Position numbers and translations under genes: made by a program. The notes beneath the pieces are model-generated. The model was given only the letters and a program-made list of their open reading frames with translations. It had not been told where the DNA came from and ran no database searches. Positions 1 through 59,589 of a DNA stretch of 59,589 nt are shown one piece after another. Origin of the DNA: Henriciella sp. (lineage in GTDB: Bacteria > Pseudomonadota > Alphaproteobacteria > Caulobacterales > Hyphomonadaceae); the NCBI GenBank assembly GCA_029238175.1, contig JAQWGO010000180.1:1-59589 (forward strand), in the 5' to 3' direction. Positions within the stretch are counted from its first letter, which is position 1. The number at the start of each line of letters is the position of its first letter.

Positions 1-324
1 GACGGAGAAAGCTTCGGCGCCGGGCAGTAAGGAAATGCCGACAACCAGAAAATCAAACCAGTTCCAGCCAGACTTAAAGAACCCGAAACGATAGACCGCA
101 AGTTTTAGTGCAATCTCTATCGCGAAGATGATTGTAACAGCACGATCGAACCAATCCATTGAGGAGACGAGCCCCGGATTGAGTGTTTTCTCATAGGTCA
201 GGAAACCCAAGATAATCGCGTTGATAACGATCAGGGTTGTGACGAAGTTTCGAAATAGCTGCCCTTCGATTGCCGTTTCGAGCCTTGAATGACTTGTTTC
301 AAGGTCGAGTGTACCCTTCTTCAT
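1..324 (-). CDS. Voltage-gated ion channel (bacterial sodium channel type), N-terminal part
   Basis: The first 108 residues of a minus-strand protein run off the left edge. Translation from the ATG at 324 gives a short charged N-terminus followed by three hydrophobic segments at about residues 25-44, 58-78 and 90-105. The third contains WNWFDFLVVGISLLPG, which is typical of S3 of the six-helix ion transport family (PF00520), to which bacterial NavBac channels belong; S4 and the pore lie outside the window. An AGGGGA ribosome binding site precedes the ATG. It would sit in the inner membrane and pass sodium or calcium on depolarisation. Ion selectivity cannot be judged without the pore loop, so a potassium channel is not excluded. 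Confidence 0.8.
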   Translation of the reverse strand, partial: MKKGTLDLETSHSRLETAIEGQLFRNFVTTLIVINAIILGFLTYEKTLNPGLVSSMDWFDRAVTIIFAIEIALKLAVYRFGFFKSGWNWFDFLVVGISLLPGAEAFSV

Positions 325-370
325 GCTAGTCCCCTTTGATATTGAGGTTTTAGCGCGGCCTACGCAGCAA

Positions 371-1066
371 TCAACTAGCTTTAAGAGAAACAGTCACACC
401 GCAGAATTTGAAACTATCGGCGTTGGTTTCAAGATCGGATGTTTTAGCGCGTTTCAGGACGGCCTCAGGTTGGTCCAGCTCTAGCGTAATGCCTGTAACC
501 ATGTCTTTGTTGCCGGGGACGATGTTGAGCATATCTAGCGGATCGCCGAGGAGGCTCTGCCACCGGTTTAATAGGGCTTGGGTATCGCAGGCGGTTATGG
601 TTGCACGAGTTATGGCACCCGGGACGGACGCTTCTTGCCAATCTGGCCCGCCCCATCGCCATGACCCTTCGGGCCGCGCCTCGTCCACTGAAACAATAGC
701 GGCTCCAATATCGGCGGGATGAAAGTGGCTTGCGCTAATGTCGGGCAAATCAGCATTCCAGACGCGGCGAATCTTTGCTTTGTCTGCGCGGCGGCGAACG
801 CTTTCCAGATCATCAGTCTGGAAAATTGCCATATATCCACCTTCGCCTTGGTTGCGATCGAGGAACCGTCCGGCGGCCGTGTTCGCTTGCGTCGGAACAA
901 CAACTTCCAGAAATTGATCACCTAGCGCGAAGACGCCATTGGTTAGACCAAACTCGCCTACGCCTGGATCGACATAAGGCGCGCCCAAGCCAAGCACGTG
1001 CCGTAGACACGCGATATCTGACTGCTGGTTTGAAGCGAAGACGAGTTGGCGGATGCGGACAGGCAT
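371..1066 (-). CDS. VOC-family protein (glyoxalase-like domain)
   Basis: This 231-residue cytoplasmic protein has two glyoxalase-like halves. It opens with the beta strand IRQLVFAS and a short helix, then GDQFLEVVVP, the pattern of the glyoxalase-like domain family (PF13468) within the vicinal oxygen chelate superfamily. Members use a metal centre for isomerisation, dioxygenation or lyase chemistry, but the substrate here cannot be read from sequence and the family includes members of unknown activity. The gene lies 5 bp downstream of the NTF2-like lipoprotein gene on the same strand and is probably co-transcribed with it. No truncation is seen. Confidence 0.7.
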   Translation of the reverse strand: MPVRIRQLVFASNQQSDIACLRHVLGLGAPYVDPGVGEFGLTNGVFALGDQFLEVVVPTQANTAAGRFLDRNQGEGGYMAIFQTDDLESVRRRADKAKIRRVWNADLPDISASHFHPADIGAAIVSVDEARPEGSWRWGGPDWQEASVPGAITRATITACDTQALLNRWQSLLGDPLDMLNIVPGNKDMVTGITLELDQPEAVLKRAKTSDLETNADSFKFCGVTVSLKAS

Positions 1067-1070
1067 AGGC

Positions 1071-1550
1071 TTAGTTGGCCGAAGTTGTCGTGTCGCTGAC
1101 GACTTTCCACGTGCCGTCTATCTTGCGCAAAAGCAGGGTGAAGAGGCCGGAAGGATTGTCAGCGGCACGCGCAAGCGCCCAGCCGCCATGTACGACGGCG
1201 TCATCATCACCAATGCGGCTGACTTCTAGAGCGCTAAAGGTCAAACGGCCCATTGCGGCCCGGTCCGCATAGTTCTTGTTATAGCGGTCGCTTGTTTCTT
1301 GCCACCCGCGCGTCACGGTTCCACCAGAGGCGAAGCGAAGGTCTGGCGACTGCCAATAGCCGGCCATGAAGCCATCAATGTCGCCTGCGTTCCACGCATC
1401 CTGTTGCGCGCTCAGGACAGAAAGAATCATAGCCTCTTCTTCAGCTTCTGAGACCCCAAGCAGTTGGGTATCGTTTACGTTGAGGTTTACCGCGCAGGCT
1501 GGAAGCATGGCAATCAAGGCAAAGCTGGCGGCGAGAGATTTGAAATGCAT
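1071..1550 (-). CDS. NTF2-like (DUF4440/SnoaL type) lipoprotein
   Basis: The start is placed at the ATG at 1550, not the longer reading frame from 1601, because an AGGAA ribosome binding site precedes it and it begins a lipoprotein signal peptide with lipobox LPAC at about residue 19. The remaining ~140 residues have the NTF2-like fold signature: a helix (LSVLSAQQDAWNAGDIDGFMAGYW), then the W/F-rich strands ending FTLLLRKIDGTWKVVSDTT. Relatives are small cone-shaped proteins with steroid-isomerase-like or polyketide-cyclase-like activity, or binding roles. Likely a periplasmic lipoprotein of unknown ligand, in one operon with the VOC gene. Confidence 0.75.
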   Translation of the reverse strand: MHFKSLAASFALIAMLPACAVNLNVNDTQLLGVSEAEEEAMILSVLSAQQDAWNAGDIDGFMAGYWQSPDLRFASGGTVTRGWQETSDRYNKNYADRAAMGRLTFSALEVSRIGDDDAVVHGGWALARAADNPSGLFTLLLRKIDGTWKVVSDTTTSAN

Positions 1551-1667
1551 TTCATGTTCCTGACTCTGTTGCAAAGGCCTGTTCGGCGTATTCAAAATCA
1601 TTTACCCCATTGGACATCTTGGCAAGAGGGTCCATATCGGTGCCAAGCGAAGACGGGGTAGTTTTGC

Positions 1668-2720
1668 ATGATGATGTTCGTCCTAATCCTAGCTGGTTTT
1701 GTCTTACTGTTTGCGGGTGGTGAGTCCTTGGTCCGGGGATCTGTTGGGATTGCCCGTAAGTTTGGAATGTCGGAGCTGGTCATTGGTTTAACTCTTGTTG
1801 GCTTTGGTACGAGTTTACCTGAAATGGTGACAAGCCTTGAGGCGTTATCGGAGGGTGCAGTTGGACTTTCGATTGGGAATGTCATCGGATCAAATGTGGC
1901 AAATATTCTTCTTGTCATTGGCGCAGCGGCGCTCGTGAAATCATTTATGACAAACCCGCGCGCCTTGGCGCGTGATGGGCTGTTTATGGTTGCCGTCACG
2001 ATCGTGTTCGCGGTCGTCGTCTGGTTTGATATGTTCACGCGCCTAACAGGCATTATGTTTGTTTTGCTTTTGCTGGCTTATCTAACCGGGTCAATTATTC
2101 TGGACCGCCGCGCCAATAGCGCTGCAGGTGGCATGCACCAAGGTGAGGCTGAGGAGTTTGATGCAGACGATCCGGTATGGCTCTCTGCAGTAATGACGCT
2201 TGCCGGTATAATTGGTGTCATTGTGGGTGCCAAATTTTTGGTCTCAGGCGGATCTGATGCAGCCCGATTGTTTGGTGTATCAGAGACTGTGATCGGTATT
2301 TCTATTGTCGCGATTGGCACAAGTCTTCCAGAGTTAGTGACATCCGTCATGGCGGCCCGAAAGGGTAAAGCCGATGTTGCGCTTGGAAACGTGCTTGGGT
2401 CGAACGTGTTTAATATCCTCGGTATTCTTGGGGTGTCGGCGATTGTGTTCCCATTCTCACTTATCGATACCAGTGTCGCGGCGGTTGCTGGGGCGCCGCT
2501 TGAGGTTGCTGCAATGACGTTTGGCGAGGCGAGAAGTCTTGTGACCTGGACGGATATGGGGGCGATTGGTCTTTCAATCTTTCTGCTTGGTTTGTTTGCG
2601 TTCACGGGTCGCAAGTTGGCGCGCTGGGAAGGCGCCACTCTTTTGGGTGCGTATTTTCTTTATATCGGTTTGCGGTTCGACATGATCCCCGTGATTTCAA
2701 TCCCAGGTTTCGGAGGCTAA
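1668..2720 (+). CDS. Calcium/sodium antiporter, CaCA family (YrbG-like)
   Basis: The 350-residue inner-membrane protein shows the two inverted alpha repeats that define the Ca2+/cation antiporter family: GTSLPE at residues 48-52 with GNVIGSN at 70-76, and again GTSLPE at 217-222 with GNVLGSN at 240-246. About ten hydrophobic segments are visible, with an acidic cytoplasmic loop near residues 150-170 between the halves. The conserved Glu and Asn of the repeats form the ion sites in known homologues. Three ATG codons lie in a row at the start, so the exact first residue is uncertain by one or two. queF follows 2 bp later and is co-transcribed. Confidence 0.93.
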
Positions 2721-2722
2721 AA

Positions 2723-3190
2723 GTGGCTGAAAAAGACATTTACGCAGGGCTTGATAAGCTTGGGAAGCAGATCGCGGCACCAACCTCGCCTGATAAAGCA
2801 ACGTTAGAACGTGTGCCTAATCCACATGCTGACACGCTATACTTGGCGCGGTTTGTATGCCCGGAGTTTACGTCGCTCTGCCCGGTCACAAATCAACCTG
2901 ACTTTGCGCATTTGGTTATTGATTATGCGCCGGGTGACTGGCTGGTTGAGAGTAAAAGCCTAAAGCTATACCTGACGAGTTTTCGCAATCATGGCGGCTT
3001 CCATGAGGATTGTACGCTGCGGGTCGGAAAAGAGATTGCCGAACTGCTAAGCCCGCGTTGGTTGCGGATCAGCGGTTACTGGTATCCGCGGGGCGGCATT
3101 CCGATTGATGTGTTCTGGCAGACAGGCAATGTACCTGACGGTCTATACGTTCCAGATACCGGCGTCGCGCCGTATCGTGGACGCGGATAG
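2723..3190 (+). CDS. queF: NADPH-dependent 7-cyano-7-deazaguanine reductase
   Basis: QueF reduces preQ0 to preQ1 in queuosine biosynthesis, the only known nitrile-to-amine reduction in biology. At 155 residues this is the short unimodal (YkvM-type) form. Cys53 in [10 protein letters not shown] is the nucleophile, Asp60 the proton donor, and ESKSLK at 76-81 is the QueF motif for NADPH; the later GGFHEDC also fits. Translation starts at GTG 2723, with a CGGAGG ribosome binding site inside the last codons of the antiporter gene, so the two genes are coupled. The stop faces the convergent permease gene 7 bp away. The rest of the queuosine pathway is not in the window. Confidence 0.95.
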
Positions 3191-3196
3191 CCTCAC

Positions 3197-5278
3197 CTAG
3201 AAGTCGTTTCGTTTCAGACGCGCCAAGTCTTCAGGTTCACCGATGACGGCAACGAGATCGCCCGGCTGCAAAACCTCTTTCGGTGCAGCAATGATGATCT
3301 GTCCGTCGCGTTCAATCATCGCGATCAGACAGCTATCTGGCAGCTCAAACTCGGCGAGTGGTTTACCGACATGTTCTTCCAAATAAGGGAAATCGCTGAT
3401 CGGAGCATGTAGGAAGTGATCATCTCGCATGAGAATTTCATTCATCTCCCGGTCTGTATTTGCAGAGAGCCAACGGCGATCAAAGTCATAGGCTTGGACG
3501 ACTTCTGCCAAGTGGCCCGCGAGGCGCAGATCTAGACCCGCTGGACGTCTTGGGCAGAGCAGCATCATAATCGTATGTGTCTCACCTATACCATCGGCTG
3601 CAATCGTCGTGTTCGGACCAAATTTGAAGACGACAAGTTCCGGACGTTTCAAGGATTCGTGACTGCGATAGGCTAGCAGAACATGTTCGCTGAGCGGGTG
3701 GAGAGTTGCCGCATTGCTTGAGAAGATTTGGTCAAGGGCTTCGCGTTCAATTTCAAATGCCGAATGGGCAATATTCTTTGTTTCCTCAACGATCATGTCG
3801 CGTGAGTAAGAGCCGACCGTATATGTATGCACGACACACCGCGCGATCAGGCTTTCATAGGAGAGATTTTCGTCCTGCGTGCGATCATGGATAATCGTCA
3901 TGAGTTCGCGCTCAAGCCCCTCATATCGCATTTGCCCGAGGCGTTCATGCACATGGAATATCGCTCCACGCCGCTGTAGATTGCCCGCAGCATAAAACTG
4001 GTACCAGAGCGCACAGCCGATGGTTAGCATGCCGGTAAAGCCAATCGCCATAAGTCCCATTTCGACGATAAGCCAAAACGAGATTAGGATCCCTGCAACT
4101 TGCACCCACGGATAGAACGGGGACTTAAAGCCGGGCTTATAGCTGGCAATACGGCTTTCACGCATGACAATGACAGCCAAGCAAACAAGTCCGAACAGTA
4201 AGAGCTGAAAGGCTGAGGCGAGCTTTGCAACGGCTTCAACGTCGAACAGTAGAATAACGACAATCATGGCGCCGACAGTCACGGCGATAGAGAATGTTGG
4301 CGTTCCAAATTTGCCGATTTTGCTAAACCGTGGCGGGACAAGTTTATCTTTCGCCATCGCATAGGGATAGCGTGAGGCTGAAAGGATGCCTGCATTGCCC
4401 GTTGATGCGAATGCCGCGATCGCAGCGACCACAATCAGGATGATGCCAAGATCAAGCGGTACCCAGCCCAGAAACTTTCGACCTGCATCGGCCACCGGCG
4501 TTAGGCTTGAATACAGCTCTTCTGGCGGCAGTACATTGATGATGACGATTACGCCCAGTGTATAAACGGCGGTTGCGGTGATCAAAGATAAGATCATGCC
4601 GAGCGGAATATTTCGATCTGGATTTTGGACTTCTTCTGCAACAGATGCCACCTTAGTGAGGCCGGCGTATGAGACGAAGACAAGACCAATCGTTGCGACG
4701 AAACCAACGAAGCCTGATGTGAAGAAGGCTTGATCGCCTTCATTTGGCTCCCAGCTGTCGGCAAGGCCGGTCTCTGCCAGCCCGAAAATGGTGAAGGCTG
4801 CCAAGATTACGACGAGTGTTGCGACAAGAATGCGCTGCAGCATGGTTGTTTCTTTAGCGCCAAACGTATTCACCAGCCCAAAGACAATGGTCAAAATGAC
4901 TGCAAGTGCGATGATTGGGACATCAATGTAAAGGCTAAGATATGCGCCCATTCCGACAAGGGCGAACGCGCTTTTAAAGATGACTGCGACCCACGATCCA
5001 AGGCCGCCAATTGTTCCGAAAAGTGGTCCCAATGCGCGGTCTAGGAAATAGTAAGTGCCGCCAGCTTTGGGCATCGCTGTTGAAAGCTCTGCCATACAAA
5101 ACATAGCTGGGAGGATCAGAAAACCTGCAACGAGGTAAGCAAAGTAGACAGAGTCGCCTGTATATCCGGCTGCGATGCCTGGCAGGAGAAAGAAGCCAGA
5201 GCTGAACATCGCCCCGGTCGAGATTGCGTACACGTCAAAAAGGGTGAGATTCTTTTTGAGTTTCTTGTCGTCAGCCAT
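3197..5278 (-). CDS. APC-superfamily permease with EIIA-like and RCK_C tail
   Basis: At 693 residues this is much longer than a usual amino acid permease. Residues 1-430 form the APC core with about twelve membrane segments; STGAMFSSGFFLLPG is the helix-1 motif with an unwound Gly stretch, and SYAGLTKVASVAEEV matches helix 6. Residues 440-600 are soluble and resemble a PTS EIIA type-2 domain (HVLLAYRSHESL, then a THTIMMLLCP strand). Residues 620-693 match the TrkA-C/RCK_C ligand-binding domain (DSCLIAMIERDGQIIIAAP, LQPGDLVAVIG). The tail suggests control by a small ligand such as a nucleotide. Substrate is unknown; amino acids or polyamines are likely. The permease assignment is firm, the middle domain less so. 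Confidence 0.85.
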   Translation of the reverse strand: MADDKKLKKNLTLFDVYAISTGAMFSSGFFLLPGIAAGYTGDSVYFAYLVAGFLILPAMFCMAELSTAMPKAGGTYYFLDRALGPLFGTIGGLGSWVAVIFKSAFALVGMGAYLSLYIDVPIIALAVILTIVFGLVNTFGAKETTMLQRILVATLVVILAAFTIFGLAETGLADSWEPNEGDQAFFTSGFVGFVATIGLVFVSYAGLTKVASVAEEVQNPDRNIPLGMILSLITATAVYTLGVIVIINVLPPEELYSSLTPVADAGRKFLGWVPLDLGIILIVVAAIAAFASTGNAGILSASRYPYAMAKDKLVPPRFSKIGKFGTPTFSIAVTVGAMIVVILLFDVEAVAKLASAFQLLLFGLVCLAVIVMRESRIASYKPGFKSPFYPWVQVAGILISFWLIVEMGLMAIGFTGMLTIGCALWYQFYAAGNLQRRGAIFHVHERLGQMRYEGLERELMTIIHDRTQDENLSYESLIARCVVHTYTVGSYSRDMIVEETKNIAHSAFEIEREALDQIFSSNAATLHPLSEHVLLAYRSHESLKRPELVVFKFGPNTTIAADGIGETHTIMMLLCPRRPAGLDLRLAGHLAEVVQAYDFDRRWLSANTDREMNEILMRDDHFLHAPISDFPYLEEHVGKPLAEFELPDSCLIAMIERDGQIIIAAPKEVLQPGDLVAVIGEPEDLARLKRNDF

Positions 5279-5324
5279 GTTTCACCAGCCCCAAGATAGA
5301 ACTTGCCCCATTTGTTGTAATGCT

Positions 5325-5352
5325 TATCTAAGGCGCTGTGCTGCCAGTCCAA
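5325..5352 (-). promoter_or_regulatory. Possible sigma-70 promoter for the APC permease
   Basis: On the minus strand TTGGAC (5352-5347) and TAGATA (5330-5325) are 16 bp apart, about 50 bp upstream of the permease ATG. Spacing is slightly short, and this is a weak visual prediction. Confidence 0.3.
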
Positions 5353-5448
5353 GAACAATCGCTCTACGAGTGTGCCAAAAGTTCTAAGAATGCCGAAACG
5401 AGGGACATTGCTCATCGCACATTCATACACTCTGCGATAAAAATAGGC

Positions 5449-6183
5449 ATGATTAGGGGCTTACTTTCCATTCTTGTGTCGGGGTTTGTGTTCGTTTCGG
5501 CGTCTGCGCAGGTCGTAGACGCATGTCAGACGACCGAAGCTGAATGCGTTCTCGACGCGGCATGGAGTGCGGCTCTAGAGCTGCCCGAAGAGAAACAGCA
5601 ACGGTTGTCGTCGGTCTTTCTTGAGGTTGCTAATCTTACTGAAGATTCCGCGCTAGCAGATAAATGGGCCAGCCGGTTCGGTGTTGCCGCTTCTGTGGGT
5701 GAGAACGTCTATCCTGACTTTGGGTGGCAGAGCGCTGAGCCGGTTATTAAAGCCGAAGGTGTTGAAGGTCTGATCCAAAAAGCCAAAGCCAAACAAGGCG
5801 ACCTTAGTATTGGCCGCGCAGATGCTTTGCTTGCCGCCGGACGAAGGCTCCATTTGGAACAGCCTGGTGACGCAAAAGCCATTAACGCAGCTCTGATTGA
5901 TATTGCGATGTCAGCGTCAGATTTTGAGAAGCCAGTCTTGGCACATGCTGCAGCTGAGTTGGCGATGATCCGATGTGACGTGTCAGCGTTGGATCGGGCT
6001 TTGCTGATGACCGATGCGCCCGCCAATCTTCGCTATGCTTTTTGGCGCGCGCGGATTGAAGGCGGCGTGCTTGGACTGCTCACCCGTGTGCGTAGCGAAG
6101 CAAGCGATAGTGATACCCGCCACGTGCGGCAGGTGCTGGATGGTTATCGCGCGATTTTAGAGTTTGGGCCGTGCAGCCAATAG
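5449..6183 (+). CDS. Secreted hypothetical protein
   Basis: I do not recognise this family. The ATG at 5449 is chosen because it begins a clear Sec signal peptide (basic MIRG, hydrophobic core, cleavage near SASAQ at residue 21); the longer frame from 5338 would bury it. The mature part of about 224 residues is rich in Ala, Glu and Leu and looks all-helical, suggesting a repeat-type helical protein such as TPR-like, though no repeat is clean. Cysteines near the N-terminus (DACQTTEAEC) and two near the C-terminus could form periplasmic disulfides. It is divergent from the permease gene and is followed 31 bp later by the DUF2270 gene. Confidence 0.65.
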   Translation: MIRGLLSILVSGFVFVSASAQVVDACQTTEAECVLDAAWSAALELPEEKQQRLSSVFLEVANLTEDSALADKWASRFGVAASVGENVYPDFGWQSAEPVIKAEGVEGLIQKAKAKQGDLSIGRADALLAAGRRLHLEQPGDAKAINAALIDIAMSASDFEKPVLAHAAAELAMIRCDVSALDRALLMTDAPANLRYAFWRARIEGGVLGLLTRVRSEASDSDTRHVRQVLDGYRAILEFGPCSQ

Positions 6184-6214
6184 GCAGTTAACGCATTTGA
6201 TCTATATCAGATGC

Positions 6215-6901
6215 ATGACAGACCCTGATATTGATCCGATCGAACCTATTTGCGGCAGCGCTGAAGCTGGCGCGCTGGCCCACCTTTACCGGGCTGAAGT
6301 CTACCGATCGACAATCTGGCGACAGCGTTTGGACATGACGACCAACTGGGCTGTTGTCTCGACGGGGATCGCGCTTTCCGTCAGTTTTGCCGATGAAAGC
6401 GCGTCCGCATTGCCGATTGTTTTGGTGGGAATGCTCTCGGTCATGTTCTTAATTTTAGAAGCTCGGCGCTATCGATATTTTTCAGTTTGGAAGTTTAGGG
6501 CCCGTCTGTTGGAGCTTGCAGTCTATGTTCCAATTCTAAAAGGCGAGGGTGTTTCGATTCCTCAAGATAAGGGTACGCCTTTGTCGGATGACTATACCCA
6601 TCCGCAGCATAGAATTACGGCGATACGGGCGCTTGGCCGCCGTTTGCGCCGCAATTATGGATGGATATTTGCTATCCAAGGGATCGCTTATTTCGCAAAG
6701 ATCGCCATCCACCCAAGCGATGTCGCTGGCTGGGAAGAGTTCATGTATCGCGCCCATATCGGCCATGTGCCGGGCTGGTTAGCTCTGGCGTCAGGGGCAG
6801 CCTTCCATCTCGCTTGGATTGGAATTGCAATCTACACGTGGCGGCAGGAAAAAGCCGATAAGTCGATAATGGCTGACCATCTGGCCCCGGACATGCCTTA
6901 A
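6215..6901 (+). CDS. DUF2270 integral membrane protein
   Basis: The protein has about 228 residues from the ATG at 6215, which was preferred because the upstream extension lies inside the preceding gene. LYRAEVYRSTIWRQRLDMTT followed by two close membrane helices, then LEARRYRYFSVWKFRARLLE, is the signature of the DUF2270 family. Two further hydrophobic stretches lie near residues 150-165 and 190-212. Function of the family is unknown. No strong ribosome binding site precedes the start, and the weak 4-bp spacing to another ATG (6211, out of frame) is odd. The last 4 bp overlap the convergent alcohol dehydrogenase gene. Confidence 0.75.
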   Translation: MTDPDIDPIEPICGSAEAGALAHLYRAEVYRSTIWRQRLDMTTNWAVVSTGIALSVSFADESASALPIVLVGMLSVMFLILEARRYRYFSVWKFRARLLELAVYVPILKGEGVSIPQDKGTPLSDDYTHPQHRITAIRALGRRLRRNYGWIFAIQGIAYFAKIAIHPSDVAGWEEFMYRAHIGHVPGWLALASGAAFHLAWIGIAIYTWRQEKADKSIMADHLAPDMP

Positions 6902-7935
6902 GGCGTCAGCACAACTTTCATTACCCCATCCTCGCGCGCGTTGAAGCGGCGATAAGCCTCTGCGCCCTCAGACAGTGGCATGCGGTGACTGATGACTCTT
7001 TCAGGTGTGAGTTTGCCAGACTGAACCAATGGGATCAACTCGGGCCAAGTTTCCGGGACAGAGCATAATCCGGTGCGGAAGGTCAGACTTTTATTGAACG
7101 CCAGCCCCATTGGGAAATCGAAATTACGGGTTTGATTGACGCCAATACAGCTGACGGTGCCTGCGACGCTCGCCACCATGATAGACAGTTTGATGGCGGG
7201 ATCGGCACCAACAGCCTCAACCACGCTATCGCACATTTTGCCGGAGGTCTGTTCAGCGATGATAGCTGGCGCTTCTTCTGCGCTTAAGCCTATCGCTCCA
7301 AATTGCTCAGCGGCCTTTCGGCGCTCTGGTACCAAATCAATGGCATAAACTTTGGCCGCACCGAGAACAAACGCCCCTTGGACCGCCATCAAGCCGATGG
7401 GACCGCACCCGACAACCGCAACGGTCGCGCCCGGTCTAATGTCTGCACGGCGAAGGCCGTACCAAGCGGTCGGCATATTGTCAGTCAGGAGAAGCGCCTG
7501 GTCATCACTTACACCGTCTGGGATATGGCAGAGGGTTATGTCCGCCGTGGGCACCATCGCATAATCAGACTGTACGCCAGCGAGATGTTCCGTAATGCCA
7601 AAACACCGACCCTGTTTCAGCTCGCACTCGGAGACTTTCCCTGCCAAGCAAGTTCTGCAGTTGCCGCACCCGACCGCGGCGGAGATCATGACTTTATCGC
7701 CGGGCCTAAAACGGCTTACGGCGGAACCGGTTTCAACAACTTCTCCGACGGCTTCGTGTCCGACGCAGAAGCCCGTTGTTTCGGTAAACCCGTGACCTTG
7801 ATAGATGTGCAGATCGGAGCCGCAAATTCCGCACGCGGAGACTTTTACAATCGCGCCGCGCGCGTCTTCAGGGTCGGGCAGCTCCGTATCGTCGTAGCGA
7901 ATATCTTCCGCGCCGTGATAGACCAGACCTTTCAT
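6898..7935 (-). CDS. Zinc-dependent alcohol dehydrogenase (MDR superfamily)
   Basis: A 345-residue enzyme that should oxidise an alcohol or polyol with NAD(P)+. The catalytic zinc ligands Cys38 (GICGSDLH) and His60-Glu61 (VGHEAVGEV) are present, as are all four structural zinc cysteines (Cys90, 93, 96, 104). The Rossmann glycine motif is VAVVGCGPIGLMAVQG. ATG 7935 is chosen because GGAGGG precedes it and it begins the usual MKGLVYHG strand; a longer frame from 7989 has no support. Relatives act on threonine, sorbitol, formaldehyde-type or aryl alcohols, and the substrate here is open. Monocistronic by position. Confidence 0.9.
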   Translation of the reverse strand: MKGLVYHGAEDIRYDDTELPDPEDARGAIVKVSACGICGSDLHIYQGHGFTETTGFCVGHEAVGEVVETGSAVSRFRPGDKVMISAAVGCGNCRTCLAGKVSECELKQGRCFGITEHLAGVQSDYAMVPTADITLCHIPDGVSDDQALLLTDNMPTAWYGLRRADIRPGATVAVVGCGPIGLMAVQGAFVLGAAKVYAIDLVPERRKAAEQFGAIGLSAEEAPAIIAEQTSGKMCDSVVEAVGADPAIKLSIMVASVAGTVSCIGVNQTRNFDFPMGLAFNKSLTFRTGLCSVPETWPELIPLVQSGKLTPERVISHRMPLSEGAEAYRRFNAREDGVMKVVLTP

Positions 7936-8113
7936 ACCAAACCCTCCAGTTTTGAGGTTAGATTGATGACCTAACGTAAGGGAGTGCAAGACCTGATTTG
8001 AAACTCTGACTCTTCAGGCTTGCCGCAATGGCTCTCATCCTGTAATGACGCGCTTTCCGAGATTTAGAGACCGGTCAGTAATCGGCCTCAACCCAACTCA
8101 AGAGAGCATCGCT

Positions 8114-8332
8114 ATGAAAGCCGATACACACCCAGACTATCACATGATCACTGTCGTTATGACAGATGGCACTGAATATCAGACCCGTTCGACTTGGGGC
8201 AATGAAGGCGACCGTTTGGTCCTTGATATTGACTCAAGCTCGCACCCAGCATGGACTGGCGGCAATAGCTCAGGTCTTGACCGTGGTGGCCGCGTCTCGC
8301 GCTTCAAAGACAAGTTCAAGGGTTTCGTATAG
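8114..8332 (+). CDS. rpmE: 50S ribosomal protein L31
   Basis: The product of 72 residues starts [10 protein letters not shown], the hallmark of bL31, and ends in a basic [10 protein letters not shown] tail. It lies on the large subunit and contributes to the bridge with the 30S head. The zinc-binding Cys pairs (CxxC) of the classical form are absent, so this is the zinc-independent C-minus type. The reading frame extends to 8045, but ATG 8114 is the family start. The gene is flanked by divergent and convergent neighbours and closes with a strong terminator, so it is monocistronic. Confidence 0.95.
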
Positions 8333-8365
8333 ATTCCAAGCCAACTTGGCAAATTTGTTCAGAAA

Positions 8366-8394
8366 GCCTGGTCCACTTGGACCGGGCTTTTTTT
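8366..8394 (+). terminator. Rho-independent terminator of rpmE
   Basis: The stem GCCTGGTCC (8366-8374) pairs with GGACCGGGC (8379-8387) with one G-T wobble around loop ACTT, followed by seven T. It starts 34 bp after the rpmE stop. Confidence 0.93.
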
Positions 8395-8438
8395 ATGGTA
8401 AAGTTTGGTGCAACCTCATTGTTGCTTGAAGCTGGAAT

Positions 8439-9674
8439 TTATTGATCGCTGAGTACCTGAGATTTTATGCGATTATAAATTTTAGCCATTGCGTTCTCTG
8501 TCCCGCCATCAGGCGTGCGGTTCATCAAAACGATGATGGCATCCCCCCGGTCTGTGTCAAAGTATAGGCTTGTGAACACGCCTCGATTCGAACCTGTATG
8601 CCCTGTCATGCCGTTTCGGTCGCGCCAGAAAAATCGCTGGCGGGTCGATACGGATGCCGGGAGTTGAAGGGCCAGCATCTCTTCGAATGATTCCGGGCTT
8701 AGTAACGCGCCATTTTCGAATTTGCCATCATTCAGGATGGTGCGCGTGAGTGTTGCGAGGTCGCGTACAGAAGAATTTAGGCCACCATCGGGATAGTTCT
8801 GATTGATATATTGGGGATAGGATTCGAAGCGCTTTTTGCTAATGGGTGGATTGAAAACTTTACTGATCAAATAGTTCTTCCGCGGCTGAATGCTCGTGGC
8901 GCACAGGCCTGTGTAAGGAGCGCATTGGCGCACGTCATAACGAGTCGCAAGACTGCCGGTGGGGTAATCGCTGACGCGCCAAGATGAGTTTGCCATTCCG
9001 AGTGGTTTGAAGATGCCTTCACTTGAGAGCTGGTTCAGGTTTGCCGCACCAACAGTTTCGGCCACCGTGCCCGCAACCCCTGCGCCCAAATTGCTGTATT
9101 CTCGAACCGAGCCGGGTTCAAAGGATAGATAGTGCGTGCCATCTTGGTAAAGTTTGCCGTCTTTAGCCAAGAGGTTTCGAACATAGTCTTGGAGTAAGAT
9201 ATCAGTTTCAGTCTGCGCGTAGTAGTCTGGGCTGATGAAGTCAGCGATGCTTGATGTATGCGTTGCAAGATTGCGGATTGAAACAGTTTCACCATCAATA
9301 TTCGGGTTATCAATTTCAAATGGAAGATATGTGTTGATATTCGTATCCAGATCCAACAAGCTCTGGTCTTTCAACTGTAGGATCGTGATACCCAGAATGG
9401 GTTTGCTGATTGATGCGGTATTCATCGGCGTATCCGCCGTCATAGCGCGGCCGGATGCAATGTCTGCGAAGCCATAGCCCGCAAGCTGAATAATTTCGTG
9501 ATCTTTAATGACGGCAATTGCCAAGCCTGGAATGGCATTTTCCTCCATTATGGCGTCTATGAACATGTCGAATGTTTCAGCTTCATTGGATGTTATTTTT
9601 TGACGAGGTGCAGCAAGCCAAACTGCCAGAAGTAGGCTCAGCAGTATTGATGCGATCAAAGTGATTTTTTTCAT
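8439..9674 (-). CDS. Serine hydrolase, beta-lactamase/D-Ala-D-Ala peptidase fold
   Basis: A 411-residue exported enzyme of the class C beta-lactamase-like family (PF00144). An N-terminal hydrophobic segment (residues 4-22) serves as signal peptide or anchor. The catalytic SxxK is Ser88-Ile-Ser-Lys91, Tyr193-Ser-Asn195 is the YxN motif, and GHTGSNRG near residue 355 stands for the third motif. Members include esterases, D-amino peptidases and beta-lactamases, so the substrate is undecided; the family alone does not imply antibiotic resistance. The start ATG overlaps the MarR-family gene stop by 4 bp (ATGA), so the two are co-translated and probably controlled by that regulator. Confidence 0.85.
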   Translation of the reverse strand: MKKITLIASILLSLLLAVWLAAPRQKITSNEAETFDMFIDAIMEENAIPGLAIAVIKDHEIIQLAGYGFADIASGRAMTADTPMNTASISKPILGITILQLKDQSLLDLDTNINTYLPFEIDNPNIDGETVSIRNLATHTSSIADFISPDYYAQTETDILLQDYVRNLLAKDGKLYQDGTHYLSFEPGSVREYSNLGAGVAGTVAETVGAANLNQLSSEGIFKPLGMANSSWRVSDYPTGSLATRYDVRQCAPYTGLCATSIQPRKNYLISKVFNPPISKKRFESYPQYINQNYPDGGLNSSVRDLATLTRTILNDGKFENGALLSPESFEEMLALQLPASVSTRQRFFWRDRNGMTGHTGSNRGVFTSLYFDTDRGDAIIVLMNRTPDGGTENAMAKIYNRIKSQVLSDQ

Positions 9675-10180
9675 TGATGTGGCCGATGCAGACTGAATAA
9701 TTTTTTGAAGCGGTCTTCCATTGTATGCGCGGCTAAGGCGGCGATGCTGGTATCAAGCATTTTGCCAAGGTCAGCGCCGATATCTTCATCTAGGCTTTTG
9801 AAAACATCAGCTGCTTGAAGGTTATACTCATCAAGACGTTGTGCCTGGACTTTGCCGACCTCTGTCAGATGATACTCAGAGCGCCGCTTATCGGTTTTGT
9901 CAGGGCGCTTTTGCACAATGCCGAGTTTATCCAGTGTTTTTAAGTGCTGGGCGACGGTTTGGTGTGGGTGCTCTAAAGCGCGCGCAATTTCGGTTACCGA
10001 TGCAGGTTTGCGTTTACTCAGAAACAACAAGGTCGAAGAGCAAATAACCGGAAAAATCATTCCCTTCTGTGTGTACACAGTGCTGACTTGATCGAGGATC
10101 AGGTATGCGAGGTCTAACAATTTTTTGGCCGTATAAGCCTTCTTGATTGTATCACTATCGTAAAATTGGGGCTGTTCCAT
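9671..10180 (-). CDS. MarR-type winged-helix transcriptional regulator
   Basis: The HTH core reads ASVTEIARALEHPHQTVAQHLKTLDKLGIV, followed by a wing with KRRSEYHLTEVG, typical of MarR-type winged helices. Helices on both sides would form the dimer interface. Two starts are possible: ATG 10219 (weak AGG before it) and ATG 10180, giving 169 residues. I prefer 10180 because a near-perfect 26-bp palindrome at 10200-10225 would otherwise be coding, and the extra 13 residues use rare-looking codons (ATA, TTA). It is upstream of and overlaps the serine hydrolase gene. The ligand sensed is unknown. Confidence 0.8.
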   Translation of the reverse strand: MEQPQFYDSDTIKKAYTAKKLLDLAYLILDQVSTVYTQKGMIFPVICSSTLLFLSKRKPASVTEIARALEHPHQTVAQHLKTLDKLGIVQKRPDKTDKRRSEYHLTEVGKVQAQRLDEYNLQAADVFKSLDEDIGADLGKMLDTSIAALAAHTMEDRFKKLFSLHRPHQ

Positions 10181-10199
10181 AACGATACGGATATCATTT

Positions 10200-10225
10200 G
10201 GTAATATATTGCGCAACATATTACC
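10200..10225. promoter_or_regulatory. 26-bp palindromic operator candidate of the MarR-type regulator
   Basis: GGTAATAT (10200-10207) and ATATTACC (10218-10225) are perfect inverted arms around an 8-bp palindrome TTGCGCAA (10209-10216); 24 of 26 positions are symmetric. It lies 20 bp upstream of the preferred start of the regulator and about 63 bp upstream of the -35 of the divergent DUF2807 gene. Confidence 0.7.
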
Positions 10226-10287
10226 TAAATATTTCTGCGATCAGCGCATCGCTGTTTTGTAGGCTGTACGGAACGAACAGAAGAAAC

Positions 10288-10316
10288 TTGACTTATTGTT
10301 TTTCGATATGTAATGT
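10288..10316 (+). promoter_or_regulatory. Sigma-70-like promoter of the DUF2807 gene
   Basis: TTGACT (10288-10293) and TAATGT (10311-10316) are separated by 17 bp, about 50 bp before the ATG at 10368. Consensus match is 5 of 6 at -35. Confidence 0.6.
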
Positions 10317-10367
10317 TTGGGGCGTTCAGGATCTAAAGTTTAAAATGTATGCTTGAAGGAGCACGCA

Positions 10368-11234
10368 ATGGTCCGTCCTATCGCCGCTTCCGCGGTTCTA
10401 TTATGCGCCCTGACACTACCTGCTATGGCTGAAACTAAAGACTATTCGGTCTCGGCTTTTGACGGGCTGGATGTCCGCACCGGCATTACCGTCAATTTTG
10501 AAGAAGGCCCAGCACAATCGATTAGCGTCGAACAAGCTGACGGCGACTTCAGCGATATCGAAATCAGCGTCGAAGATGGCGACCTCTTCATTGTTCGTGT
10601 GTCTGGCCGCGACGGTCGTGGATGGTACAAAAACGTCAAGACGCGTAAGGTGAATGGCGAGCTTGTTGTTAAAGTTGGTGGCAAACGGAAGCCAACTTAC
10701 GTTGTCACTGTGACGGCGCCCAATTTGACAAGCGCGCGAGTGTCCAATTCTTCCGTCGTGAGTATCACAAATCTTGAGGCAGACGAGTTTGTCGCCAAGG
10801 CCTCATCGAGTGGTGATATGATGATTTCAGGTGCTGCTGACACGCTATCTGCGCAAGTTTCCTCAAGTGGTGATATCAATGCCCGAGACCTCGTCGCATC
10901 GAGTCTCTCGTTGGCTGCATCAAGTAGCGGCGACCTAGCCGCGACTGCTTCCGGCGGTGAGGTTGAAGTGGAGGTCTCGTCAAGCGGCGACATCTATCTA
11001 ACCGGAATATGCAGCAGGATTGATATCAGTGCATCCTCAAGCGGTGACATCAAGGCGCGTGATCTTGCTTGCAAGATTGCTGATGTGCGGGCCAGTTCAA
11101 GTGCGAATGTAAGCGTATATGCGAGCGATAACTTGGATGCGTCTGCCAGCTCAAGTGGCGATATAAATGTCTATGGCAATCCGGTTGCCAAGACGATCAA
11201 GACATCCAGCAGCGGCGACATAGACCTCCGCTAA
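10368..11234 (+). CDS. Secreted DUF2807 (head GIN domain) repeat protein
   Basis: A 288-residue exported protein with a signal peptide cleaved near PAMAE (residue ~22). It opens with the DUF2807 pattern (KDYSVSAFDGLDVRTGITVNF) and then has eight near-repeats, each 15-24 residues long, centred on SSSGD: seven SSSGD and one SSSAN. The fold should be a right- or left-handed beta solenoid with Ser-rich turns. Start at ATG 10368 follows AAGGAG. Its paralogue follows after 34 bp, probably in one transcript from the promoter at 10288. DUF2807 proteins are periplasmic or surface associated with no settled function; envelope-stress roles have been proposed for relatives. Confidence 0.8.
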   Translation: MVRPIAASAVLLCALTLPAMAETKDYSVSAFDGLDVRTGITVNFEEGPAQSISVEQADGDFSDIEISVEDGDLFIVRVSGRDGRGWYKNVKTRKVNGELVVKVGGKRKPTYVVTVTAPNLTSARVSNSSVVSITNLEADEFVAKASSSGDMMISGAADTLSAQVSSSGDINARDLVASSLSLAASSSGDLAATASGGEVEVEVSSSGDIYLTGICSRIDISASSSGDIKARDLACKIADVRASSSANVSVYASDNLDASASSSGDINVYGNPVAKTIKTSSSGDIDLR

Positions 11235-11268
11235 TCTGATTCTGAATCCATAATTTAAGGAGATCACT

Positions 11269-11964
11269 ATGATCCGATCAATTCTTTGCGCCGCAACGGT
11301 AGCAACTTTCCTATCCGCCACTGCCCATGCCGAAACCCGTACCTACGATGTTGGTAATTTCACCGGGATCGACGTTTCGGCTGGCCTTGATGTCACCTTT
11401 ACGGCGGGCGGTGCACAGTCGATATCAGTTGAGAATACAAAAGGCGATTTCAGCGATATTCTTGTCGAGGTTAAAGGCGACACGTTGATGCTGAAGCGTA
11501 AGAAAAAGAATTGGGGCTGGGGCAAGAAGCGCCTGCGTTATGCCATCACGGTTTCCGCGCCTGTTCTTAGCAGCATCGATGCGTCTTCGGGATCTGACAT
11601 AACCGGAAGTGGCCTTTCGGGCATAGAAGTATCGATCGACACATCATCTGGCGCTGACGCAACCATAAGCGATATTGATGCCGTTACGGTTTACCTTGAT
11701 AGCTCTAGCGGGTCTGACTTGGATGCTAGCGGGAAGTGTACGACAGTTGTTGCGGAATCGTCTTCAGGTTCAGATATTGACGCTGGTGACTTGATCTGCC
11801 GCGATGGGCGCGCCGAAGCGTCTAGTTGTTCTGATATAACGATCCACACAACCGACAGTGTATCCGCCGATGTGTCCAGCGGAGCGGACGTGAATGTTCG
11901 CGGCGGGCCAACCGATGTTGACACTGACAAGTCGTCTGGCGGGTCAGTGAATATTCGTCGCTAA
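11269..11964 (+). CDS. Secreted DUF2807-like repeat protein (paralogue)
   Basis: This 231-residue protein matches the preceding one through the N-terminal domain (ETRTYDVGNFTGIDVSAGLDV compared with ETKDYSVSAFDGLDV). Its repeats carry SSGSD or SSGAD instead of SSSGD: I count seven units. A signal peptide ends near AHAE (residue 22). A basic patch RKKKNWGWGKKR near residues 77-88 lies at the same place as GRGWYKNVKTRK in the first copy. The start follows AAGGAG. Tandem duplication and divergence is the simplest origin. The last 4 bp overlap the convergent LysR gene. Likely beta solenoid, periplasmic or surface exposed. Confidence 0.8.
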   Translation: MIRSILCAATVATFLSATAHAETRTYDVGNFTGIDVSAGLDVTFTAGGAQSISVENTKGDFSDILVEVKGDTLMLKRKKKNWGWGKKRLRYAITVSAPVLSSIDASSGSDITGSGLSGIEVSIDTSSGADATISDIDAVTVYLDSSSGSDLDASGKCTTVVAESSSGSDIDAGDLICRDGRAEASSCSDITIHTTDSVSADVSSGADVNVRGGPTDVDTDKSSGGSVNIRR

Positions 11965-12854
11965 TCAGCGATTTTGTCTGGCGCTTCGCCCATAAATACC
12001 GGGCGGAGCGCGCGTAGGTGATCAGAAACGAACCGTGTGAAGGCCGATATGCGCGGAACGTGCTTCAGATCGGCGTGAGTTAAGACCCAGACATCCACAT
12101 AGGGCATCAATGGAACGTTTGGTAACCCGGTGAGTTCGGGATCAGTATCACCTAAAAAACAAGGCATTACAGTCGCGCCAAGGCCGCTGCGGACTAAGCC
12201 ATGTGCAGCCGTCATGTCATTCAAGACGATCGTTTGCACCTGATTGGGCCAAGCCTCTGTAACCTCTTTAGGTATACCATCGCGATGTGAAAATTGGATC
12301 CAATCGATCGGGGTAGAACCATCTGATGCCAAAGATTTATGCTTGGTTTTTGCAATGTAGGCGCAGCATTTCTGCCCGGAAACCTTCGTACCAATCAAGG
12401 ATTGGTGAGGCGTGTTTGAAACATTAATTGCTACATCTGCAGTACGATCGGTTAAACTGACAGAGGCTGTAGATGCGATAAGCTGAAGATCAATTCCGGG
12501 AAACTGAATTTGGAATTCGGACAGTATCGGTCCCAGTATTTGTCGAACAATCAGCTCTGGCGCGGTGAACGTCAGCGGGCCTTTCAGCGCCATGTCGAGT
12601 GCGCCAATCTTGCTGTTGAGTTTGATGGTTTCCCGTTCGATTTTTTCGGCAGCTTTAGCAACTTCAAGGCCGGCCTCTGTGGCGCGGTACCCCGATGGGA
12701 GGCGATCGAACAATCGTGCCCCGCATGCTTGCTCGGCTGCGCTGATGCGGCGGGAAACGGTGGCATGATTAACGCCCAGACTGCGAGCGGCACTTGTTAT
12801 GCCGCCTTGCCGCACGGTCTCAAGCACGAATTTCAGATCACTCCACTCGATCAT
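11961..12854 (-). CDS. LysR-family transcriptional regulator
   Basis: The 297-residue protein starts with the LysR winged helix (ITSAARSLGVNHATVSRRISAAE, residues 18-40) followed by the long linker helix and the two-lobed periplasmic-binding-like sensor domain. The substitution to NHATVSRRI in place of the common SQPAVS is typical of the ArgP/GcvA-like subset. It is divergent from the DUF1330 gene with 89 bp between starts and a palindrome TATGATcccATCATA in the gap, so it probably controls that gene and itself. The inducer is unknown. Confidence 0.88.
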   Translation of the reverse strand: MIEWSDLKFVLETVRQGGITSAARSLGVNHATVSRRISAAEQACGARLFDRLPSGYRATEAGLEVAKAAEKIERETIKLNSKIGALDMALKGPLTFTAPELIVRQILGPILSEFQIQFPGIDLQLIASTASVSLTDRTADVAINVSNTPHQSLIGTKVSGQKCCAYIAKTKHKSLASDGSTPIDWIQFSHRDGIPKEVTEAWPNQVQTIVLNDMTAAHGLVRSGLGATVMPCFLGDTDPELTGLPNVPLMPYVDVWVLTHADLKHVPRISAFTRFVSDHLRALRPVFMGEAPDKIAD

Positions 12855-12897
12855 TTATGCACATCCTATGTGAGGCATTCGCGGATTTAAGAACACG

Positions 12898-12912
12898 TAT
12901 GATCCCATCATA
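12898..12912. promoter_or_regulatory. Candidate LysR-type operator
   Basis: TATGAT (12898-12903) and ATCATA (12907-12912) are perfect inverted arms around CCC. The site contains T-N11-A pairs (12898/12910 and 12900/12912), as in LysR boxes, and lies 31 bp upstream of the DUF1330 ATG. Confidence 0.45.
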
Positions 12913-12943
12913 TGGCAAATTCAAATCCAAAGGAGAGCCTAAA

Positions 12944-13225
12944 ATGAGCAGTCACGTCATTATCACACTGAATGTCACAGACCCAACGATGTTTGATGCC
13001 TATCGTCAAAAAGCTGGCGAGGCGCTTGCCAAGCATGGCGGCGCGGTTGCGCAGGCATCTAAGGACGCCGTTCAAAAAATCGGAGCAGGCAAGCTGGCGC
13101 AGATGATTGTTGTTGTGGCTTTTCCGTCCAAGGATGCCGCAATGGGTTGGTTGGAAGACCCTGAGCTTCAAGACGTACACAAGCTTCGCAACGAGTCTTG
13201 TGAGCAGACGCTTATCGTACTCTAG
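12944..13225 (+). CDS. DUF1330-like small protein (dimeric alpha+beta barrel fold)
   Basis: A 93-residue cytoplasmic protein starting at ATG 12944 after AAAGGAGAG. HVIITLNVTDPTMFDAYRQKAGEALAKHGG and the later VVVAFPSKDAAMGWLEDPELQ are the two conserved blocks of DUF1330, a ferredoxin-like dimeric alpha+beta barrel. Some relatives bind small hydrophobic metabolites or act with oxidoreductases; no catalytic residues can be assigned here. Its divergence from the LysR gene suggests direct control by that regulator. The last 4 bp overlap the convergent PPK2 gene. Confidence 0.78.
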   Translation: MSSHVIITLNVTDPTMFDAYRQKAGEALAKHGGAVAQASKDAVQKIGAGKLAQMIVVVAFPSKDAAMGWLEDPELQDVHKLRNESCEQTLIVL

Positions 13226-14049
13226 CTGAAGTCAAAATCTTCTAACTTATTGCCCGGGTTAGGCCAGCTGAGGTTCATATCCTCGAGCGTGCCGCGAACG
13301 ACCCGGGCGATCATTGCATTACGGCGCGTGCGGCTGTCAGCTGGAACAATATGCCATGGCGCGTGCTCGGTTGAGCAACGTTGTACCATAGTTTCGTAGG
13401 CTTCCATAAACTCTGGCCATAATTGACGGTCTTCAAGATCACTGGGGTTAAATTTCCAGAGCTTGTGCTCTTCCGTGATGCGCTCTGTCAGGCGTGCACC
13501 TTGCTCTTCGTAGCCAACATTCAGCATGAATTTGAGAATTGTAACGCCGTTCTCGGTCAGGTGTTTTTCGAAATTATTGATTTGCTCATAGCGTTCCTCA
13601 ATCGCCTCAGGCGATGCGAAATTACGAACTTTCACAACAAGAACATCTTCATAGTGAGAGCGGTCGAAAATACCGATCCGTCCTTTGCGCGGGACAGCTT
13701 CGTGAATACGCCACAGATAATCATGAGCCAGCTCTGTCTTGCTGGGCGCTTTGAAAGCTTCAACTTGCAAACCAAGTGGGCTGGTTAGAGCAAAAACATT
13801 CCGGATGACGCCGCTTTTGCCTGATGTGTCCATCCCCTGAAGGACGACGAGCAGTGCACGATCGCCATTGGCGTAGAGTTTGTCCTGGAGTTCATCAATG
13901 ACCGCTGCATCTTTACGGAGCTGTACGCGTGCCTCTTTTTTATCTGGAAAGAGGCTGCGGTCACCAGTGTTGTGCTTTGAGAGATCGAAGGGCTTGCCTG
14001 GTTCTGCGAGCATAGATTGGCGGACAGCATCGATAGTGGGATGAGACAT
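13222..14049 (-). CDS. ppk2: Polyphosphate kinase 2 family protein
   Basis: This 275-residue cytoplasmic enzyme transfers phosphate between polyphosphate and nucleoside mono- or diphosphates. The P-loop is GMDTSGKSG near residues 72-80, and FDRSHYEDVLVVKVRNF near 127-143 is the Walker B/lid region typical of PPK2. The length matches one-domain enzymes; whether it uses AMP/GMP (class II) or ADP/GDP (class I) cannot be settled by eye, but FDRSHYEDVLV is common in the class III/I proteins. It faces the DUF1330 gene and is upstream of no obvious operon partner. Confidence 0.9.
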   Translation of the reverse strand: MSHPTIDAVRQSMLAEPGKPFDLSKHNTGDRSLFPDKKEARVQLRKDAAVIDELQDKLYANGDRALLVVLQGMDTSGKSGVIRNVFALTSPLGLQVEAFKAPSKTELAHDYLWRIHEAVPRKGRIGIFDRSHYEDVLVVKVRNFASPEAIEERYEQINNFEKHLTENGVTILKFMLNVGYEEQGARLTERITEEHKLWKFNPSDLEDRQLWPEFMEAYETMVQRCSTEHAPWHIVPADSRTRRNAMIARVVRGTLEDMNLSWPNPGNKLEDFDFS

Positions 14050-14074
14050 TAGGCAGACCTCTGAAGTTCAAAAC

Positions 14075-14105
14075 AAAAAAGCCGCGCCATGACAGCGCGG
14101 CTTTT
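14075..14105 (-). terminator. Rho-independent terminator of rpsD
   Basis: On the minus strand the GC stem GCCGCGC/GCGCGGC (14101-14095 with 14087-14081) is flanked by A and T runs and ends in six T. It lies 24 bp after the rpsD stop and could also act weakly in the opposite sense. Confidence 0.9.
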
Positions 14106-14129
14106 GAATATGTGCAAGCAGATGACTGC

Positions 14130-14747
14130 TTATGAAGAGTAATATTCGACCACTTGCGCTGGTTCCATCTGTACCGGGTAAGGTACGTCAGACAGAGACG
14201 GCATGCGAATGTAAGTCGAGGTCATCGCTTTAGGATCTACTTCCAGATACTCAGGAAGGTCACGCTCTGGTGAACCAAGAGCTTCTAGAACGAGCGCCAT
14301 GTTGCGTGACTTCTCACGGATTTGGACAACGTCGCCCGGCTTCAGGCAGTAAGAACCAATGTTGGTCTTAACGCCGTTTACAAGCACGTGACCGTGATTG
14401 ACGAACTGGCGTGCTGCGAAAACAGTTGGAACGAACTTTGAACGGTAAACAAATGCATCGAGACGAGACTCGAGCAGGCCGATCAGGTTCTCTGCAGTGT
14501 TACCTTTACGACGGTTAGCTTCGTCGAAAGTTCTGCGGAACTGCTTCTCGGTGATGTCACCATAATAGAATTTCAGTTTTTGCTTGGCCATAAGCTGCAT
14601 ACCAAAGTCAGAGACTTTGCGGCGGTTATTGGCACCGTGCTGGCCTGGACGGCTAGGACGTTTATTGACAGGTGATTTTGGGCGACCCCAGATATTCTCA
14701 CCAACGCGGCGATCAATCTTATACTTCGCCGAGTGACGACGTGACAT
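14130..14747 (-). CDS. rpsD: 30S ribosomal protein S4
   Basis: The 205-residue protein starts [22 protein letters not shown], the alphaproteobacterial S4 N-terminus, and contains the S4 RNA-binding domain near residues 96-160 ([33 protein letters not shown]). S4 is a primary binder of 16S rRNA and nucleates the 30S body. ATG 14747 is chosen over 14759 by homology. The gene is monocistronic, with its own promoter and terminator, and not in the alpha operon as in Escherichia coli. Confidence 0.97.
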
Positions 14748-14837
14748 GGCATATTCCATTCATTTGACGTGGACTGGTGGGCGTAAGCACCCACGATGAA
14801 AACGGCAGTTCCACACCGACCCGTAGTTAAGCGGCGT

Positions 14838-14866
14838 CTAAAACAGGAATAGCGTGGTTGAGTCAA
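14838..14866 (-). promoter_or_regulatory. Probable promoter of rpsD
   Basis: On the minus strand TTGACT (14866-14861) and TTTTAG (14843-14838) are 17 bp apart. The transcript would have a leader of about 85 nt containing a GTGGGTGC/GCCCAC hairpin at about 14777-14794. Confidence 0.5.
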
Positions 14867-14969
14867 CCCAGATCGTCAGTCACGACCGGGTCATTTGACC
14901 CTATGGCATGGCTTGACGATTAGCTGTTCGTCCCGCCCCATAAGAAAAAAGACATATCAGGAGGACAAA

Positions 14970-15857
14970 ATGGTCGATCTAACAGGCAAAGTCGCGGTGA
15001 TTACGGGGGCTGCGAGCGGGATTGGCCTCGCGGGTGTTGAGATCTTTGTCGAAGCTGGCGCGCAAGTGGTTGCGGCTGATTTGCAGGATGAAAAGGGCGA
15101 GGCTTTGGTGGCGCGATTTGGCGCTGATAAACTGGCCTATTGCCATTGTGATGTGACCAATCCATCTGATCTTGAAGCGCTGATGCAGTCAGCTGTCGAT
15201 ACGTTTGGCGGTCTTGATATTCTTTGGAACAATGCCGGTAGCGGCGGCACACCCGGCGGTGTCGAGGAGCTGGATATTGCGGGCTATGATTTCACGATGG
15301 ATCTCTTGTTAAAGTCAGTCTTTGTTGGAACGCATTTTGCGGTGCCGCATATGAAGGCCCGCGGCGGCGGTAGTATTGTGAATACGTCTTCGATTTCAGC
15401 TGTTTGCGCTGGATATGCGCCGATTGCCTATTCGGTGGCAAAGAAAGGTGTCGCGCACTATTCGAAACTGGCGGCGGCTGAACTGGCGAAGTATCAAATA
15501 CGGGTGAATTCGATACTTCCGGGCTTTATCGCGACCTCAATCTTTGGGGCATCGCTTGGATTTGACCGTACGCAAGCAGATCAGATGGCCGAGATGGTGG
15601 CGCAGAATGGCGGTGCAATGCAGCCGATTGGCCGGGTTGGCGCAGGCGCGGATATTGCGAATATGGCGGCGTATCTTTCGTCTGATACAGCAGGATTTGT
15701 AACGGGCGGAGAGTTTCTAGTCGATGGTGGCATGACCGTTGGGCCGCGCCATTCATGGGATGAAAGTGATGCTGGCCCGTTGCTTGATGCGCTAGGGATT
15801 ACGCCTGAGCAAGCCGAGCAGATGGCGGAAATGGTGAAGGCGCAGCAGCAGGGCTAA
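14970..15857 (+). CDS. SDR-family NAD(P)-dependent oxidoreductase
   Basis: A 295-residue classical short-chain dehydrogenase. ITGAASGIG (residues 11-19) binds the cofactor, NNAG (87-90) is the beta-4 motif, and Tyr154-xxx-Lys158 (YSVAK) with a Ser at 139-143 makes the catalytic site. An Asp after the second strand (VAADLQD) favours NAD+. The C-terminal tail of about 40 residues after GGMTVG (LGITPEQAEQMAEMVKAQQQG) is longer than the usual 250-residue enzyme. ATG 14970 follows AGGAGG. The substrate, probably a hydroxy-acyl or alcohol group, is unknown. Confidence 0.88.
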   Translation: MVDLTGKVAVITGAASGIGLAGVEIFVEAGAQVVAADLQDEKGEALVARFGADKLAYCHCDVTNPSDLEALMQSAVDTFGGLDILWNNAGSGGTPGGVEELDIAGYDFTMDLLLKSVFVGTHFAVPHMKARGGGSIVNTSSISAVCAGYAPIAYSVAKKGVAHYSKLAAAELAKYQIRVNSILPGFIATSIFGASLGFDRTQADQMAEMVAQNGGAMQPIGRVGAGADIANMAAYLSSDTAGFVTGGEFLVDGGMTVGPRHSWDESDAGPLLDALGITPEQAEQMAEMVKAQQQG

Positions 15858-15861
15858 AGCC

Positions 15862-16134
15862 TTAGTCGGATAGACCGGGAATAGCCTCAACCTCTGTTAG
15901 GAGGTCGGTCAGTGAATCCGCCTTGGCGACTTCTGTATCCTTATCATCATAAAGGACGAAGCCTGAATTTGACTTGCGTAACGGAAAGCGGCGCCAGTGC
16001 GCCTTTGTGCGATACAGTACGATCTCTTCAGGTTCTTCGCCGGTGGCTGACCAGCCGGTCCAAACGTGGTCGGCGGGGACAGAGCGCCAAAGGCGGTCTA
16101 TGGCTTCGAGATCGGCGGCGGAGAATTGATTCAT
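15862..16134 (-). CDS. Small hypothetical protein, start codon overlapping the DMT gene
   Basis: An unrecognised soluble protein of 90 residues beginning MNQFSAADLEAIDRLW and ending EAIPGLSD. It contains a tryptophan-rich middle (WTGWSATGEEPEEIVLYRTKAHWRRFP) and is acidic overall. The start at 16134 is chosen because upstream sequence is the N-terminus of the divergent transporter; the two ATGs share two bases in CATG. No strong Shine-Dalgarno precedes it, so the real start could be internal. It is convergent with the SDR gene by 5 bp. Reading frame and composition support a real gene, but no function is offered. Confidence 0.55.
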   Translation of the reverse strand: MNQFSAADLEAIDRLWRSVPADHVWTGWSATGEEPEEIVLYRTKAHWRRFPLRKSNSGFVLYDDKDTEVAKADSLTDLLTEVEAIPGLSD

Positions 16135-17083
16135 GAGCGACAAGGGGCAAGCATCCGGTTTAGGAGAGGTTAACACGCCGGGATTGTCAGGCAACCTCAA
16201 GGGCGCTTTGCTACTTGTGCTCGCTGGTATCGGGTTCACGATATACTTGCTGCTGAACAAGCTAATGTCAGCCGATGTGCATCCCGTCTTGCTGGCCTTT
16301 TGGCGGGCATTTTTTGGGATGGTGCTGGCAATTCCATTCGTCGCCAAGTCTGGATTTCAAGTTATGAAAACCCGGCGTCCGGGTATGCTGATCTTGCGCA
16401 GCTTGTTTGGAACATTGGGGTTCACGCTCGCCATTGTTGCCGTGTCAGATCTCTATTCGGTGACTTTGGCACAGTTCAACGCGATTAGTTTTACCCGGCC
16501 ATTATTCGTAACTCTATTGGCGGCGTTGATCTTGCGCGAAGTTGTGGGGATCTATCGTTGGAGCGCGGTTCTTGTTGGGTTTATCGGCGTACTGGTGATG
16601 GTCGTGCCCGGTGTTTTTACGTTCTGGCAGCCGGGGGCCATGGACGGATTAGATTTTGATTTGGGCAGCGGCTGGGCGCTGCTCAGCGCGTTTAGCCTTG
16701 CAGCGGCAATTGTGTTTGTGAAGTTTTTAAGCGGCGAGCTTTCGGCGATGGCGCTGCTGCTTTATGCGAACTTCTTCTCAACGCTTATTCTAGCGCCGTT
16801 CTTGTTCTTTTACTGGGCTGATTTCTCGCTGCAGATGTGGGGCATGATCCTAGCGATGAGCTTTGTCGGGTTTGTAAGCCAGTTTTGTTATATTTCAGCG
16901 ATGAGTGTGGGGGAAGCTTCGTTCATTTCGCCGATAGATTACTTGCGGTTGCCCATGTCGGCGGTAGCGGATTTCGCAGTGTTTCGCTTGGTTCCCGGTT
17001 TGAATGTGTGGATCGGCGCGATGATTATTGTTGTTTCGACGCTGTATATTAGCCTGCGTGAGCGGCGTAGCGGCAAAAAATAA
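16133..17083 (+). CDS. DMT-superfamily EamA transporter
   Basis: A 316-residue inner-membrane protein with about ten hydrophobic helices in two EamA halves (roughly residues 20-145 and 165-310), the usual layout of drug/metabolite exporters. GTLGFTLAIVAVSDLYSVTLAQF is a typical EamA helix pair. The first 20 residues are polar. The ATG follows GGAG by 10 bp and overlaps the divergent start of the small hypothetical gene. The substrate could be an amino acid, nucleoside or drug. The terminator of the convergent S9 peptidase begins within its last codons. Confidence 0.88.
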   Translation: MSDKGQASGLGEVNTPGLSGNLKGALLLVLAGIGFTIYLLLNKLMSADVHPVLLAFWRAFFGMVLAIPFVAKSGFQVMKTRRPGMLILRSLFGTLGFTLAIVAVSDLYSVTLAQFNAISFTRPLFVTLLAALILREVVGIYRWSAVLVGFIGVLVMVVPGVFTFWQPGAMDGLDFDLGSGWALLSAFSLAAAIVFVKFLSGELSAMALLLYANFFSTLILAPFLFFYWADFSLQMWGMILAMSFVGFVSQFCYISAMSVGEASFISPIDYLRLPMSAVADFAVFRLVPGLNVWIGAMIIVVSTLYISLRERRSGKK

Positions 17084-17103
17084 GGGCGCCCGAATGGACG
17101 CCC
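17075..17103 (-). terminator. Rho-independent terminator of the S9 peptidase gene
   Basis: Minus-strand stem GGGCGTCC/GGGCGCCC (17103-17096 with 17091-17084, one G-T pair, loop ATTC) is followed by TTATTTTTT, part of which overlaps the stop of the convergent transporter gene. Confidence 0.8.
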
Positions 17104-17130
17104 CTATCAAAGTAATATTTCGCCGTTGAT

Positions 17131-19212
17131 TTAGTCTTCGGCTGTATCTTCTTTTTTGTCATTCATGCCGAGCTTATCCTCGATACCAACGTCAAATTCC
17201 GGCATTGGCTTATCGCGGCTATTTCCATCGGTCAGATATGTATCCATCCAGCGCATGAGGCGGTACGAATAATCAAGCTGCGCTGCCGCTTTGCGATTAC
17301 CGTGACCTTCACCCGGATAGAAGACAAGACGCACCGGCGTATCGGTACGTACTTTCATAGAACGATAAAGCTCCATCGATTGGCTTGGGTGGACGCGGGT
17401 ATCATTCTCACCGTGCATGATCAGCGTCGGTGTTGTTGACTTGCCAGCGTGGAAGAGTGGTGAGCGTTTCAATAGCTCCATCCAGTGACCGTCAGCGTCA
17501 TCCCACGGCCATTTCAAAGAATGCACAAGGTGCATTTCGTTTGGAATATCGCTGGTGCCGAACTTAGAGATTTGGTTTGAAATGCCGACAAAGGCGACGG
17601 AAGCCGCAAAGTGCTCACTTAGCGCAGTTGCACCCCACATAGAGGCGTATCCGCCATAAGAGCCGCCGGTAATGCCAACACGGTCCTCATCAATTACGCC
17701 TGCCGAAGCGAGTACTTTGACGCCATCAACCAGATCGTTGAATTCTGCACCGGCATAGTCATTCTGGTGCTCTTTCGCGTATGCGACACCGCGCCCTGTA
17801 GAGCCGCGATAATTTGGATAGAAGACAGCGTAGCCATCGCCAGCGCCAAATTGACCGGCGGCTGAGTAACCCGTCATCCAGCCATCAGAATAGTGCGCCT
17901 CAGGCCCGCCATGTACGGTAAGAATTAGCGGCCAGCCATCTTTAGGTTTCTCGCCGATTGGGGTGATAAGCAGCCCCTCAATCTGGCGGCCGTCACGGGC
18001 AGTGTATGTGAATGTGGTTTGCGGTGCGAGTGTGATCTCACTTAGCCACGCATTATGGTTGGTGAGTTTGGTTGTCGCGTCATCGCGAACCGCAAAGACT
18101 TCACGCGGGTGCGCTGGACTATCTGCGTAGAACGCGACATCGCCATTGGCGCTGACATCAATGCCGCGCGCCACGATGTTGGACGGCGTATTGTATGTCC
18201 GCTCCTCTGCGCCAGAGACATTATAGGCAACAAGCGCGCTTTCGACGCCGCGATGAGCGAGCGCTAGGATGCTATCATTGTCGAGCCATTCGATATCTTG
18301 AATGTGCTGCGGTGCGTCAGCTGTAAGCTGTTTAAAGCTACCATCATTGATATTTGCGACCATCAATACGCCGTTTGACGTATCGTTTATGTCTGTACCC
18401 GCCCGAAAGGCGATGCGCTGATTGTCAGGCGCGATACGGTATGTGCTAATCTTGCCGGGATTATTGACCATGGCTTTTTGCGCACCCGTTGAAGCGTCCA
18501 AAATATGCAGACGCTTTTTCATAAGGTCGTCATCAACAAGCGGCGTCGGCGCAGCAGCAACCACTAGGGTTTTGCCATCGTCAGATAGTTCAATCGAAGA
18601 GACGTGAGCGCCTTGGAACAGGATTTCAGCTTCGGCTTCATCATCGCTTAAATCAACCGTCCAGACGTGATTGAAATCAAGGTCTTCTTCATACGCGTAG
18701 GACTTGAAGCCCTTATCTTTTAGTTTTTTCTGATCTTCGTCTTTGTCCTTGCCGACAAAATAAAGTGTGCTGCCATCAGGAGAGACGTCATAATCGCCTA
18801 GGCTTTCGGCGTGCTCGTATACTTTCTTTGCTTCACCGCCAGTGAGTGAGATCGAATATAGAGAGGTGTTTTCATCTCCATCGCGCTTTTTGCGGAAATA
18901 GATGTGCTCGCTATCAGGGCTGAATTGTAGTGAAGAGATGCTGCCTTCGCCGCCAATAAACTTAGTCGGCTCACCGCCATCGCGGATGACGTAGAGATGC
19001 GTGTCAGACGCGCCATCTTTATCGCCTGTGATCAGGTTCCGCGGGCTAGATAAAGTATAGGCAATGATGTTGCCCGCATCGGAAATGATGACGTTGCTGG
19101 CATTTTTTTGGTTAGCAACATCTTCGATTTCCATAGGCCGCGCAAAAGCAGGCGCAGTGGCTAGAGCGAAGATGGATGCAAGGCCGATAAGTTTAGGGGT
19201 TAGGCGGCTCAT
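17131..19212 (-). CDS. S9-family peptidase (acylaminoacyl/dipeptidyl peptidase type)
   Basis: A 693-residue exported serine peptidase. The start ATG 19212 follows AGGAGA and gives a signal peptide cleaved near APAFA (residue ~24). Residues 30-390 are WD/beta-propeller-like (SPDSEHIYFRKK, SPDGSTLYFVG). The alpha/beta hydrolase domain holds Ser518 in GGSYGGY, Asp604 in GENDTR and His637 in GEGHGNR, so the triad is complete. Such peptidases remove N-terminal acyl-amino acids or dipeptides from short peptides in the periplasm. The last 30 residues are acidic and lack structure. It diverges from cysS with 172 bp between. Confidence 0.92.
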   Translation of the reverse strand: MSRLTPKLIGLASIFALATAPAFARPMEIEDVANQKNASNVIISDAGNIIAYTLSSPRNLITGDKDGASDTHLYVIRDGGEPTKFIGGEGSISSLQFSPDSEHIYFRKKRDGDENTSLYSISLTGGEAKKVYEHAESLGDYDVSPDGSTLYFVGKDKDEDQKKLKDKGFKSYAYEEDLDFNHVWTVDLSDDEAEAEILFQGAHVSSIELSDDGKTLVVAAAPTPLVDDDLMKKRLHILDASTGAQKAMVNNPGKISTYRIAPDNQRIAFRAGTDINDTSNGVLMVANINDGSFKQLTADAPQHIQDIEWLDNDSILALAHRGVESALVAYNVSGAEERTYNTPSNIVARGIDVSANGDVAFYADSPAHPREVFAVRDDATTKLTNHNAWLSEITLAPQTTFTYTARDGRQIEGLLITPIGEKPKDGWPLILTVHGGPEAHYSDGWMTGYSAAGQFGAGDGYAVFYPNYRGSTGRGVAYAKEHQNDYAGAEFNDLVDGVKVLASAGVIDEDRVGITGGSYGGYASMWGATALSEHFAASVAFVGISNQISKFGTSDIPNEMHLVHSLKWPWDDADGHWMELLKRSPLFHAGKSTTPTLIMHGENDTRVHPSQSMELYRSMKVRTDTPVRLVFYPGEGHGNRKAAAQLDYSYRLMRWMDTYLTDGNSRDKPMPEFDVGIEDKLGMNDKKEDTAED

Positions 19213-19384
19213 ATTCTGGGTCTCCTGTGGTGCCAGTATGTCGATGCTTGGCATTTTCATTATGACTTCACATAGGGACGCACAAGGATCAGACCAGCCG
19301 CAAGCTTAGAAAAAGTTACAAATAGAACCGTTTGCACAGAGACAGCTTCTTTTCCCGGTAAGAATTTGAGACTAGACAGGCGCC

Positions 19385-20770
19385 ATGAGCATTAGACTTT
19401 ACGATACCGCCGCACGTGAAAAACGGGTTTTTAAACCCCAAGATCCCAAACGGGTGACGATGTATGTCTGTGGGCCAACGGTTTATAACCGCGCTCATAT
19501 TGGCAATTTTCGCCCTGTTATGGTGTTTGACACTTTGTTCCGTTTGTTGCGCAAAACTTATGGTGCGGAAGCTGTCATCTATGCGCGGAACGTGACGGAT
19601 ATCGAAGACAAGATTATTGCGACCTCGCAAGAGACAGGCGAGAGCATTGAAGCGATAACTAGGAAATATGCAGGCATTTATGATGAAGATGCGGCTGCGG
19701 TGAACGCGCTGGTGCCAACGATTGTGCCTTGGGCAACAGAACATGTTGGTGAAATGGTGCAGATGATCGAAGCGCTGGAACGTAAGGGTTATGCCTATGC
19801 CACAGACGCTGGTGTGTTCTTCAATGTCCCGCAGATGGAAGAGTATGGGCGCTTATCTGGGCGCAAACTTGAAGATAATGAAGCAGGCGCGCGCGTCGCT
19901 GTCGATCTTGGCAAGCGTAATCCAGCTGATTTTGCACTGTGGAAGTTCGCCAAACCAGGCGAGCCAGAAGATGCAATTTGGGACAGTAAATGGGGGCGTG
20001 GGCGCCCGGGCTGGCATATTGAGTGTTCAGCGATGGCGGCCAAACACCTTGGTAAAACCATCGACATTCATGGCGGCGGTATCGATCTACAGTTTCCTCA
20101 CCACGAGAATGAGATCGCGCAATCAGAGTGCGCGCATGGCGAGACAATGGCCAATTATTGGATGCATAATGGCTTCCTCGATATGGCCGGAGAGAATATG
20201 TCCAAGTCTTTGGGCAATGTCGTTCTGTTAAATGAATTGCTTGACGATTGGGATGGTGAGGTGATCCGCTTCGCTATGCTAAGCGGGCATTACCGTGCGC
20301 CGCTGGATTGGACCGGTGATTTGCTGGAGCAAGCCAAGACAACATTGGGCCGGGTCTATGGCGCACTGCGCCGGGTTTGGGGTATAGAAGGCGGTCAGGC
20401 GCGCGATAAAGGCGTGTTGAGAGCGCTTCAGGATGACTTGAATACGCCAATTGCACTGGCTGAACTGTCTCGCCTTGCTGGCGAAGCGAATGGCGCGGTT
20501 GATCGTAAGGATGAAGCGGCGATGGCAGATGCGAGAGCGAACTTGCTTGCGGCGGGTGAACTGCTTGGTTTGCTGACGATGACGCCTGCGGAGTGGGAGC
20601 AGGGCGGCGACGGCCATGATAATGCGCGTATTGACGCCTTGGTTGCCGGCCGAATTGAAGCCCGCGAGAACAAGGACTGGGCGGAAGCTGATCGTATTCG
20701 TGATGTGCTGAAGGCTGAAGGTATTGAAATCATGGACGGGGCAGGAGGTGCCACATGGCGACGGGTCTAA
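19385..20770 (+). CDS. cysS: Cysteinyl-tRNA synthetase
   Basis: A 461-residue class I synthetase that charges tRNA-Cys. The zinc and ATP motifs are present: CGPTVYNRAHIGN (HIGN variant of the HIGH box), WHIECSAMA, HHENEIAQSECAHG and the KMSKS-like MSKSLGN. The C-terminal DALR-like domain spans roughly residues 330-461. The start is well placed by homology. The last 16 bp overlap the next gene, so the three genes cysS, histidine phosphatase and exoD form one unit. Confidence 0.97.
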   Translation: MSIRLYDTAAREKRVFKPQDPKRVTMYVCGPTVYNRAHIGNFRPVMVFDTLFRLLRKTYGAEAVIYARNVTDIEDKIIATSQETGESIEAITRKYAGIYDEDAAAVNALVPTIVPWATEHVGEMVQMIEALERKGYAYATDAGVFFNVPQMEEYGRLSGRKLEDNEAGARVAVDLGKRNPADFALWKFAKPGEPEDAIWDSKWGRGRPGWHIECSAMAAKHLGKTIDIHGGGIDLQFPHHENEIAQSECAHGETMANYWMHNGFLDMAGENMSKSLGNVVLLNELLDDWDGEVIRFAMLSGHYRAPLDWTGDLLEQAKTTLGRVYGALRRVWGIEGGQARDKGVLRALQDDLNTPIALAELSRLAGEANGAVDRKDEAAMADARANLLAAGELLGLLTMTPAEWEQGGDGHDNARIDALVAGRIEARENKDWAEADRIRDVLKAEGIEIMDGAGGATWRRV

Positions 20771-21309
20771 AGTTTTTATTCGTTGGGTTTCTGGGGTTCG
20801 TTCTAGCGGCCTGTCAGAGTGTACCGGCGCCAGAGACCGGAACTGCCTATCTTGTAAGGCATGCTGAAAAAGTAACGGCTGGTGACGCGATGGTCGTTGC
20901 TGATCCCAAAGATCCACCATTGACGGCTGCAGGGCAGTCGCGCGCTGAAGTTTTGGCCGGAATGCTAGAAGGCGAGCCCATCACGGCGATCTGGTCGTCA
21001 GATTACAAGCGGACACGCGATACCGCTGCGCCGCTTGCTGACTTGCTTAATCTTGAAGTGCAGATCTATGACCCTAGCGATCTTGAAGGATTAGCGGCTC
21101 AGTTACTGGCCAATCCTAACCAAACGCTTCTGGTTGTTGGGCATTCAAATACGACACCTCAACTTGCCGAAGCATTAGGCGGTGACGGTGGAACACCGAT
21201 CTATGAGAAGATCGAGTATGACCGCCTCTATGTAGTGGATTTGAATACAGGCACTAGCGAGATTCGGCGGTTCGGAGCCCCATTTATAGACCCACGCACA
21301 GATGAGTAG
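20755..21309 (+). CDS. Histidine phosphatase-family lipoprotein
   Basis: A 184-residue protein starting inside the end of cysS. The signal peptide has lipobox LAAC (Cys at residue ~20). YLVRHAEK near residues 33-40 gives the catalytic His of the phosphoglycerate-mutase-like branch, and VVGHSNT near 127-133 the second His; Arg residues for phosphate binding are in SDYKRTRDTA. It would be a lipid-anchored periplasmic phosphatase of unknown substrate. The small helical insert is minimal, which fits the SixA/UbiB-adjacent short group. The last 8 bp overlap exoD. Confidence 0.82.
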   Translation: MATGLKFLFVGFLGFVLAACQSVPAPETGTAYLVRHAEKVTAGDAMVVADPKDPPLTAAGQSRAEVLAGMLEGEPITAIWSSDYKRTRDTAAPLADLLNLEVQIYDPSDLEGLAAQLLANPNQTLLVVGHSNTTPQLAEALGGDGGTPIYEKIEYDRLYVVDLNTGTSEIRRFGAPFIDPRTDE

Positions 21310-21895
21310 CGTAAACGATCTTGGTTCGCTGCTTGATTCACTCTGTGAAGAAACAAGTGGTGACCGTGTTAGCGTAAGTGATCTGCTGAACGCTGTTGGG
21401 CGGCGGTCTTATGGTCCTGTTTTGGCGTTGCTGGGGTTTGTTGCGATCAGTCCGCTGACGATTATTCCCGGTGCAAATTCTTTGGTTGCGATCGTCATTC
21501 TAATATTTGCGGTTCAGATGGTGTTTGGACGCCCCTACCCATGGCTGCCAAAGCGGGCATTGGAGTTCGATTTTCCGCGCGAGAAGATGGTTGAGGGTGT
21601 TGGGGCTGCGAGGCCTTATGTCCGCTGGATTGACCGCTTCCTGAAACCGCGTCTGATGTTTTTAACGCGCAGTCCCTTTGTGCAATTGGTGGCGGTGGCT
21701 TGTGTCGCTGCAGCTTTGGTGACGATCCCGCTATCATTTGTGCCACTTGGTCCCGTTATTCCCAGCCTCACAGTTTTGCTTTTTGGGTTGGCTATTACAG
21801 CGCGCGACGGTTTTGTTTTGGTGATCGCTGGCTCAACCCTGTGTGGTGCTTGCTATGTTTTATTCAAGGTCTGGGCCGTGCTGCCCTTCGTTTAA
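21302..21895 (+). CDS. ExoD-like exopolysaccharide biosynthesis membrane protein
   Basis: The 197-residue inner-membrane protein matches the ExoD family: a soluble N-terminal helix pair (DLLNAVGRRSYGPVLALLGFVAISPL), PGANSLVAIVILIFAVQMVFGRPYPWLPK, and C-terminal hydrophobic helices. In Sinorhizobium exoD affects exopolysaccharide and alkali survival; its biochemical role is not known. The start ATG overlaps the phosphatase gene by 8 bp. It is the last of the coupled cysS group, and the next gene starts 40 bp later. Confidence 0.82.
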   Translation: MSSVNDLGSLLDSLCEETSGDRVSVSDLLNAVGRRSYGPVLALLGFVAISPLTIIPGANSLVAIVILIFAVQMVFGRPYPWLPKRALEFDFPREKMVEGVGAARPYVRWIDRFLKPRLMFLTRSPFVQLVAVACVAAALVTIPLSFVPLGPVIPSLTVLLFGLAITARDGFVLVIAGSTLCGACYVLFKVWAVLPFV

Positions 21896-21934
21896 GGGCT
21901 TGATTTTCAGGGCTTTCAGCGCGACATGAGACCT

Positions 21935-22381
21935 ATGCCTGATCTGTATCACAACCGCGTCTTAGAACTTGCGGCCGACATTCCGAATGTCGGGATGCTG
22001 GCAGATGCCGATGGTTCAGCCACAAAGCTTGCGCGGATTTGTGGATCGACAGTGCGCGTTGATGTGAAACTGTCGGACGATGGCAATACAATCGAAGCGA
22101 TCGCGGTTGATCCGAAGGCTTGCGCCCTTGGTCAAGCGGCGACGGCGATTCTGGCCGAACATGCCGCCGGTGCGACTTATGACGAATTGGTTGAGGCGCG
22201 CGATGCGATGCGGGCCATGCTGAAAGATGGCGGTGAGCCGCCACGCGGACGTTTCTGGGAATTGCGCCATCTTGAAGGTGTTCGTGATTATCCGCCGCGC
22301 CATGCTTCCACGATGTTGCCTTTTGAAGCTATTCTTGAAGCCATCGAAACGGCACGAACCAACAGGGCTGCAGCAGCTTAA
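21935..22381 (+). CDS. Iron-sulfur cluster assembly scaffold protein (IscU/NifU-N type)
   Basis: About 148 residues. DLYHNRVLELAADIP, the Cys in ARICGSTVRVDV, and KACALGQAATAI are the conserved blocks of the alphaproteobacterial IscU-like group, which carries two of the three classical cluster cysteines and replaces the third. The tail WELRHLEGVRDYPPRHASTMLPF is family specific. Expected to accept or hold Fe-S clusters in the cytoplasm. The start at 21935 is chosen over 21926 by analogy with the family N-terminus MxDLY. It is followed by a hairpin and then yidD. Confidence 0.8.
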   Translation: MPDLYHNRVLELAADIPNVGMLADADGSATKLARICGSTVRVDVKLSDDGNTIEAIAVDPKACALGQAATAILAEHAAGATYDELVEARDAMRAMLKDGGEPPRGRFWELRHLEGVRDYPPRHASTMLPFEAILEAIETARTNRAAAA

Positions 22382-22400
22382 CGCGCTGCCTGTGGCCTGA

Positions 22401-22433
22401 CCCTGCTTACAGCGAGATGACTGTTCAGCAGGG
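22401..22433 (+). other. Intergenic stem-loop upstream of yidD
   Basis: CCCTGCT (22401-22407) pairs with AGCAGGG (22427-22433) and ACAG (22409-22412) with CTGT (22421-22424), leaving an 8-nt loop. There is no following T run, so it may be a transcript-stabilising or attenuating element, not a terminator. Confidence 0.4.
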
Positions 22434-22485
22434 CAATATGCGTCTAAACCCTGTTTCCGATTAGCAAGATCACTGGACCCGTCCT

Positions 22486-22830
22486 ATGGCCGGCCTTCGC
22501 CGCTCCATCGCTTATGGCCTTTTAAAGGTCTATAAACTGACGCTCTCACCGCTATTCATGGCGTTTGGGACACGGTGTCGGCATGAGCCGACATGTAGTC
22601 AGTATGGCGCGGAATGTGTCAGTCGATTTGGATTTTGGCCTGGTGGTTGGATGACTTTTGCGAGATTGTTGCGCTGTCGGCCCGGCGGGTCGTCTGGATA
22701 TGATCCTGCACCTATGGAAACGAAATCTGCACCCTTTTGGGCTCCTTGGAGATATGGTGATTGGGCTTTGACTCAACGCCCATTTCCTGATGAGGGGCCA
22801 CAAGACGAAATGAAAAGACAAAACCGATGA
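22486..22830 (+). CDS. yidD: Membrane protein insertion efficiency factor YidD
   Basis: The 114-residue protein contains the YidD hallmark [36 protein letters not shown], with the conserved Cys and Tyr. YidD assists YidC-dependent insertion of inner-membrane proteins. The C-terminal segment of about 40 residues is longer than in many homologues. It usually sits beside rnpA-yidC; here it is coupled to thrS by ATGA overlap, which is common in some alphaproteobacteria. The start follows no strong Shine-Dalgarno. Confidence 0.93.
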
Positions 22831-24806
22831 TTAAAGTCACGCTTCCTGATGGCGCAGTGCGCGAGTACGAAGATGGCGCAAGCCCTTATGATGTTGCTGC
22901 GAGTATTTCCAACTCGCTGGCTAAGAAAGCTGTCGCCGCAAAGGTGAATGGCGAGATGTATGACCTGACCCGTCCGCTGGAAGGCGACGCTGAAGTTGCG
23001 CTGGTCATGGCGAAAGACCCAGAGGGCCTAGAGCTTATCCGCCACGATGCGGCCCACATTTTGGCCCAAGCGGTACAAGAGCTCTATCCAGATACTCAGG
23101 TTACAATCGGACCTGTGATCGATGATGGTTTCTTTTATGATTTTGCGCGCGAGACACCGTTCTCTGCAGATGATTTTGAGAAAATCGAAAAGAAAATGTC
23201 TCAAATTGTAGACGCCGACTATCCGATTGTCCGCGAGGTTTGGGATAAGGACGAAGCGATCACAATGTTCAAGGACATTGGCGAAGCGTATAAAGCTCAA
23301 ATTATCGATGACATTATCCCGCCGGGCGAAGCGATCACAATTTATCGCCAAGGTGATTGGTTTGACCTTTGCCGTGGACCCCACTTGCCGAGTACAGGTA
23401 AGCTGCCAAAAGCGTTCAAATTGATGAAACTGGCAGGCGCTTATTGGCGCGGCGACAGCAGTAATGAAATGCTTCAGCGGATGTACGGCACAGCGTGGGC
23501 GAATGAGAAAGATCTCAAAGCGCACCTGCACCGGATCGAAGAAGCTGAAAAGCGCGACCACCGAAAGCTGGCGACGCAACTTGATCTGTTCCACCTTGAT
23601 GGCGAGGCAGCGGCTGGGTCAGTTTTCTGGCACCCGAAAGGGTATAAGATTTGGCTGCAAGTGGAAGCGTATATTCGTCGCCGCCAAGATGCCGAAGGCT
23701 ATAATGAGGTGAAGACGCCGCAACTTATGGATAGCGCTCAGTGGGAGAAGTCTGGTCACTGGGGCAAGTTCAGAGAGAACATGTTTGTCGTGCCTGATTT
23801 TGTACCTGAGGGAGAGGGCAGTGTTTCTATCCCCGCAGATAGTAAGCTCATGGCGATCAAGCCGATGAATTGCCCCGCGCATGTCGAGGTGTTCAAATCC
23901 GGCCAGAAATCCTATCGCGATCTACCGCTTCGCATGGCGGAGTTTGGATGTTGTCACCGCAACGAGCCTCATGGCGCGCTGCACGGGATCTTGCGTGTGC
24001 GGCAGTTTACGCAGGATGATGGGCACATTTTCTGCCGAGAGGATCAGATAATCTCTGAGACGCAACGTTTTTGTACGTTGCTGACCAGCGTTTACGAAGA
24101 TTTTGGCTTTACAGACATCGCGGTGAAACTGTCGACACGTCCTGACGTTCGGGCTGGGTCAGATGAAGTTTGGGATCGTGCAGAGCGTGATCTGGAAGCG
24201 GCGATTAAAGCGACTGGTTTGCCCTACGAAATCATGCCGGGCGAGGGAGCATTCTATGGCCCTAAGCTAGAATTCCAACTTACAGATGCGATTGGCCGTG
24301 TCTGGCAATGTGGCACGCATCAGCTGGACTTTGTTTTGCCAGAGCGACTTGGCGCAGAATATACGGCAGAGAGCGGTGCCAAAGAGCGCCCGGTTATGCT
24401 GCACCGTGCAGTTCTAGGGTCGATTGAGCGCTTCCTTGGGATTTTGATCGAGGAATTTGCCGGTGCGTTCCCAAGCTGGCTTGCGCCTGTGCAGGTTGTT
24501 GTCGCGACGATTACGAGCAGTGCTGACGATTATGCGCACGAGGTTGCTGATACGTTGCGGGCTGCTGGCCTGCGAGTTGAGGTCGATACGCGTAACGAGA
24601 AGATCAACTACAAGGTTCGTGAGCACTCTGTGCAGAAGGTCCCTGTAATTGCAGTTGTCGGTGAGCGTGAAGCGACTGAGAAGAAGATGGCCCTGCGCCG
24701 CTTCGGTTCGAAAGCACAAGAGATCGTGACGCTGGATGAGGGCGTTGTTATGCTTGCCGAAGAGGCCCTTGCGCCTGACTTGAAGCGCAAAAATTTGTCG
24801 CATTAA
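22827..24806 (+). CDS. thrS: Threonyl-tRNA synthetase
   Basis: A 659-residue class II synthetase. Residues 1-60 form the TGS domain; [19 protein letters not shown] begins the editing domain, whose zinc-like histidines are retained. The catalytic core contains [11 protein letters not shown] and [15 protein letters not shown] (motif 2), with motif 3 near residue 530; the C-terminal anticodon-binding domain starts near 560. It charges tRNA-Thr and edits mischarged Ser. The start ATGA overlaps the yidD stop. The gene is complete. Confidence 0.98.
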
Positions 24807-24834
24807 GCGGCGTAGCCGATCATGGAGATAGGTA

Positions 24835-26196
24835 ATGCTAGGCTTGGAAGCCGCATTTTTTTGGGTCTGTTTGATCCTAATCCTGATCGGCGGCGCTGTC
24901 GGCCTTTTCCTATGGCGCGGCCGTAAGGTAGGGTATGCGCCTTACTTTGCGGGTTGGTTTATAACTTGGCCGATTATCGCGTATCTAGGTGCGCAAGGGT
25001 ACACAGGTCAGGTTGTTTTCTGCGCGCTTGTGGCTTTGTTTTTCCTCAAAGTCAGAGATGTTCGGCTTTATGCTGTCGCCTTTTGCGCCTTTTTAACATG
25101 GGTCGTCGCTGCAACATTTTGGTCGCCTGATACCAAACCGATCCTTATTGGAGATCTCGTTTCTGGTGATTTCAATATGGATATGGTTGGGGCGCGGTTC
25201 GGCCTGACCATGCTTGCCACTATGGCGGTAATGGTCGCGTTAAAGCACGTTCCGGAAGGCACCGCGTCTCGCAGCCTAGGTCTTATCCGCGTGCTTGGTG
25301 CCATTCACTGGACGAGCGTCGTGGTGACCGGATTTGGCCTCGCGTTGATTATGGAGCTTATTCTAGGCGCTGGACTAAGCCCTGATCCCTCTAGTTTAAT
25401 ACAAAACTTGTTGCGGAATGCGAACGCTTTTGCGCTATTATTACCATTTTTACTGGCGTGGATTTGGCATCGCGACTGGCCGTTGTGGGCAAAGACATTG
25501 GCGGCTTTGGTATTCGGCGGTTCGGTTACCGCGTTTGCCCTAACCGGGACACAGACTGCGCTGTTTGGTTCAGTATTCATGCTTTTTGCGATGGGAATTG
25601 TACGGCTGTTTCCCCGTTCGGGGTTTAAAGCGCTTTTCGGCGGAATGGCTGCATACGTAGCGACGGCACCCATAATCTTTGGAGTAGGTCTCGATTTTCT
25701 AGCCCGGATCGGGATTACGCTTCCTGGCTCGTTCTTTTCTCGCACAAAAGGCTGGGAGTTGGTCGGCGAAAAGATCACGGAGAAACCACTTATGGGGCAC
25801 GGTTTAGAGGCGACTTATAATTGGAGCGAGACATATGCAGATCGCCCGGAATGGCTGGAGGAAGCTTTAGCGCAATTTGGTACCGGGAAGGGCTGGGAGA
25901 ATTACGAAATCCTCAATAGCCATCCTCACAATATGCCATTGCAGATTTGGGTCGAGACAGGCGCAATCGGAGCCTTCTTAGCGGCTTTAGCTGTGTTGCT
26001 TTTTGGGTTCCGCTTGAAGATGCCTTTTGAGTGGCCCGCCGTGTCTCGGTATGCTGCTGCAGGCCTCATCGGCATAGCGTTCTCGATTTGCAGTTTCTCG
26101 TACAGCATGTGGAATGAAGCGTTTTGGGCAAGCTTGGCATTGGCGGCTGGCGTTATTCTACTGCAGGCCCGCCAAGACGGAGGCGTGTCTAAGTGA
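24835..26196 (+). CDS. O-antigen ligase-like (Wzy_C) membrane protein
   Basis: A 453-residue inner-membrane protein with about twelve hydrophobic segments. The conserved loop MGHGLEATYNWSE followed by NSHPHNMPLQIWVETG is the Wzy_C signature of O-antigen ligases and polymerases, with the His-Pro-His-Asn block as the active-site loop. It should transfer an undecaprenyl-linked glycan to lipid A or to a polymer. Start ATG 24835 is 28 bp after thrS. The last 4 bp overlap the GT2 gene, so they work together in surface glycan assembly. Confidence 0.85.
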   Translation: MLGLEAAFFWVCLILILIGGAVGLFLWRGRKVGYAPYFAGWFITWPIIAYLGAQGYTGQVVFCALVALFFLKVRDVRLYAVAFCAFLTWVVAATFWSPDTKPILIGDLVSGDFNMDMVGARFGLTMLATMAVMVALKHVPEGTASRSLGLIRVLGAIHWTSVVVTGFGLALIMELILGAGLSPDPSSLIQNLLRNANAFALLLPFLLAWIWHRDWPLWAKTLAALVFGGSVTAFALTGTQTALFGSVFMLFAMGIVRLFPRSGFKALFGGMAAYVATAPIIFGVGLDFLARIGITLPGSFFSRTKGWELVGEKITEKPLMGHGLEATYNWSETYADRPEWLEEALAQFGTGKGWENYEILNSHPHNMPLQIWVETGAIGAFLAALAVLLFGFRLKMPFEWPAVSRYAAAGLIGIAFSICSFSYSMWNEAFWASLALAAGVILLQARQDGGVSK

Positions 26197-27014
26197 GCCA
26201 GCCAAAAGTCACCGCGATCGTCGTATCGTACAATACCGGCCATCGACTGAAGGAATGCCTCTACGCACTAGATGCTGATCCGAATGTGGATGCGGTCGTC
26301 GTTGTCGACAATGGAAACCCGGAACAGGATGCGCAATATATCGCTGACTTTTGCGAGGTTTGCGCGACTTTCACACTGGTCGCGGGTCAGGGGAATATCG
26401 GGTTCGGCGCGGGTGTTAATCTAGGGGCGAGTAAGGCTTCAACAGAGCAATTCCTAGTTATCAACCCGGACGCGGTGTTGCGCTGGGGTTCAGTTGAGCA
26501 GCTTCAGGAAACAGCGCGCGAGCTTGCAGAGCCTTGGATCGTTGGGGGGCGCATCTTCAACCTTCGCGGCGTAGAAGAGCGCGGGGCACGGCGAAAAGAA
26601 CTCACATTATTTCGAGCGATGACGCGCGTGGTTGGTTGGAACACTTGGACGCTGGAGCATACGCCAGCGCCAGATGGGCCAGTGCCAATGGACCTGATTT
26701 CAGGCGCATTCTTTCTAACCTCAAAAGCCAGCTTTGAGCAGCTGGGCGGATTTGATGAAGACTATTTCTTGCACGTGGAAGATATCGATCTTTGCCGCCG
26801 GTGCCGGGAGGCGGGTGGAACTGTTATGTACGATCCACGGGCTGGCGCTTTGCATTACGGATCGACGTCAGATGTCTCGAGTAGAGCTGTCGCAGCGCAC
26901 AAAGCAAAGAGCTTGAAGCGCTATTTTCGTAAATTCTCAAAAGGACCGTTTGAGCGGGTTCTAGTTGAAATTTTCGTGCCGTTTATTGGCTTTGCGACAT
27001 GGCTTAGCGGCTAG
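26193..27014 (+). CDS. Glycosyltransferase family 2 (rhamnosyltransferase-like)
   Basis: A 273-residue cytoplasmic or membrane-associated enzyme with a GT-A fold. VSYNTGHRLKECL starts the fold, NPDAV holds the DXD-like metal site, and GGFDEDYFLHVEDIDLCRR is the acceptor/catalytic block common in GT2 rhamnosyltransferases of the RfbF/WbbL type. Translation begins at GTG 26193, overlapping the ligase gene stop (GTGA). The C-terminal region has a helix that may sit on the membrane. Its product would feed the O-antigen or capsule pathway served by the neighbouring ligase. Confidence 0.86.
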   Translation: MSQPKVTAIVVSYNTGHRLKECLYALDADPNVDAVVVVDNGNPEQDAQYIADFCEVCATFTLVAGQGNIGFGAGVNLGASKASTEQFLVINPDAVLRWGSVEQLQETARELAEPWIVGGRIFNLRGVEERGARRKELTLFRAMTRVVGWNTWTLEHTPAPDGPVPMDLISGAFFLTSKASFEQLGGFDEDYFLHVEDIDLCRRCREAGGTVMYDPRAGALHYGSTSDVSSRAVAAHKAKSLKRYFRKFSKGPFERVLVEIFVPFIGFATWLSG

Positions 27015-27020
27015 GCCGCT

Positions 27021-28043
27021 TTATTCTGACGCGCGCTCGATGAGGCTTGAAACAGCCGGTGTGAAATCCTGAAAATCATAGTCGGTAACGCGGTAGGCCC
27101 AGCCTTCTGCCTTGGTATTAATCGCCTCGGCGCGGCGTGCGCCTTCGCCGGCTTCGATGGCGCGGAAGGTAACCCATAGCCCATCAGGTTCGCGGTAAGC
27201 GCTAAGATCAATCTCTAGGCCGTCAAAGGTCTCGCTAATATGATGACCGACGCGTCTGGTTGTGATGTCTGCAGCTGGCTTGACATCCAATGCAGATAAA
27301 CGCGTGACGGCAAGGGCAGTTGTCGACGCTGCGAGACGGCTGATAAGTGTATCGTCTTGATAAGGCGGTGCAGGGCGGAAGCTGCGCGTGTCGCTGCCTG
27401 CCTGGCGGCTCAGATAGACAGATTCGCCTTGATTATCAGTTATACGGACCGAGCGAATGGCCGTTGGGCCGATATTGATGATGTCGAAATCAAGCCAGCT
27501 GCGGCTGGTGTAAAAGGGCGGCAGTGTGCCATTCGCCCGATAGGTTTGATTGTCATCAGGTCGGCGAACGTAGATTGTATCATTCTTGCGGCCCGCGATG
27601 AGCGCCGAGGTTATATCTCCGTCAGGGCCGAAGACTTCAACAAGGGCCCCATTCCCGTCTTCGGTTGGGTCGCCGAGCCCAATCCGATTATGCTTATACG
27701 GGTCATTTGTACGCTTCTCGCCATAGCTGAGGGTTTCTAACCCAGTCGCGAGCTCGGCGCGGCGTTCGGGGCGGATCGGGTAGCCACCGGCATCTTCCAT
27801 AACCCAGCCATCCGCTGTTCGCGCCAGCGTATAGGACTCATCTGCGAGAGTGAAACGGATGCGAGAGGCTTCGCTTCTAGCTTGACTAAAACCCGCTAAA
27901 ACAGGCTTACCCATATCAGCGTGCAAGCTCGATTTCGGTGCGGACGTAAGGTTGGTGAGGCCAAGAATGACCCAGAGACCTCCAGCGATAACTGCGAGTA
28001 TAATCAGCTTTCGTGCTAGTTTCCGGTTGCGTGGGCTAATCAT
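27021..28043 (-). CDS. DUF4340 protein of the Gld-type ABC operon
   Basis: A 340-residue protein with an N-terminal membrane anchor (residues ~12-30) and a large periplasmic region matching DUF4340: VRITDNQGESVYLSRQAG, repeated strands with RPAPPYQDDTLISRL, and a second similar half. DUF4340 genes regularly follow gldG-like genes. Its start overlaps the GldG-like stop by 4 bp (ATGA). The role is unknown, presumably as a periplasmic partner of the ABC exporter. Confidence 0.85.
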   Translation of the reverse strand: MISPRNRKLARKLIILAVIAGGLWVILGLTNLTSAPKSSLHADMGKPVLAGFSQARSEASRIRFTLADESYTLARTADGWVMEDAGGYPIRPERRAELATGLETLSYGEKRTNDPYKHNRIGLGDPTEDGNGALVEVFGPDGDITSALIAGRKNDTIYVRRPDDNQTYRANGTLPPFYTSRSWLDFDIINIGPTAIRSVRITDNQGESVYLSRQAGSDTRSFRPAPPYQDDTLISRLAASTTALAVTRLSALDVKPAADITTRRVGHHISETFDGLEIDLSAYREPDGLWVTFRAIEAGEGARRAEAINTKAEGWAYRVTDYDFQDFTPAVSSLIERASE

Positions 28044-29932
28044 ACTTTTGCCCTTCGCGAATTTCTACTCCACAGAAGTAGGCCCAGTAGGCCGATAATG
28101 AGTGGTCCACCAAGAATTGTGAACAGACGTAGTTTGAGCTCTAGCGCGTCGATGTCGCTGCGGAATTCGCGTTCGATCTGACGCAGGCTTGCGCGCGTGC
28201 GAACGATGTCTTCACGTAGCCGCGCGAGCTCTGTTTTTTCATTCTCGGTGAGTTCGGCGCTGAGGTCACCGTCGAAGAAGCCGCCTGTGGCTCCGACGGT
28301 TTGTAATTCTTCTAGGCGTTCTTGAGAGGTTGCCAAACGCGCTTCAAGTCGCGCTTGTTCGCTAAAGAATCGTTCTTGGGCCTCTTCGCGCATCTTATCG
28401 ACTGTAACCATGGGGCGGCGACCGGGCGCGCGCGCACGTAGGCTCATAAGGTCTGAGCCACCCGACAAGCTGTCCAACGCATTGAGGATAAAGGTGGTGT
28501 TGTCTGCGAACGGGATACCGGATTCGAGGTTCAAGTGGAGACCATCGTCAACCATGTCCGCATCAGCGATGAAGATGATTTCTGCGTCGATTGCGCTGGT
28601 TGAGATATGCGGCGGTGCTTCCGCCGCTGCGGCGCGCGCAAGCTCTCCGAAAACGGGATCCTCAGGGATGTCGAGATCAGGTGCACCATCTGGGAAAGCT
28701 GTAATAAGCGGTCCAGTTAGCCGCACAGCCAGTGGGGCAGGGCCAGTGTCTGTTGCTTCATACAGCGCGACTGTGTCGCCTGCAGAGATATCTATAGCTG
28801 CGCGGTCAGCTGGAATGGTGCTGGGGGCCTGTCCAGTCTGCATCAAAATTTCTCGATTGCCCGGAGCGCCGTCATTTACAAGGAACCGTCCCGGCGCGCC
28901 CAGGTTCACAGTGCGGCCTAGGTCGCTGGTGATCAGATTATCTGACGACATAAGCGCCGGTGGGATCGCTAAAAATAGCGGATGCCGCAGAACAGTTGTA
29001 CGGCCTTCGCCAGCATCCGCCTGAATTGAAAGGGCTGTTTCAGTGTCTGCAATGGCGGTATCATCCAGCCTAACACCCCAGACCGACGCGAAATGGTTGA
29101 GGTCAGATCGGATCTGGCGGTTGGTCATGTTGAATGGGCCAGTGCCTTGCGCCGTCTTCGCCGCCGGATCGATCAGGAATAATGCACGGCCAGTTCGCAA
29201 GACAAATTGATCGATCTGCCATAGCTGCCACTCTGACAGTTCTGGGGGATGCACCAGCATCAGAATGTCTATTTCACCCGGAAGTTCGACAAAATCAGGG
29301 TCAATAAGTTCGATTGTGAACGTCTTGCCGATCTCTCGGCGAATAACGTAACCCGCTTCATCGGTTAGGGACTGCATGCCCGGCAGTGTTGAGAGCAGGC
29401 CGACGCTGGCTGGTTCTGGTCTGTCCAACCGCGTGATCATGCGTGTTAGATCGTACTCAAAGCTGGTCTCTTGCTCAGGTGCGAGAAAAGGTATGACGCG
29501 TTCGTCGTCGACAGCGTTGCGCCCGATCAAGCCAAAATAGAGCGGGTCTGAACCATTGGTGTCAACCGCGACCAGACCTGCGGCGAGAGCTTCATCTTCA
29601 GCCGTTGAAAAAGGGGCTGGGTCGATTTCGCGGAGTCTTATGTTTGCGCCGCCGACGCTTTGATATGCATCAAGGAGCTCCCTCACGCGAACAGCATAAG
29701 CGCGAATGGCTGGAAACTCTTGGCCAACGCTTCTGGTGTAGACGAAAGTCAGGTCGATCGGCTCTGAAAGGTCTTTAAGTGTGCTCTTTGATCCATCCGA
29801 CAGTGTATAAAGCTTACTTTCAGTGAAATCGGCTCGCGCACCAGAGAACCAGGATTGCGAAATGAGGTTAGTAGCCGCGAAAATTGCAACAAACAGCAAG
29901 CTTGCGAGGATAAGATAGCGGCGCGCTGTCAT
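28040..29932 (-). CDS. GldG-like ABC transporter auxiliary protein
   Basis: A 630-residue membrane-anchored protein (PF09822-like). One helix near residues 4-25, a large periplasmic domain of ThuA/GATase-like fold, then a coiled coil (QARLEARLATSQERLEELQTV) and a C-terminal helix (LGGPLIIGLLGLLLW). Start ATG 29932 is taken because it gives the membrane N-terminus MTARRYLILAS and overlaps the permease stop by 4 bp; the longer frame to 29983 is not supported. In Bacteroidetes GldA/F/G support gliding; here the ligand of the complex is unknown. Confidence 0.87.
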   Translation of the reverse strand: MTARRYLILASLLFVAIFAATNLISQSWFSGARADFTESKLYTLSDGSKSTLKDLSEPIDLTFVYTRSVGQEFPAIRAYAVRVRELLDAYQSVGGANIRLREIDPAPFSTAEDEALAAGLVAVDTNGSDPLYFGLIGRNAVDDERVIPFLAPEQETSFEYDLTRMITRLDRPEPASVGLLSTLPGMQSLTDEAGYVIRREIGKTFTIELIDPDFVELPGEIDILMLVHPPELSEWQLWQIDQFVLRTGRALFLIDPAAKTAQGTGPFNMTNRQIRSDLNHFASVWGVRLDDTAIADTETALSIQADAGEGRTTVLRHPLFLAIPPALMSSDNLITSDLGRTVNLGAPGRFLVNDGAPGNREILMQTGQAPSTIPADRAAIDISAGDTVALYEATDTGPAPLAVRLTGPLITAFPDGAPDLDIPEDPVFGELARAAAAEAPPHISTSAIDAEIIFIADADMVDDGLHLNLESGIPFADNTTFILNALDSLSGGSDLMSLRARAPGRRPMVTVDKMREEAQERFFSEQARLEARLATSQERLEELQTVGATGGFFDGDLSAELTENEKTELARLREDIVRTRASLRQIEREFRSDIDALELKLRLFTILGGPLIIGLLGLLLWSRNSRRAKV

Positions 29933-30693
29933 CCTGCTCCACTCCGCTTGTGGCTTACAAACAGCGTATTTAGTGCAACGCACAAGGCCATAAATCCGAC
30001 AAAGAAGACTAGCCCACGTAGTTCCAAAACGCCGCGCTGAGCCGTTTCAAAATGAGTGACGAACGAGAATTGGGCGACTGCATCACCCGCACTGGTGCCT
30101 AACACTGAAGCAACAGCGCTCGTGACGAATGGCCAGCCAGCAGCAGTGAGTAAAAACGCGACCAGAACGCCGCTAACAAAGGCTAGAACCGAGCTTCTTG
30201 TGAGGGCTGAAACGGCTGCGCCAATAGCGAGATAGCCACCCGCCATAAGGAAGCTAACGAAGTAGGATAGCGCGATCGCAGCATTGTCCGCTGGGCCAAG
30301 AATATTGACTGTGACCCACCATGGCATTGTCAGGATCAGCGCTAGTCCTGCAACCGTCCAAGCGGCAAGAAGTTTTCCGATAACAAGACCAGGCAGACTA
30401 ACCGGGAGGGATAGAAGAAGTTCTGAAGTTCCCGCGCCCACCTCATCGGCCCAAAGACGCATCGCGAGGGCGGGCATGAACAGCATGTAGAGCCAAGGGT
30501 GCCAGTAGAAGAATGGTCCTAAGTCTGCCGCACCTGTATCGAAGAAGCGCGATAGTTCCCATGTGAAGACGCCAAGAACGATCAAAAATATTGCAATGAA
30601 GACGTAAGCGAGCGGCGTCGCGAAATAGGCTGAGAGCTCACGGCGCCATGCTGCCTTAATGCCCGTAATAGTGCTTTCGAGACGTGCGATCAT
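29929..30693 (-). CDS. ABC transporter permease, GldF-like
   Basis: The 254-residue inner-membrane protein has about six membrane helices and the ABC-2 family shape. WRRELSAYFATPLAYVFIAIFLIVLG starts the first helix, and LWADEVGAGTSELLLSLPVSLPGLVIGKLLAAW is the conserved loop of this group. It couples to the upstream ATPase (4-bp overlap at its start) and downstream GldG-like gene. Together with them it forms a complete ABC-2 exporter. Confidence 0.9.
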   Translation of the reverse strand: MIARLESTITGIKAAWRRELSAYFATPLAYVFIAIFLIVLGVFTWELSRFFDTGAADLGPFFYWHPWLYMLFMPALAMRLWADEVGAGTSELLLSLPVSLPGLVIGKLLAAWTVAGLALILTMPWWVTVNILGPADNAAIALSYFVSFLMAGGYLAIGAAVSALTRSSVLAFVSGVLVAFLLTAAGWPFVTSAVASVLGTSAGDAVAQFSFVTHFETAQRGVLELRGLVFFVGFMALCVALNTLFVSHKRSGAG

Positions 30694-31418
30694 ACGCTTT
30701 GATCCTCGCGTTCTCCGGCGAGCATCATGAATGCCTCTTCCAAGCCACCCGGCCGTGATTCTGCCAGCATCTCCGGTGTATCATCTGCAACCACTTGTCC
30801 GTGATCAATAACGATGACGCGGTTACACATGGCTGGGACTTCTTCGAGCGTGTGTGTGGAAATAACGATCGCCTTTTCAGGCGCCATGCGCGCGATCAAA
30901 GCACGCACAGCGCGTTTTTGAATAGGGTCGAGGCCATCTGTGGGCTCATCTAGAAGCAAGACTGGCGGATCATGCAAAATTGCGCCCGCCAAACCGACAC
31001 GGCGGCGGTAGCCCTTTGAAAGTGTGGAAATCGGCTGTGTAGCAACGTTTGCGATTCTGGCGTCAGCGATCACGCGCTCTATCGCGTTTTTGCGTTCTGG
31101 CTTGGAGAGGCCGTGCGCATCTGCCATGAACCGCAAGAAAGTTTGCGGTGTCATATCGCGGTACAGAGGCGCGCCTTCGGGCAGGTAACCGATTTGGCGC
31201 TGCGCCTCACGACGATCATGCGTAACAGAGATACCATTAATCGTGGCATCGCCCATGTCTGGCTCAAGTACGCCGGCGACCATCCGCATCGTTGTAGATT
31301 TTCCTGCGCCATTTTGGCCAAGGAAACCAAGGACTTCGCCTTTTTGCAGGTTGAACGTCATTTCAGAAACGGCAACGTGCCCGTCAAACGATTTCGCGAG
31401 AGCGTCGAGGTCGAGCAT
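30690..31418 (-). CDS. ABC transporter ATP-binding protein, GldA-like
   Basis: A 242-residue ATPase. GQNGAGKST (Walker A), LSKGYRRRVGLAG (signature), VLLLDEPTDGLD (Walker B) and the switch His in STHTLEEV are all present. LFLRFMADAHGLSKPERKNAIERVI fits the GldA/ABC-2 subset. First gene of the minus-strand four-gene operon ending at 27021; the ATG is at 31418, with no close upstream gene, so a promoter should lie between 31419 and 31500. Confidence 0.93.
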   Translation of the reverse strand: MLDLDALAKSFDGHVAVSEMTFNLQKGEVLGFLGQNGAGKSTTMRMVAGVLEPDMGDATINGISVTHDRREAQRQIGYLPEGAPLYRDMTPQTFLRFMADAHGLSKPERKNAIERVIADARIANVATQPISTLSKGYRRRVGLAGAILHDPPVLLLDEPTDGLDPIQKRAVRALIARMAPEKAIVISTHTLEEVPAMCNRVIVIDHGQVVADDTPEMLAESRPGGLEEAFMMLAGEREDQSV

Positions 31419-31785
31419 AGCGTCCAGTCTGAGATTGATCGTTAGAGATTCAGTAGCGCTATTTCGTGGCAGTGGCCAGTTGTCTTGTCGGTGTTTTTCC
31501 AGAGGCCAAGGTCTTCAAACGTAAATCGGCGCGTCCGAATAACGAACGCGCCGAACGACAACCATCATGGGAAGGTTATGTGTCGGACAGTGGAAACAAT
31601 CGCCCCGGGGGGCTGGGGGGGCTGATGGGTCCGGAATGATTGCTAGACTCCTCCGCCCGACCCGTACAAACTGATCGTAATCGGTGGCGTCGGCAAGGCG
31701 TGAATGAGGCTGATTTGCCTTATTTCATGCGGTATTGCATTAAAAATGCGTCACGTAAGGGAAAGTTGTCACGAGAATTCGCCTC
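31419..31785. other. Intergenic region between gldA-like and DUF2794 genes
   Basis: No convincing gene. It holds an inverted repeat CGGCGCGT/ACGCGCCG (31527-31534, 31546-31553, 11-nt loop, no T run) and a very G-rich stretch, six G (31607-31612), CT, seven G (31615-31621), five other bases, then GGG (31627-31629). A 62-residue open frame at 31640-31828 lacks coding character. Confidence 0.5.
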
Positions 31786-32124
31786 ATGGGTCATGTCACA
31801 CCACTTAAAAGCCCCGCTAAATCTCTGAAAGTTGCTTTTCAGCGTCCAGAGATGAGTATGATTCTAGATGTCTATGGAAAGCTCGTCATGACGGGGCAAG
31901 TCAAAGACTATGCCATTGGCATGCATAAGGATCAGGCGGTGTTTGCGATTTTCCAGCGCCACGCCGAGAATCCAACATGGTCGATCGTTAAGACGCCTAG
32001 CCTCGCAAAATTGCAGGGCGCGTTTGCCGTTCTTGGGTCGCAAGGGCAAATTTTGAAACGTGGCCGCGAATTGAAACAGGTTTTGAGCGTGTTTGAAACG
32101 CGCCGCTTTCAGGTTGTTAAGTAG
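31786..32124 (+). CDS. DUF2794 protein
   Basis: A 112-residue soluble protein with the DUF2794 pattern: MILDVYGKLVMTGQVKDYAIGM, a middle AVFAIFQRH strand, IVKTPSLAKLQGAFAVL, and GQILKRGRELKQVLSVFE at the end. The family is essentially restricted to Alphaproteobacteria and has no known function. The ATG at 31786 fits family length; an in-frame start further in, at the second MSMILD, cannot be excluded. Its stop is 2 bp from the stop of the convergent chrR gene. Confidence 0.85.
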   Translation: MGHVTPLKSPAKSLKVAFQRPEMSMILDVYGKLVMTGQVKDYAIGMHKDQAVFAIFQRHAENPTWSIVKTPSLAKLQGAFAVLGSQGQILKRGRELKQVLSVFETRRFQVVK

Positions 32125-32126
32125 GC

Positions 32127-32798
32127 CTACTGACCAAGTAGGCGCTGAACGACGCCCATCATGCCTGTAAAGCGTAATCCGCCTTCGTGAACTGCTAGCG
32201 CGAAGCATACGCCGTCCATATCACCGGTTGGCTGGTGTGTGTCTTCTGGGCCTTTGACGCTAACATCGCCGGGGCCAAAGCTGCCTGTCTCGTCGGTAAA
32301 TCCACCCGACACGACGAGCGTGAACTCACTGCCATTATGGCTGTGCTTGGGGACGGTTCTACCCGGTTCAATCCGGTAAAGTTCAACTTCGGCTTCACTT
32401 GAAACATCGAGCTTGAGACGGCGAACACCGGGCGTTAGGTTCTTCCAACCCGAAGAACCACAGGCTTCCAGCGCTTCTTCGCGGAGGGGTTCTGGCAGAG
32501 CCAGCAATTCTTCCAGCGCTTCGCCCGCTAAGTTTACAGCTTTGCGCGTCGGTTTTTCGTTAGCTTCCCATGCATCAATCATCGCCAAAGCTTTATCCGC
32601 TGCGCCGGCGCTTAAGTCAGAGGCAGCTTCTGTATCGAAGAAAACTCCATCGATTGTTTCAGCGCGGGCAATCGCGCGTGTGACGTCAGGGCGCAATGTC
32701 GCCTGCGTTTCAACCATAAGGGCAAATGCAGGATCAAGGCAGCCAGCAGCATAAGCGCTGTAAACTTCGCCAAAGTCTGAAATTGTAGTTTTGCCCAT
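32127..32798 (-). CDS. chrR: ChrR-family anti-sigma factor, zinc-site-deficient N-terminus
   Basis: A 223-residue anti-sigma factor that would hold the adjacent RpoE-like sigma until singlet oxygen or another stress releases it. The C-terminal cupin keeps its zinc ligands HSHNGSE plus the later His in THQP. The N-terminal anti-sigma domain begins MGKTTISDFGEVYSAYAAGCLDPA; the His and Cys of the canonical zinc site (His6, His31, Cys35, Cys38 in Rhodobacter ChrR) are not there (position 31 is Thr, 35 Leu, 38 Asp). ATG 32798 is chosen over a TTG at 32870. It follows rpoE on the same strand after 98 bp. Confidence 0.85.
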   Translation of the reverse strand: MGKTTISDFGEVYSAYAAGCLDPAFALMVETQATLRPDVTRAIARAETIDGVFFDTEAASDLSAGAADKALAMIDAWEANEKPTRKAVNLAGEALEELLALPEPLREEALEACGSSGWKNLTPGVRRLKLDVSSEAEVELYRIEPGRTVPKHSHNGSEFTLVVSGGFTDETGSFGPGDVSVKGPEDTHQPTGDMDGVCFALAVHEGGLRFTGMMGVVQRLLGQ

Positions 32799-32896
32799 GT
32801 GGTCGGATACTCTGCTAATTTTTGTTGTTATATTCCGCGATATTATCCGATTGGGCTTACCGTCAAGCAAATGCAGCTCCCGATTGCAGTCATGGT

Positions 32897-33556
32897 TTAG
32901 TTTTCGCGTTCCAAATTTCCGCGCAAACGCTGGAAAGCGAGGCGGATTCGAGATTTTACAGTGCCGAGCGGCAAGCCGTAAGTTTTGGCGATTTCTGAAT
33001 GGGAGAGACCTTCGTAGAACACCGCTTTTAAAAGAACGAGCTGGTCTTCTGGTAGCGTCTCGATTTCCCGGCGCACAATTGTTTCCATCTGGAGACGGTT
33101 CACTGTGATATCTGGTTGTTCAGACTCGGCTGGTTTCAGCATAGGGTCTTCAGCATCAAGGTCAGGCTTATTTATACGGCGATGATTATCGATCCGCCGG
33201 TTGCGAGCGATCCGGAATATCCATGTTGAAACTGATGCCTGGTTGCGGTCATATTGTTCAGCTTTGCGCCAAACATTCAGCATCACTTCCTGCATAATCT
33301 CTTCGGCAGAGCTTGGGTCGCTGCCGAGGCGCATAAGATAACTTTTTAGCCGCGGCGCGAAGTGTTCAAAAATCTCAGAAAATGCAGCACGCGACTTTAC
33401 CGCCGCGATTTGTTCAACGCAGTCGGCTAGTCTGGTCCGTTCAATCGGACCGTTACCTGTTGTTACTACTGACAATAATTCATCCCGCGAAGCCTCACAC
33501 TCGTATAAAGCGCTTTCTGCTATAGAATTGCAACCGCTGCGAGATAATAAACTCAT
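32897..33556 (-). CDS. rpoE: ECF sigma factor, RpoE/ChrR type
   Basis: A 219-residue extracytoplasmic-function sigma-70 factor. Region 2 contains FAPRLKSYLMRLGSDPSSAEEIMQEVMLNVWRK and STWIFRIARNRRID, and region 4 LPEDQLVLLKAVFYEGLSHSEIAKTYGLPLGTVKSRIRLAF. An N-terminal extension of about 40 residues is present; a shorter start is possible. With chrR next to it the pair resembles ECF11, which responds to singlet oxygen in Rhodobacter. The divergent IalB-like gene is 103 bp away, and no clear auto-regulated TGATC-type promoter was seen in that gap. Confidence 0.92.
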   Translation of the reverse strand: MSLLSRSGCNSIAESALYECEASRDELLSVVTTGNGPIERTRLADCVEQIAAVKSRAAFSEIFEHFAPRLKSYLMRLGSDPSSAEEIMQEVMLNVWRKAEQYDRNQASVSTWIFRIARNRRIDNHRRINKPDLDAEDPMLKPAESEQPDITVNRLQMETIVRREIETLPEDQLVLLKAVFYEGLSHSEIAKTYGLPLGTVKSRIRLAFQRLRGNLEREN

Positions 33557-33659
33557 AATCGCCCGTTAATGTTGTGTGTCTTATTTAGGCCTTATGATTT
33601 GGTAGAGATATTGGTGTGGCTTGTCCATATATTCTATTCTATATGAAAGATAATATATA

Positions 33660-34157
33660 ATGCGTGGTTTTGCTCTTCTCGGCACAATGTTGGTTCTAGC
33701 AATTGGTATGACAGCTCAGGCGTCTCCCTCTGTCGTTAATCAGTATAAGGACTGGGTTGTATTTACTGAGGATAGCGGTGGGGAAAAGCTTTGCTACGCC
33801 GCAACGAAAGCCACGGACATGGCACCGAAGTCTGCTGATCACGGCGATGTTTGGTTTTACGTTTCAAACTGGCAATCGGGTAAGGCCCGCAATCAACCAA
33901 GTCTAAAGGTCGGCTATGATTTGCGCGGCGACCTGCCGGGTAAGGCAAAGATCGGGCGCAGTGATTGGTCTCTTTTCGGTGTCGGCCGTGAAGCCTTCGC
34001 GCAGGACGGCGACGATACCGCCCTTGTCAGGCAGTTAAAGCGCGGTAACGAGCTACGCGTCGAGGCAACCTCAAATCGGAATACTCGTGTTACCTACCAT
34101 TTTTCTTTATCAGGCTCGAGCTCCGCGATTGAGCGTGCCGCGTCAGTTTGCAGATAG
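33660..34157 (+). CDS. IalB-like (invasion-associated locus B) secreted protein
   Basis: A 165-residue exported protein with a signal peptide ending near AQAS (residue ~22). EKLCYAATKATDMAPKSA, DVWFYVSNW, VGYDLRG and a terminal VCR Cys match the alphaproteobacterial IalB-like family, usually in the periplasm and disulfide linked between the two Cys. The start lies in AT-rich DNA with no clear Shine-Dalgarno. It is 81 bp upstream of the first DUF11 gene on the same strand and might share its transcript, but a terminator is not seen in either gap. Confidence 0.72.
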   Translation: MRGFALLGTMLVLAIGMTAQASPSVVNQYKDWVVFTEDSGGEKLCYAATKATDMAPKSADHGDVWFYVSNWQSGKARNQPSLKVGYDLRGDLPGKAKIGRSDWSLFGVGREAFAQDGDDTALVRQLKRGNELRVEATSNRNTRVTYHFSLSGSSSAIERAASVCR

Positions 34158-34238
34158 TTTTTCAAGTTAGCAGCGTCATTAATGGGTGATTAAAGGAAAT
34201 CGGTGATTCTTCGGGTAGAGCTTGACCGGAGAAATACC

Positions 34239-34715
34239 ATGCTACGTGGATCACTATTCGCCCTTTCGTTATTAACGGCGTTCATTGCGCCAGCCTATGC
34301 TACTGGTTTGCAGGCCGAGCAGATTGTCGAAGTTGCGACTGTCTCAGTTGATGAAAATGGCCAAGAGCAGGTTACTTACATGCTCGCTGAAGAAGTCGCC
34401 CCAGGCGATCAAGTGCGTTACACGATTAACTAAACGAATGCCGGTAATGAGAGCGCGAGCAACGTAAAGCTTGATATGCCTGTTCCAGCTGAAGTCGACT
34501 TCATTGAGGGGTCTGCAGATGCCACGTCAGCAGAAATTTCATACTCCGCTGACAATGGCGAGACCTTCGCGTCACGCGGCACCCTAACGGTTACTGAAGC
34601 TGGTGAGCCACAAGCGGCGACTGCAAAAGATATTACGCATGTACGCTGGACCTTCACGGGCGATATTGCGCCAGGTGAAGCGGGCAGCATCAGCTACAGC
34701 GGTGTTTTAAAATAA
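34239..34715 (+). pseudogene. Secreted DUF11-like protein, broken by in-frame TAA
   Basis: The reading frame from ATG 34239 (after GGAG) gives a signal peptide ending near PAYA, then a DUF11-type beta domain. At 34431-34433 a TAA stops translation after GDQVRYTIN; the same frame then continues TNAGNESASNVKLDMPVPAEV and ends at 34715 with ISYSGVLK. TYTN(A/T)G is a DUF11 motif, so the original codon was probably Tyr (TAT or TAC). The complete product would be about 158 residues. It is the first of three damaged exported genes. Sequencing error, true mutation or recoding cannot be told apart here. Confidence 0.75.
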
Positions 34716-34807
34716 GAAAATATGGAAAAGGCAGGGACTTTCGCGGCTTGTTAACCGTGTTCTGTCACTATGCCGACCAAAGAGCTTGAATAATCTGGAG
34801 CCGGGCA

Positions 34808-36072
34808 ATGAGTAAATTGGATATTAGAGGTGCACTGTAACGGCTTGCCGTTGTCGGTTCAGCCGCAGTTTTAACGAGTGGCGCTGCTTATGCTGCGAAC
34901 ACACTTACAGAGGCGGGTACGTCGGTCTCAAACACTTTTGAGTTGAGCTATGAAGTGTCTGACGTCGTACAGCCCGTAATTACCAACAATAGCGTTAGCC
35001 CCCGGTTGGCGCGATCGTACAGGGTACACCGACACTGTTCACGGTTGACCGTAAAGTTGACCTGATCGTCACGGCGACAAATTAAACGCTGAACTCGCCT
35101 CCGGGCGCGACAGCTGTTTTGACGTACACATTGCTGAATGAAGGTAACGATACGCAGGCCTACTCATTCTCAATCGAAGATCTTGATAACGCAGCCGGTA
35201 CGTTCGACGCGACTACGGTGACGATCTCATATCTGTTAGATGCCAATGATGACGGCACACCGGATGATGGCGCCTTCACAACAATTGCTGCGACGGCTGT
35301 TGGAACTGCAGCAGGTTCAGCAAATTTCACACCTGACGTTCCAAAAGGTACGCGGGTTTTTCTTCAAGTTTCAGGGGTAATTGCCGCGTCGGTAGCTGAC
35401 CTAGAAACAGATGCTATTACAATTGTTGCCGAAACGCGTGATCCAACAGCGTGGGCGAATGTTGCGGAAACAGGCGCTGTTTCTGGCGCAGTTTCTGGCG
35501 CAGTGACAACCGCAGATACCGGCTCAAATGATATCGAGCTTGCCGCCCAGAACGTTCTGGCCGACGGAACAGGTGTTGCTGCCGCGGAAGCGGCGGGTGA
35601 TGGCGACGGACTCTACGCCGCTACGGGTATAATCGAGGTCGAATCGCCAGACTTGAGCGCCACGAAGACTGTGACAGCCATTAAAGAGCCGGGCATCGCT
35701 GATCCGTTTGTTGCACTGACTGACTGTGCAACCGCGACGGCTGTTCCTGATGCGAAGGCCATACCGGGTTCTTGCGTTGAATACGTCATTCAGGTTGAAA
35801 ACACGGGGTCTGCTCCGGCTGATACGCTGGTCATCGACGATATCTTGCCGGCTGAAGTCACATTCATCTCTGCAGAGTTTTCAGACGCTGCACCAGGCAC
35901 TGGCTTTGATGATGATCCAGATGTTGCCGGTGCTGGCCCAATTCTATCAGCACCAACGACGCCAGCGGCCAGCGATTGCAATGGCACAACGACTTGTGTG
36001 ATCCAGCTATCTGATGCGCTGCTACCAGCGGGTCGTACCGGAACGATCACAATTCGAGCCCTAGTTAAGTAA
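34808..36072 (+). pseudogene. Secreted DUF11-repeat protein with two TAA stops and a frameshift
   Basis: From ATG 34808 the frame reads MSKLDIRGAL, then TAA (34838-34840), then RLAVVGSAAVLTSGAAYA, an obvious signal peptide. A second lesion lies near 34999-35003: five C where six would keep the frame (SVSPPVGAIVQGTPT); the C-terminal part is in the next frame. A third stop is TAA at 35083-35085 within VTATN-TLNSPPGATAVLTY. The rest is open to 36072 and has DUF11-type domains ending VIQVENTGSAPADTLVIDDILP and TGTITIRALVK. A restored protein would have about 420 residues, secreted, with two or three Ig-like repeats. Confidence 0.75.
35479..35502 (+). repeat. Short tandem repeat in the DUF11 gene
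   Basis: The 12-bp unit GTTTCTGGCGCA occurs twice in a row and encodes (V)SGA repeated, giving VSGAVSGAV. It may mediate slippage. Confidence 0.6.
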
Positions 36073-36097
36073 GCTCGTACTAGACCGAACTTAGAAA

Positions 36098-36128
36098 GCC
36101 CTGGGCAATTTGCCCAGGGCTTTTTTTT
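36098..36128 (+). terminator. Strong Rho-independent terminator after the DUF11 genes
   Basis: GCCCTGGGCA (36098-36107) pairs perfectly with TGCCCAGGGC (36111-36120), loop ATT, followed by eight T. It separates the two DUF11 genes from the large barrel gene. Confidence 0.97.
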
Positions 36129-36185
36129 GGCTGGATACTTAAGCTGCTGAAATATCAGTGATTTACTGCAATTGCTGGCGAAATA

Positions 36186-36199
36186 GATCAAATTTGATC
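36186..36199. promoter_or_regulatory. Perfect 14-bp palindrome upstream of the large barrel gene
   Basis: GATCAAATTTGATC is fully symmetric and lies 95 bp before the ATG at 36294 in an AT-rich gap; it looks like a regulator site. A second inverted repeat, GGGCAG (36250-36255) and CTGCCC (36265-36270), lies in the expected leader. Confidence 0.45.
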
Positions 36200-36293
36200 G
36201 ATTAACCAAGCCTGATCCTAACCATGTTTTCCTAAACCTATCGCCTAGAGGGCAGGCATAAGATCTGCCCCGTGATGGTGTGGAGTAAAGGCG

Positions 36294-39200
36294 ATGGTTT
36301 CCGTTTGGAAGCACATCCTAGGGGTTATTGTAACGCTTGCTTTGGCAAGTGTGCTCGCGCTCGTACATGCTCCGGCAGCGTATGCCGATCTTGGCGACCG
36401 CGTCACGAATATCGCAACGATCTCACAAGATGCCAATTCTGGGCGTTTGGTGTTTCAGACAAATGAAGCTTCATTTATCATTGAAGCGCGTCAAACCCCG
36501 TCAGAGATCGAATTCTTTAGAGTTGTAGCGGGCGCACCTGACGCAATTTCTATTACTTTGAACGGATCTGATTATAGCCCAAGCGGTGATCCAGCAGACG
36601 CATTCTTGCCTATAGAGGGCGCCTCAGGACCAAGCGGCGTTGCGCTCAATACACCAAGCACTGTTCCTCTCGTGCCAACCTCGACGTATTTATCAGGCGA
36701 GATAATGGTCGTGCGGGTGATCGACACGGGTCAGAATGGCGATCCAAATGTTATTGAGACCGTTTTGATTACGGTGCGCGCCGATAATGGCGATCGAATT
36801 ACACTTCGATTGTACGAGGACGGGCCCAACACGGGTCAATTCTACGCATTTTTCCCAAGTTCTGCGGCTGATACGCCGCAAAATGATATTACAATTACTG
36901 CACCTCAGGACACGGTTCTGACAGCGACCTATATTGACGCGTTCGATGCAACCGAAGTGTCAGTGGACACGGCATTCATCAGCCCGTTTGGCCGGGTATT
37001 TGATAGTTTCACAGGTGAGTTATTAGACGGGGTAGCTGTAACACTTATTGATGTTTCAACAGGTTTGCCCGCAACCGTTTTGGGTGTTGATGGCGCTGGT
37101 GATTTCCCGGCGCGCGTGCTTACGGGTGTAGATGTCACTGATAGTGCGGGTATCACTTATACTAGCGAACCTGGGGCCTTTTTCTATCCGATTTTGGCAC
37201 CGGGAACGTATAGATTGCAAGTTGATGCGCCAGAGGGATATTTGTATCCTTCGGTACGTGTCGCTGCAGATTTTGACGGGTTGCAGAATGCACCCTTCAC
37301 GATCGATGATGACGCGTCTTACAGCCAAGACTTTACGATAGCGGCCTCTGGTCCACTGAATCTAGACGTTCCGCTTGACCCAAATGGCGATCTCGTCGTC
37401 CGCAAAGAGGCGTCTGAGCCTGCTGCTTCTGTAGGCGATTTTGTTGGCTACACGGTGACGCTTGAAAACGAAGGCAATGTGCCAGCACCATTCACATTGC
37501 GGGATAATCTACCGCGTGGCTTGCGTTATGTTACCGGTTCAGTCCGTCTGAACGGGGCGGTTGTTGGCGAGCCGCAAATCTTAGCGGATGGCGAGACACT
37601 TCTATTCTCCGGTGGATTGGTTTTGGCAGGTGAGCGCGCGCGCCTAACGTACCTGACATCTGTTGGTCCGGGTGCGCAAACGGGCGAAGCTGTAAACCGA
37701 GCTGTAGCGATCAACAGCAGTGGCGAAGAGCTTTCAAATGTAGCTGAAGCTGCTGTTATTATTGAGGAAGACCTGTTTAGTTCACGCCTCACCATTGTTG
37801 GCCGCGTGGCCGATGCAGCGTGTACACCCGATGATAATTGGGCGCGCGAATTGTCAGATGGCAAGGGTATTGCGAACGTTAGAATTTACATGGAAACGGG
37901 CCGCTATGTTGTGACTGATGAGAACGGTCTTTTCCATTTTGAAGGCATTGAGCCAGGCACACACGTTGTTCAGCTGGATGAAGCGACATTGCCGAAAGGC
38001 TATGATCCGGTCGTCTGTGAAGAAAATTCTCGCTATGCAGGTAGCGCCATTTCGAAGTTTGTGGACGCGCAAGGCGGCACACTTTGGCGTGCTAATTTCT
38101 ATCTGGAGCGCAATGGCGAGGCCTTGGATGTTGTGGATAAAGCCGGTGCCATGCTTCGCGATGCGGACAAGTATGATTCAGCTTGGCTCGACGGCTTGAC
38201 AAAAGTCTATCCGCGTTGGGCTTATCCGGCGCTGGGCCAGACGCCGAATGCGCGGTCGCTCGATCTGGGCTTTGTGCATGGGCCGAACGATCAGGTGGAG
38301 CTGCGCCTGAACGAGAAATCTGTGTCAGGGCTGAATTTTGCAGGCCGTCAGGTTTCTAAGAACCGCACCCTAGCGATTTCGCGTTGGACAGGCGTCGATA
38401 TTCAGCGCGGTGAAAACCGGTTTGAAGCCGTCATCTACAATCAAGATGGTCAGGTTATAGAGCGCCAGGGGCGTACAGTTTGGTTCGTAGACGAGGTTAA
38501 CAGCGCCCGATTGGTTGATGATCGCTCTGTTACGGTCGCCGACGGCCGAACAAAGCCAGTTATTGCGATCCGTCTTGAAGATGGATCAGGCCATGCGGTT
38601 CACGAAGGGCGTTTGGCAGAAATCAATGTGTCTGAGCCTTATCGCTTGGCGCAAGAGGCCGAACAAGAATTTGAAGCGCCAGTCTCAGCCGCCTTCAATG
38701 CTGCGACAGGCGTTTCTGTTGGTGCCGATGGTGTCGCGTTGGTTGAGCTTGAGCCAACACTCAAGTCAGGCCGTGTACGCGTACAAGTTAAGCTAAACGA
38801 TGGCAGTCTCGAAGAGATTGATGTCTGGCTACAACCCGAGAAGCGGGAATGGGTCGTTGTTGGCCTAGCGGAGGCAGAAGGCCTCCTCTCAAATATCGAT
38901 GGCGATGGTTCTGATGACCTAGATGAGGTTTCAGCGGATGGCCGTATCGCCTTCTTTGCAAAAGGCGTCATTCGAGGCGACTGGTTGCTGACGATTGCTG
39001 TCGACACAGCGAAGCGCCGCGGCACAGAGGATGGTGAGCTCTTCGATGAGATCGATCCAAATGCATACTATACGCTCTATGGTGACCGAACTTGGCAGAA
39101 CAACGACGCTGAGAGCCGTTACCCGCTCTATGTAAAATTAGAAAAAGACTCGTTCCAGGCGCTGTTCGGTTATTATGAAACCGATCTAACCGACACTGAT

Positions 39201-41127
39201 CTTGGTCGCTATTCACGTCGCCTGTCCGGCCTGAAAGTTGACTATGAGAGCGAGAATGTATCGATCACAGCTTTTGCGGCTGAGACCAATCAGACCTTTA
39301 TGAAGGATGAGCTTGCGGCGGACGGGACGTCTGGTCCGTACCGTCTGCAATCTGCGCCGATCATCCGTTCATCTGAAACGATTGCTGTGGAAACACGTGA
39401 CAGGTTCCGCCCTGATGAAGTGGTCAATACTCGCACGCTTAGCCGCTATATCGATTACGAGATCGACTATACGACTGGCGAACTTTTCTTCCGCTATCCA
39501 ATCGCTGCCGCAGATCCAGCGCTGAACCCGAATGTGATTGTTGTCGATTATGAAACAGCGTCGGCAGGTGAGCGCGGCATTACTGCTGGCGGGCGTGCAG
39601 CTGCGCGATTTGCCGACGGAAAAGTCGAAACAGGTGTCACGGTTATCCATGAAGAGGATGGTAATTCACAAGGGCTGGATGGGTCTGATCTGATCGCGGC
39701 GGACGTCACGGTCCGTTTAGGCCAGAACGAATTCCGAGCAGAGCTTGCGACGAGTTCGGCTGAAACCGAGCAGGGCAAGCGCAATGGCCAAGCGCTGCTG
39801 CTGGAAGCGGAGCGACGTACTGAAATGCTGAGCGTGACAGGATACTATCGTGAAGAAACAGCAGGCTTCGGGCTTGGCCAGCAATCGTCTCAAACCTCAG
39901 CGATCCGACGTGTCGGCGCGCAGTTAAGCGCTGAGCTGGGCGTAAAAGATGTTGCTGAAGGCTCTGACCGTTCTGTGCGCCGGGTTGAAGCGCAAGCTTA
40001 CCGTGAAGAGAACCTGACGACAGGCGCTCGCCGCGATGTTGCAGACGTATCTTTGCGCCAAGATAGTCAAACACTTGGTGGAAGTGTGGGATTGAGAGCG
40101 GTTAGTGAAGATTTTGAAGCCGTTGCAGCGCCAAGACAATCTGTGTTGTTAACGGGAAGCGCCAGAAAGACTTTCGTGGATCAGGGCCTAACCTTGACCG
40201 CCACGCACGAAGAACCTGTCTACACAGGCGGTTCGAACGATGATGAGGCAACCTTGTTCCCGGGCCGTACCATTGTGGGCCTTGATAAGACACTCGGGCG
40301 TCAGGCGACGCTGAACCTGCGCCATGAGGTGACGAACGGGGCGAACGCATCGGGTGAAAATACAGTTGCAGGCATCAGCTGGCAGCCGCGTAATGGCACA
40401 CAGGTACGTGCAGCTGCGGATATGATCACGAATGATAGCGGTCGCCGTATCGGCGCAACGGTCGGTGTTGATCAAATCTGGCAGGTGAATGAAGCTTGGA
40501 CGGTGGGCGGCGGACTTGCGCGCCGCGCGAATGTTGATGGCGGCGACCAACCGCTAGACGTTGCGCCAGATGCAGCTGTCAGCCCGCTAGAGGATGGCGT
40601 GCGAAGTGCGCTGACAAATTCAGAAAGCTATACGTCTGGATACCTTGGTGCTGCCTATCAAGTGGATAATACTGCGGTTTCAGCGCGTGCTGAGATGCGT
40701 GATAGTGCAACGGGTGAAGGCCTTGTTGCAACACTGGGCGGTGCCCGCGAAGTGACTGAAACGCTCTCATTTTCTGCGGCGGCGCGCTATCAAGACGAAC
40801 AGCTTGATGAGGCTGCTGACAGTAAAAAACTGGATGTACGTATTGGTGCAGCTTGGCGCCCACGCGGTGAAGGCTTGATCCTTCTGAACCGTTTTGACGT
40901 CAGGCGATGCAAGCGGCACGGACAAATGGTCATTTGGTCCTAGCATTGGTTATACACCGAAAGAGAATGTCTGGGTCAGTGTCGGCTGGAACGTTTCAGG
41001 CTTTGAAGATGAAGACTTTGAGGCGGCGCGTTACACACAACAAGGGCCATACATTAAGCTGCGAGCGAAGTTCGACCAAAACACGCTGAAAGGCGTTATC
41101 AAAGGCCTCGGCCTCGGCGCGGAATAG
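36294..41127 (+). pseudogene. Giant DUF11/SdrD/beta-barrel outer membrane protein, frame broken near C-terminus
   Basis: Signal peptide ends near APAAYA (residue 30). Residues 30-360 have immunoglobulin-like strands; 365-480 is a DUF11 domain (DLVVRKEASEPAASVGD); 495-602 is an SdrD/carboxypeptidase-regulatory-like fold with TDENGLFHFEGIEPGTHVV; 660-780 is Ig-like; from 859 the pattern of alternating residues and short loops fits an outer-membrane beta barrel. The main frame stops at 40943 after LLNRFDV. The other frame from there (TSGDASGTDKWSFGPSIGY) reads through to 41127 with a barrel-closing end, GPYIKLRAKFDQNTL. The two parts meet near 40897-40905. In recalled relatives about 80-100 residues lie between these motifs, so a deletion is likely. 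Confidence 0.75.
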
Positions 41128-41168
41128 CCACTCTTGACTTGCGGCGGCATGGGGCGCACCTGCCCTTT

Positions 41169-41828
41169 ATGACCGACGTAAAAATCTGCGGATTAACTGA
41201 TACGAGCATGGTACGCGTGGCGGCGGAAGCCGGCGCTGATTGGGTAGGCTTTGTGCTTTATCCAAAGAGCCCGCGCAATGTCTTGGGTCACGGCGAAGAT
41301 GCTTTAGAAGTGCTGGAAGAATTATCCGGTTTTGCGCAAGAGCTTGGCGTTCTGTCCGTTGTCCTGACTATCGACCCGGATCAAGACTTATTCGAACAAA
41401 TCTTGCATGATGTTGAACCCAACGCCATCCAATTGCACGGTAAAGAGAACCCGCAAACGGTTCAGCGCATGTGGCGTGACTGCACCGGGATTTGTGAATT
41501 ATGGAAAGCAATCGGCGTATCCGGCGCGCAAGATTTGGAAGAGATCGAGCAATGGCGCGTTGATCGACTATTGATCGATGCGAAAGCACCAGAGGGCGCA
41601 AACTTGCCGGGCGGCAATGGCGTATCGATTGATTGGTCTATCCTTGATGGCTTCGAGCCTGAAGTGCCTTGGCTTTTGGCGGGTGGATTGACCCCAGAAA
41701 ACGTCTCTGAAGCGATAAGTGCGACAGGGGCGCACGCTGTGGATGTCTCCTCTGGTGTGGAACGCACACGAGGGGTAAAGGACGAAGAATTGATAAGAGC
41801 GTTCATCGACGCTGCGAAATACGGGTAA
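41169..41828 (+). CDS. trpF: Phosphoribosylanthranilate isomerase
   Basis: A 219-residue TIM-barrel enzyme that isomerises phosphoribosylanthranilate, step 3 of tryptophan synthesis. KICGLT near the start holds the general base Cys, [12 protein letters not shown] and [10 protein letters not shown] the phosphate site, and VDVSSGVER near the C-terminus the last phosphate-binding loop with the general acid Asp earlier in [10 protein letters not shown] 41169 is chosen by the family N-terminus. trpB follows after 10 bp. Confidence 0.96.
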
Positions 41829-41838
41829 AGGTTTCGGT

Positions 41839-43050
41839 ATGAGTATTCAAAATAGCTGGGATCAATGGCCTGATGCGAATGGCCGTTTTGGTGAGTTTGG
41901 CGGGCGTTATGTCGCCGAAACGCTAATGCCGCTTATCCTTGATCTGGACGCTGAATATCGCGCAGCCAAAAAGGACCCGGCTTTTGCCGCGCAGATGGAT
42001 GATCTTTGGGCCCATTATGTGGGACGCCCTAGCCCGCTTTATTTTGCCGAACGCCTGACCGAGCATTTTGGCGGGGCAAAAATCTATCTAAAGCGTGATG
42101 AGCTGAACCATACTGGCGCGCACAAGATCAATAACTGCCTTGGGCAGGTCTTACTGGCGATGCGTATGGGTAAGAAACGGATTATCGCTGAAACGGGCGC
42201 TGGGCAGCACGGTGTCGCAACTGCGACTGTCTGTGCGCGATTTGGCCTGAAATGCGTTGTGTTTATGGGCGAGACCGATGTTGAACGTCAGAAGCCAAAC
42301 GTCTTCCGCATGAAGCTACTTGGTGCAGAAATCGTCCCCGTTTCAAGTGGTACCGGAACACTGAAAGACGCGATGAATGAAGCGTTGCGCGACTGGGTGA
42401 CCAATGTTGACGATACATTCTACTGTATCGGCACAGCGGCAGGTCCAGCGCCTTATCCTGAGATGGTTCGTGATTTTCAAAGCATCATTGGTAAAGAAGC
42501 GCGCGAACAAATTTTAGAGCGCGAAGGCCGTCTGCCTGACGCGATCATGGCCTGCATCGGCGGTGGCTCTAACGCAATTGGCCTCTTCCATCCTTTTATA
42601 GAGGACGAAGGCGTGCGCATGATTGGTGTTGAGGCGTCTGGCCATGGCGTCGAAAGCGGCATGCATGCTGCAGCACTGAATGGTGGTAGGCCTGGCATCT
42701 TGCACGGCAATAAAACTTACCTTCTGCAGGATGATGATGGGCAAATTATCGACGCTCACTCAATTTCAGCTGGTTTGGATTATCCAGGCATTGGACCAGA
42801 GCACAGCTTCCTGCGCGACAGCGGCCGGGCTGAGTATCTGACCTGCACAGACAATGAGGCGCTTGAAGCTTTCCAGCTGTGCACGCGCCTTGAAGGCATC
42901 ATCCCGGCGCTTGAGCCAAGCCATGCGCTAGCGCGTGTGGGTGAAGTGGCTAAAGATCTTGGCAAGGATGGCCTGATGATCCTCAACATGTGTGGCCGCG
43001 GCGATAAGGATGTGTTCAGCGTCGCAGAGGCGCTCGGGGTGGAGATGTGA
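41839..43050 (+). CDS. trpB: Tryptophan synthase beta chain
   Basis: A 403-residue PLP enzyme forming L-Trp from indole and serine. [13 protein letters not shown] contains the PLP lysine, [13 protein letters not shown] is the phosphate loop, and [11 protein letters not shown] binds the cofactor phosphate side chain. The protein pairs with TrpA through an indole tunnel. Unusually trpA is not next: a lipoprotein gene (GTG overlap of 4 bp at 43047) and cutA lie between, but the unit remains tightly packed and co-directional. Confidence 0.97.
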
Positions 43051-43499
43051 CTTCAAAGATCGTCATCTTATCCTGTCTAGTATTCTTAGGTTTTGTTGCT
43101 TGCAGTAAAGCCGAAGACGCGAAGACTTTTGTTCTCCAGAACGGTGTGAAACTGCCAATACACTCAATTGGAATCCTGCAAGAACAATGTGAATTCTTTG
43201 GAGAAATTTTACCCGACACGTATGAAGCGATTTGCATTGAGTTTCCGATTTCCGCTCTTAGTAAAGATTTTGAACCGCTGAACTGGTATGGTCAACGACT
43301 TGTTGAGGCTGGCTTTGAGTGGGCATCAGGCGCGGCTAATCAGTATTGGTTCAACTGGCCTATAAATGAACATTGCTATCAGCGTTTGAATGCCACTGCG
43401 ATGCCGAAAGAACGTATCGAAGGTGACGACTGGTCTGAAATGAAGGATTATGTCGCCGTATTTGAATTTGAAGACAAAGAGCGGTGCGAAAATAGATGA
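43047..43499 (+). CDS. Small lipoprotein of unknown function inside the trp cluster
   Basis: 150 residues starting at a GTG that overlaps the trpB stop. The N-terminus has a basic residue, a hydrophobic core and GFVAC, a usable lipobox with Cys at residue ~19. The mature part has four to six further Cys (CEFFGE, EAICIEF, EHCYQ, ERCEN), suggesting disulfides, and a Trp-rich middle ([22 protein letters not shown]). I do not recognise a family. It overlaps cutA by 4 bp (ATGA), so it is translated with trpB and cutA. Confidence 0.7.
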
Positions 43500-43816
43500 C
43501 TTCCCTCACACTTATCCGCGTCACTTGCCCAAGCCAGCGCGTGGCAGCGGAAATCGCTGATGCGGCGGTGGATCAGCGCCTTGCCGCTTGCGCCAATATT
43601 GAAGGGCCAATGACGTCGACCTATCGTTGGAAAGGCGTGGTTGAGCAGGCGTTTGAGTTTGTGCTTTGGCTGAAAGCCCCGGCGGCTAATTTTGCAAAAA
43701 TAGAAGCCCTCACAAATGAGCTACACCCTTATGATGTGCCTGCGATCACAGGAACGGCTTGCACCCATGCTAGCGCCGATTATGAGGCGTGGGTCAAAGA
43801 GAATACGGACGTATAG
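43496..43816 (+). CDS. cutA: Divalent-cation tolerance protein CutA
   Basis: A 106-residue trimeric cytoplasmic protein. LTLIRVTCPSQRVAAEIADAAVDQRLAACANI and YRWKGVVEQAFEFVLWLKAP are the two conserved blocks of CutA1, with the copper-binding Cys and the closing Trp near the C-terminus (YEAWVKE). Its exact role is unsettled; metal tolerance and signalling have been suggested. ATG overlaps the upstream lipoprotein stop, and trpA starts 3 bp after its stop. Confidence 0.93.
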   Translation: MTSLTLIRVTCPSQRVAAEIADAAVDQRLAACANIEGPMTSTYRWKGVVEQAFEFVLWLKAPAANFAKIEALTNELHPYDVPAITGTACTHASADYEAWVKENTDV

Positions 43817-43818
43817 AG

Positions 43819-44646
43819 ATGACCACTTCCCGCATCACTGCTCGCTTTGCTAAAGTTAAAGCTGAAAACCGCGCGGCTTTAGTCACGTACATCATGGCAG
43901 GCGATCCTGATCTAGAGGCGTCGTATCAGGCGATGTGCACGCTTCGTGACAATGGCGCTGACGTCATTGAACTTGGCGCACCGTTTACAGATCCAATGGC
44001 GGACGGTGAAGCGATCCAACGCGCTGCACTGCGTGCGCTGGCGAATGAAACCAAGCTGGTTGACGTATTAGGCCTTGCGCGGCGCTTCCGTGAAGATGAT
44101 CAAGATACGCCCCTTATCCTTATGGGATATGCCAATTCGGTACATTCCATGGGATATGCTGAGTTTGCGTCTGCGGCGGCTATAGCCGGCATTGATGGAA
44201 CCATTATTGTCGATTTGCCCCCAGAGGAAGATCAGGCGCTTCGCGACGAATATGCGAAACATGATATGTCAGTCATCCGGCTTGCGACCCCGACGACCAA
44301 TGAAGCGCGCATGGCGAAAGTTGCTGAAGGTGCAAGCGGCTTTCTATACTATGTCGCTGTAGCTGGCGTTACAGGTTCAGGCTCTGCTGACCCGGCAGAT
44401 ATTCGCGGCGGTGTAGAGATGGCGCAGCGCGTATCCGGACTTCCGGTGTGTGTTGGTTTTGGCATCAAGAATGGTAAACAAGCGGCGGCAATGGGGGAAA
44501 TTGCTGACGGTGTGGTTGTCGGATCAGCCTTTGTGGACCATGCAAGGCTTGCAAGTGAGGCCGGAACGCATCACATTGCAGCGATAGAGATGGGCAAACT
44601 AGCCCAAGAGTTGAGTACGGCACTTAAGGGGACAGTGTCAGCCTGA
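43819..44646 (+). CDS. trpA: Tryptophan synthase alpha chain
   Basis: A 275-residue TIM barrel cleaving indole-3-glycerol phosphate to indole and G3P. The catalytic Glu and Asp are in ELGAPFTDPMADG, and GVTGSGSADPA plus GFGIKNGKQ bind the phosphate. ATG 43819 fits the family start MTTSRITARF. It is separated from trpB by two other genes; co-translation is likely by spacing. accD follows after 36 bp. Confidence 0.96.
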   Translation: MTTSRITARFAKVKAENRAALVTYIMAGDPDLEASYQAMCTLRDNGADVIELGAPFTDPMADGEAIQRAALRALANETKLVDVLGLARRFREDDQDTPLILMGYANSVHSMGYAEFASAAAIAGIDGTIIVDLPPEEDQALRDEYAKHDMSVIRLATPTTNEARMAKVAEGASGFLYYVAVAGVTGSGSADPADIRGGVEMAQRVSGLPVCVGFGIKNGKQAAAMGEIADGVVVGSAFVDHARLASEAGTHHIAAIEMGKLAQELSTALKGTVSA

Positions 44647-44682
44647 TAAACGCCGAGTATTGGCGAAGGGAAGCGCGAAGCG

Positions 44683-45660
44683 ATGAACTGGCTAACGAAT
44701 TTCCGTACACCTGGTCTGAAGGGCCTGCTGGGCGGTACAAAAAAAGACACTCCTGATAACCTATGGGTCAAATGCCCGCTATCTGGTGAGTTGGTCTATC
44801 GCTCTGACCTTGAAGAGAGCTTCTATGTCACGCCTGCTGGTGCGCATCTTCGGATATCGCCGCGCCGCCGCTTTCGCCTGTTCTTTGATAATGAGCGGTG
44901 GGAGCCGATCCCTCTTCCCCCAGTGCCAGCCGACCCTCTCAAGTTTAGAGACGACAAGCCTTATCCGTCACGGGTGAAGGCTGCCAAAAGCAAGCTGGCC
45001 AAACGCGACAAAGAAGAAGCGCCGGATAGCGGTTCTGTTTCTCCGATTTCCCAAGACGATTGTATGGCTGCAGCCTTTGGTAAGGTTGATGGCGTGCCGA
45101 CAGTCGTATTGGTCCAAGACTTTGCCTTTATGGGCGGCTCATTGGGCATGGCAGCTGGTGAAGGCTTTATCGCGGCCGCGCAAATGGCCGTGGCACGCAA
45201 AGCAGCCTTTGTGATTTGTACCGCTTCTGGCGGCGCCCGGATGCAAGAGGGTACACTTTCCTTGATGCAAATGCCGCGTACGACACTTGCTATTCAAGAA
45301 GTAAAAGAAGCAGGCCTGCCATACGTTGTGGTTCTGTGTGACCCAACATCTGGCGGCGTTTCTGCCTCATATGCGATGCTTGGCGACATTCATATTGCAG
45401 AACCGGGCGCGATGATCGCGTTTTCTGGCCCGCGTGTCATCGAGCAAACCATCCGTGAGAAGCTTCCCGAAGGCTTCCAGCGCTCTGAGTTCCTTCGTGA
45501 AAAAGGCGCGGTTGATATTGTGGCTGACCGCCGTGAATTGAAATCGACCTTATCGCGGGTGCTTGGACACTTGATGCCGAAGCGTCCAGCGGCTGAGAAA
45601 GATGTTTCATCGCTCCCGGTAGCAGCACCATCAGCTGATGTTCCTGCGCCCAAAACGTAG
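44683..45660 (+). CDS. accD: Acetyl-CoA carboxylase carboxyltransferase subunit beta
   Basis: A 325-residue subunit that, with AccA, forms malonyl-CoA in fatty acid synthesis. MEGTLSLMQMPRTT-like and SGGVSASYAMLGD, EPGAMIAFSGPRVIEQTI are the core blocks. The zinc ribbon is degenerate: only Cys31 (WVKCPLSGELVYR) of the four cysteines in the Escherichia coli protein is left; FYVTPAGAHLRI replaces the second pair. This is seen in many alphaproteobacteria. The last 30 residues are Pro/Ala rich. folC follows after 10 bp. Confidence 0.96.
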   Translation: MNWLTNFRTPGLKGLLGGTKKDTPDNLWVKCPLSGELVYRSDLEESFYVTPAGAHLRISPRRRFRLFFDNERWEPIPLPPVPADPLKFRDDKPYPSRVKAAKSKLAKRDKEEAPDSGSVSPISQDDCMAAAFGKVDGVPTVVLVQDFAFMGGSLGMAAGEGFIAAAQMAVARKAAFVICTASGGARMQEGTLSLMQMPRTTLAIQEVKEAGLPYVVVLCDPTSGGVSASYAMLGDIHIAEPGAMIAFSGPRVIEQTIREKLPEGFQRSEFLREKGAVDIVADRRELKSTLSRVLGHLMPKRPAAEKDVSSLPVAAPSADVPAPKT

Positions 45661-45670
45661 GGCCGTTTAA

Positions 45671-46915
45671 ATGAATAGCCCGGCCATAGAGGCCGCTCTC
45701 AAAAGGTTTGAGGGTCTGTATCCTGAAACAATTGAACTATCGCTCGGCCGGATTGAGGCTGTGCTGCAATCGCTTGGCCGTCCGCAAGATAAATTGCCTC
45801 CAGTAATCCACGTCGCTGGAACCAACGGAAAAGGCTCAACCTGCGCCTACCTGCGGGCTATGGCTGAGGCAGCGGGTCTCAAAGTACATGTTTTCACCTC
45901 ACCGCATTTGGTTCGGTTTAATGAGCGCATCAGGCTTGCGGGCACGCTGGTTGACGATGAGCGATTGATTGAATGGTTGGATCGCACGTTTGAAGCGATG
46001 GATGGCCGCGCGATCACGCACTTTGAGGCAACAACGGCGGCAGCCTTATTGGCGTTTAGCGAAGTTTATGCTGACTTGATGATTTTGGAAGTTGGTCTTG
46101 GCGGGCGCTACGACGCGACCAACGTAATTGCGAAGCCTGCTTTAAGCGTTATCACGCCCGTGGATTACGACCACAAACAGTTTCTGGGAACCGATCTAGC
46201 GAAAATCGCCGGAGAGAAGGCTGGAATCATTAAGGCGGGGCAACCAGTTGTTTCTGCAATACAGGCCCGCGTATGCGGTGACGTGATCGCAAAACAGGCT
46301 AAGGCCGTGGGTGCGCCGCTTCAGGTGCTGCGGATAGAGGATATTGAGAAGGTTCCAGAACAGGTTGCTCTACCGGGCACGCATCAACGTTATAATGCAG
46401 CCTTAGCTGGACTAGCGATGCGAACACTTGATCATCCAAAAGTGTCAGAGCACGCGATTTGGACGGGTGCGAAGTCTGCACAGTGGCCAGCACGGATGCA
46501 GAAACTGGCGAATGGTCCGCTAACTGAACTAGTTGGCGGGACTGAGTTATGGCTTGATGGTGGACATAATCCGCACGCCGCCGTTGCTGTGGCTGAGTTA
46601 CTTGCCCAAATGGGCGGTCGGACAGTTCTGGTTAGCGCTATGATGGCCAGCAAAGACCATGGCGAGTTTTTTCATGCTTTTGAAGGCGTTGCAGATGCAG
46701 TTCATACAATGCCAAATGCGCCGGGCCATGCTGGCGCGGAGCCAAAGGCGTTAGCAGACACAGCGCGCAGCTTTATTGGGGACGCTTTAGCGCACGTCTC
46801 GTTGGAAGATGCACTCACTGCCGCAAATGAACGAAAACCGGACCGTATCTTGATCTGCGGCTCGCTCTATATCGCTGGCGATGTTCTGGCTGCTAATAAT
46901 GAGATACCCGCCTAG
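45671..46915 (+). CDS. folC: Folylpolyglutamate synthase / dihydrofolate synthase
   Basis: A 414-residue Mur-ligase-like enzyme that adds glutamate to dihydropteroate and folates. The P-loop is HVAGTNGKGSTCAY, and EVGLGGRYDATNVI holds the Mg2+ Glu and Asp; the later DGGHNPHAA is the glutamate ligase C-terminal loop. Only the core of both activities is present, as expected of FolC. It ends the plus-strand unit; its last 4 bp overlap the convergent SDR gene. Confidence 0.96.
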   Translation: MNSPAIEAALKRFEGLYPETIELSLGRIEAVLQSLGRPQDKLPPVIHVAGTNGKGSTCAYLRAMAEAAGLKVHVFTSPHLVRFNERIRLAGTLVDDERLIEWLDRTFEAMDGRAITHFEATTAAALLAFSEVYADLMILEVGLGGRYDATNVIAKPALSVITPVDYDHKQFLGTDLAKIAGEKAGIIKAGQPVVSAIQARVCGDVIAKQAKAVGAPLQVLRIEDIEKVPEQVALPGTHQRYNAALAGLAMRTLDHPKVSEHAIWTGAKSAQWPARMQKLANGPLTELVGGTELWLDGGHNPHAAVAVAELLAQMGGRTVLVSAMMASKDHGEFFHAFEGVADAVHTMPNAPGHAGAEPKALADTARSFIGDALAHVSLEDALTAANERKPDRILICGSLYIAGDVLAANNEIPA

Positions 46916-47697
46916 GCGTTTTTGATGCTCATTCCGCCGTCTACTGGAATGATCGCACCGTTCAGATATGAAGCGGCTGGCAGGCAAAGAGACAACGTAA
47001 TATTGGCGACTTCTTCAGGGATGCCATAGCGACGAAGCGGAACGCGCCGCTTTGCATAGATGACCTTATGATCATCAGGAATCGAAGCATTTATTCCTGT
47101 CTCAATTGGACCGGGACAGATCGCATTGCAGGTTACACCATCGCGCCCAAGGTCAACGGCCATAGCGCGGGTTAAGCCAATCACCCCGTGCTTCGCAGCG
47201 ACGTAGGGTCCATTTCCGGGCGTCGCACCAAGGCCTTCTGTAGAGGCAATATTGACGATGCGTCCGCCGGTTTCTGTTTTCATAAGATGGGGTAAGGCCG
47301 CGCGGATTAAGCGCTGGTGCGCGGTCAGCATGACGTTTACACTGGCATGCCAGATATCCTCATAAGCGTCTTCGGAGGGATGTGCGAGGCGCGCAAATCC
47401 CGCATTGTTTATGAGTATGTCTAGACCCCCAAACGCTTTCACTGTCGCCTCAACTGACGCTTTTAAAGCGTCATGATCAGAGACATCTAGGGCCATTGCT
47501 TGAACATTTTCAAACCCTGCCGCGCGGATCTCTTCGGCAACAACTTGAACGCCTTCACCGTTCATGTCCGTGGCCATGACATTCGCGCCTTCACGGGCAA
47601 AAAGATGGGCTGTCGCACGGCCCATACCGCTAGCTGCGCCTGTAACTAGAAGCGTTTTGCCTGCAATCGAGCGATCTAAGTGTTTGTAGGGTGTCAT
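46912..47697 (-). CDS. SDR-family oxidoreductase (3-oxoacyl-ACP reductase-like)
   Basis: A 261-residue classical short-chain dehydrogenase. VTGAASGMG (residues 18-26) binds the cofactor, NNAG is at 97-100, and Tyr165-xxx-Lys169 in YVAAK with Ser152 makes the triad. The Asp in TDMNGEG after strand two suggests NAD+. ATG 47697 follows GGAGGC with good spacing; the longer frame from 47754 overlaps the trxA terminator. Substrate unknown; 3-hydroxybutyrate- or sugar-type enzymes are similar. Confidence 0.88.
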
Positions 47698-47740
47698 GTT
47701 GAGCCTCCAGTCTCTGAAGACCCTAGAGAACAGCGCGTAC

Positions 47741-47770
47741 AAAAAAAGCCCCACCGCAGGGTGAGGCTTT
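47741..47770 (-). terminator. Rho-independent terminator of trxA
   Basis: Minus-strand stem of 11 pairs with one mismatch (47770-47760 with 47755-47745), loop CTGC, ending in a T run (47747-47741), 24 bp after the trxA stop. Confidence 0.9.
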
Positions 47771-47793
47771 CGATATTTGGTTGGAAAAGCGCT

Positions 47794-48111
47794 TTAGGCG
47801 TTCTCTTTAATCCATTCAGCAATACGCTGTTTTGACATAGCGCCTGTTTGCGTTTGTACGACTTTGCCGCCTTTGAAGATCATCAGCGTTGGCAGACCGC
47901 GAACGCCATACTTACTGGCGGCCATTGGGTTATCGTCAACATTGATTTTAGCGACTTTGATTTCGCCGCTCATCTCATCAGCCACAGCATCAAGATGCGG
48001 GGCCATTGCTTTACATGGCCCACACCATTCAGCCCAAAAATCCACCACAACAGGTGTATCGCCGGCTACGGCGTCGTCGAAATTGTCATCAGTAATGTGT
48101 TCAGCGGCCAT
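47794..48111 (-). CDS. trxA: Thioredoxin
   Basis: A 105-residue cytoplasmic thioredoxin with the catalytic WCGPC, the buried Asp in VDFWAEW, and cis-Pro in RGLPTLMIFKGG. It reduces disulfides in ribonucleotide reductase and other enzymes. The gene is in the expected alphaproteobacterial neighbourhood (folC, trxA, addA). addA ends 54 bp upstream, so it may be in the same transcript, and a terminator follows the gene. Confidence 0.97.
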   Translation of the reverse strand: MAAEHITDDNFDDAVAGDTPVVVDFWAEWCGPCKAMAPHLDAVADEMSGEIKVAKINVDDNPMAASKYGVRGLPTLMIFKGGKVVQTQTGAMSKQRIAEWIKENA

Positions 48112-48165
48112 CTTAGCCTCCTTGAGTATTCGTTCTACGCCATAGATAGGGAGATTTCTGTCCCG

Positions 48166-51100
48166 TCAAACCCGACTCTTCACACGGTTTAGTGATTCTG
48201 TCATCGCAGCGCCGTCTAATTCGAACAGGACGGGCCCATCTGTATAGAGCAGGGCGCAGCGGACTTTATGCGTTGAGGCTGGATAGAGGGCCTGCATAAC
48301 GGCGCGATAAGCTGCCATCTGCACAACGTATGCGTCCCCAATTTCACTCAAGTTTGGTGGTGCGGGGCGGTCGGTTTTGTAATCAATGATCAGGACTTCG
48401 GTGTCGGTTATGATTAAGCGATCGACGCGGCCATTGACCATCTGCCCGTTTGGTAGAGTTCCGACGATCGCAGCCTCATTGCGGCCGCCGGGCGAAAATA
48501 TTCCTTTAAAATTAGGGTGATCGAGGGTGCGAAGGGTAACCTCCAGCATCTCGTCGATTTCAGCTTTGGTTACTTCAGGCGCGCGTTCTAAGAAATATCG
48601 TCCGCGGTTTTCACGTTCGGACGGCGTGATATCTGGTAGGGTCTGCAATAGCGAGTGGATCAGGCGGCCACGGCGTAGCGCAGCGCTGCGATCAGGGCCG
48701 AATGGGGCCATGACGGCGGATTTGTCTTCGGTCAGGCGGGATGGCGCGGCTAAGCGCATTGGTGGGATTGGTAGTATTGCAGGTTCTTTGAGCCATTCTG
48801 GAATTGGCGACTGTGCTACTTTCCGGGTATCAGTCGCTGGAAGGCAGATCGGATCGGGGCCGTAATTCTGTGGGGCTTCTAAAGGCGCTATGTCGGATGT
48901 GTCGCCGCCGTTTAAGGCCGTCATTGCGATGATGCACCAACGATACCATGAAGATTTTGAGTAGCCTTCATTCGAATTTCCAAGACCAGCACCCGCAACG
49001 ATGAGGCGGTCAGAAGCCCTTGTTAATGCAACATAAAGTAGGCGACGAGACTCGCGCTCGGATGCGATATTCGCGGCATCTCGTAAGATCGAAATGGCGG
49101 GTGAATCGAGCTTTGAAGAAGGGCTGTAGAGCGGCGTTCCGGCGCCGTCGAAGAAGGCCGCATCCGTGGTGGGCTTGGTTGCCCCCGTTGTGTCAGGAAG
49201 AATCACAATTGGTGCCTGTAGTCCTTTAGCGCCGTGTACAGTCATGACACGGATTGCACCATCTGGCTCACCAAGTTCACGTTTTAAAACAGTGTCTTGG
49301 CCTTCGACTTCGTTGAGGTAAGCCTGCAAGCTGGCAGGTTCGCTCATGTCATGGCCAAGGGCGCCCATGAGGAGTGCGCGGACTGGGTCGCGGACTGGTT
49401 CACCGAGGCGTTGAATGAGTCTATCCCACCCATTCAAGCCTTCAGACCGTGTGTTTAGAACCGCGGAGAGGAAGTCAAAAACGGGTAAATCGCGCCAGAT
49501 TAGTACCTGATTCAGGAACTGTTTCGCAAGATTGAAGCAAGGTTCAGCTTGGGTTTGCAGCCGGTTCCACAATGGTTCGCCTTTTGGGCGTCCATGTGCG
49601 AGGACGAAGAGGTGATTATCGTCGTCGGTCAGCCCGCAGAATGGCCCGCGCAGAATTTCAGCCAACGTCAAATCATCTTCCGGCTGTAGCGCGAAACGGA
49701 TCAAGTTTAAGCAATCTTGCACGCCAATATTTTCAAGTAGCTTGAGACGGTCAGCGCCTGCGACGGGCAGCTGCTCTTGTTTCAGGCTTTCAATCAGGGA
49801 TTCAAACAGTTCATTCCGGCTGCGCACGAGGATGAGCACGTCTTCTGGCTGGATTGGGCGGCGCGCCCATGTGCCATCAGCTTGCTCTGACCAAACAGTT
49901 TCACCGCGATCAATCATTTCGCGGACTTTCACCGCAATGTTTCGCGCGAGCCGACGGCGCGGGGCGTTGGCAGGAAGGTGGTCGGTTGGCGCTGTCCAAT
50001 CATCCTCTTCTGCCTCACTTGGCGTTGGCATTTCCAGCGGCCAAAGTTCGACACGGCCCGATTGATTGGCGCGTCGGGGCTGATGCGGTTTCAGGTCGGC
50101 GTCGACCGGGGGCTGAAGGTCCAGCGTGGACTCGCCGAGTGGCGCATACGCGCGGACAGTATCCACGAATGTCAGGACTTCCGGCGTGGAGCGGAACGAC
50201 ATGGCCATTTCAGGTAGATTGGCTTGATCAATGATGACTTGTTCGCGGGCAATGAAATCTGTTCGTTCTTTCTGAAATTGGATTTCATCAGCGCCTTGGA
50301 ATGAATAGATGGACTGTTTGGGGTCGCCGACGGTGAATTGCGTTCGTGGCTCTGTTGGGCGTTCACTGCCGAGGCCAGCTTGAAATTCTTTTACAAGCGC
50401 ATTGATCAGCGCCCATTGCGGCGGACTGGTATCTTGCGCTTCATCTAACAGAAGATGGGTTAGGCCGCCGTCGAGTTTGTACAGCACCCATTGCGCCGCA
50501 CTCGATTGGGTCAGCAAGCGGCGGGTGCATTCGATCAGGTCATCGAAATCTAGCGCGGCGCGTTCCGTCTTTGCCGCTTGATAGGCCGCAACCATAGGCA
50601 GGCCGAGTGTCATTAGCGCAATAGTGCGTTCCGCCGCTTCCGCCGCCGCTAGATCAATCTGGGCAGCTTTCATGCGCGTTATTTCGCGGCCTTCTGGATC
50701 GCCTTTGCGACTATCACGGGCGAAGAGGTCAATGACGGTCCCGCCCGCCGGGACTTTGGCTGTGTAGGGATTGGATTTTGGTGGCCAATCCCATTTGCTG
50801 CCAGCAATCGCATTCATATATGTTTGATACTGGAGGGCGGGATCAGTTTCGTCCAAGATTGCACAAAGAGCATCGAACAGTTTGTCGTCTGCCTTGCCAC
50901 GTTTGGTTGCATCCAATTCTTCGACAGCGCGCACCAGTTCAGAGCGCGGAAGATCACTGCCCATAATACGAGCCATGATTTCAGCCGGCGTCTCATTAGG
51001 TGCGCTCAGAGCGGAAATAATCCGGTCTTGCATATCGCCTTCTGACGTTTGGCCAAGGCCGCGGGCGAAGGCTGAAATCTTTTGCCGTTTGAATTTAAGA

Positions 51101-51732
51101 GCATCCAATGCGGCGGTGATGCCGCGTCCGCCAGTTGCTTTGGCTAAGATCGTTAAAGCTTCAGGATTGGCGCTGGCGGCATTGATCAGGCGTTCGGATA
51201 GCACTTTATTCCAAAGTTCATCTGCCTCAGCTTCCTCTATCTCTGTGAAGCCGGGCGAGATACCCGCTTCTAGCGGAAAGCGACGTAGAATGCGGGCACA
51301 GAAAGCGTGAATGGTTTCGATCCGCAGGCCGCCGGGGGTTTCCAGCGCGCGTGCGAAGAGACGGCGGGCTTCTTTGAAATCTTCATCCTTATAGGCGCTA
51401 GCGTCGCGCCCTTCGAGCTTTGAGAGTTTGTCGCGCAAGGTGTCGTCATCGGCGATGGCCCAATCGCCGAGGCGGCTGAACAGGCGCGACAGCATCTCGT
51501 TTGCAGCAGCTTTTGTATAAGTAACGCAGAGAATAGAGTTTGGCGGTGCGCCCGCTGTGCCGTCCGGTCGGCGAAGCAAAAGCCGGGCGACGCGGTCGAT
51601 GAGGACTTTGGTTTTGCCTGACCCGGCATTGGCCTCAACCCAAGCTGAACGCGCCGGGTTGGCGGCATTGGCTTGCGCTTCGATCGCCTCCTGAAATGCC
51701 GGGCTGTATGGGGATTGAATGGCCTCAGTCAT
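48166..51732 (-). CDS. addA: AddA, double-strand break repair helicase-nuclease subunit
   Basis: 1,188 residues. The UvrD-type helicase has Walker A NAGSGKTKVLIDR, motif II LLLDEAQDTSP, QFTVGDPKQSIYSFQGA and VMTVHGAKGLQAPIVIL; the C-terminal PD-(D/E)XK nuclease ends in IIDYKTDRP. AddA works with AddB in double-strand break end processing for RecA. ATG 51732 gives the family N-terminus MTEAIQSPYSPAFQEA and overlaps addB by 8 bp. trxA lies downstream. Confidence 0.95.
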   Translation of the reverse strand: MTEAIQSPYSPAFQEAIEAQANAANPARSAWVEANAGSGKTKVLIDRVARLLLRRPDGTAGAPPNSILCVTYTKAAANEMLSRLFSRLGDWAIADDDTLRDKLSKLEGRDASAYKDEDFKEARRLFARALETPGGLRIETIHAFCARILRRFPLEAGISPGFTEIEEAEADELWNKVLSERLINAASANPEALTILAKATGGRGITAALDALKFKRQKISAFARGLGQTSEGDMQDRIISALSAPNETPAEIMARIMGSDLPRSELVRAVEELDATKRGKADDKLFDALCAILDETDPALQYQTYMNAIAGSKWDWPPKSNPYTAKVPAGGTVIDLFARDSRKGDPEGREITRMKAAQIDLAAAEAAERTIALMTLGLPMVAAYQAAKTERAALDFDDLIECTRRLLTQSSAAQWVLYKLDGGLTHLLLDEAQDTSPPQWALINALVKEFQAGLGSERPTEPRTQFTVGDPKQSIYSFQGADEIQFQKERTDFIAREQVIIDQANLPEMAMSFRSTPEVLTFVDTVRAYAPLGESTLDLQPPVDADLKPHQPRRANQSGRVELWPLEMPTPSEAEEDDWTAPTDHLPANAPRRRLARNIAVKVREMIDRGETVWSEQADGTWARRPIQPEDVLILVRSRNELFESLIESLKQEQLPVAGADRLKLLENIGVQDCLNLIRFALQPEDDLTLAEILRGPFCGLTDDDNHLFVLAHGRPKGEPLWNRLQTQAEPCFNLAKQFLNQVLIWRDLPVFDFLSAVLNTRSEGLNGWDRLIQRLGEPVRDPVRALLMGALGHDMSEPASLQAYLNEVEGQDTVLKRELGEPDGAIRVMTVHGAKGLQAPIVILPDTTGATKPTTDAAFFDGAGTPLYSPSSKLDSPAISILRDAANIASERESRRLLYVALTRASDRLIVAGAGLGNSNEGYSKSSWYRWCIIAMTALNGGDTSDIAPLEAPQNYGPDPICLPATDTRKVAQSPIPEWLKEPAILPIPPMRLAAPSRLTEDKSAVMAPFGPDRSAALRRGRLIHSLLQTLPDITPSERENRGRYFLERAPEVTKAEIDEMLEVTLRTLDHPNFKGIFSPGGRNEAAIVGTLPNGQMVNGRVDRLIITDTEVLIIDYKTDRPAPPNLSEIGDAYVVQMAAYRAVMQALYPASTHKVRCALLYTDGPVLFELDGAAMTESLNRVKSRV

Positions 51733-54721
51733 ACGTGTCTTCACCTGTCCATTCATCGCGGCGGGCGAGGCGCGTATAGTCACTTTCGTAAGCGACCCGT
51801 TCTGGCCGCGGGGCGCTGAGATAAGGGTGATCGGGGCTGGCGAACTGGGTTAGGAGTTTGATCAAGCCTTGCTCAGTTTCGCTGATCAAGTCGGCCATTT
51901 CGATGGCCTCAAGCTTGGCCCGGCTGTTTGCCTCTCCAATCTCTCGCACTTCGAATTTTGTGCCAAATTGTAGATAGGTCAGCGCGTCGACTTTTGTGCC
52001 CTCAGGAATGCCGTCATAGCCGCCGCGCGTGGCGATCAGGCCTTGCAGCGGCATTTGCGGGCTTAGGCCGGAACGCACTTGTTTTTCGCTAGGGGGTTTG
52101 CCGGATTTGAAATCGAGGATGGCGAGCCCGCCACCGATCCGTTTCTCCATACGGTCGGCTGTCCCTGACAGAGTGAAGGGATTTCCGGCGATATCCAGCT
52201 GAATAGAGCCTTTGCGTTCGAGGATCGCTTTGCCCTCAATCTCGTGAGCTGTCTCACTGCGCCACTGGATATAGTCTTCTGCAACTTCGAGGCGTTTGTC
52301 GCGAAGGGCGATTAAGTCAGCTTCTGGTTCACCGCCAGCCGCAAGTTCGGTCTCTAGCAAGTGAAGCAAGGCGTTAGGGGATTTGTCTTGTGCAGGGTCT
52401 TCGAACAGTTCTAGCGCCCTATGAATGGCCGTCCCCCGGATGCGTACATCAGCCGGCAGGTTGAGCGGATCAAGCTTGTATAGGCCCAGAACGTATTGGG
52501 CATATATCGCGTATGGGTCCCGGACCAGTTGTTCAATCCGGGTTACCGAAAGGCCCTTTGGCCGGGCATCTAGCGCTGGGGCAGGGCGTGGCTCTGCGGT
52601 GAAATCTTTTGGAAGGGGCGGCGGCTTGCCGAGGCTTTCGATCCACGCGAGAGGATTTGACTCTTTTGCGGGTTTTAGAATGTCTTCAGCAGCATCGCCC
52701 AGCGCGCCTCTGGCCAATGTGCGTAACCGCCAAATCCAGCGCGAGGCGACGACGGGCTTGTCATCGCGGCGTTGGCTGCTCAGCAGTGTCACGTTCGGGG
52801 CAGCGGCAAATTGCGCAAAGTCATGAGCCGATAGGCCGATGCGTTCATCAGGGTCTGACAGGCCGATTTCTTGGCGGAACGTTCGCGGAAGGAAGGCGTC
52901 GGCAGGTGGCTGCGCGGGCCAGATGCCTTCGGTGAGGCCCGCGAGAATGACCCGGTCGGCCGTTTGTAGACGCGCCTCAAGTGGGCCCCATATGGCAAGC
53001 CGAGGATGGGGTTCACCATCACGAACTGAGGCGTTTCGGGCTTCTGCGAATAGAAGCTCGTTGAACACGTGCGGCGGCTGCGGCCCGAGGGGGCCGGTTA
53101 ACTCTGTTAGCTCACGGATGAGGGTTGAGAGGTTGGCGCCAGCCTCGCCACTCCAGGGTGCGGGCGCTGCTGCGATCTCTGTTGCGACGGCACTGATGAT
53201 GCGCAGCCAGTCTTCGCCAGTTGTGAGGTCTGGCAGCGTGTTTGGTGCGTCGGTGTTAATCAGGGTTTTTTGGATTTTCCTGACAATTTCGAGGGCTGCC
53301 GGGTGATCTGCCAAGTGCAGTTCAAGGCTATCCCAGTCGGTCCAGGTTCGTGGTCCACGTAGGGCTTTGTCGAGGGCTTGAACTTGGTCTGGAGTGAAAC
53401 GCGCCATCGGGCTTTTCATCACGGCCAAGAGTTTGACCGGATGGGTCGGATCCGTCAGCCAGTCGGCGGCCAATAGAACGAGGCTCCCTGCTTGGGTCTG
53501 AGACAGGGGGATGCCGGATGAGGCGGGGACGTCGACATCCCACTGTTTAAGCAGAGCGCTGACATGGCGGGCGAGGCCAGCGTCAGGCGTTATGAGGGCG
53601 GCAGTTTGGTCTGGCGTCTCCAATGTCTCACGCATCAGGAGGGCGGCAGACATGGCCTCATCCGCATCATCGGGTGTCTCGATCAGGGTTAGGCCGTTCA
53701 AAGCTTCGGTGACGAAAGCGCGGCTATCGCCACCGGGCGCCAGTTCTGCCAGCCGCTCGGTCCAATCCGCAGTGTTGCGCGCGGGTGCCAAAGCTTCGTG
53801 CACAAGACGTCTGCGGGCGCTTTGTTGTGGCGCGGTGAAGGTTGCGGGCCAGTTGGCAACTTGGCTGGGCGATAGGCCTAGCGCTTTAAGGCTACGGGCG
53901 AGTGTAAATTGTGGGTGGCTTGGCGTTTCTGACACGCTGTCCCACATGTTTTCGGGGACTTCTCTATCAAGGCCGGGGAGTATGACGAGGCCTTGGGGGA
54001 GTTGGGTCACGGCCTGCATGAGGAGGCGGCTGGCCGGGGTTGCACCTGTTGAACCGGCTATGATGACGGGCGTTTGGGGCGGGTTTTCTAACCAGTGCTG
54101 CGCCATCGCCTCTGCGGCGGCGTAGCGGCGGGCATAGGGGTCCATCTGCGTGGCTTCTTCAAGCTGTGCAGGCCACTGGTCGGTGATGATCTTGAGGAAT
54201 TGGACGGATTGGTCCCAGTGTCTTGCCAAATCCTTTTCGGTGACAACAGATTCAAGTTTGGCCCAATCCACATCACCAGAAAGCGCGGCCTGATCCAATA
54301 GGCTGGCCAGTTCGCGCGCTGCGGATAGCGCAGATACGGCGGGAATGGTTGCATCATTTGCAGCGTAATATGCCATGACGAGACGGGTTAGGCCGCCAAT
54401 CCGGGCAGCGGGCGAAATGACGGGGGGCAGGTTTGCAAGGGCCGCTTCTGCTGACGGTGGCGGGTCTTCGGTTTCTAAATCGCCGAGCGCGCGGATGTCT
54501 GGCAAGAGGCAGGCATTTCGGCCGCTGACTTTGTGCAGGGCGAAAGCCAGTGCACGCTCTGAACGGCGGTTGGGGACATAGACAAGCGCATCGGCGAGCG
54601 CTTCTGGATTATCGTCTAACCCTGTCTCTCTCGCGAGTGTCTCGGCAAGCTCCCCTAGGAAGTTAGCGCCGGGGGGTATGGAGTAGACGCGAGGCGCATC
54701 GGGGGCGAAAATGCCGCTCAT
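51725..54721 (-). CDS. addB: AddB, double-strand break repair subunit (alphaproteobacterial type)
   Basis: A 998-residue partner of AddA. ATG 54721 follows murU by overlap (ATGA). The N-terminal region (VYSIPPGANFLGELAETLARE) has no functional Walker A, so this subunit is likely not a helicase. The nuclease domain near residues 750-960 has GTAIHRALELFE and ILDFKSGKPP with the catalytic Asp-x-Lys. The four cysteines that hold a 4Fe-4S cluster in Bacillus AddB are missing: the C-terminal third contains none. The alphaproteobacterial AddB family shares this. Confidence 0.93.
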   Translation of the reverse strand: MSGIFAPDAPRVYSIPPGANFLGELAETLARETGLDDNPEALADALVYVPNRRSERALAFALHKVSGRNACLLPDIRALGDLETEDPPPSAEAALANLPPVISPAARIGGLTRLVMAYYAANDATIPAVSALSAARELASLLDQAALSGDVDWAKLESVVTEKDLARHWDQSVQFLKIITDQWPAQLEEATQMDPYARRYAAAEAMAQHWLENPPQTPVIIAGSTGATPASRLLMQAVTQLPQGLVILPGLDREVPENMWDSVSETPSHPQFTLARSLKALGLSPSQVANWPATFTAPQQSARRRLVHEALAPARNTADWTERLAELAPGGDSRAFVTEALNGLTLIETPDDADEAMSAALLMRETLETPDQTAALITPDAGLARHVSALLKQWDVDVPASSGIPLSQTQAGSLVLLAADWLTDPTHPVKLLAVMKSPMARFTPDQVQALDKALRGPRTWTDWDSLELHLADHPAALEIVRKIQKTLINTDAPNTLPDLTTGEDWLRIISAVATEIAAAPAPWSGEAGANLSTLIRELTELTGPLGPQPPHVFNELLFAEARNASVRDGEPHPRLAIWGPLEARLQTADRVILAGLTEGIWPAQPPADAFLPRTFRQEIGLSDPDERIGLSAHDFAQFAAAPNVTLLSSQRRDDKPVVASRWIWRLRTLARGALGDAAEDILKPAKESNPLAWIESLGKPPPLPKDFTAEPRPAPALDARPKGLSVTRIEQLVRDPYAIYAQYVLGLYKLDPLNLPADVRIRGTAIHRALELFEDPAQDKSPNALLHLLETELAAGGEPEADLIALRDKRLEVAEDYIQWRSETAHEIEGKAILERKGSIQLDIAGNPFTLSGTADRMEKRIGGGLAILDFKSGKPPSEKQVRSGLSPQMPLQGLIATRGGYDGIPEGTKVDALTYLQFGTKFEVREIGEANSRAKLEAIEMADLISETEQGLIKLLTQFASPDHPYLSAPRPERVAYESDYTRLARRDEWTGEDTYD

Positions 54722-55437
54722 GCGCCGTGACACCGCATCCACATTTCAGCGTCTTTCAACGCTTGTGGATCACCGACATGGAGCCAAAAATCATCAAGTA
54801 ATACGCCTTTGATCCGGCCCTTGGGGATGAGTTGGTTCCATATCCGGTTGGCGGAAAAAGGCTCAACCGGTTCATTGTCATAGAGGTGCGGCTTCATGAG
54901 ACGCACACCCGCATAGGCCCAAGGGGCGGTTTCGGCGTCGCCTCTACGGGTGAGTGTGCCTGTCGCACCATCGCGGAAGAAATCACCCGCGCCGGGGAAG
55001 CCGAGGCAGCGTTTGGTGTCAGCCAGAAGTAGGATTTCATCCATTCCGTAGGGATCGAAATTGCCGCTTAAACTTTTAAGCGGTTCGGCGCCGCCATGTC
55101 CCCAAAATGCGTCTGTATTGACGACGAAGATCGGATCATCGCCGAGCAGAGGGCGAGCCTTGGCAAGGCCGCCACCTGTTTCAAGAACCTGTTCCCGTTC
55201 ATCAGAGATAATGATCTCAAGGTCAGTGCGGGCTTTGACATGTGCTTCGACCAAGTCTGCGCACCAGTGAACATTGACCACAGCGCGTTTGACGCCTGCT
55301 GCGACGAGATTGTCCAGCAAGTGATCAATCAGGGCTTTGCCGCCAACTTTCAAAAGTGGCTTTGCCGTTTTGTCTGTCAGAGGACGCATTCGGGTTCCAA
55401 GACCAGCGGCGAGGACCATTGCGGTATGGGGCGTCAT
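54718..55437 (-). CDS. murU: Nucleotidyltransferase, MurU-like (MurNAc-1-P uridylyltransferase)
   Basis: A 239-residue enzyme of the nucleotidyltransferase fold. MVLAAGLGTRMRPLTDKTAKPLLKVGG is the nucleotide-binding signature, and VVNTDAFWGHGG holds the metal Asp. With the adjacent AmgK-like kinase it should turn MurNAc-1-P into UDP-MurNAc in cell-wall recycling, bypassing MurA and giving intrinsic fosfomycin tolerance in Caulobacter and Pseudomonas. The start overlaps amgK and the stop overlaps addB, each by 4 bp. Confidence 0.83.
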   Translation of the reverse strand: MTPHTAMVLAAGLGTRMRPLTDKTAKPLLKVGGKALIDHLLDNLVAAGVKRAVVNVHWCADLVEAHVKARTDLEIIISDEREQVLETGGGLAKARPLLGDDPIFVVNTDAFWGHGGAEPLKSLSGNFDPYGMDEILLLADTKRCLGFPGAGDFFRDGATGTLTRRGDAETAPWAYAGVRLMKPHLYDNEPVEPFSANRIWNQLIPKGRIKGVLLDDFWLHVGDPQALKDAEMWMRCHGA

Positions 55438-56522
55438 GGTTGAACCTCGAAGATGAAGGGCGCTGTATCGCGCACGAAAGCAGCCATCTCTGCGGCGGCA
55501 GGATGAGCCAAGTTACGGGCGAGCATAAGTTGTTGGCGCGGCATGAAATCATTGTAGCGGGGCTTGCCGTCACGCGTGACGAGACGCGCAAATATGCCTG
55601 TGATCCGCAAAGCGTTTAGCGTACCAATAATTGCCAGGCGTTCTAGAAAAGTAGCTTCGTCTTTCCCGCTCGCGTCAAGGTAGGTTCGAATAGCGGCTTG
55701 AGCGGCATCGTCAGAAACGTGTCGGCGTGCATCTTGCGTCAGCATTGCCATATCCCAAGCATCCCAGCCGAGCACTGCGTCTTGGAAGTCCAACAACCCA
55801 ATCCGGCCATCGGGCAAATAGAGCAGGTTTTCGGCGTGATAGTCGCGTAGTGTAAACTCGCGCGGGAAGGCCTCTGCTTGGTTGATGAGGCCGTCACGCA
55901 CCTTTTCCCATCGCGCGCGATCCCGATCGGTCATGCGGGCACGATCATCATAGATGTGTAACCAGTCGGCATAGAGGTCTGCATTCGCGCGCAAGGCGAC
56001 GGAATCGAATTGCAGAATGGGCCAATTGAGATCAGCCAGCGCGATTGATGTTGGTGAAGAAGTGCTATGAAGCTGGGCCAATGTCATCGCAGCTTGGCGA
56101 TAGAGCGTCTGTTCATCGGCTGCGCCGCGTTCAATGAGCCGCGCAAACTCCCGGCCTTCGCCAAAGTCTTCTATTAGCGCGAAGCCTTGCTCGACCTGAA
56201 AGGCATGCACTTGCGGCGGGGTTAGGCCCATGCTTTCCAAATGGTGCGCGACGAGCACAAAAGCATCAACACGGCTGGCGGCAAGCCGGGTTTGCGCGTT
56301 CCATCCTGCGGCATGGCGCTCGGCCTCTGTCATACTCGGTGTGCAAATCGTACTTTCGATCGGCGGGGCGTCCATTAGGAGGGCGGTTTCGTGACCTCTG
56401 CGGAGCCGCGCGTAGCGACGGGTTGAGGCATCCTGACCCAGCCAGTTTACCACAGCATCGCCCCAACCTGCGTCAGTTAGGAATTGCTTGATTTGCGAAT
56501 CGCGAACTATCTCAGAACCCAT
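55434..56522 (-). CDS. amgK: Phosphotransferase, AmgK-like (MurNAc/GlcNAc anomeric kinase)
   Basis: A 362-residue APH-fold kinase. RDYHAENLLYLPDGRIGLLDFQDAVLGWDAWDMAML has the catalytic Asp and the DFQ metal site. Paired by overlap with a MurU-like gene, it fits AmgK, which phosphorylates MurNAc at C1. In many relatives tsaE precedes it; no such gene is upstream here. The start at 56522 follows a weak ribosome binding site, and the PLP enzyme gene ends 51 bp upstream. Confidence 0.83.
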   Translation of the reverse strand: MGSEIVRDSQIKQFLTDAGWGDAVVNWLGQDASTRRYARLRRGHETALLMDAPPIESTICTPSMTEAERHAAGWNAQTRLAASRVDAFVLVAHHLESMGLTPPQVHAFQVEQGFALIEDFGEGREFARLIERGAADEQTLYRQAAMTLAQLHSTSSPTSIALADLNWPILQFDSVALRANADLYADWLHIYDDRARMTDRDRARWEKVRDGLINQAEAFPREFTLRDYHAENLLYLPDGRIGLLDFQDAVLGWDAWDMAMLTQDARRHVSDDAAQAAIRTYLDASGKDEATFLERLAIIGTLNALRITGIFARLVTRDGKPRYNDFMPRQQLMLARNLAHPAAAEMAAFVRDTAPFIFEVQP

Positions 56523-56573
56523 TGGGAATGTGTGCCAGTGTTTGAGATAGTGTTCCAGAGCTGGAATGTGGGA

Positions 56574-57644
56574 TCAGAGGCTTTTTAGCGTGGCTTCAAT
56601 CGCCTCGACTAAAGCATCTTGCGGTTCGCATCCCACAGATAGGCGTACATAGCCGCCGGGTACATCATCGCCCCAGCGGGCGCGGCGTTCGGCGCTTGTG
56701 TGAATGCCGCCAAAGCTAGTTGAGGCGAAGATGGCTGGGCAATCCTCAATGAAATGATCTGCGATTTGGCTATTCTCAAAGGTCAGGCCCATCACAAAGC
56801 CGATATTTGGATATTTTATCAGCTGCAGTTTTGAGGCACCGATCTGTGCGGCGAGACGGTGGTACAATGTCCGCGCATTGCTGCACATGCGTTCCAACCG
56901 AAGCTCAAGCGTCATCAGGCCGCGGTGAACCAAGAAGGCTTCCCAAGGCCCAGCAACCGATCCGCAAAGCTTGCGCCAGCGTACGGCTTTCGCAAATAGG
57001 GCGTCATCTCGGGTGGCGATATGGCCGAAGAGCACATCTGAATGCCCGGCCATAGCTTTAGTATCGGAGGCGACAACCATATCGGCGCCAAGGTCCAATG
57101 GCCGCTGTAGCAGCGGCGTTAGCGTTGTATTGTCGACGACCAGTTTTGTCTCTGTACCTTTAAGTTTGGCAGCAACAGCAGCGATGTCGCAGAGATCAAG
57201 GCCCGGATTAGACGGTGTTTCAAGCCAGACAACATTATATGCGGAGAGGTCAGCGGTTTCGAAATCTGTCGTCTTCAGTAGGTCTACGGTGAGGCCCAAG
57301 CCGGTTAGCGCTTCATCAAGCAGGGCGCGGGTAACGAAATAGCCATCCGACGGCACCACGATGCGGTCACCGGGCTTGCAAGTCGCCATGATGCCCGCGG
57401 TAATCGCAGCCATTCCGGTTGGAAAAGCGATGGTTTTTGCGTCTTCAATAGCATTCAGTGCATTCTCGGTTGCGACAACAGTTGGGTTGATATCGCGGCC
57501 ATAAACGTATGGTGTATCAGGCTCACCCGGGAGTAAATATTTTGCCGTTGTGACAATTGGCGGACTGATCGGGTCACCTTTGTTTAGGCCATTTGTTTGG
57601 GAATGAAGCATCGCCATGATGCGTTTTTCTGTATCACTCGTCAT
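56574..57644 (-). CDS. Cys/Met metabolism PLP-dependent enzyme (cystathionine beta-lyase type)
   Basis: About 356 residues. VASDTKAMAGHSDVLFG holds the PLP lysine, LETPSNPGLDLCDI the cofactor Asp region, YVYGRDINPT the substrate Arg/Tyr loop and FPTGMAAITAG the phosphate-binding loop. These place it in the trans-sulfuration family; beta-lyase, gamma-synthase or gamma-lyase are all possible. ATG 57644 or GTG 57662 can be the start; I take the ATG with low certainty. No clear operon partner. Confidence 0.85.
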   Translation of the reverse strand: MTSDTEKRIMAMLHSQTNGLNKGDPISPPIVTTAKYLLPGEPDTPYVYGRDINPTVVATENALNAIEDAKTIAFPTGMAAITAGIMATCKPGDRIVVPSDGYFVTRALLDEALTGLGLTVDLLKTTDFETADLSAYNVVWLETPSNPGLDLCDIAAVAAKLKGTETKLVVDNTTLTPLLQRPLDLGADMVVASDTKAMAGHSDVLFGHIATRDDALFAKAVRWRKLCGSVAGPWEAFLVHRGLMTLELRLERMCSNARTLYHRLAAQIGASKLQLIKYPNIGFVMGLTFENSQIADHFIEDCPAIFASTSFGGIHTSAERRARWGDDVPGGYVRLSVGCEPQDALVEAIEATLKSL

Positions 57645-57718
57645 GCAGGGCTTGTGGCACACCTAAGCGCCTGCGAAAAGTGGTTTGAACGTGTCGCAGC
57701 TTCGCGACTTGCAAAAAG

Positions 57719-57734
57719 ATGACGCATGCGTCAT
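57719..57734. promoter_or_regulatory. 16-bp perfect palindrome in the ferredoxin-operon promoter
   Basis: ATGACGCATGCGTCAT is fully symmetric. It lies between a TTGCAA (57709-57714) and a TATATT-like box at 57734-57739, in a 19-bp spacer, and about 32 bp before the TTG start. It is probably the operator of an unknown regulator. Confidence 0.6.
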
Positions 57735-57765
57735 ATATTTTTCTAACTGTAGGAGGGTCAGGCCT

Positions 57766-59004
57766 TTGGACCTGTCTGATGCAAAAAATATTGTGATTGT
57801 TGGCGGCGGTCAGGCCGCAGCGCAGGCCTGTGCGTCTTTGCGCTTGTTTGGCTATGAAGGTTCAATCACCCTAGTCGGTGAAGAAGCGGCCCTGCCTTAT
57901 CAACGGCCGCCTTTATCCAAAGCATATATGAAGGGCGAAATGGCCGAAGAACGGCTCTATTTCAAACCAGAAAATTGGTATCAGGATCAGAATATCGATG
58001 TCATCCTGTCGATGCGTGCCACCAAGATTGACCGGGTAAAACGCATTGTTGAGATCGAGCATGGCGGCGAACTGCCTTATGATGCCGTGATTATTGCAAC
58101 CGGATCCCGCCCGAGAGCTTTGCCGGTAAAGGGCGCGGACTTGGACGGCGTGTTTGACTTGCGAGACCTGTCAGATGTGGAGCGTATTCGCCCACGCATG
58201 ATGGCGGGTCAAAAACTGGTTATCGTTGGCGCGGGATATATCGGCCTAGAAGCGGCGGCCGTTGCGCGGCAAATGGGCCTTGAGGTGACTGTGCTTGAAA
58301 TGGCCGACCGGGTACTGGCCCGTGTCACTAGCCCAGTGATGAGCGCGTTCTTTGAAACCGAACATCGCAGCCAAGGCGTTGAGATTATGACGGGCGCGCG
58401 GTTAGCGTCTCTAAAGGGCGAGGGCGCTGTTGCTGCTACTGTGCTTGCGGACGGGACAGAGATTGCCGCCGATATCGTTCTGGTCGGGATCGGGATCCTG
58501 CCGAATGTAGAATTGGCTGAAGAGGCAGGCATTGCCTGTTCAAACGGTATTCTAGTTGATCAGGATGCCAGAACGAATGATCCGCGCGTGTTTGCGGCTG
58601 GCGACTGCGCCAAGCGCCCACTTGTCCATTATGGGCGGCAGGGGCGATTAGAGAGCGTACACAATGCGATTGAGCAGGGTAAACTGGCGGCTGCAGCGAT
58701 CATGGGCAAGAAGCGCCCAGTTGAGGATTGCCCGTGGTTCTGGTCTGATCAGTACGATCTAAAGCTGCAGATCGCCGGATTGAGCACCGATTATGACGAA
58801 ATCGTTGTGCGCGGTGATCCAGAGAGCCGCAAGTTTGCCGCCTTCTATTTGCGGAATGGTAAGCTGATCGCGGTAGATGCTGTGAATAGCCCGCCGGAAT
58901 TTCTGGCGTCCAAGAAACTTATTATCGCAGGGGCATCGCTTGCACCCGCGACTTTACGCGATACATCCCTATCCATGAAAGAGATTGCGGCCGCAGCCGC
59001 TTGA
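57766..59004 (+). CDS. Ferredoxin reductase, FAD-dependent (rhodocoxin reductase-like)
   Basis: 412 residues. [14 protein letters not shown] binds [16 protein letters not shown] and [22 protein letters not shown] the NAD(P)H side, and AGDCAKRP closes the FAD site. It passes electrons from NAD(P)H to the following ferredoxin. The TTG start at 57766 is chosen because AGGAGGG lies 9 bp upstream (57751) and the N-terminus then begins one turn before the first FAD strand; the longer frame from 57685 includes the promoter and palindrome. The stop is 14 bp before the ferredoxin ATG. Confidence 0.9.
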
Positions 59005-59018
59005 GGAGACTACCAACT

Positions 59019-59339
59019 ATGGCAACCCTTATTTTTGTCGATCACGAAGGCAACGAACGCTCAGTAGAAGCCAGCAAAGGCGAGAGCGTTATGGAAGCAG
59101 CGATCAAAAATTCGATCCCCGGGATTGATGCTGATTGCGGCGGCGCCTGCGCTTGCGCGACTTGCCACGTCTATATCGATCCAGCCTTTATGGAGACGGT
59201 CGGTAAGCCAGAAGACATGGAGCAATCTATGCTGGATTTCGCTGAGAACGTGACCGAGAATTCACGTCTATCATGCCAGATCACGGTTTCAGACGAGCTG
59301 AATGGTTTGAAAGTGACAACGCCGGAAAGCCAGCACTAG
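59019..59339 (+). CDS. [2Fe-2S] ferredoxin, adrenodoxin type
   Basis: A 106-residue ferredoxin whose cluster ligands are Cys40, Cys46, Cys49 and Cys86 (CGGACACATC, then SC). This C-x5-C-x2-C-xn-C spacing fits the adrenodoxin/ISC ferredoxin subgroup. It should accept electrons from the reductase just upstream and serve a monooxygenase, cytochrome P450 or Fe-S assembly; no such partner is in the window. ATG follows GAGGAG. A terminator follows. Confidence 0.96.
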
Positions 59340-59396
59340 GCTTTCGGTAAGTCAGGCCTCCGTCGTTCTTATCGGCGGGGTTAAAAGCAATAATTG

Positions 59397-59428
59397 AGCC
59401 CGTACCGAAAGGTGCGGGCTTTCTTTTT
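59397..59428 (+). terminator. Rho-independent terminator of the ferredoxin operon
   Basis: AGCCCGTACC (59397-59406) pairs with GGTGCGGGCT (59411-59420) with one G-T pair, loop GAAA, then TTCTTTTT. It is 58 bp after the ferredoxin stop. Confidence 0.93.
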
Positions 59429-59505
59429 GAGGGGTGTTTGAAGTCCACGCAGTGAAGTCGTCGGCGCTTGCAAAGGCCCGATTTGGCGCGAACTCGCGGC
59501 TACTG

Positions 59506-59589
59506 TCAGAAACTGACAGGAGCGATTTCGTAGAGGGGCGTTTCAGGTAAGGCGCGTTGACGGCGATACGTTGCGCGCCCGCCAGAGAA
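59506..59589 (-). CDS. Possible C-terminal end of a minus-strand gene
   Basis: A minus-strand frame enters from the right edge and reads RATYRRQRALPETPLYEIA before a stop at 59506. Composition looks coding, but 27 residues are too few to name a family. An inverted repeat CTGTCAG/CTGACAG (59503-59519) overlaps the stop and may be part of a terminator without a T run. Confidence 0.25.
   Translation of the reverse strand, partial: FSGGRATYRRQRALPETPLYEIAPVSF

Follow-up and report, generated by a model that had tools for sequence, protein, structure and literature searches.

The window analyzed here, a stretch of 59,589 nucleotides of Henriciella sp. DNA, contains three neighboring genes for exported proteins that are all broken, and the question raised by this locus is which system they belonged to and whether that system has been lost or only badly sequenced. 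Judging from sequence comparisons, we consider it somewhat probable that a conserved operon, coding for an adhesive surface fiber with donor-strand joints, is present here in disabled form, and that the system was lost recently.

Gene 1 (34239..34715, plus strand), a small exported DUF11 protein recognized from its translation, from same-genus relatives and from a DUF11 match over the cut-off, is interrupted by an in-frame TAA at 34431-34433. Gene 2 (34808..36072, plus strand), an exported DUF11 subunit delimited by its translations and by the alignment of its two pieces to relatives, carries in-frame TAA codons at 34838-34840 and 35083-35085 and, between them, a frame switch at a run of C (34999-35003), all visible, like the stop in gene 1, in the sequence and its translation. 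Gene 3 (36294..40943, plus strand) codes for a giant exported protein with an internal DUF11 domain, CarboxypepD_reg/SpaA/SdrD-type and Ig-like domains and a putative barrel. Its translated reading frame (36294-40943) terminates in the wrong frame, and the true C terminus is found out of frame at 40894..41127 (plus strand). Five of the six relatives measured have 76 residues at this point (the sixth was mis-anchored by the search pattern), so that about 228 bp are missing here, with a change of frame. The three TAA codons, the C-run frameshift and the frame-changing site listed in the first-pass annotation are thus all present, but what it called a junction is a deletion of about 228 bp. Same-genus relatives are stop-free over the matched part of each gene: 13 for gene 3 (with G003, G014 and G042 matching in two pieces), 13 for gene 2, queried with the part after the last lesion, and 12 for gene 1, queried with its second half.

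It had been argued that a uniform sequencing error rate does not explain these lesions, since the other genes are intact, and our scan agrees. Alignments with the ORFs of relatives extended over 46.7 kb of the window plus 55.4 kb elsewhere in this genome, on other contigs, and covered the genes with a homolog in the relatives' stretches compared. Of the 20 rows that the scan flagged, 10 fell in genes 1 to 3; the other 10 were antisense shadows of longer ORFs or alignments reaching upstream of a start codon, and no internal lesion outside genes 1 to 3 was left in the approximately 102 kb of gene span that could be compared. A stop at 16127-16129, located shortly before the point where its gene probably starts, is ambiguous. 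If five lesions were spread evenly over about 102 kb, the chance of all of them falling within 6.9 kb would be about 1e-6 by our own arithmetic, and a uniform error rate was rejected given this clustering.

That the stops, the frame switch and the deletion are nevertheless errors of sequencing or assembly in a fragmented draft, the operon being intact in the organism, seems improbable to us. The genome is in 181 contigs and 95% complete, which favors error, and so do the conserved sites. This genome has changes at 26 of the 638 such sites in gene 3, with no excess over its relatives (36/648 in the intact relative G012, 55/667 in G022, 34/646 in G001 and 30/642 in G003), and the two pieces of gene 1 show no excess either (2/18 and 0/22). 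The lack of excess change in gene 3 is compatible with a very recent loss and also with sequencing error. Against the error explanation stand the lesion-free gene span described above and a further TAA lesion on another contig of the same genome (C161), in an unlinked gene that may encode an adhesin belonging to this system. The 3' part of gene 2 also counts against error, with 12/124 conserved-site changes versus 5/117 in G012, although G022 is higher (21/133). Two of the three adhesin candidates in this genome are intact, which speaks against the fiber reading. All four in-frame stops, the three in the window and the one on C161, are TAA, as would be expected if these codons were read through by recoding and the proteins still made. 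However, relatives share no single residue at the four sites, differing in what they encode there, and the frame switch and the deletion come on top of the stops, so recoding is disfavored and we regard it as barely conceivable.

We then come to whether the three genes form one system. In a cross-phylum set of 80 named loci from several phyla (the best 80 of 204 relatives), gene 2 immediately precedes gene 3 in 66 of the 67 loci where this could be tested, and gene 1 is part of the locus in 47 of 57. This adjacency spans several Gram-negative phyla, often with adhesin-like genes alongside. Within the genus, the trio is jointly absent from 15 of the 29 genomes (gene 3 was tested in all of the 15 but G043). 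The value of this co-occurrence as independent proof is weakened because the trio tracks one clade plus a single genome outside it, G008: trpB identity to the window is 89 to 93% in the 12 trio relatives, 85 to 88% in the 15 genomes lacking the trio and 85% in G008. Gene 1, moreover, is found elsewhere in the genome in 8 of 12 same-genus relatives. These last two observations are what one would expect of three independent surface proteins that are neighbors here by chance, but the adjacency across phyla, the joint absences and the matching domain parts of the proteins make such independence very unlikely. The proposal that the genes make up a single functional unit, equipped with an outer-membrane barrel, is therefore supported, both by the adjacency in many phyla and by the broken unlinked gene that seems to belong with them. 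The contrary outcome, a trio whose members never stand together in relatives, was not seen, although in this genus gene 1 is not always beside the other two. As for the suggested "surface layer or appendage", an adhesive fiber is likelier than a surface layer.

Upstream of the trio, a ChrR-type anti-sigma and sigma factor pair (minus strand) and an IalB-like gene (plus strand) at 32127..34157 are kept beside it in the clade, and by sequence they are candidate context only. Downstream, the gene order common to the clade continues with two genes at 41139..43050 (plus strand), which we take to be trpF and trpB. A search of the window against Rfam gave no match at gathering scores.

DUF11 (PF01345) matches over the Pfam cut-off were obtained in all three genes, that of gene 1 by reading through one TAA; in homologs from distant phyla the match often falls below the cut-off. 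The C-terminal DUF11-like module of gene 2 (35650..36069, plus strand, start approximate), located by its DUF11 match, stops before the Asn strand. In alignments, its Lys and its Asp are each kept in 64 of 65 homologs and the Asn strand is missing in 65 of 65. The same holds for a fourth subunit found in other phyla and related to gene 2 (Lys 13/13, Asp 13/13, Asn strand missing in 13/13) and for the adhesins (Lys and Asp both 24/24), whose C-terminal module also ends before the Asn strand. The internal DUF11 domain of gene 3 (37389..37718, plus strand, from its DUF11 match) is complete, with Lys, Asp and Asn all present in the 15 homologs sampled from 71. Among 50 homologs of gene 1, 3 have the Asp and no more than 3 have the Lys. 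Genes neighboring the trio encode Ice_binding, NIDO, PA14, H_lectin, LTD, GEVED and CshA_NR2 domains; these adhesin-like proteins have the C-terminal module in common, but of the 16 genes that immediately follow gene 3 only 10 show its signature.

At the other end of the subunits, a putative donor strand can be recognized. In translation, gene 2 has AGTSVSNTFEL near its N terminus (34913..34945, plus strand), and gene 3 has VTNIATI (36402..36422, plus strand), where Asn39 is invariant in 10 of 10 sequences. An N-terminal strand of the V-x-N-x-A-x-V type is found in 53 of 55 gene 2 proteins, 11 of 13 fourth subunits and 49 of 65 gene 3 proteins, compared with 0 of 20 adhesins and 48 of 778 other ORFs, with a pattern set after examples had been seen and a hand-picked adhesin set. 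Complete DUF11 domains contain such strands too, so that the N-terminal strand of the subunits could be a remnant, or could fold back on its own chain.

The putative barrel region of gene 3 (39111..40943, plus strand, start approximate) was placed with a structure model of the matching part of a relative, L068, in which 30 strands of at least 10 residues lie within the stretch from model residue 480 to 1034 (pLDDT 78, pTM 0.71). The matches of this barrel model in Foldseek were largely outer-membrane barrels with low TM-scores, the top match being ApoB100. Sequence searches of the PDB returned one glycosidase match for the gene 3 profile and mostly short sialidase Asp-box matches for that of gene 1. 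Gene 1 was modeled as one compact, high-confidence domain that includes the N-terminal strand (pLDDT 91), and a fold search with it found no match at E <= 0.001.

In the fiber that we propose, the product of gene 3 would be the anchor, a large barrel in the outer membrane that may also export the fiber. Since gene 2 and the fourth subunit have a C-terminal module lacking a donor-type strand and an N terminus with one, each subunit would complete the next, its donor strand filling the DUF11-like module of its neighbor. Because the module keeps Lys and Asp and the donor strand has Asn, a Lys-Asn bond might make this joint covalent with no need for a sortase, as in a natural split domain. The tip would be taken by the adhesins, which have an acceptor but no donor strand, and the base by the barrel protein, which has a donor strand but lacks an acceptor at its C terminus. 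The small protein of gene 1 may be a noncovalent shaft or cap subunit; as it has neither Lys nor Asp, covalent joints cannot be universal.

Another arrangement is conceivable though rather unlikely, namely a single surface system with no donor-strand or covalent fiber. The DUF11 proteins would then be exported through the barrel or docked on it, forming a coat or acting as individual adhesins, and each protein would use its N-terminal strand to complete its own module. The compact model of gene 1, N-terminal strand included, and its missing bond residues speak for it, but the adhesins, all provided with the acceptor module, show a donor strand in none of 20, so that self-completion by such a strand cannot serve them. 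Returning to the fiber, we tentatively suggest, as a possibility that falls short of being probable, that it is widespread among Gram-negative bacteria, with split DUF11 domains that would form interchain Lys-Asn bonds by themselves, neither sortase nor dedicated chaperone or usher, an anchor of about 30 strands and exchangeable tip adhesins. It can be likened to a natural version of the SpyTag/SpyCatcher principle. If true, an adhesion fiber with a new assembly principle would be common to many environmental bacteria, and the split modules would be new protein-coupling tools. The model makes sharp predictions on the bonding residues of each protein and on the tip and base proteins, and the broken copy would act as a natural knockout that ties the unlinked adhesin-like gene to the operon.

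Published work describes filaments and isopeptide bonds of DUF11 proteins, as well as ice-binding proteins that contain DUF11; no description of the trio operon was found in the literature searched, whose coverage leaves out preprints and most subscription journals. A sortase-built pilus was rejected, as Sortase (PF04203) was found in none of the 29 genomes. So was a chaperone-usher pilus: Usher (PF00577) had no match in scans of gene 3 and, like the PapD-type chaperone (PF00345), exceeded the cut-off in 1 of the 14 trio genomes (G008 in both cases; Usher was below the cut-off in G022). Still, chaperone-usher pili, as presented in PMC9715654, resemble the proposed fiber in its donor-strand joints, in a tip adhesin made of a binding part and an acceptor domain and in a basal outer-membrane barrel, but no Usher domain was found in gene 3.

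The archaeal threads of Saci_0406 seem a close analog, with beta-sandwich subunits, N-terminal donor strands and proposed inter-subunit isopeptide bonds, although they are archaeal, the proposed bond joins an Asn to the N-terminal Asp of another subunit, and there is neither outer membrane nor barrel (PMC9715654). In the DUF11/CLIPPER fibrillar adhesins, according to PMC12617251, DUF11 forms an intradomain Lys-Asp-Asn isopeptide bond. The DUF11 fold is the same, with Lys and Asp in the gene 2, fourth-subunit and adhesin modules and all three residues in the internal domain of gene 3, but here the module stops before the Asn strand and such a strand is carried by other chains. Finally, the grappling-hook filaments of GhlA also use DUF11 domains as the beads of a surface filament, in their case 49 of them in a single giant chain (PMC13319060), whereas the Henriciella system would string separate subunits on a barrel.

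Sequence and translations confirmed the in-frame stops, the frame switch and the frame-changing junction that the first-pass annotation had noticed in the trio. Gene 1, coding for a small exported DUF11 protein (34239-34715), carries one in-frame TAA; gene 2, coding for an exported DUF11 subunit (34808-36072), is interrupted by two TAAs and by a frame switch at five consecutive Cs; and gene 3, which codes for a giant exported protein with a putative barrel (36294-41127), lacks ~228 bp close to its 3' end and changes frame there, as seen in the sequence and by comparison with relatives. Over the parts matched, genes 2 and 3 are each intact in 13 same-genus relatives and gene 1 in 12, and searches with all three genes found no second copy of any of them in the genome of the window (G000). 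In L068, a gene 3 locus of a relative, the same 8 bases, GACATCGG, flank the counterpart of the stretch missing from gene 3 on both sides, in different frames; if the window's ancestor was like L068 here, the stretch may conceivably have been deleted between such short direct repeats.

Relatives' ORFs were aligned to the window, spanning 46.7 kb, and to a further 20 contig stretches from G000, spanning 55.4 kb, a scan restricted to genes with a homolog in the fetched stretches of relatives. Half of the 20 flagged rows fall in genes 1 to 3; the other 10 were rejected, some after detailed inspection and the remainder from the window's ORF list, because they either shadow a longer ORF on the opposite strand or align ahead of a start codon. 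Ordinary recent loss is the most likely origin of the lesions, and sequence errors a less likely one. At 16100-16133 of the window, a stop shortly precedes a likely start codon, and relatives read through this stretch with similar letters.

The interest of the locus lies in the intact system rather than in the broken copy. Relatives of gene 3 were sought in the GTDB genome collection with a pattern scan, and the best 80 of 204 were kept, including records of Henriciella, Hellea, Litorimonas, Algimonas and Sphingomonas, and also of Gallionella, Methylotenera, Sulfurovum, Desulfobacterales and Gammaproteobacteria. Among these best 80 of 204, and with genes 1 and 2 sought with profiles built from same-genus sequences, gene 2 precedes gene 3 in the same orientation and at most 3 kb away in 66 of the 67 loci with enough DNA, the sole exception (L113) having a 404-residue ORF without a match at that place, and gene 1 occurs somewhere in the locus (E < 1e-10) in 47 of 57. 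The ten loci without gene 1 are six from the same genus and four Hellea-titled or Hellea-like. Several more distant groups have a fourth gene (304-373 residues) preceding gene 1, and the three scanned matched DUF11 weakly, short of the Pfam cut-off. Genes neighboring the trio code for Ice_binding, NIDO, PA14, H_lectin, LTD, GEVED, CshA_NR2 and Reelin-type domains, with a C-terminal DUF11-like part that mostly scores under the Pfam cut-off and is based on our alignments; two of the scanned neighbors had no Pfam match, and unrelated neighbors are also found (OmpA family, apolipoprotein N-acyltransferase, IF-2). The earlier proposal that these genes form a system holds, given the conserved adjacency of the trio and its matching parts. 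In the window, a sigma factor and a ChrR-type anti-sigma factor (32127-33556) adjoin the trio, an order conserved in the clade.

A complete DUF11 domain is found inside gene 3. When matched to the profile of this domain, the fourth subunit's C-terminal module extends to the end of the protein (at most 7 residues left) in 7 of 13 cases, at profile position 90-96 of 131; in the other classes most matches stop earlier and are less telling. In the alignments, the gene 2 module has the Lys and the Asp (64/65 each) and nothing at the Asn strand (65/65), the fourth subunit scores 13/13 for Lys, for Asp and for the absence of the Asn strand, and both Lys and Asp are present in 24/24 adhesins, a hand-picked set of candidate tip genes that includes three from G000. 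In gene 1, Asp occurs in 3/50 and Lys in at most 3/50. DUF11 is described as forming a Lys-Asp-Asn bond (PMC12617251). A strand of the type absent from these modules, V-x-N-x-A-x-V and a candidate donor, lies within residues 13-90 in 53/55 gene 2 proteins, 11/13 fourth subunits and 49/65 gene 3 proteins, some of the gene 3 misses being variants or having a start codon called far upstream; the frequencies are 0/20 in adhesins, 1/49 in gene 1 and 48/778 in other ORFs. A looser pattern recovers 61/65 gene 2 proteins.

The C-terminal strand pattern, defined after examples had been seen, stands at the protein end in gene 1 (45/49), gene 2 (43/55) and the directly downstream proteins (10/16), in none of the 65 gene 3 proteins, and in 35/736 other ORFs, many of which are cluster genes missed by our classes. 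Upstream of the trio, L106, L126 and L131 have large minus-strand ORFs (1047-1062 residues) whose C-termini fit this signature and which are possibly further large adhesins.

Away from the trio, contig C161 of G000 carries a broken candidate adhesin gene (L160, 9674-11074, minus strand) with a DUF2341 N-terminus, a C-terminal DUF11-like module and a single TAA in frame. The counterpart in G001 has 466 open residues and aligns with it closely from end to end, and the C-terminal module is also found in trio-adjoining genes of other genera. Two more module candidates in G000, on C146 (492 residues) and at C161:4036 (506 residues), are open. Once matches to genes 1 and 2 themselves are set aside, the module is found in 12/14 genomes of the genus with the trio (not in G010 and G044) versus 0/15 without it, a co-occurrence that reflects few independent events, since in trpB the genomes with the trio form a single clade, joined only by G008 from outside it.

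Residues 600-1687 of the L068 gene 3 protein were modeled (pLDDT 78, pTM 0.71) as sandwich-type domains and, after them, 30 strands at least 10 residues long, about four of which correspond to the stretch missing in the window. Foldseek matches, all with low TM-scores, included SDBC/SlpA, TonB-dependent receptors, LptD, a type IX complex and FimD, but also ApoB100 at the top. The gene 1 model is a compact beta-sandwich (pLDDT 91) with no significant match in the PDB. A conserved S-x-D-G-G-x-x-F motif of the gene 1 family matches sialidase Asp-boxes in a PDB sequence search.

We propose that the gene 3 protein would anchor a fiber in the outer membrane and, having a donor strand but no C-terminal acceptor, would start the chain. 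Subunits with both donor and acceptor parts would be secreted and link into the chain, possibly through covalent bonds, and adhesins with an acceptor only would end it, giving the fiber a polarity and a presumably adhesive tip. Gene order, domain content, residue patterns and the lesions are direct observations; secretion, polymerization, the covalent bond, polarity and adhesion belong to the proposal.

We found no description of this operon in the literature searched, and the known DUF11-bead filaments, as presented in PMC13319060, are single giant chains. Sortase was found in 0/29 genomes of the genus comparison, and neither usher nor PapD over the cut-off in 13/14 trio genomes, the exception being G008. 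There, C17 (~11.6-26.3 kb, part in L031) codes for an usher over the cut-off and matches PapD weakly, both on the same strand and a few kb past gene 1. The proposed fiber would resemble archaeal threads and chaperone-usher pili in its donor strands, and DUF11 isopeptide domains in its bond chemistry.
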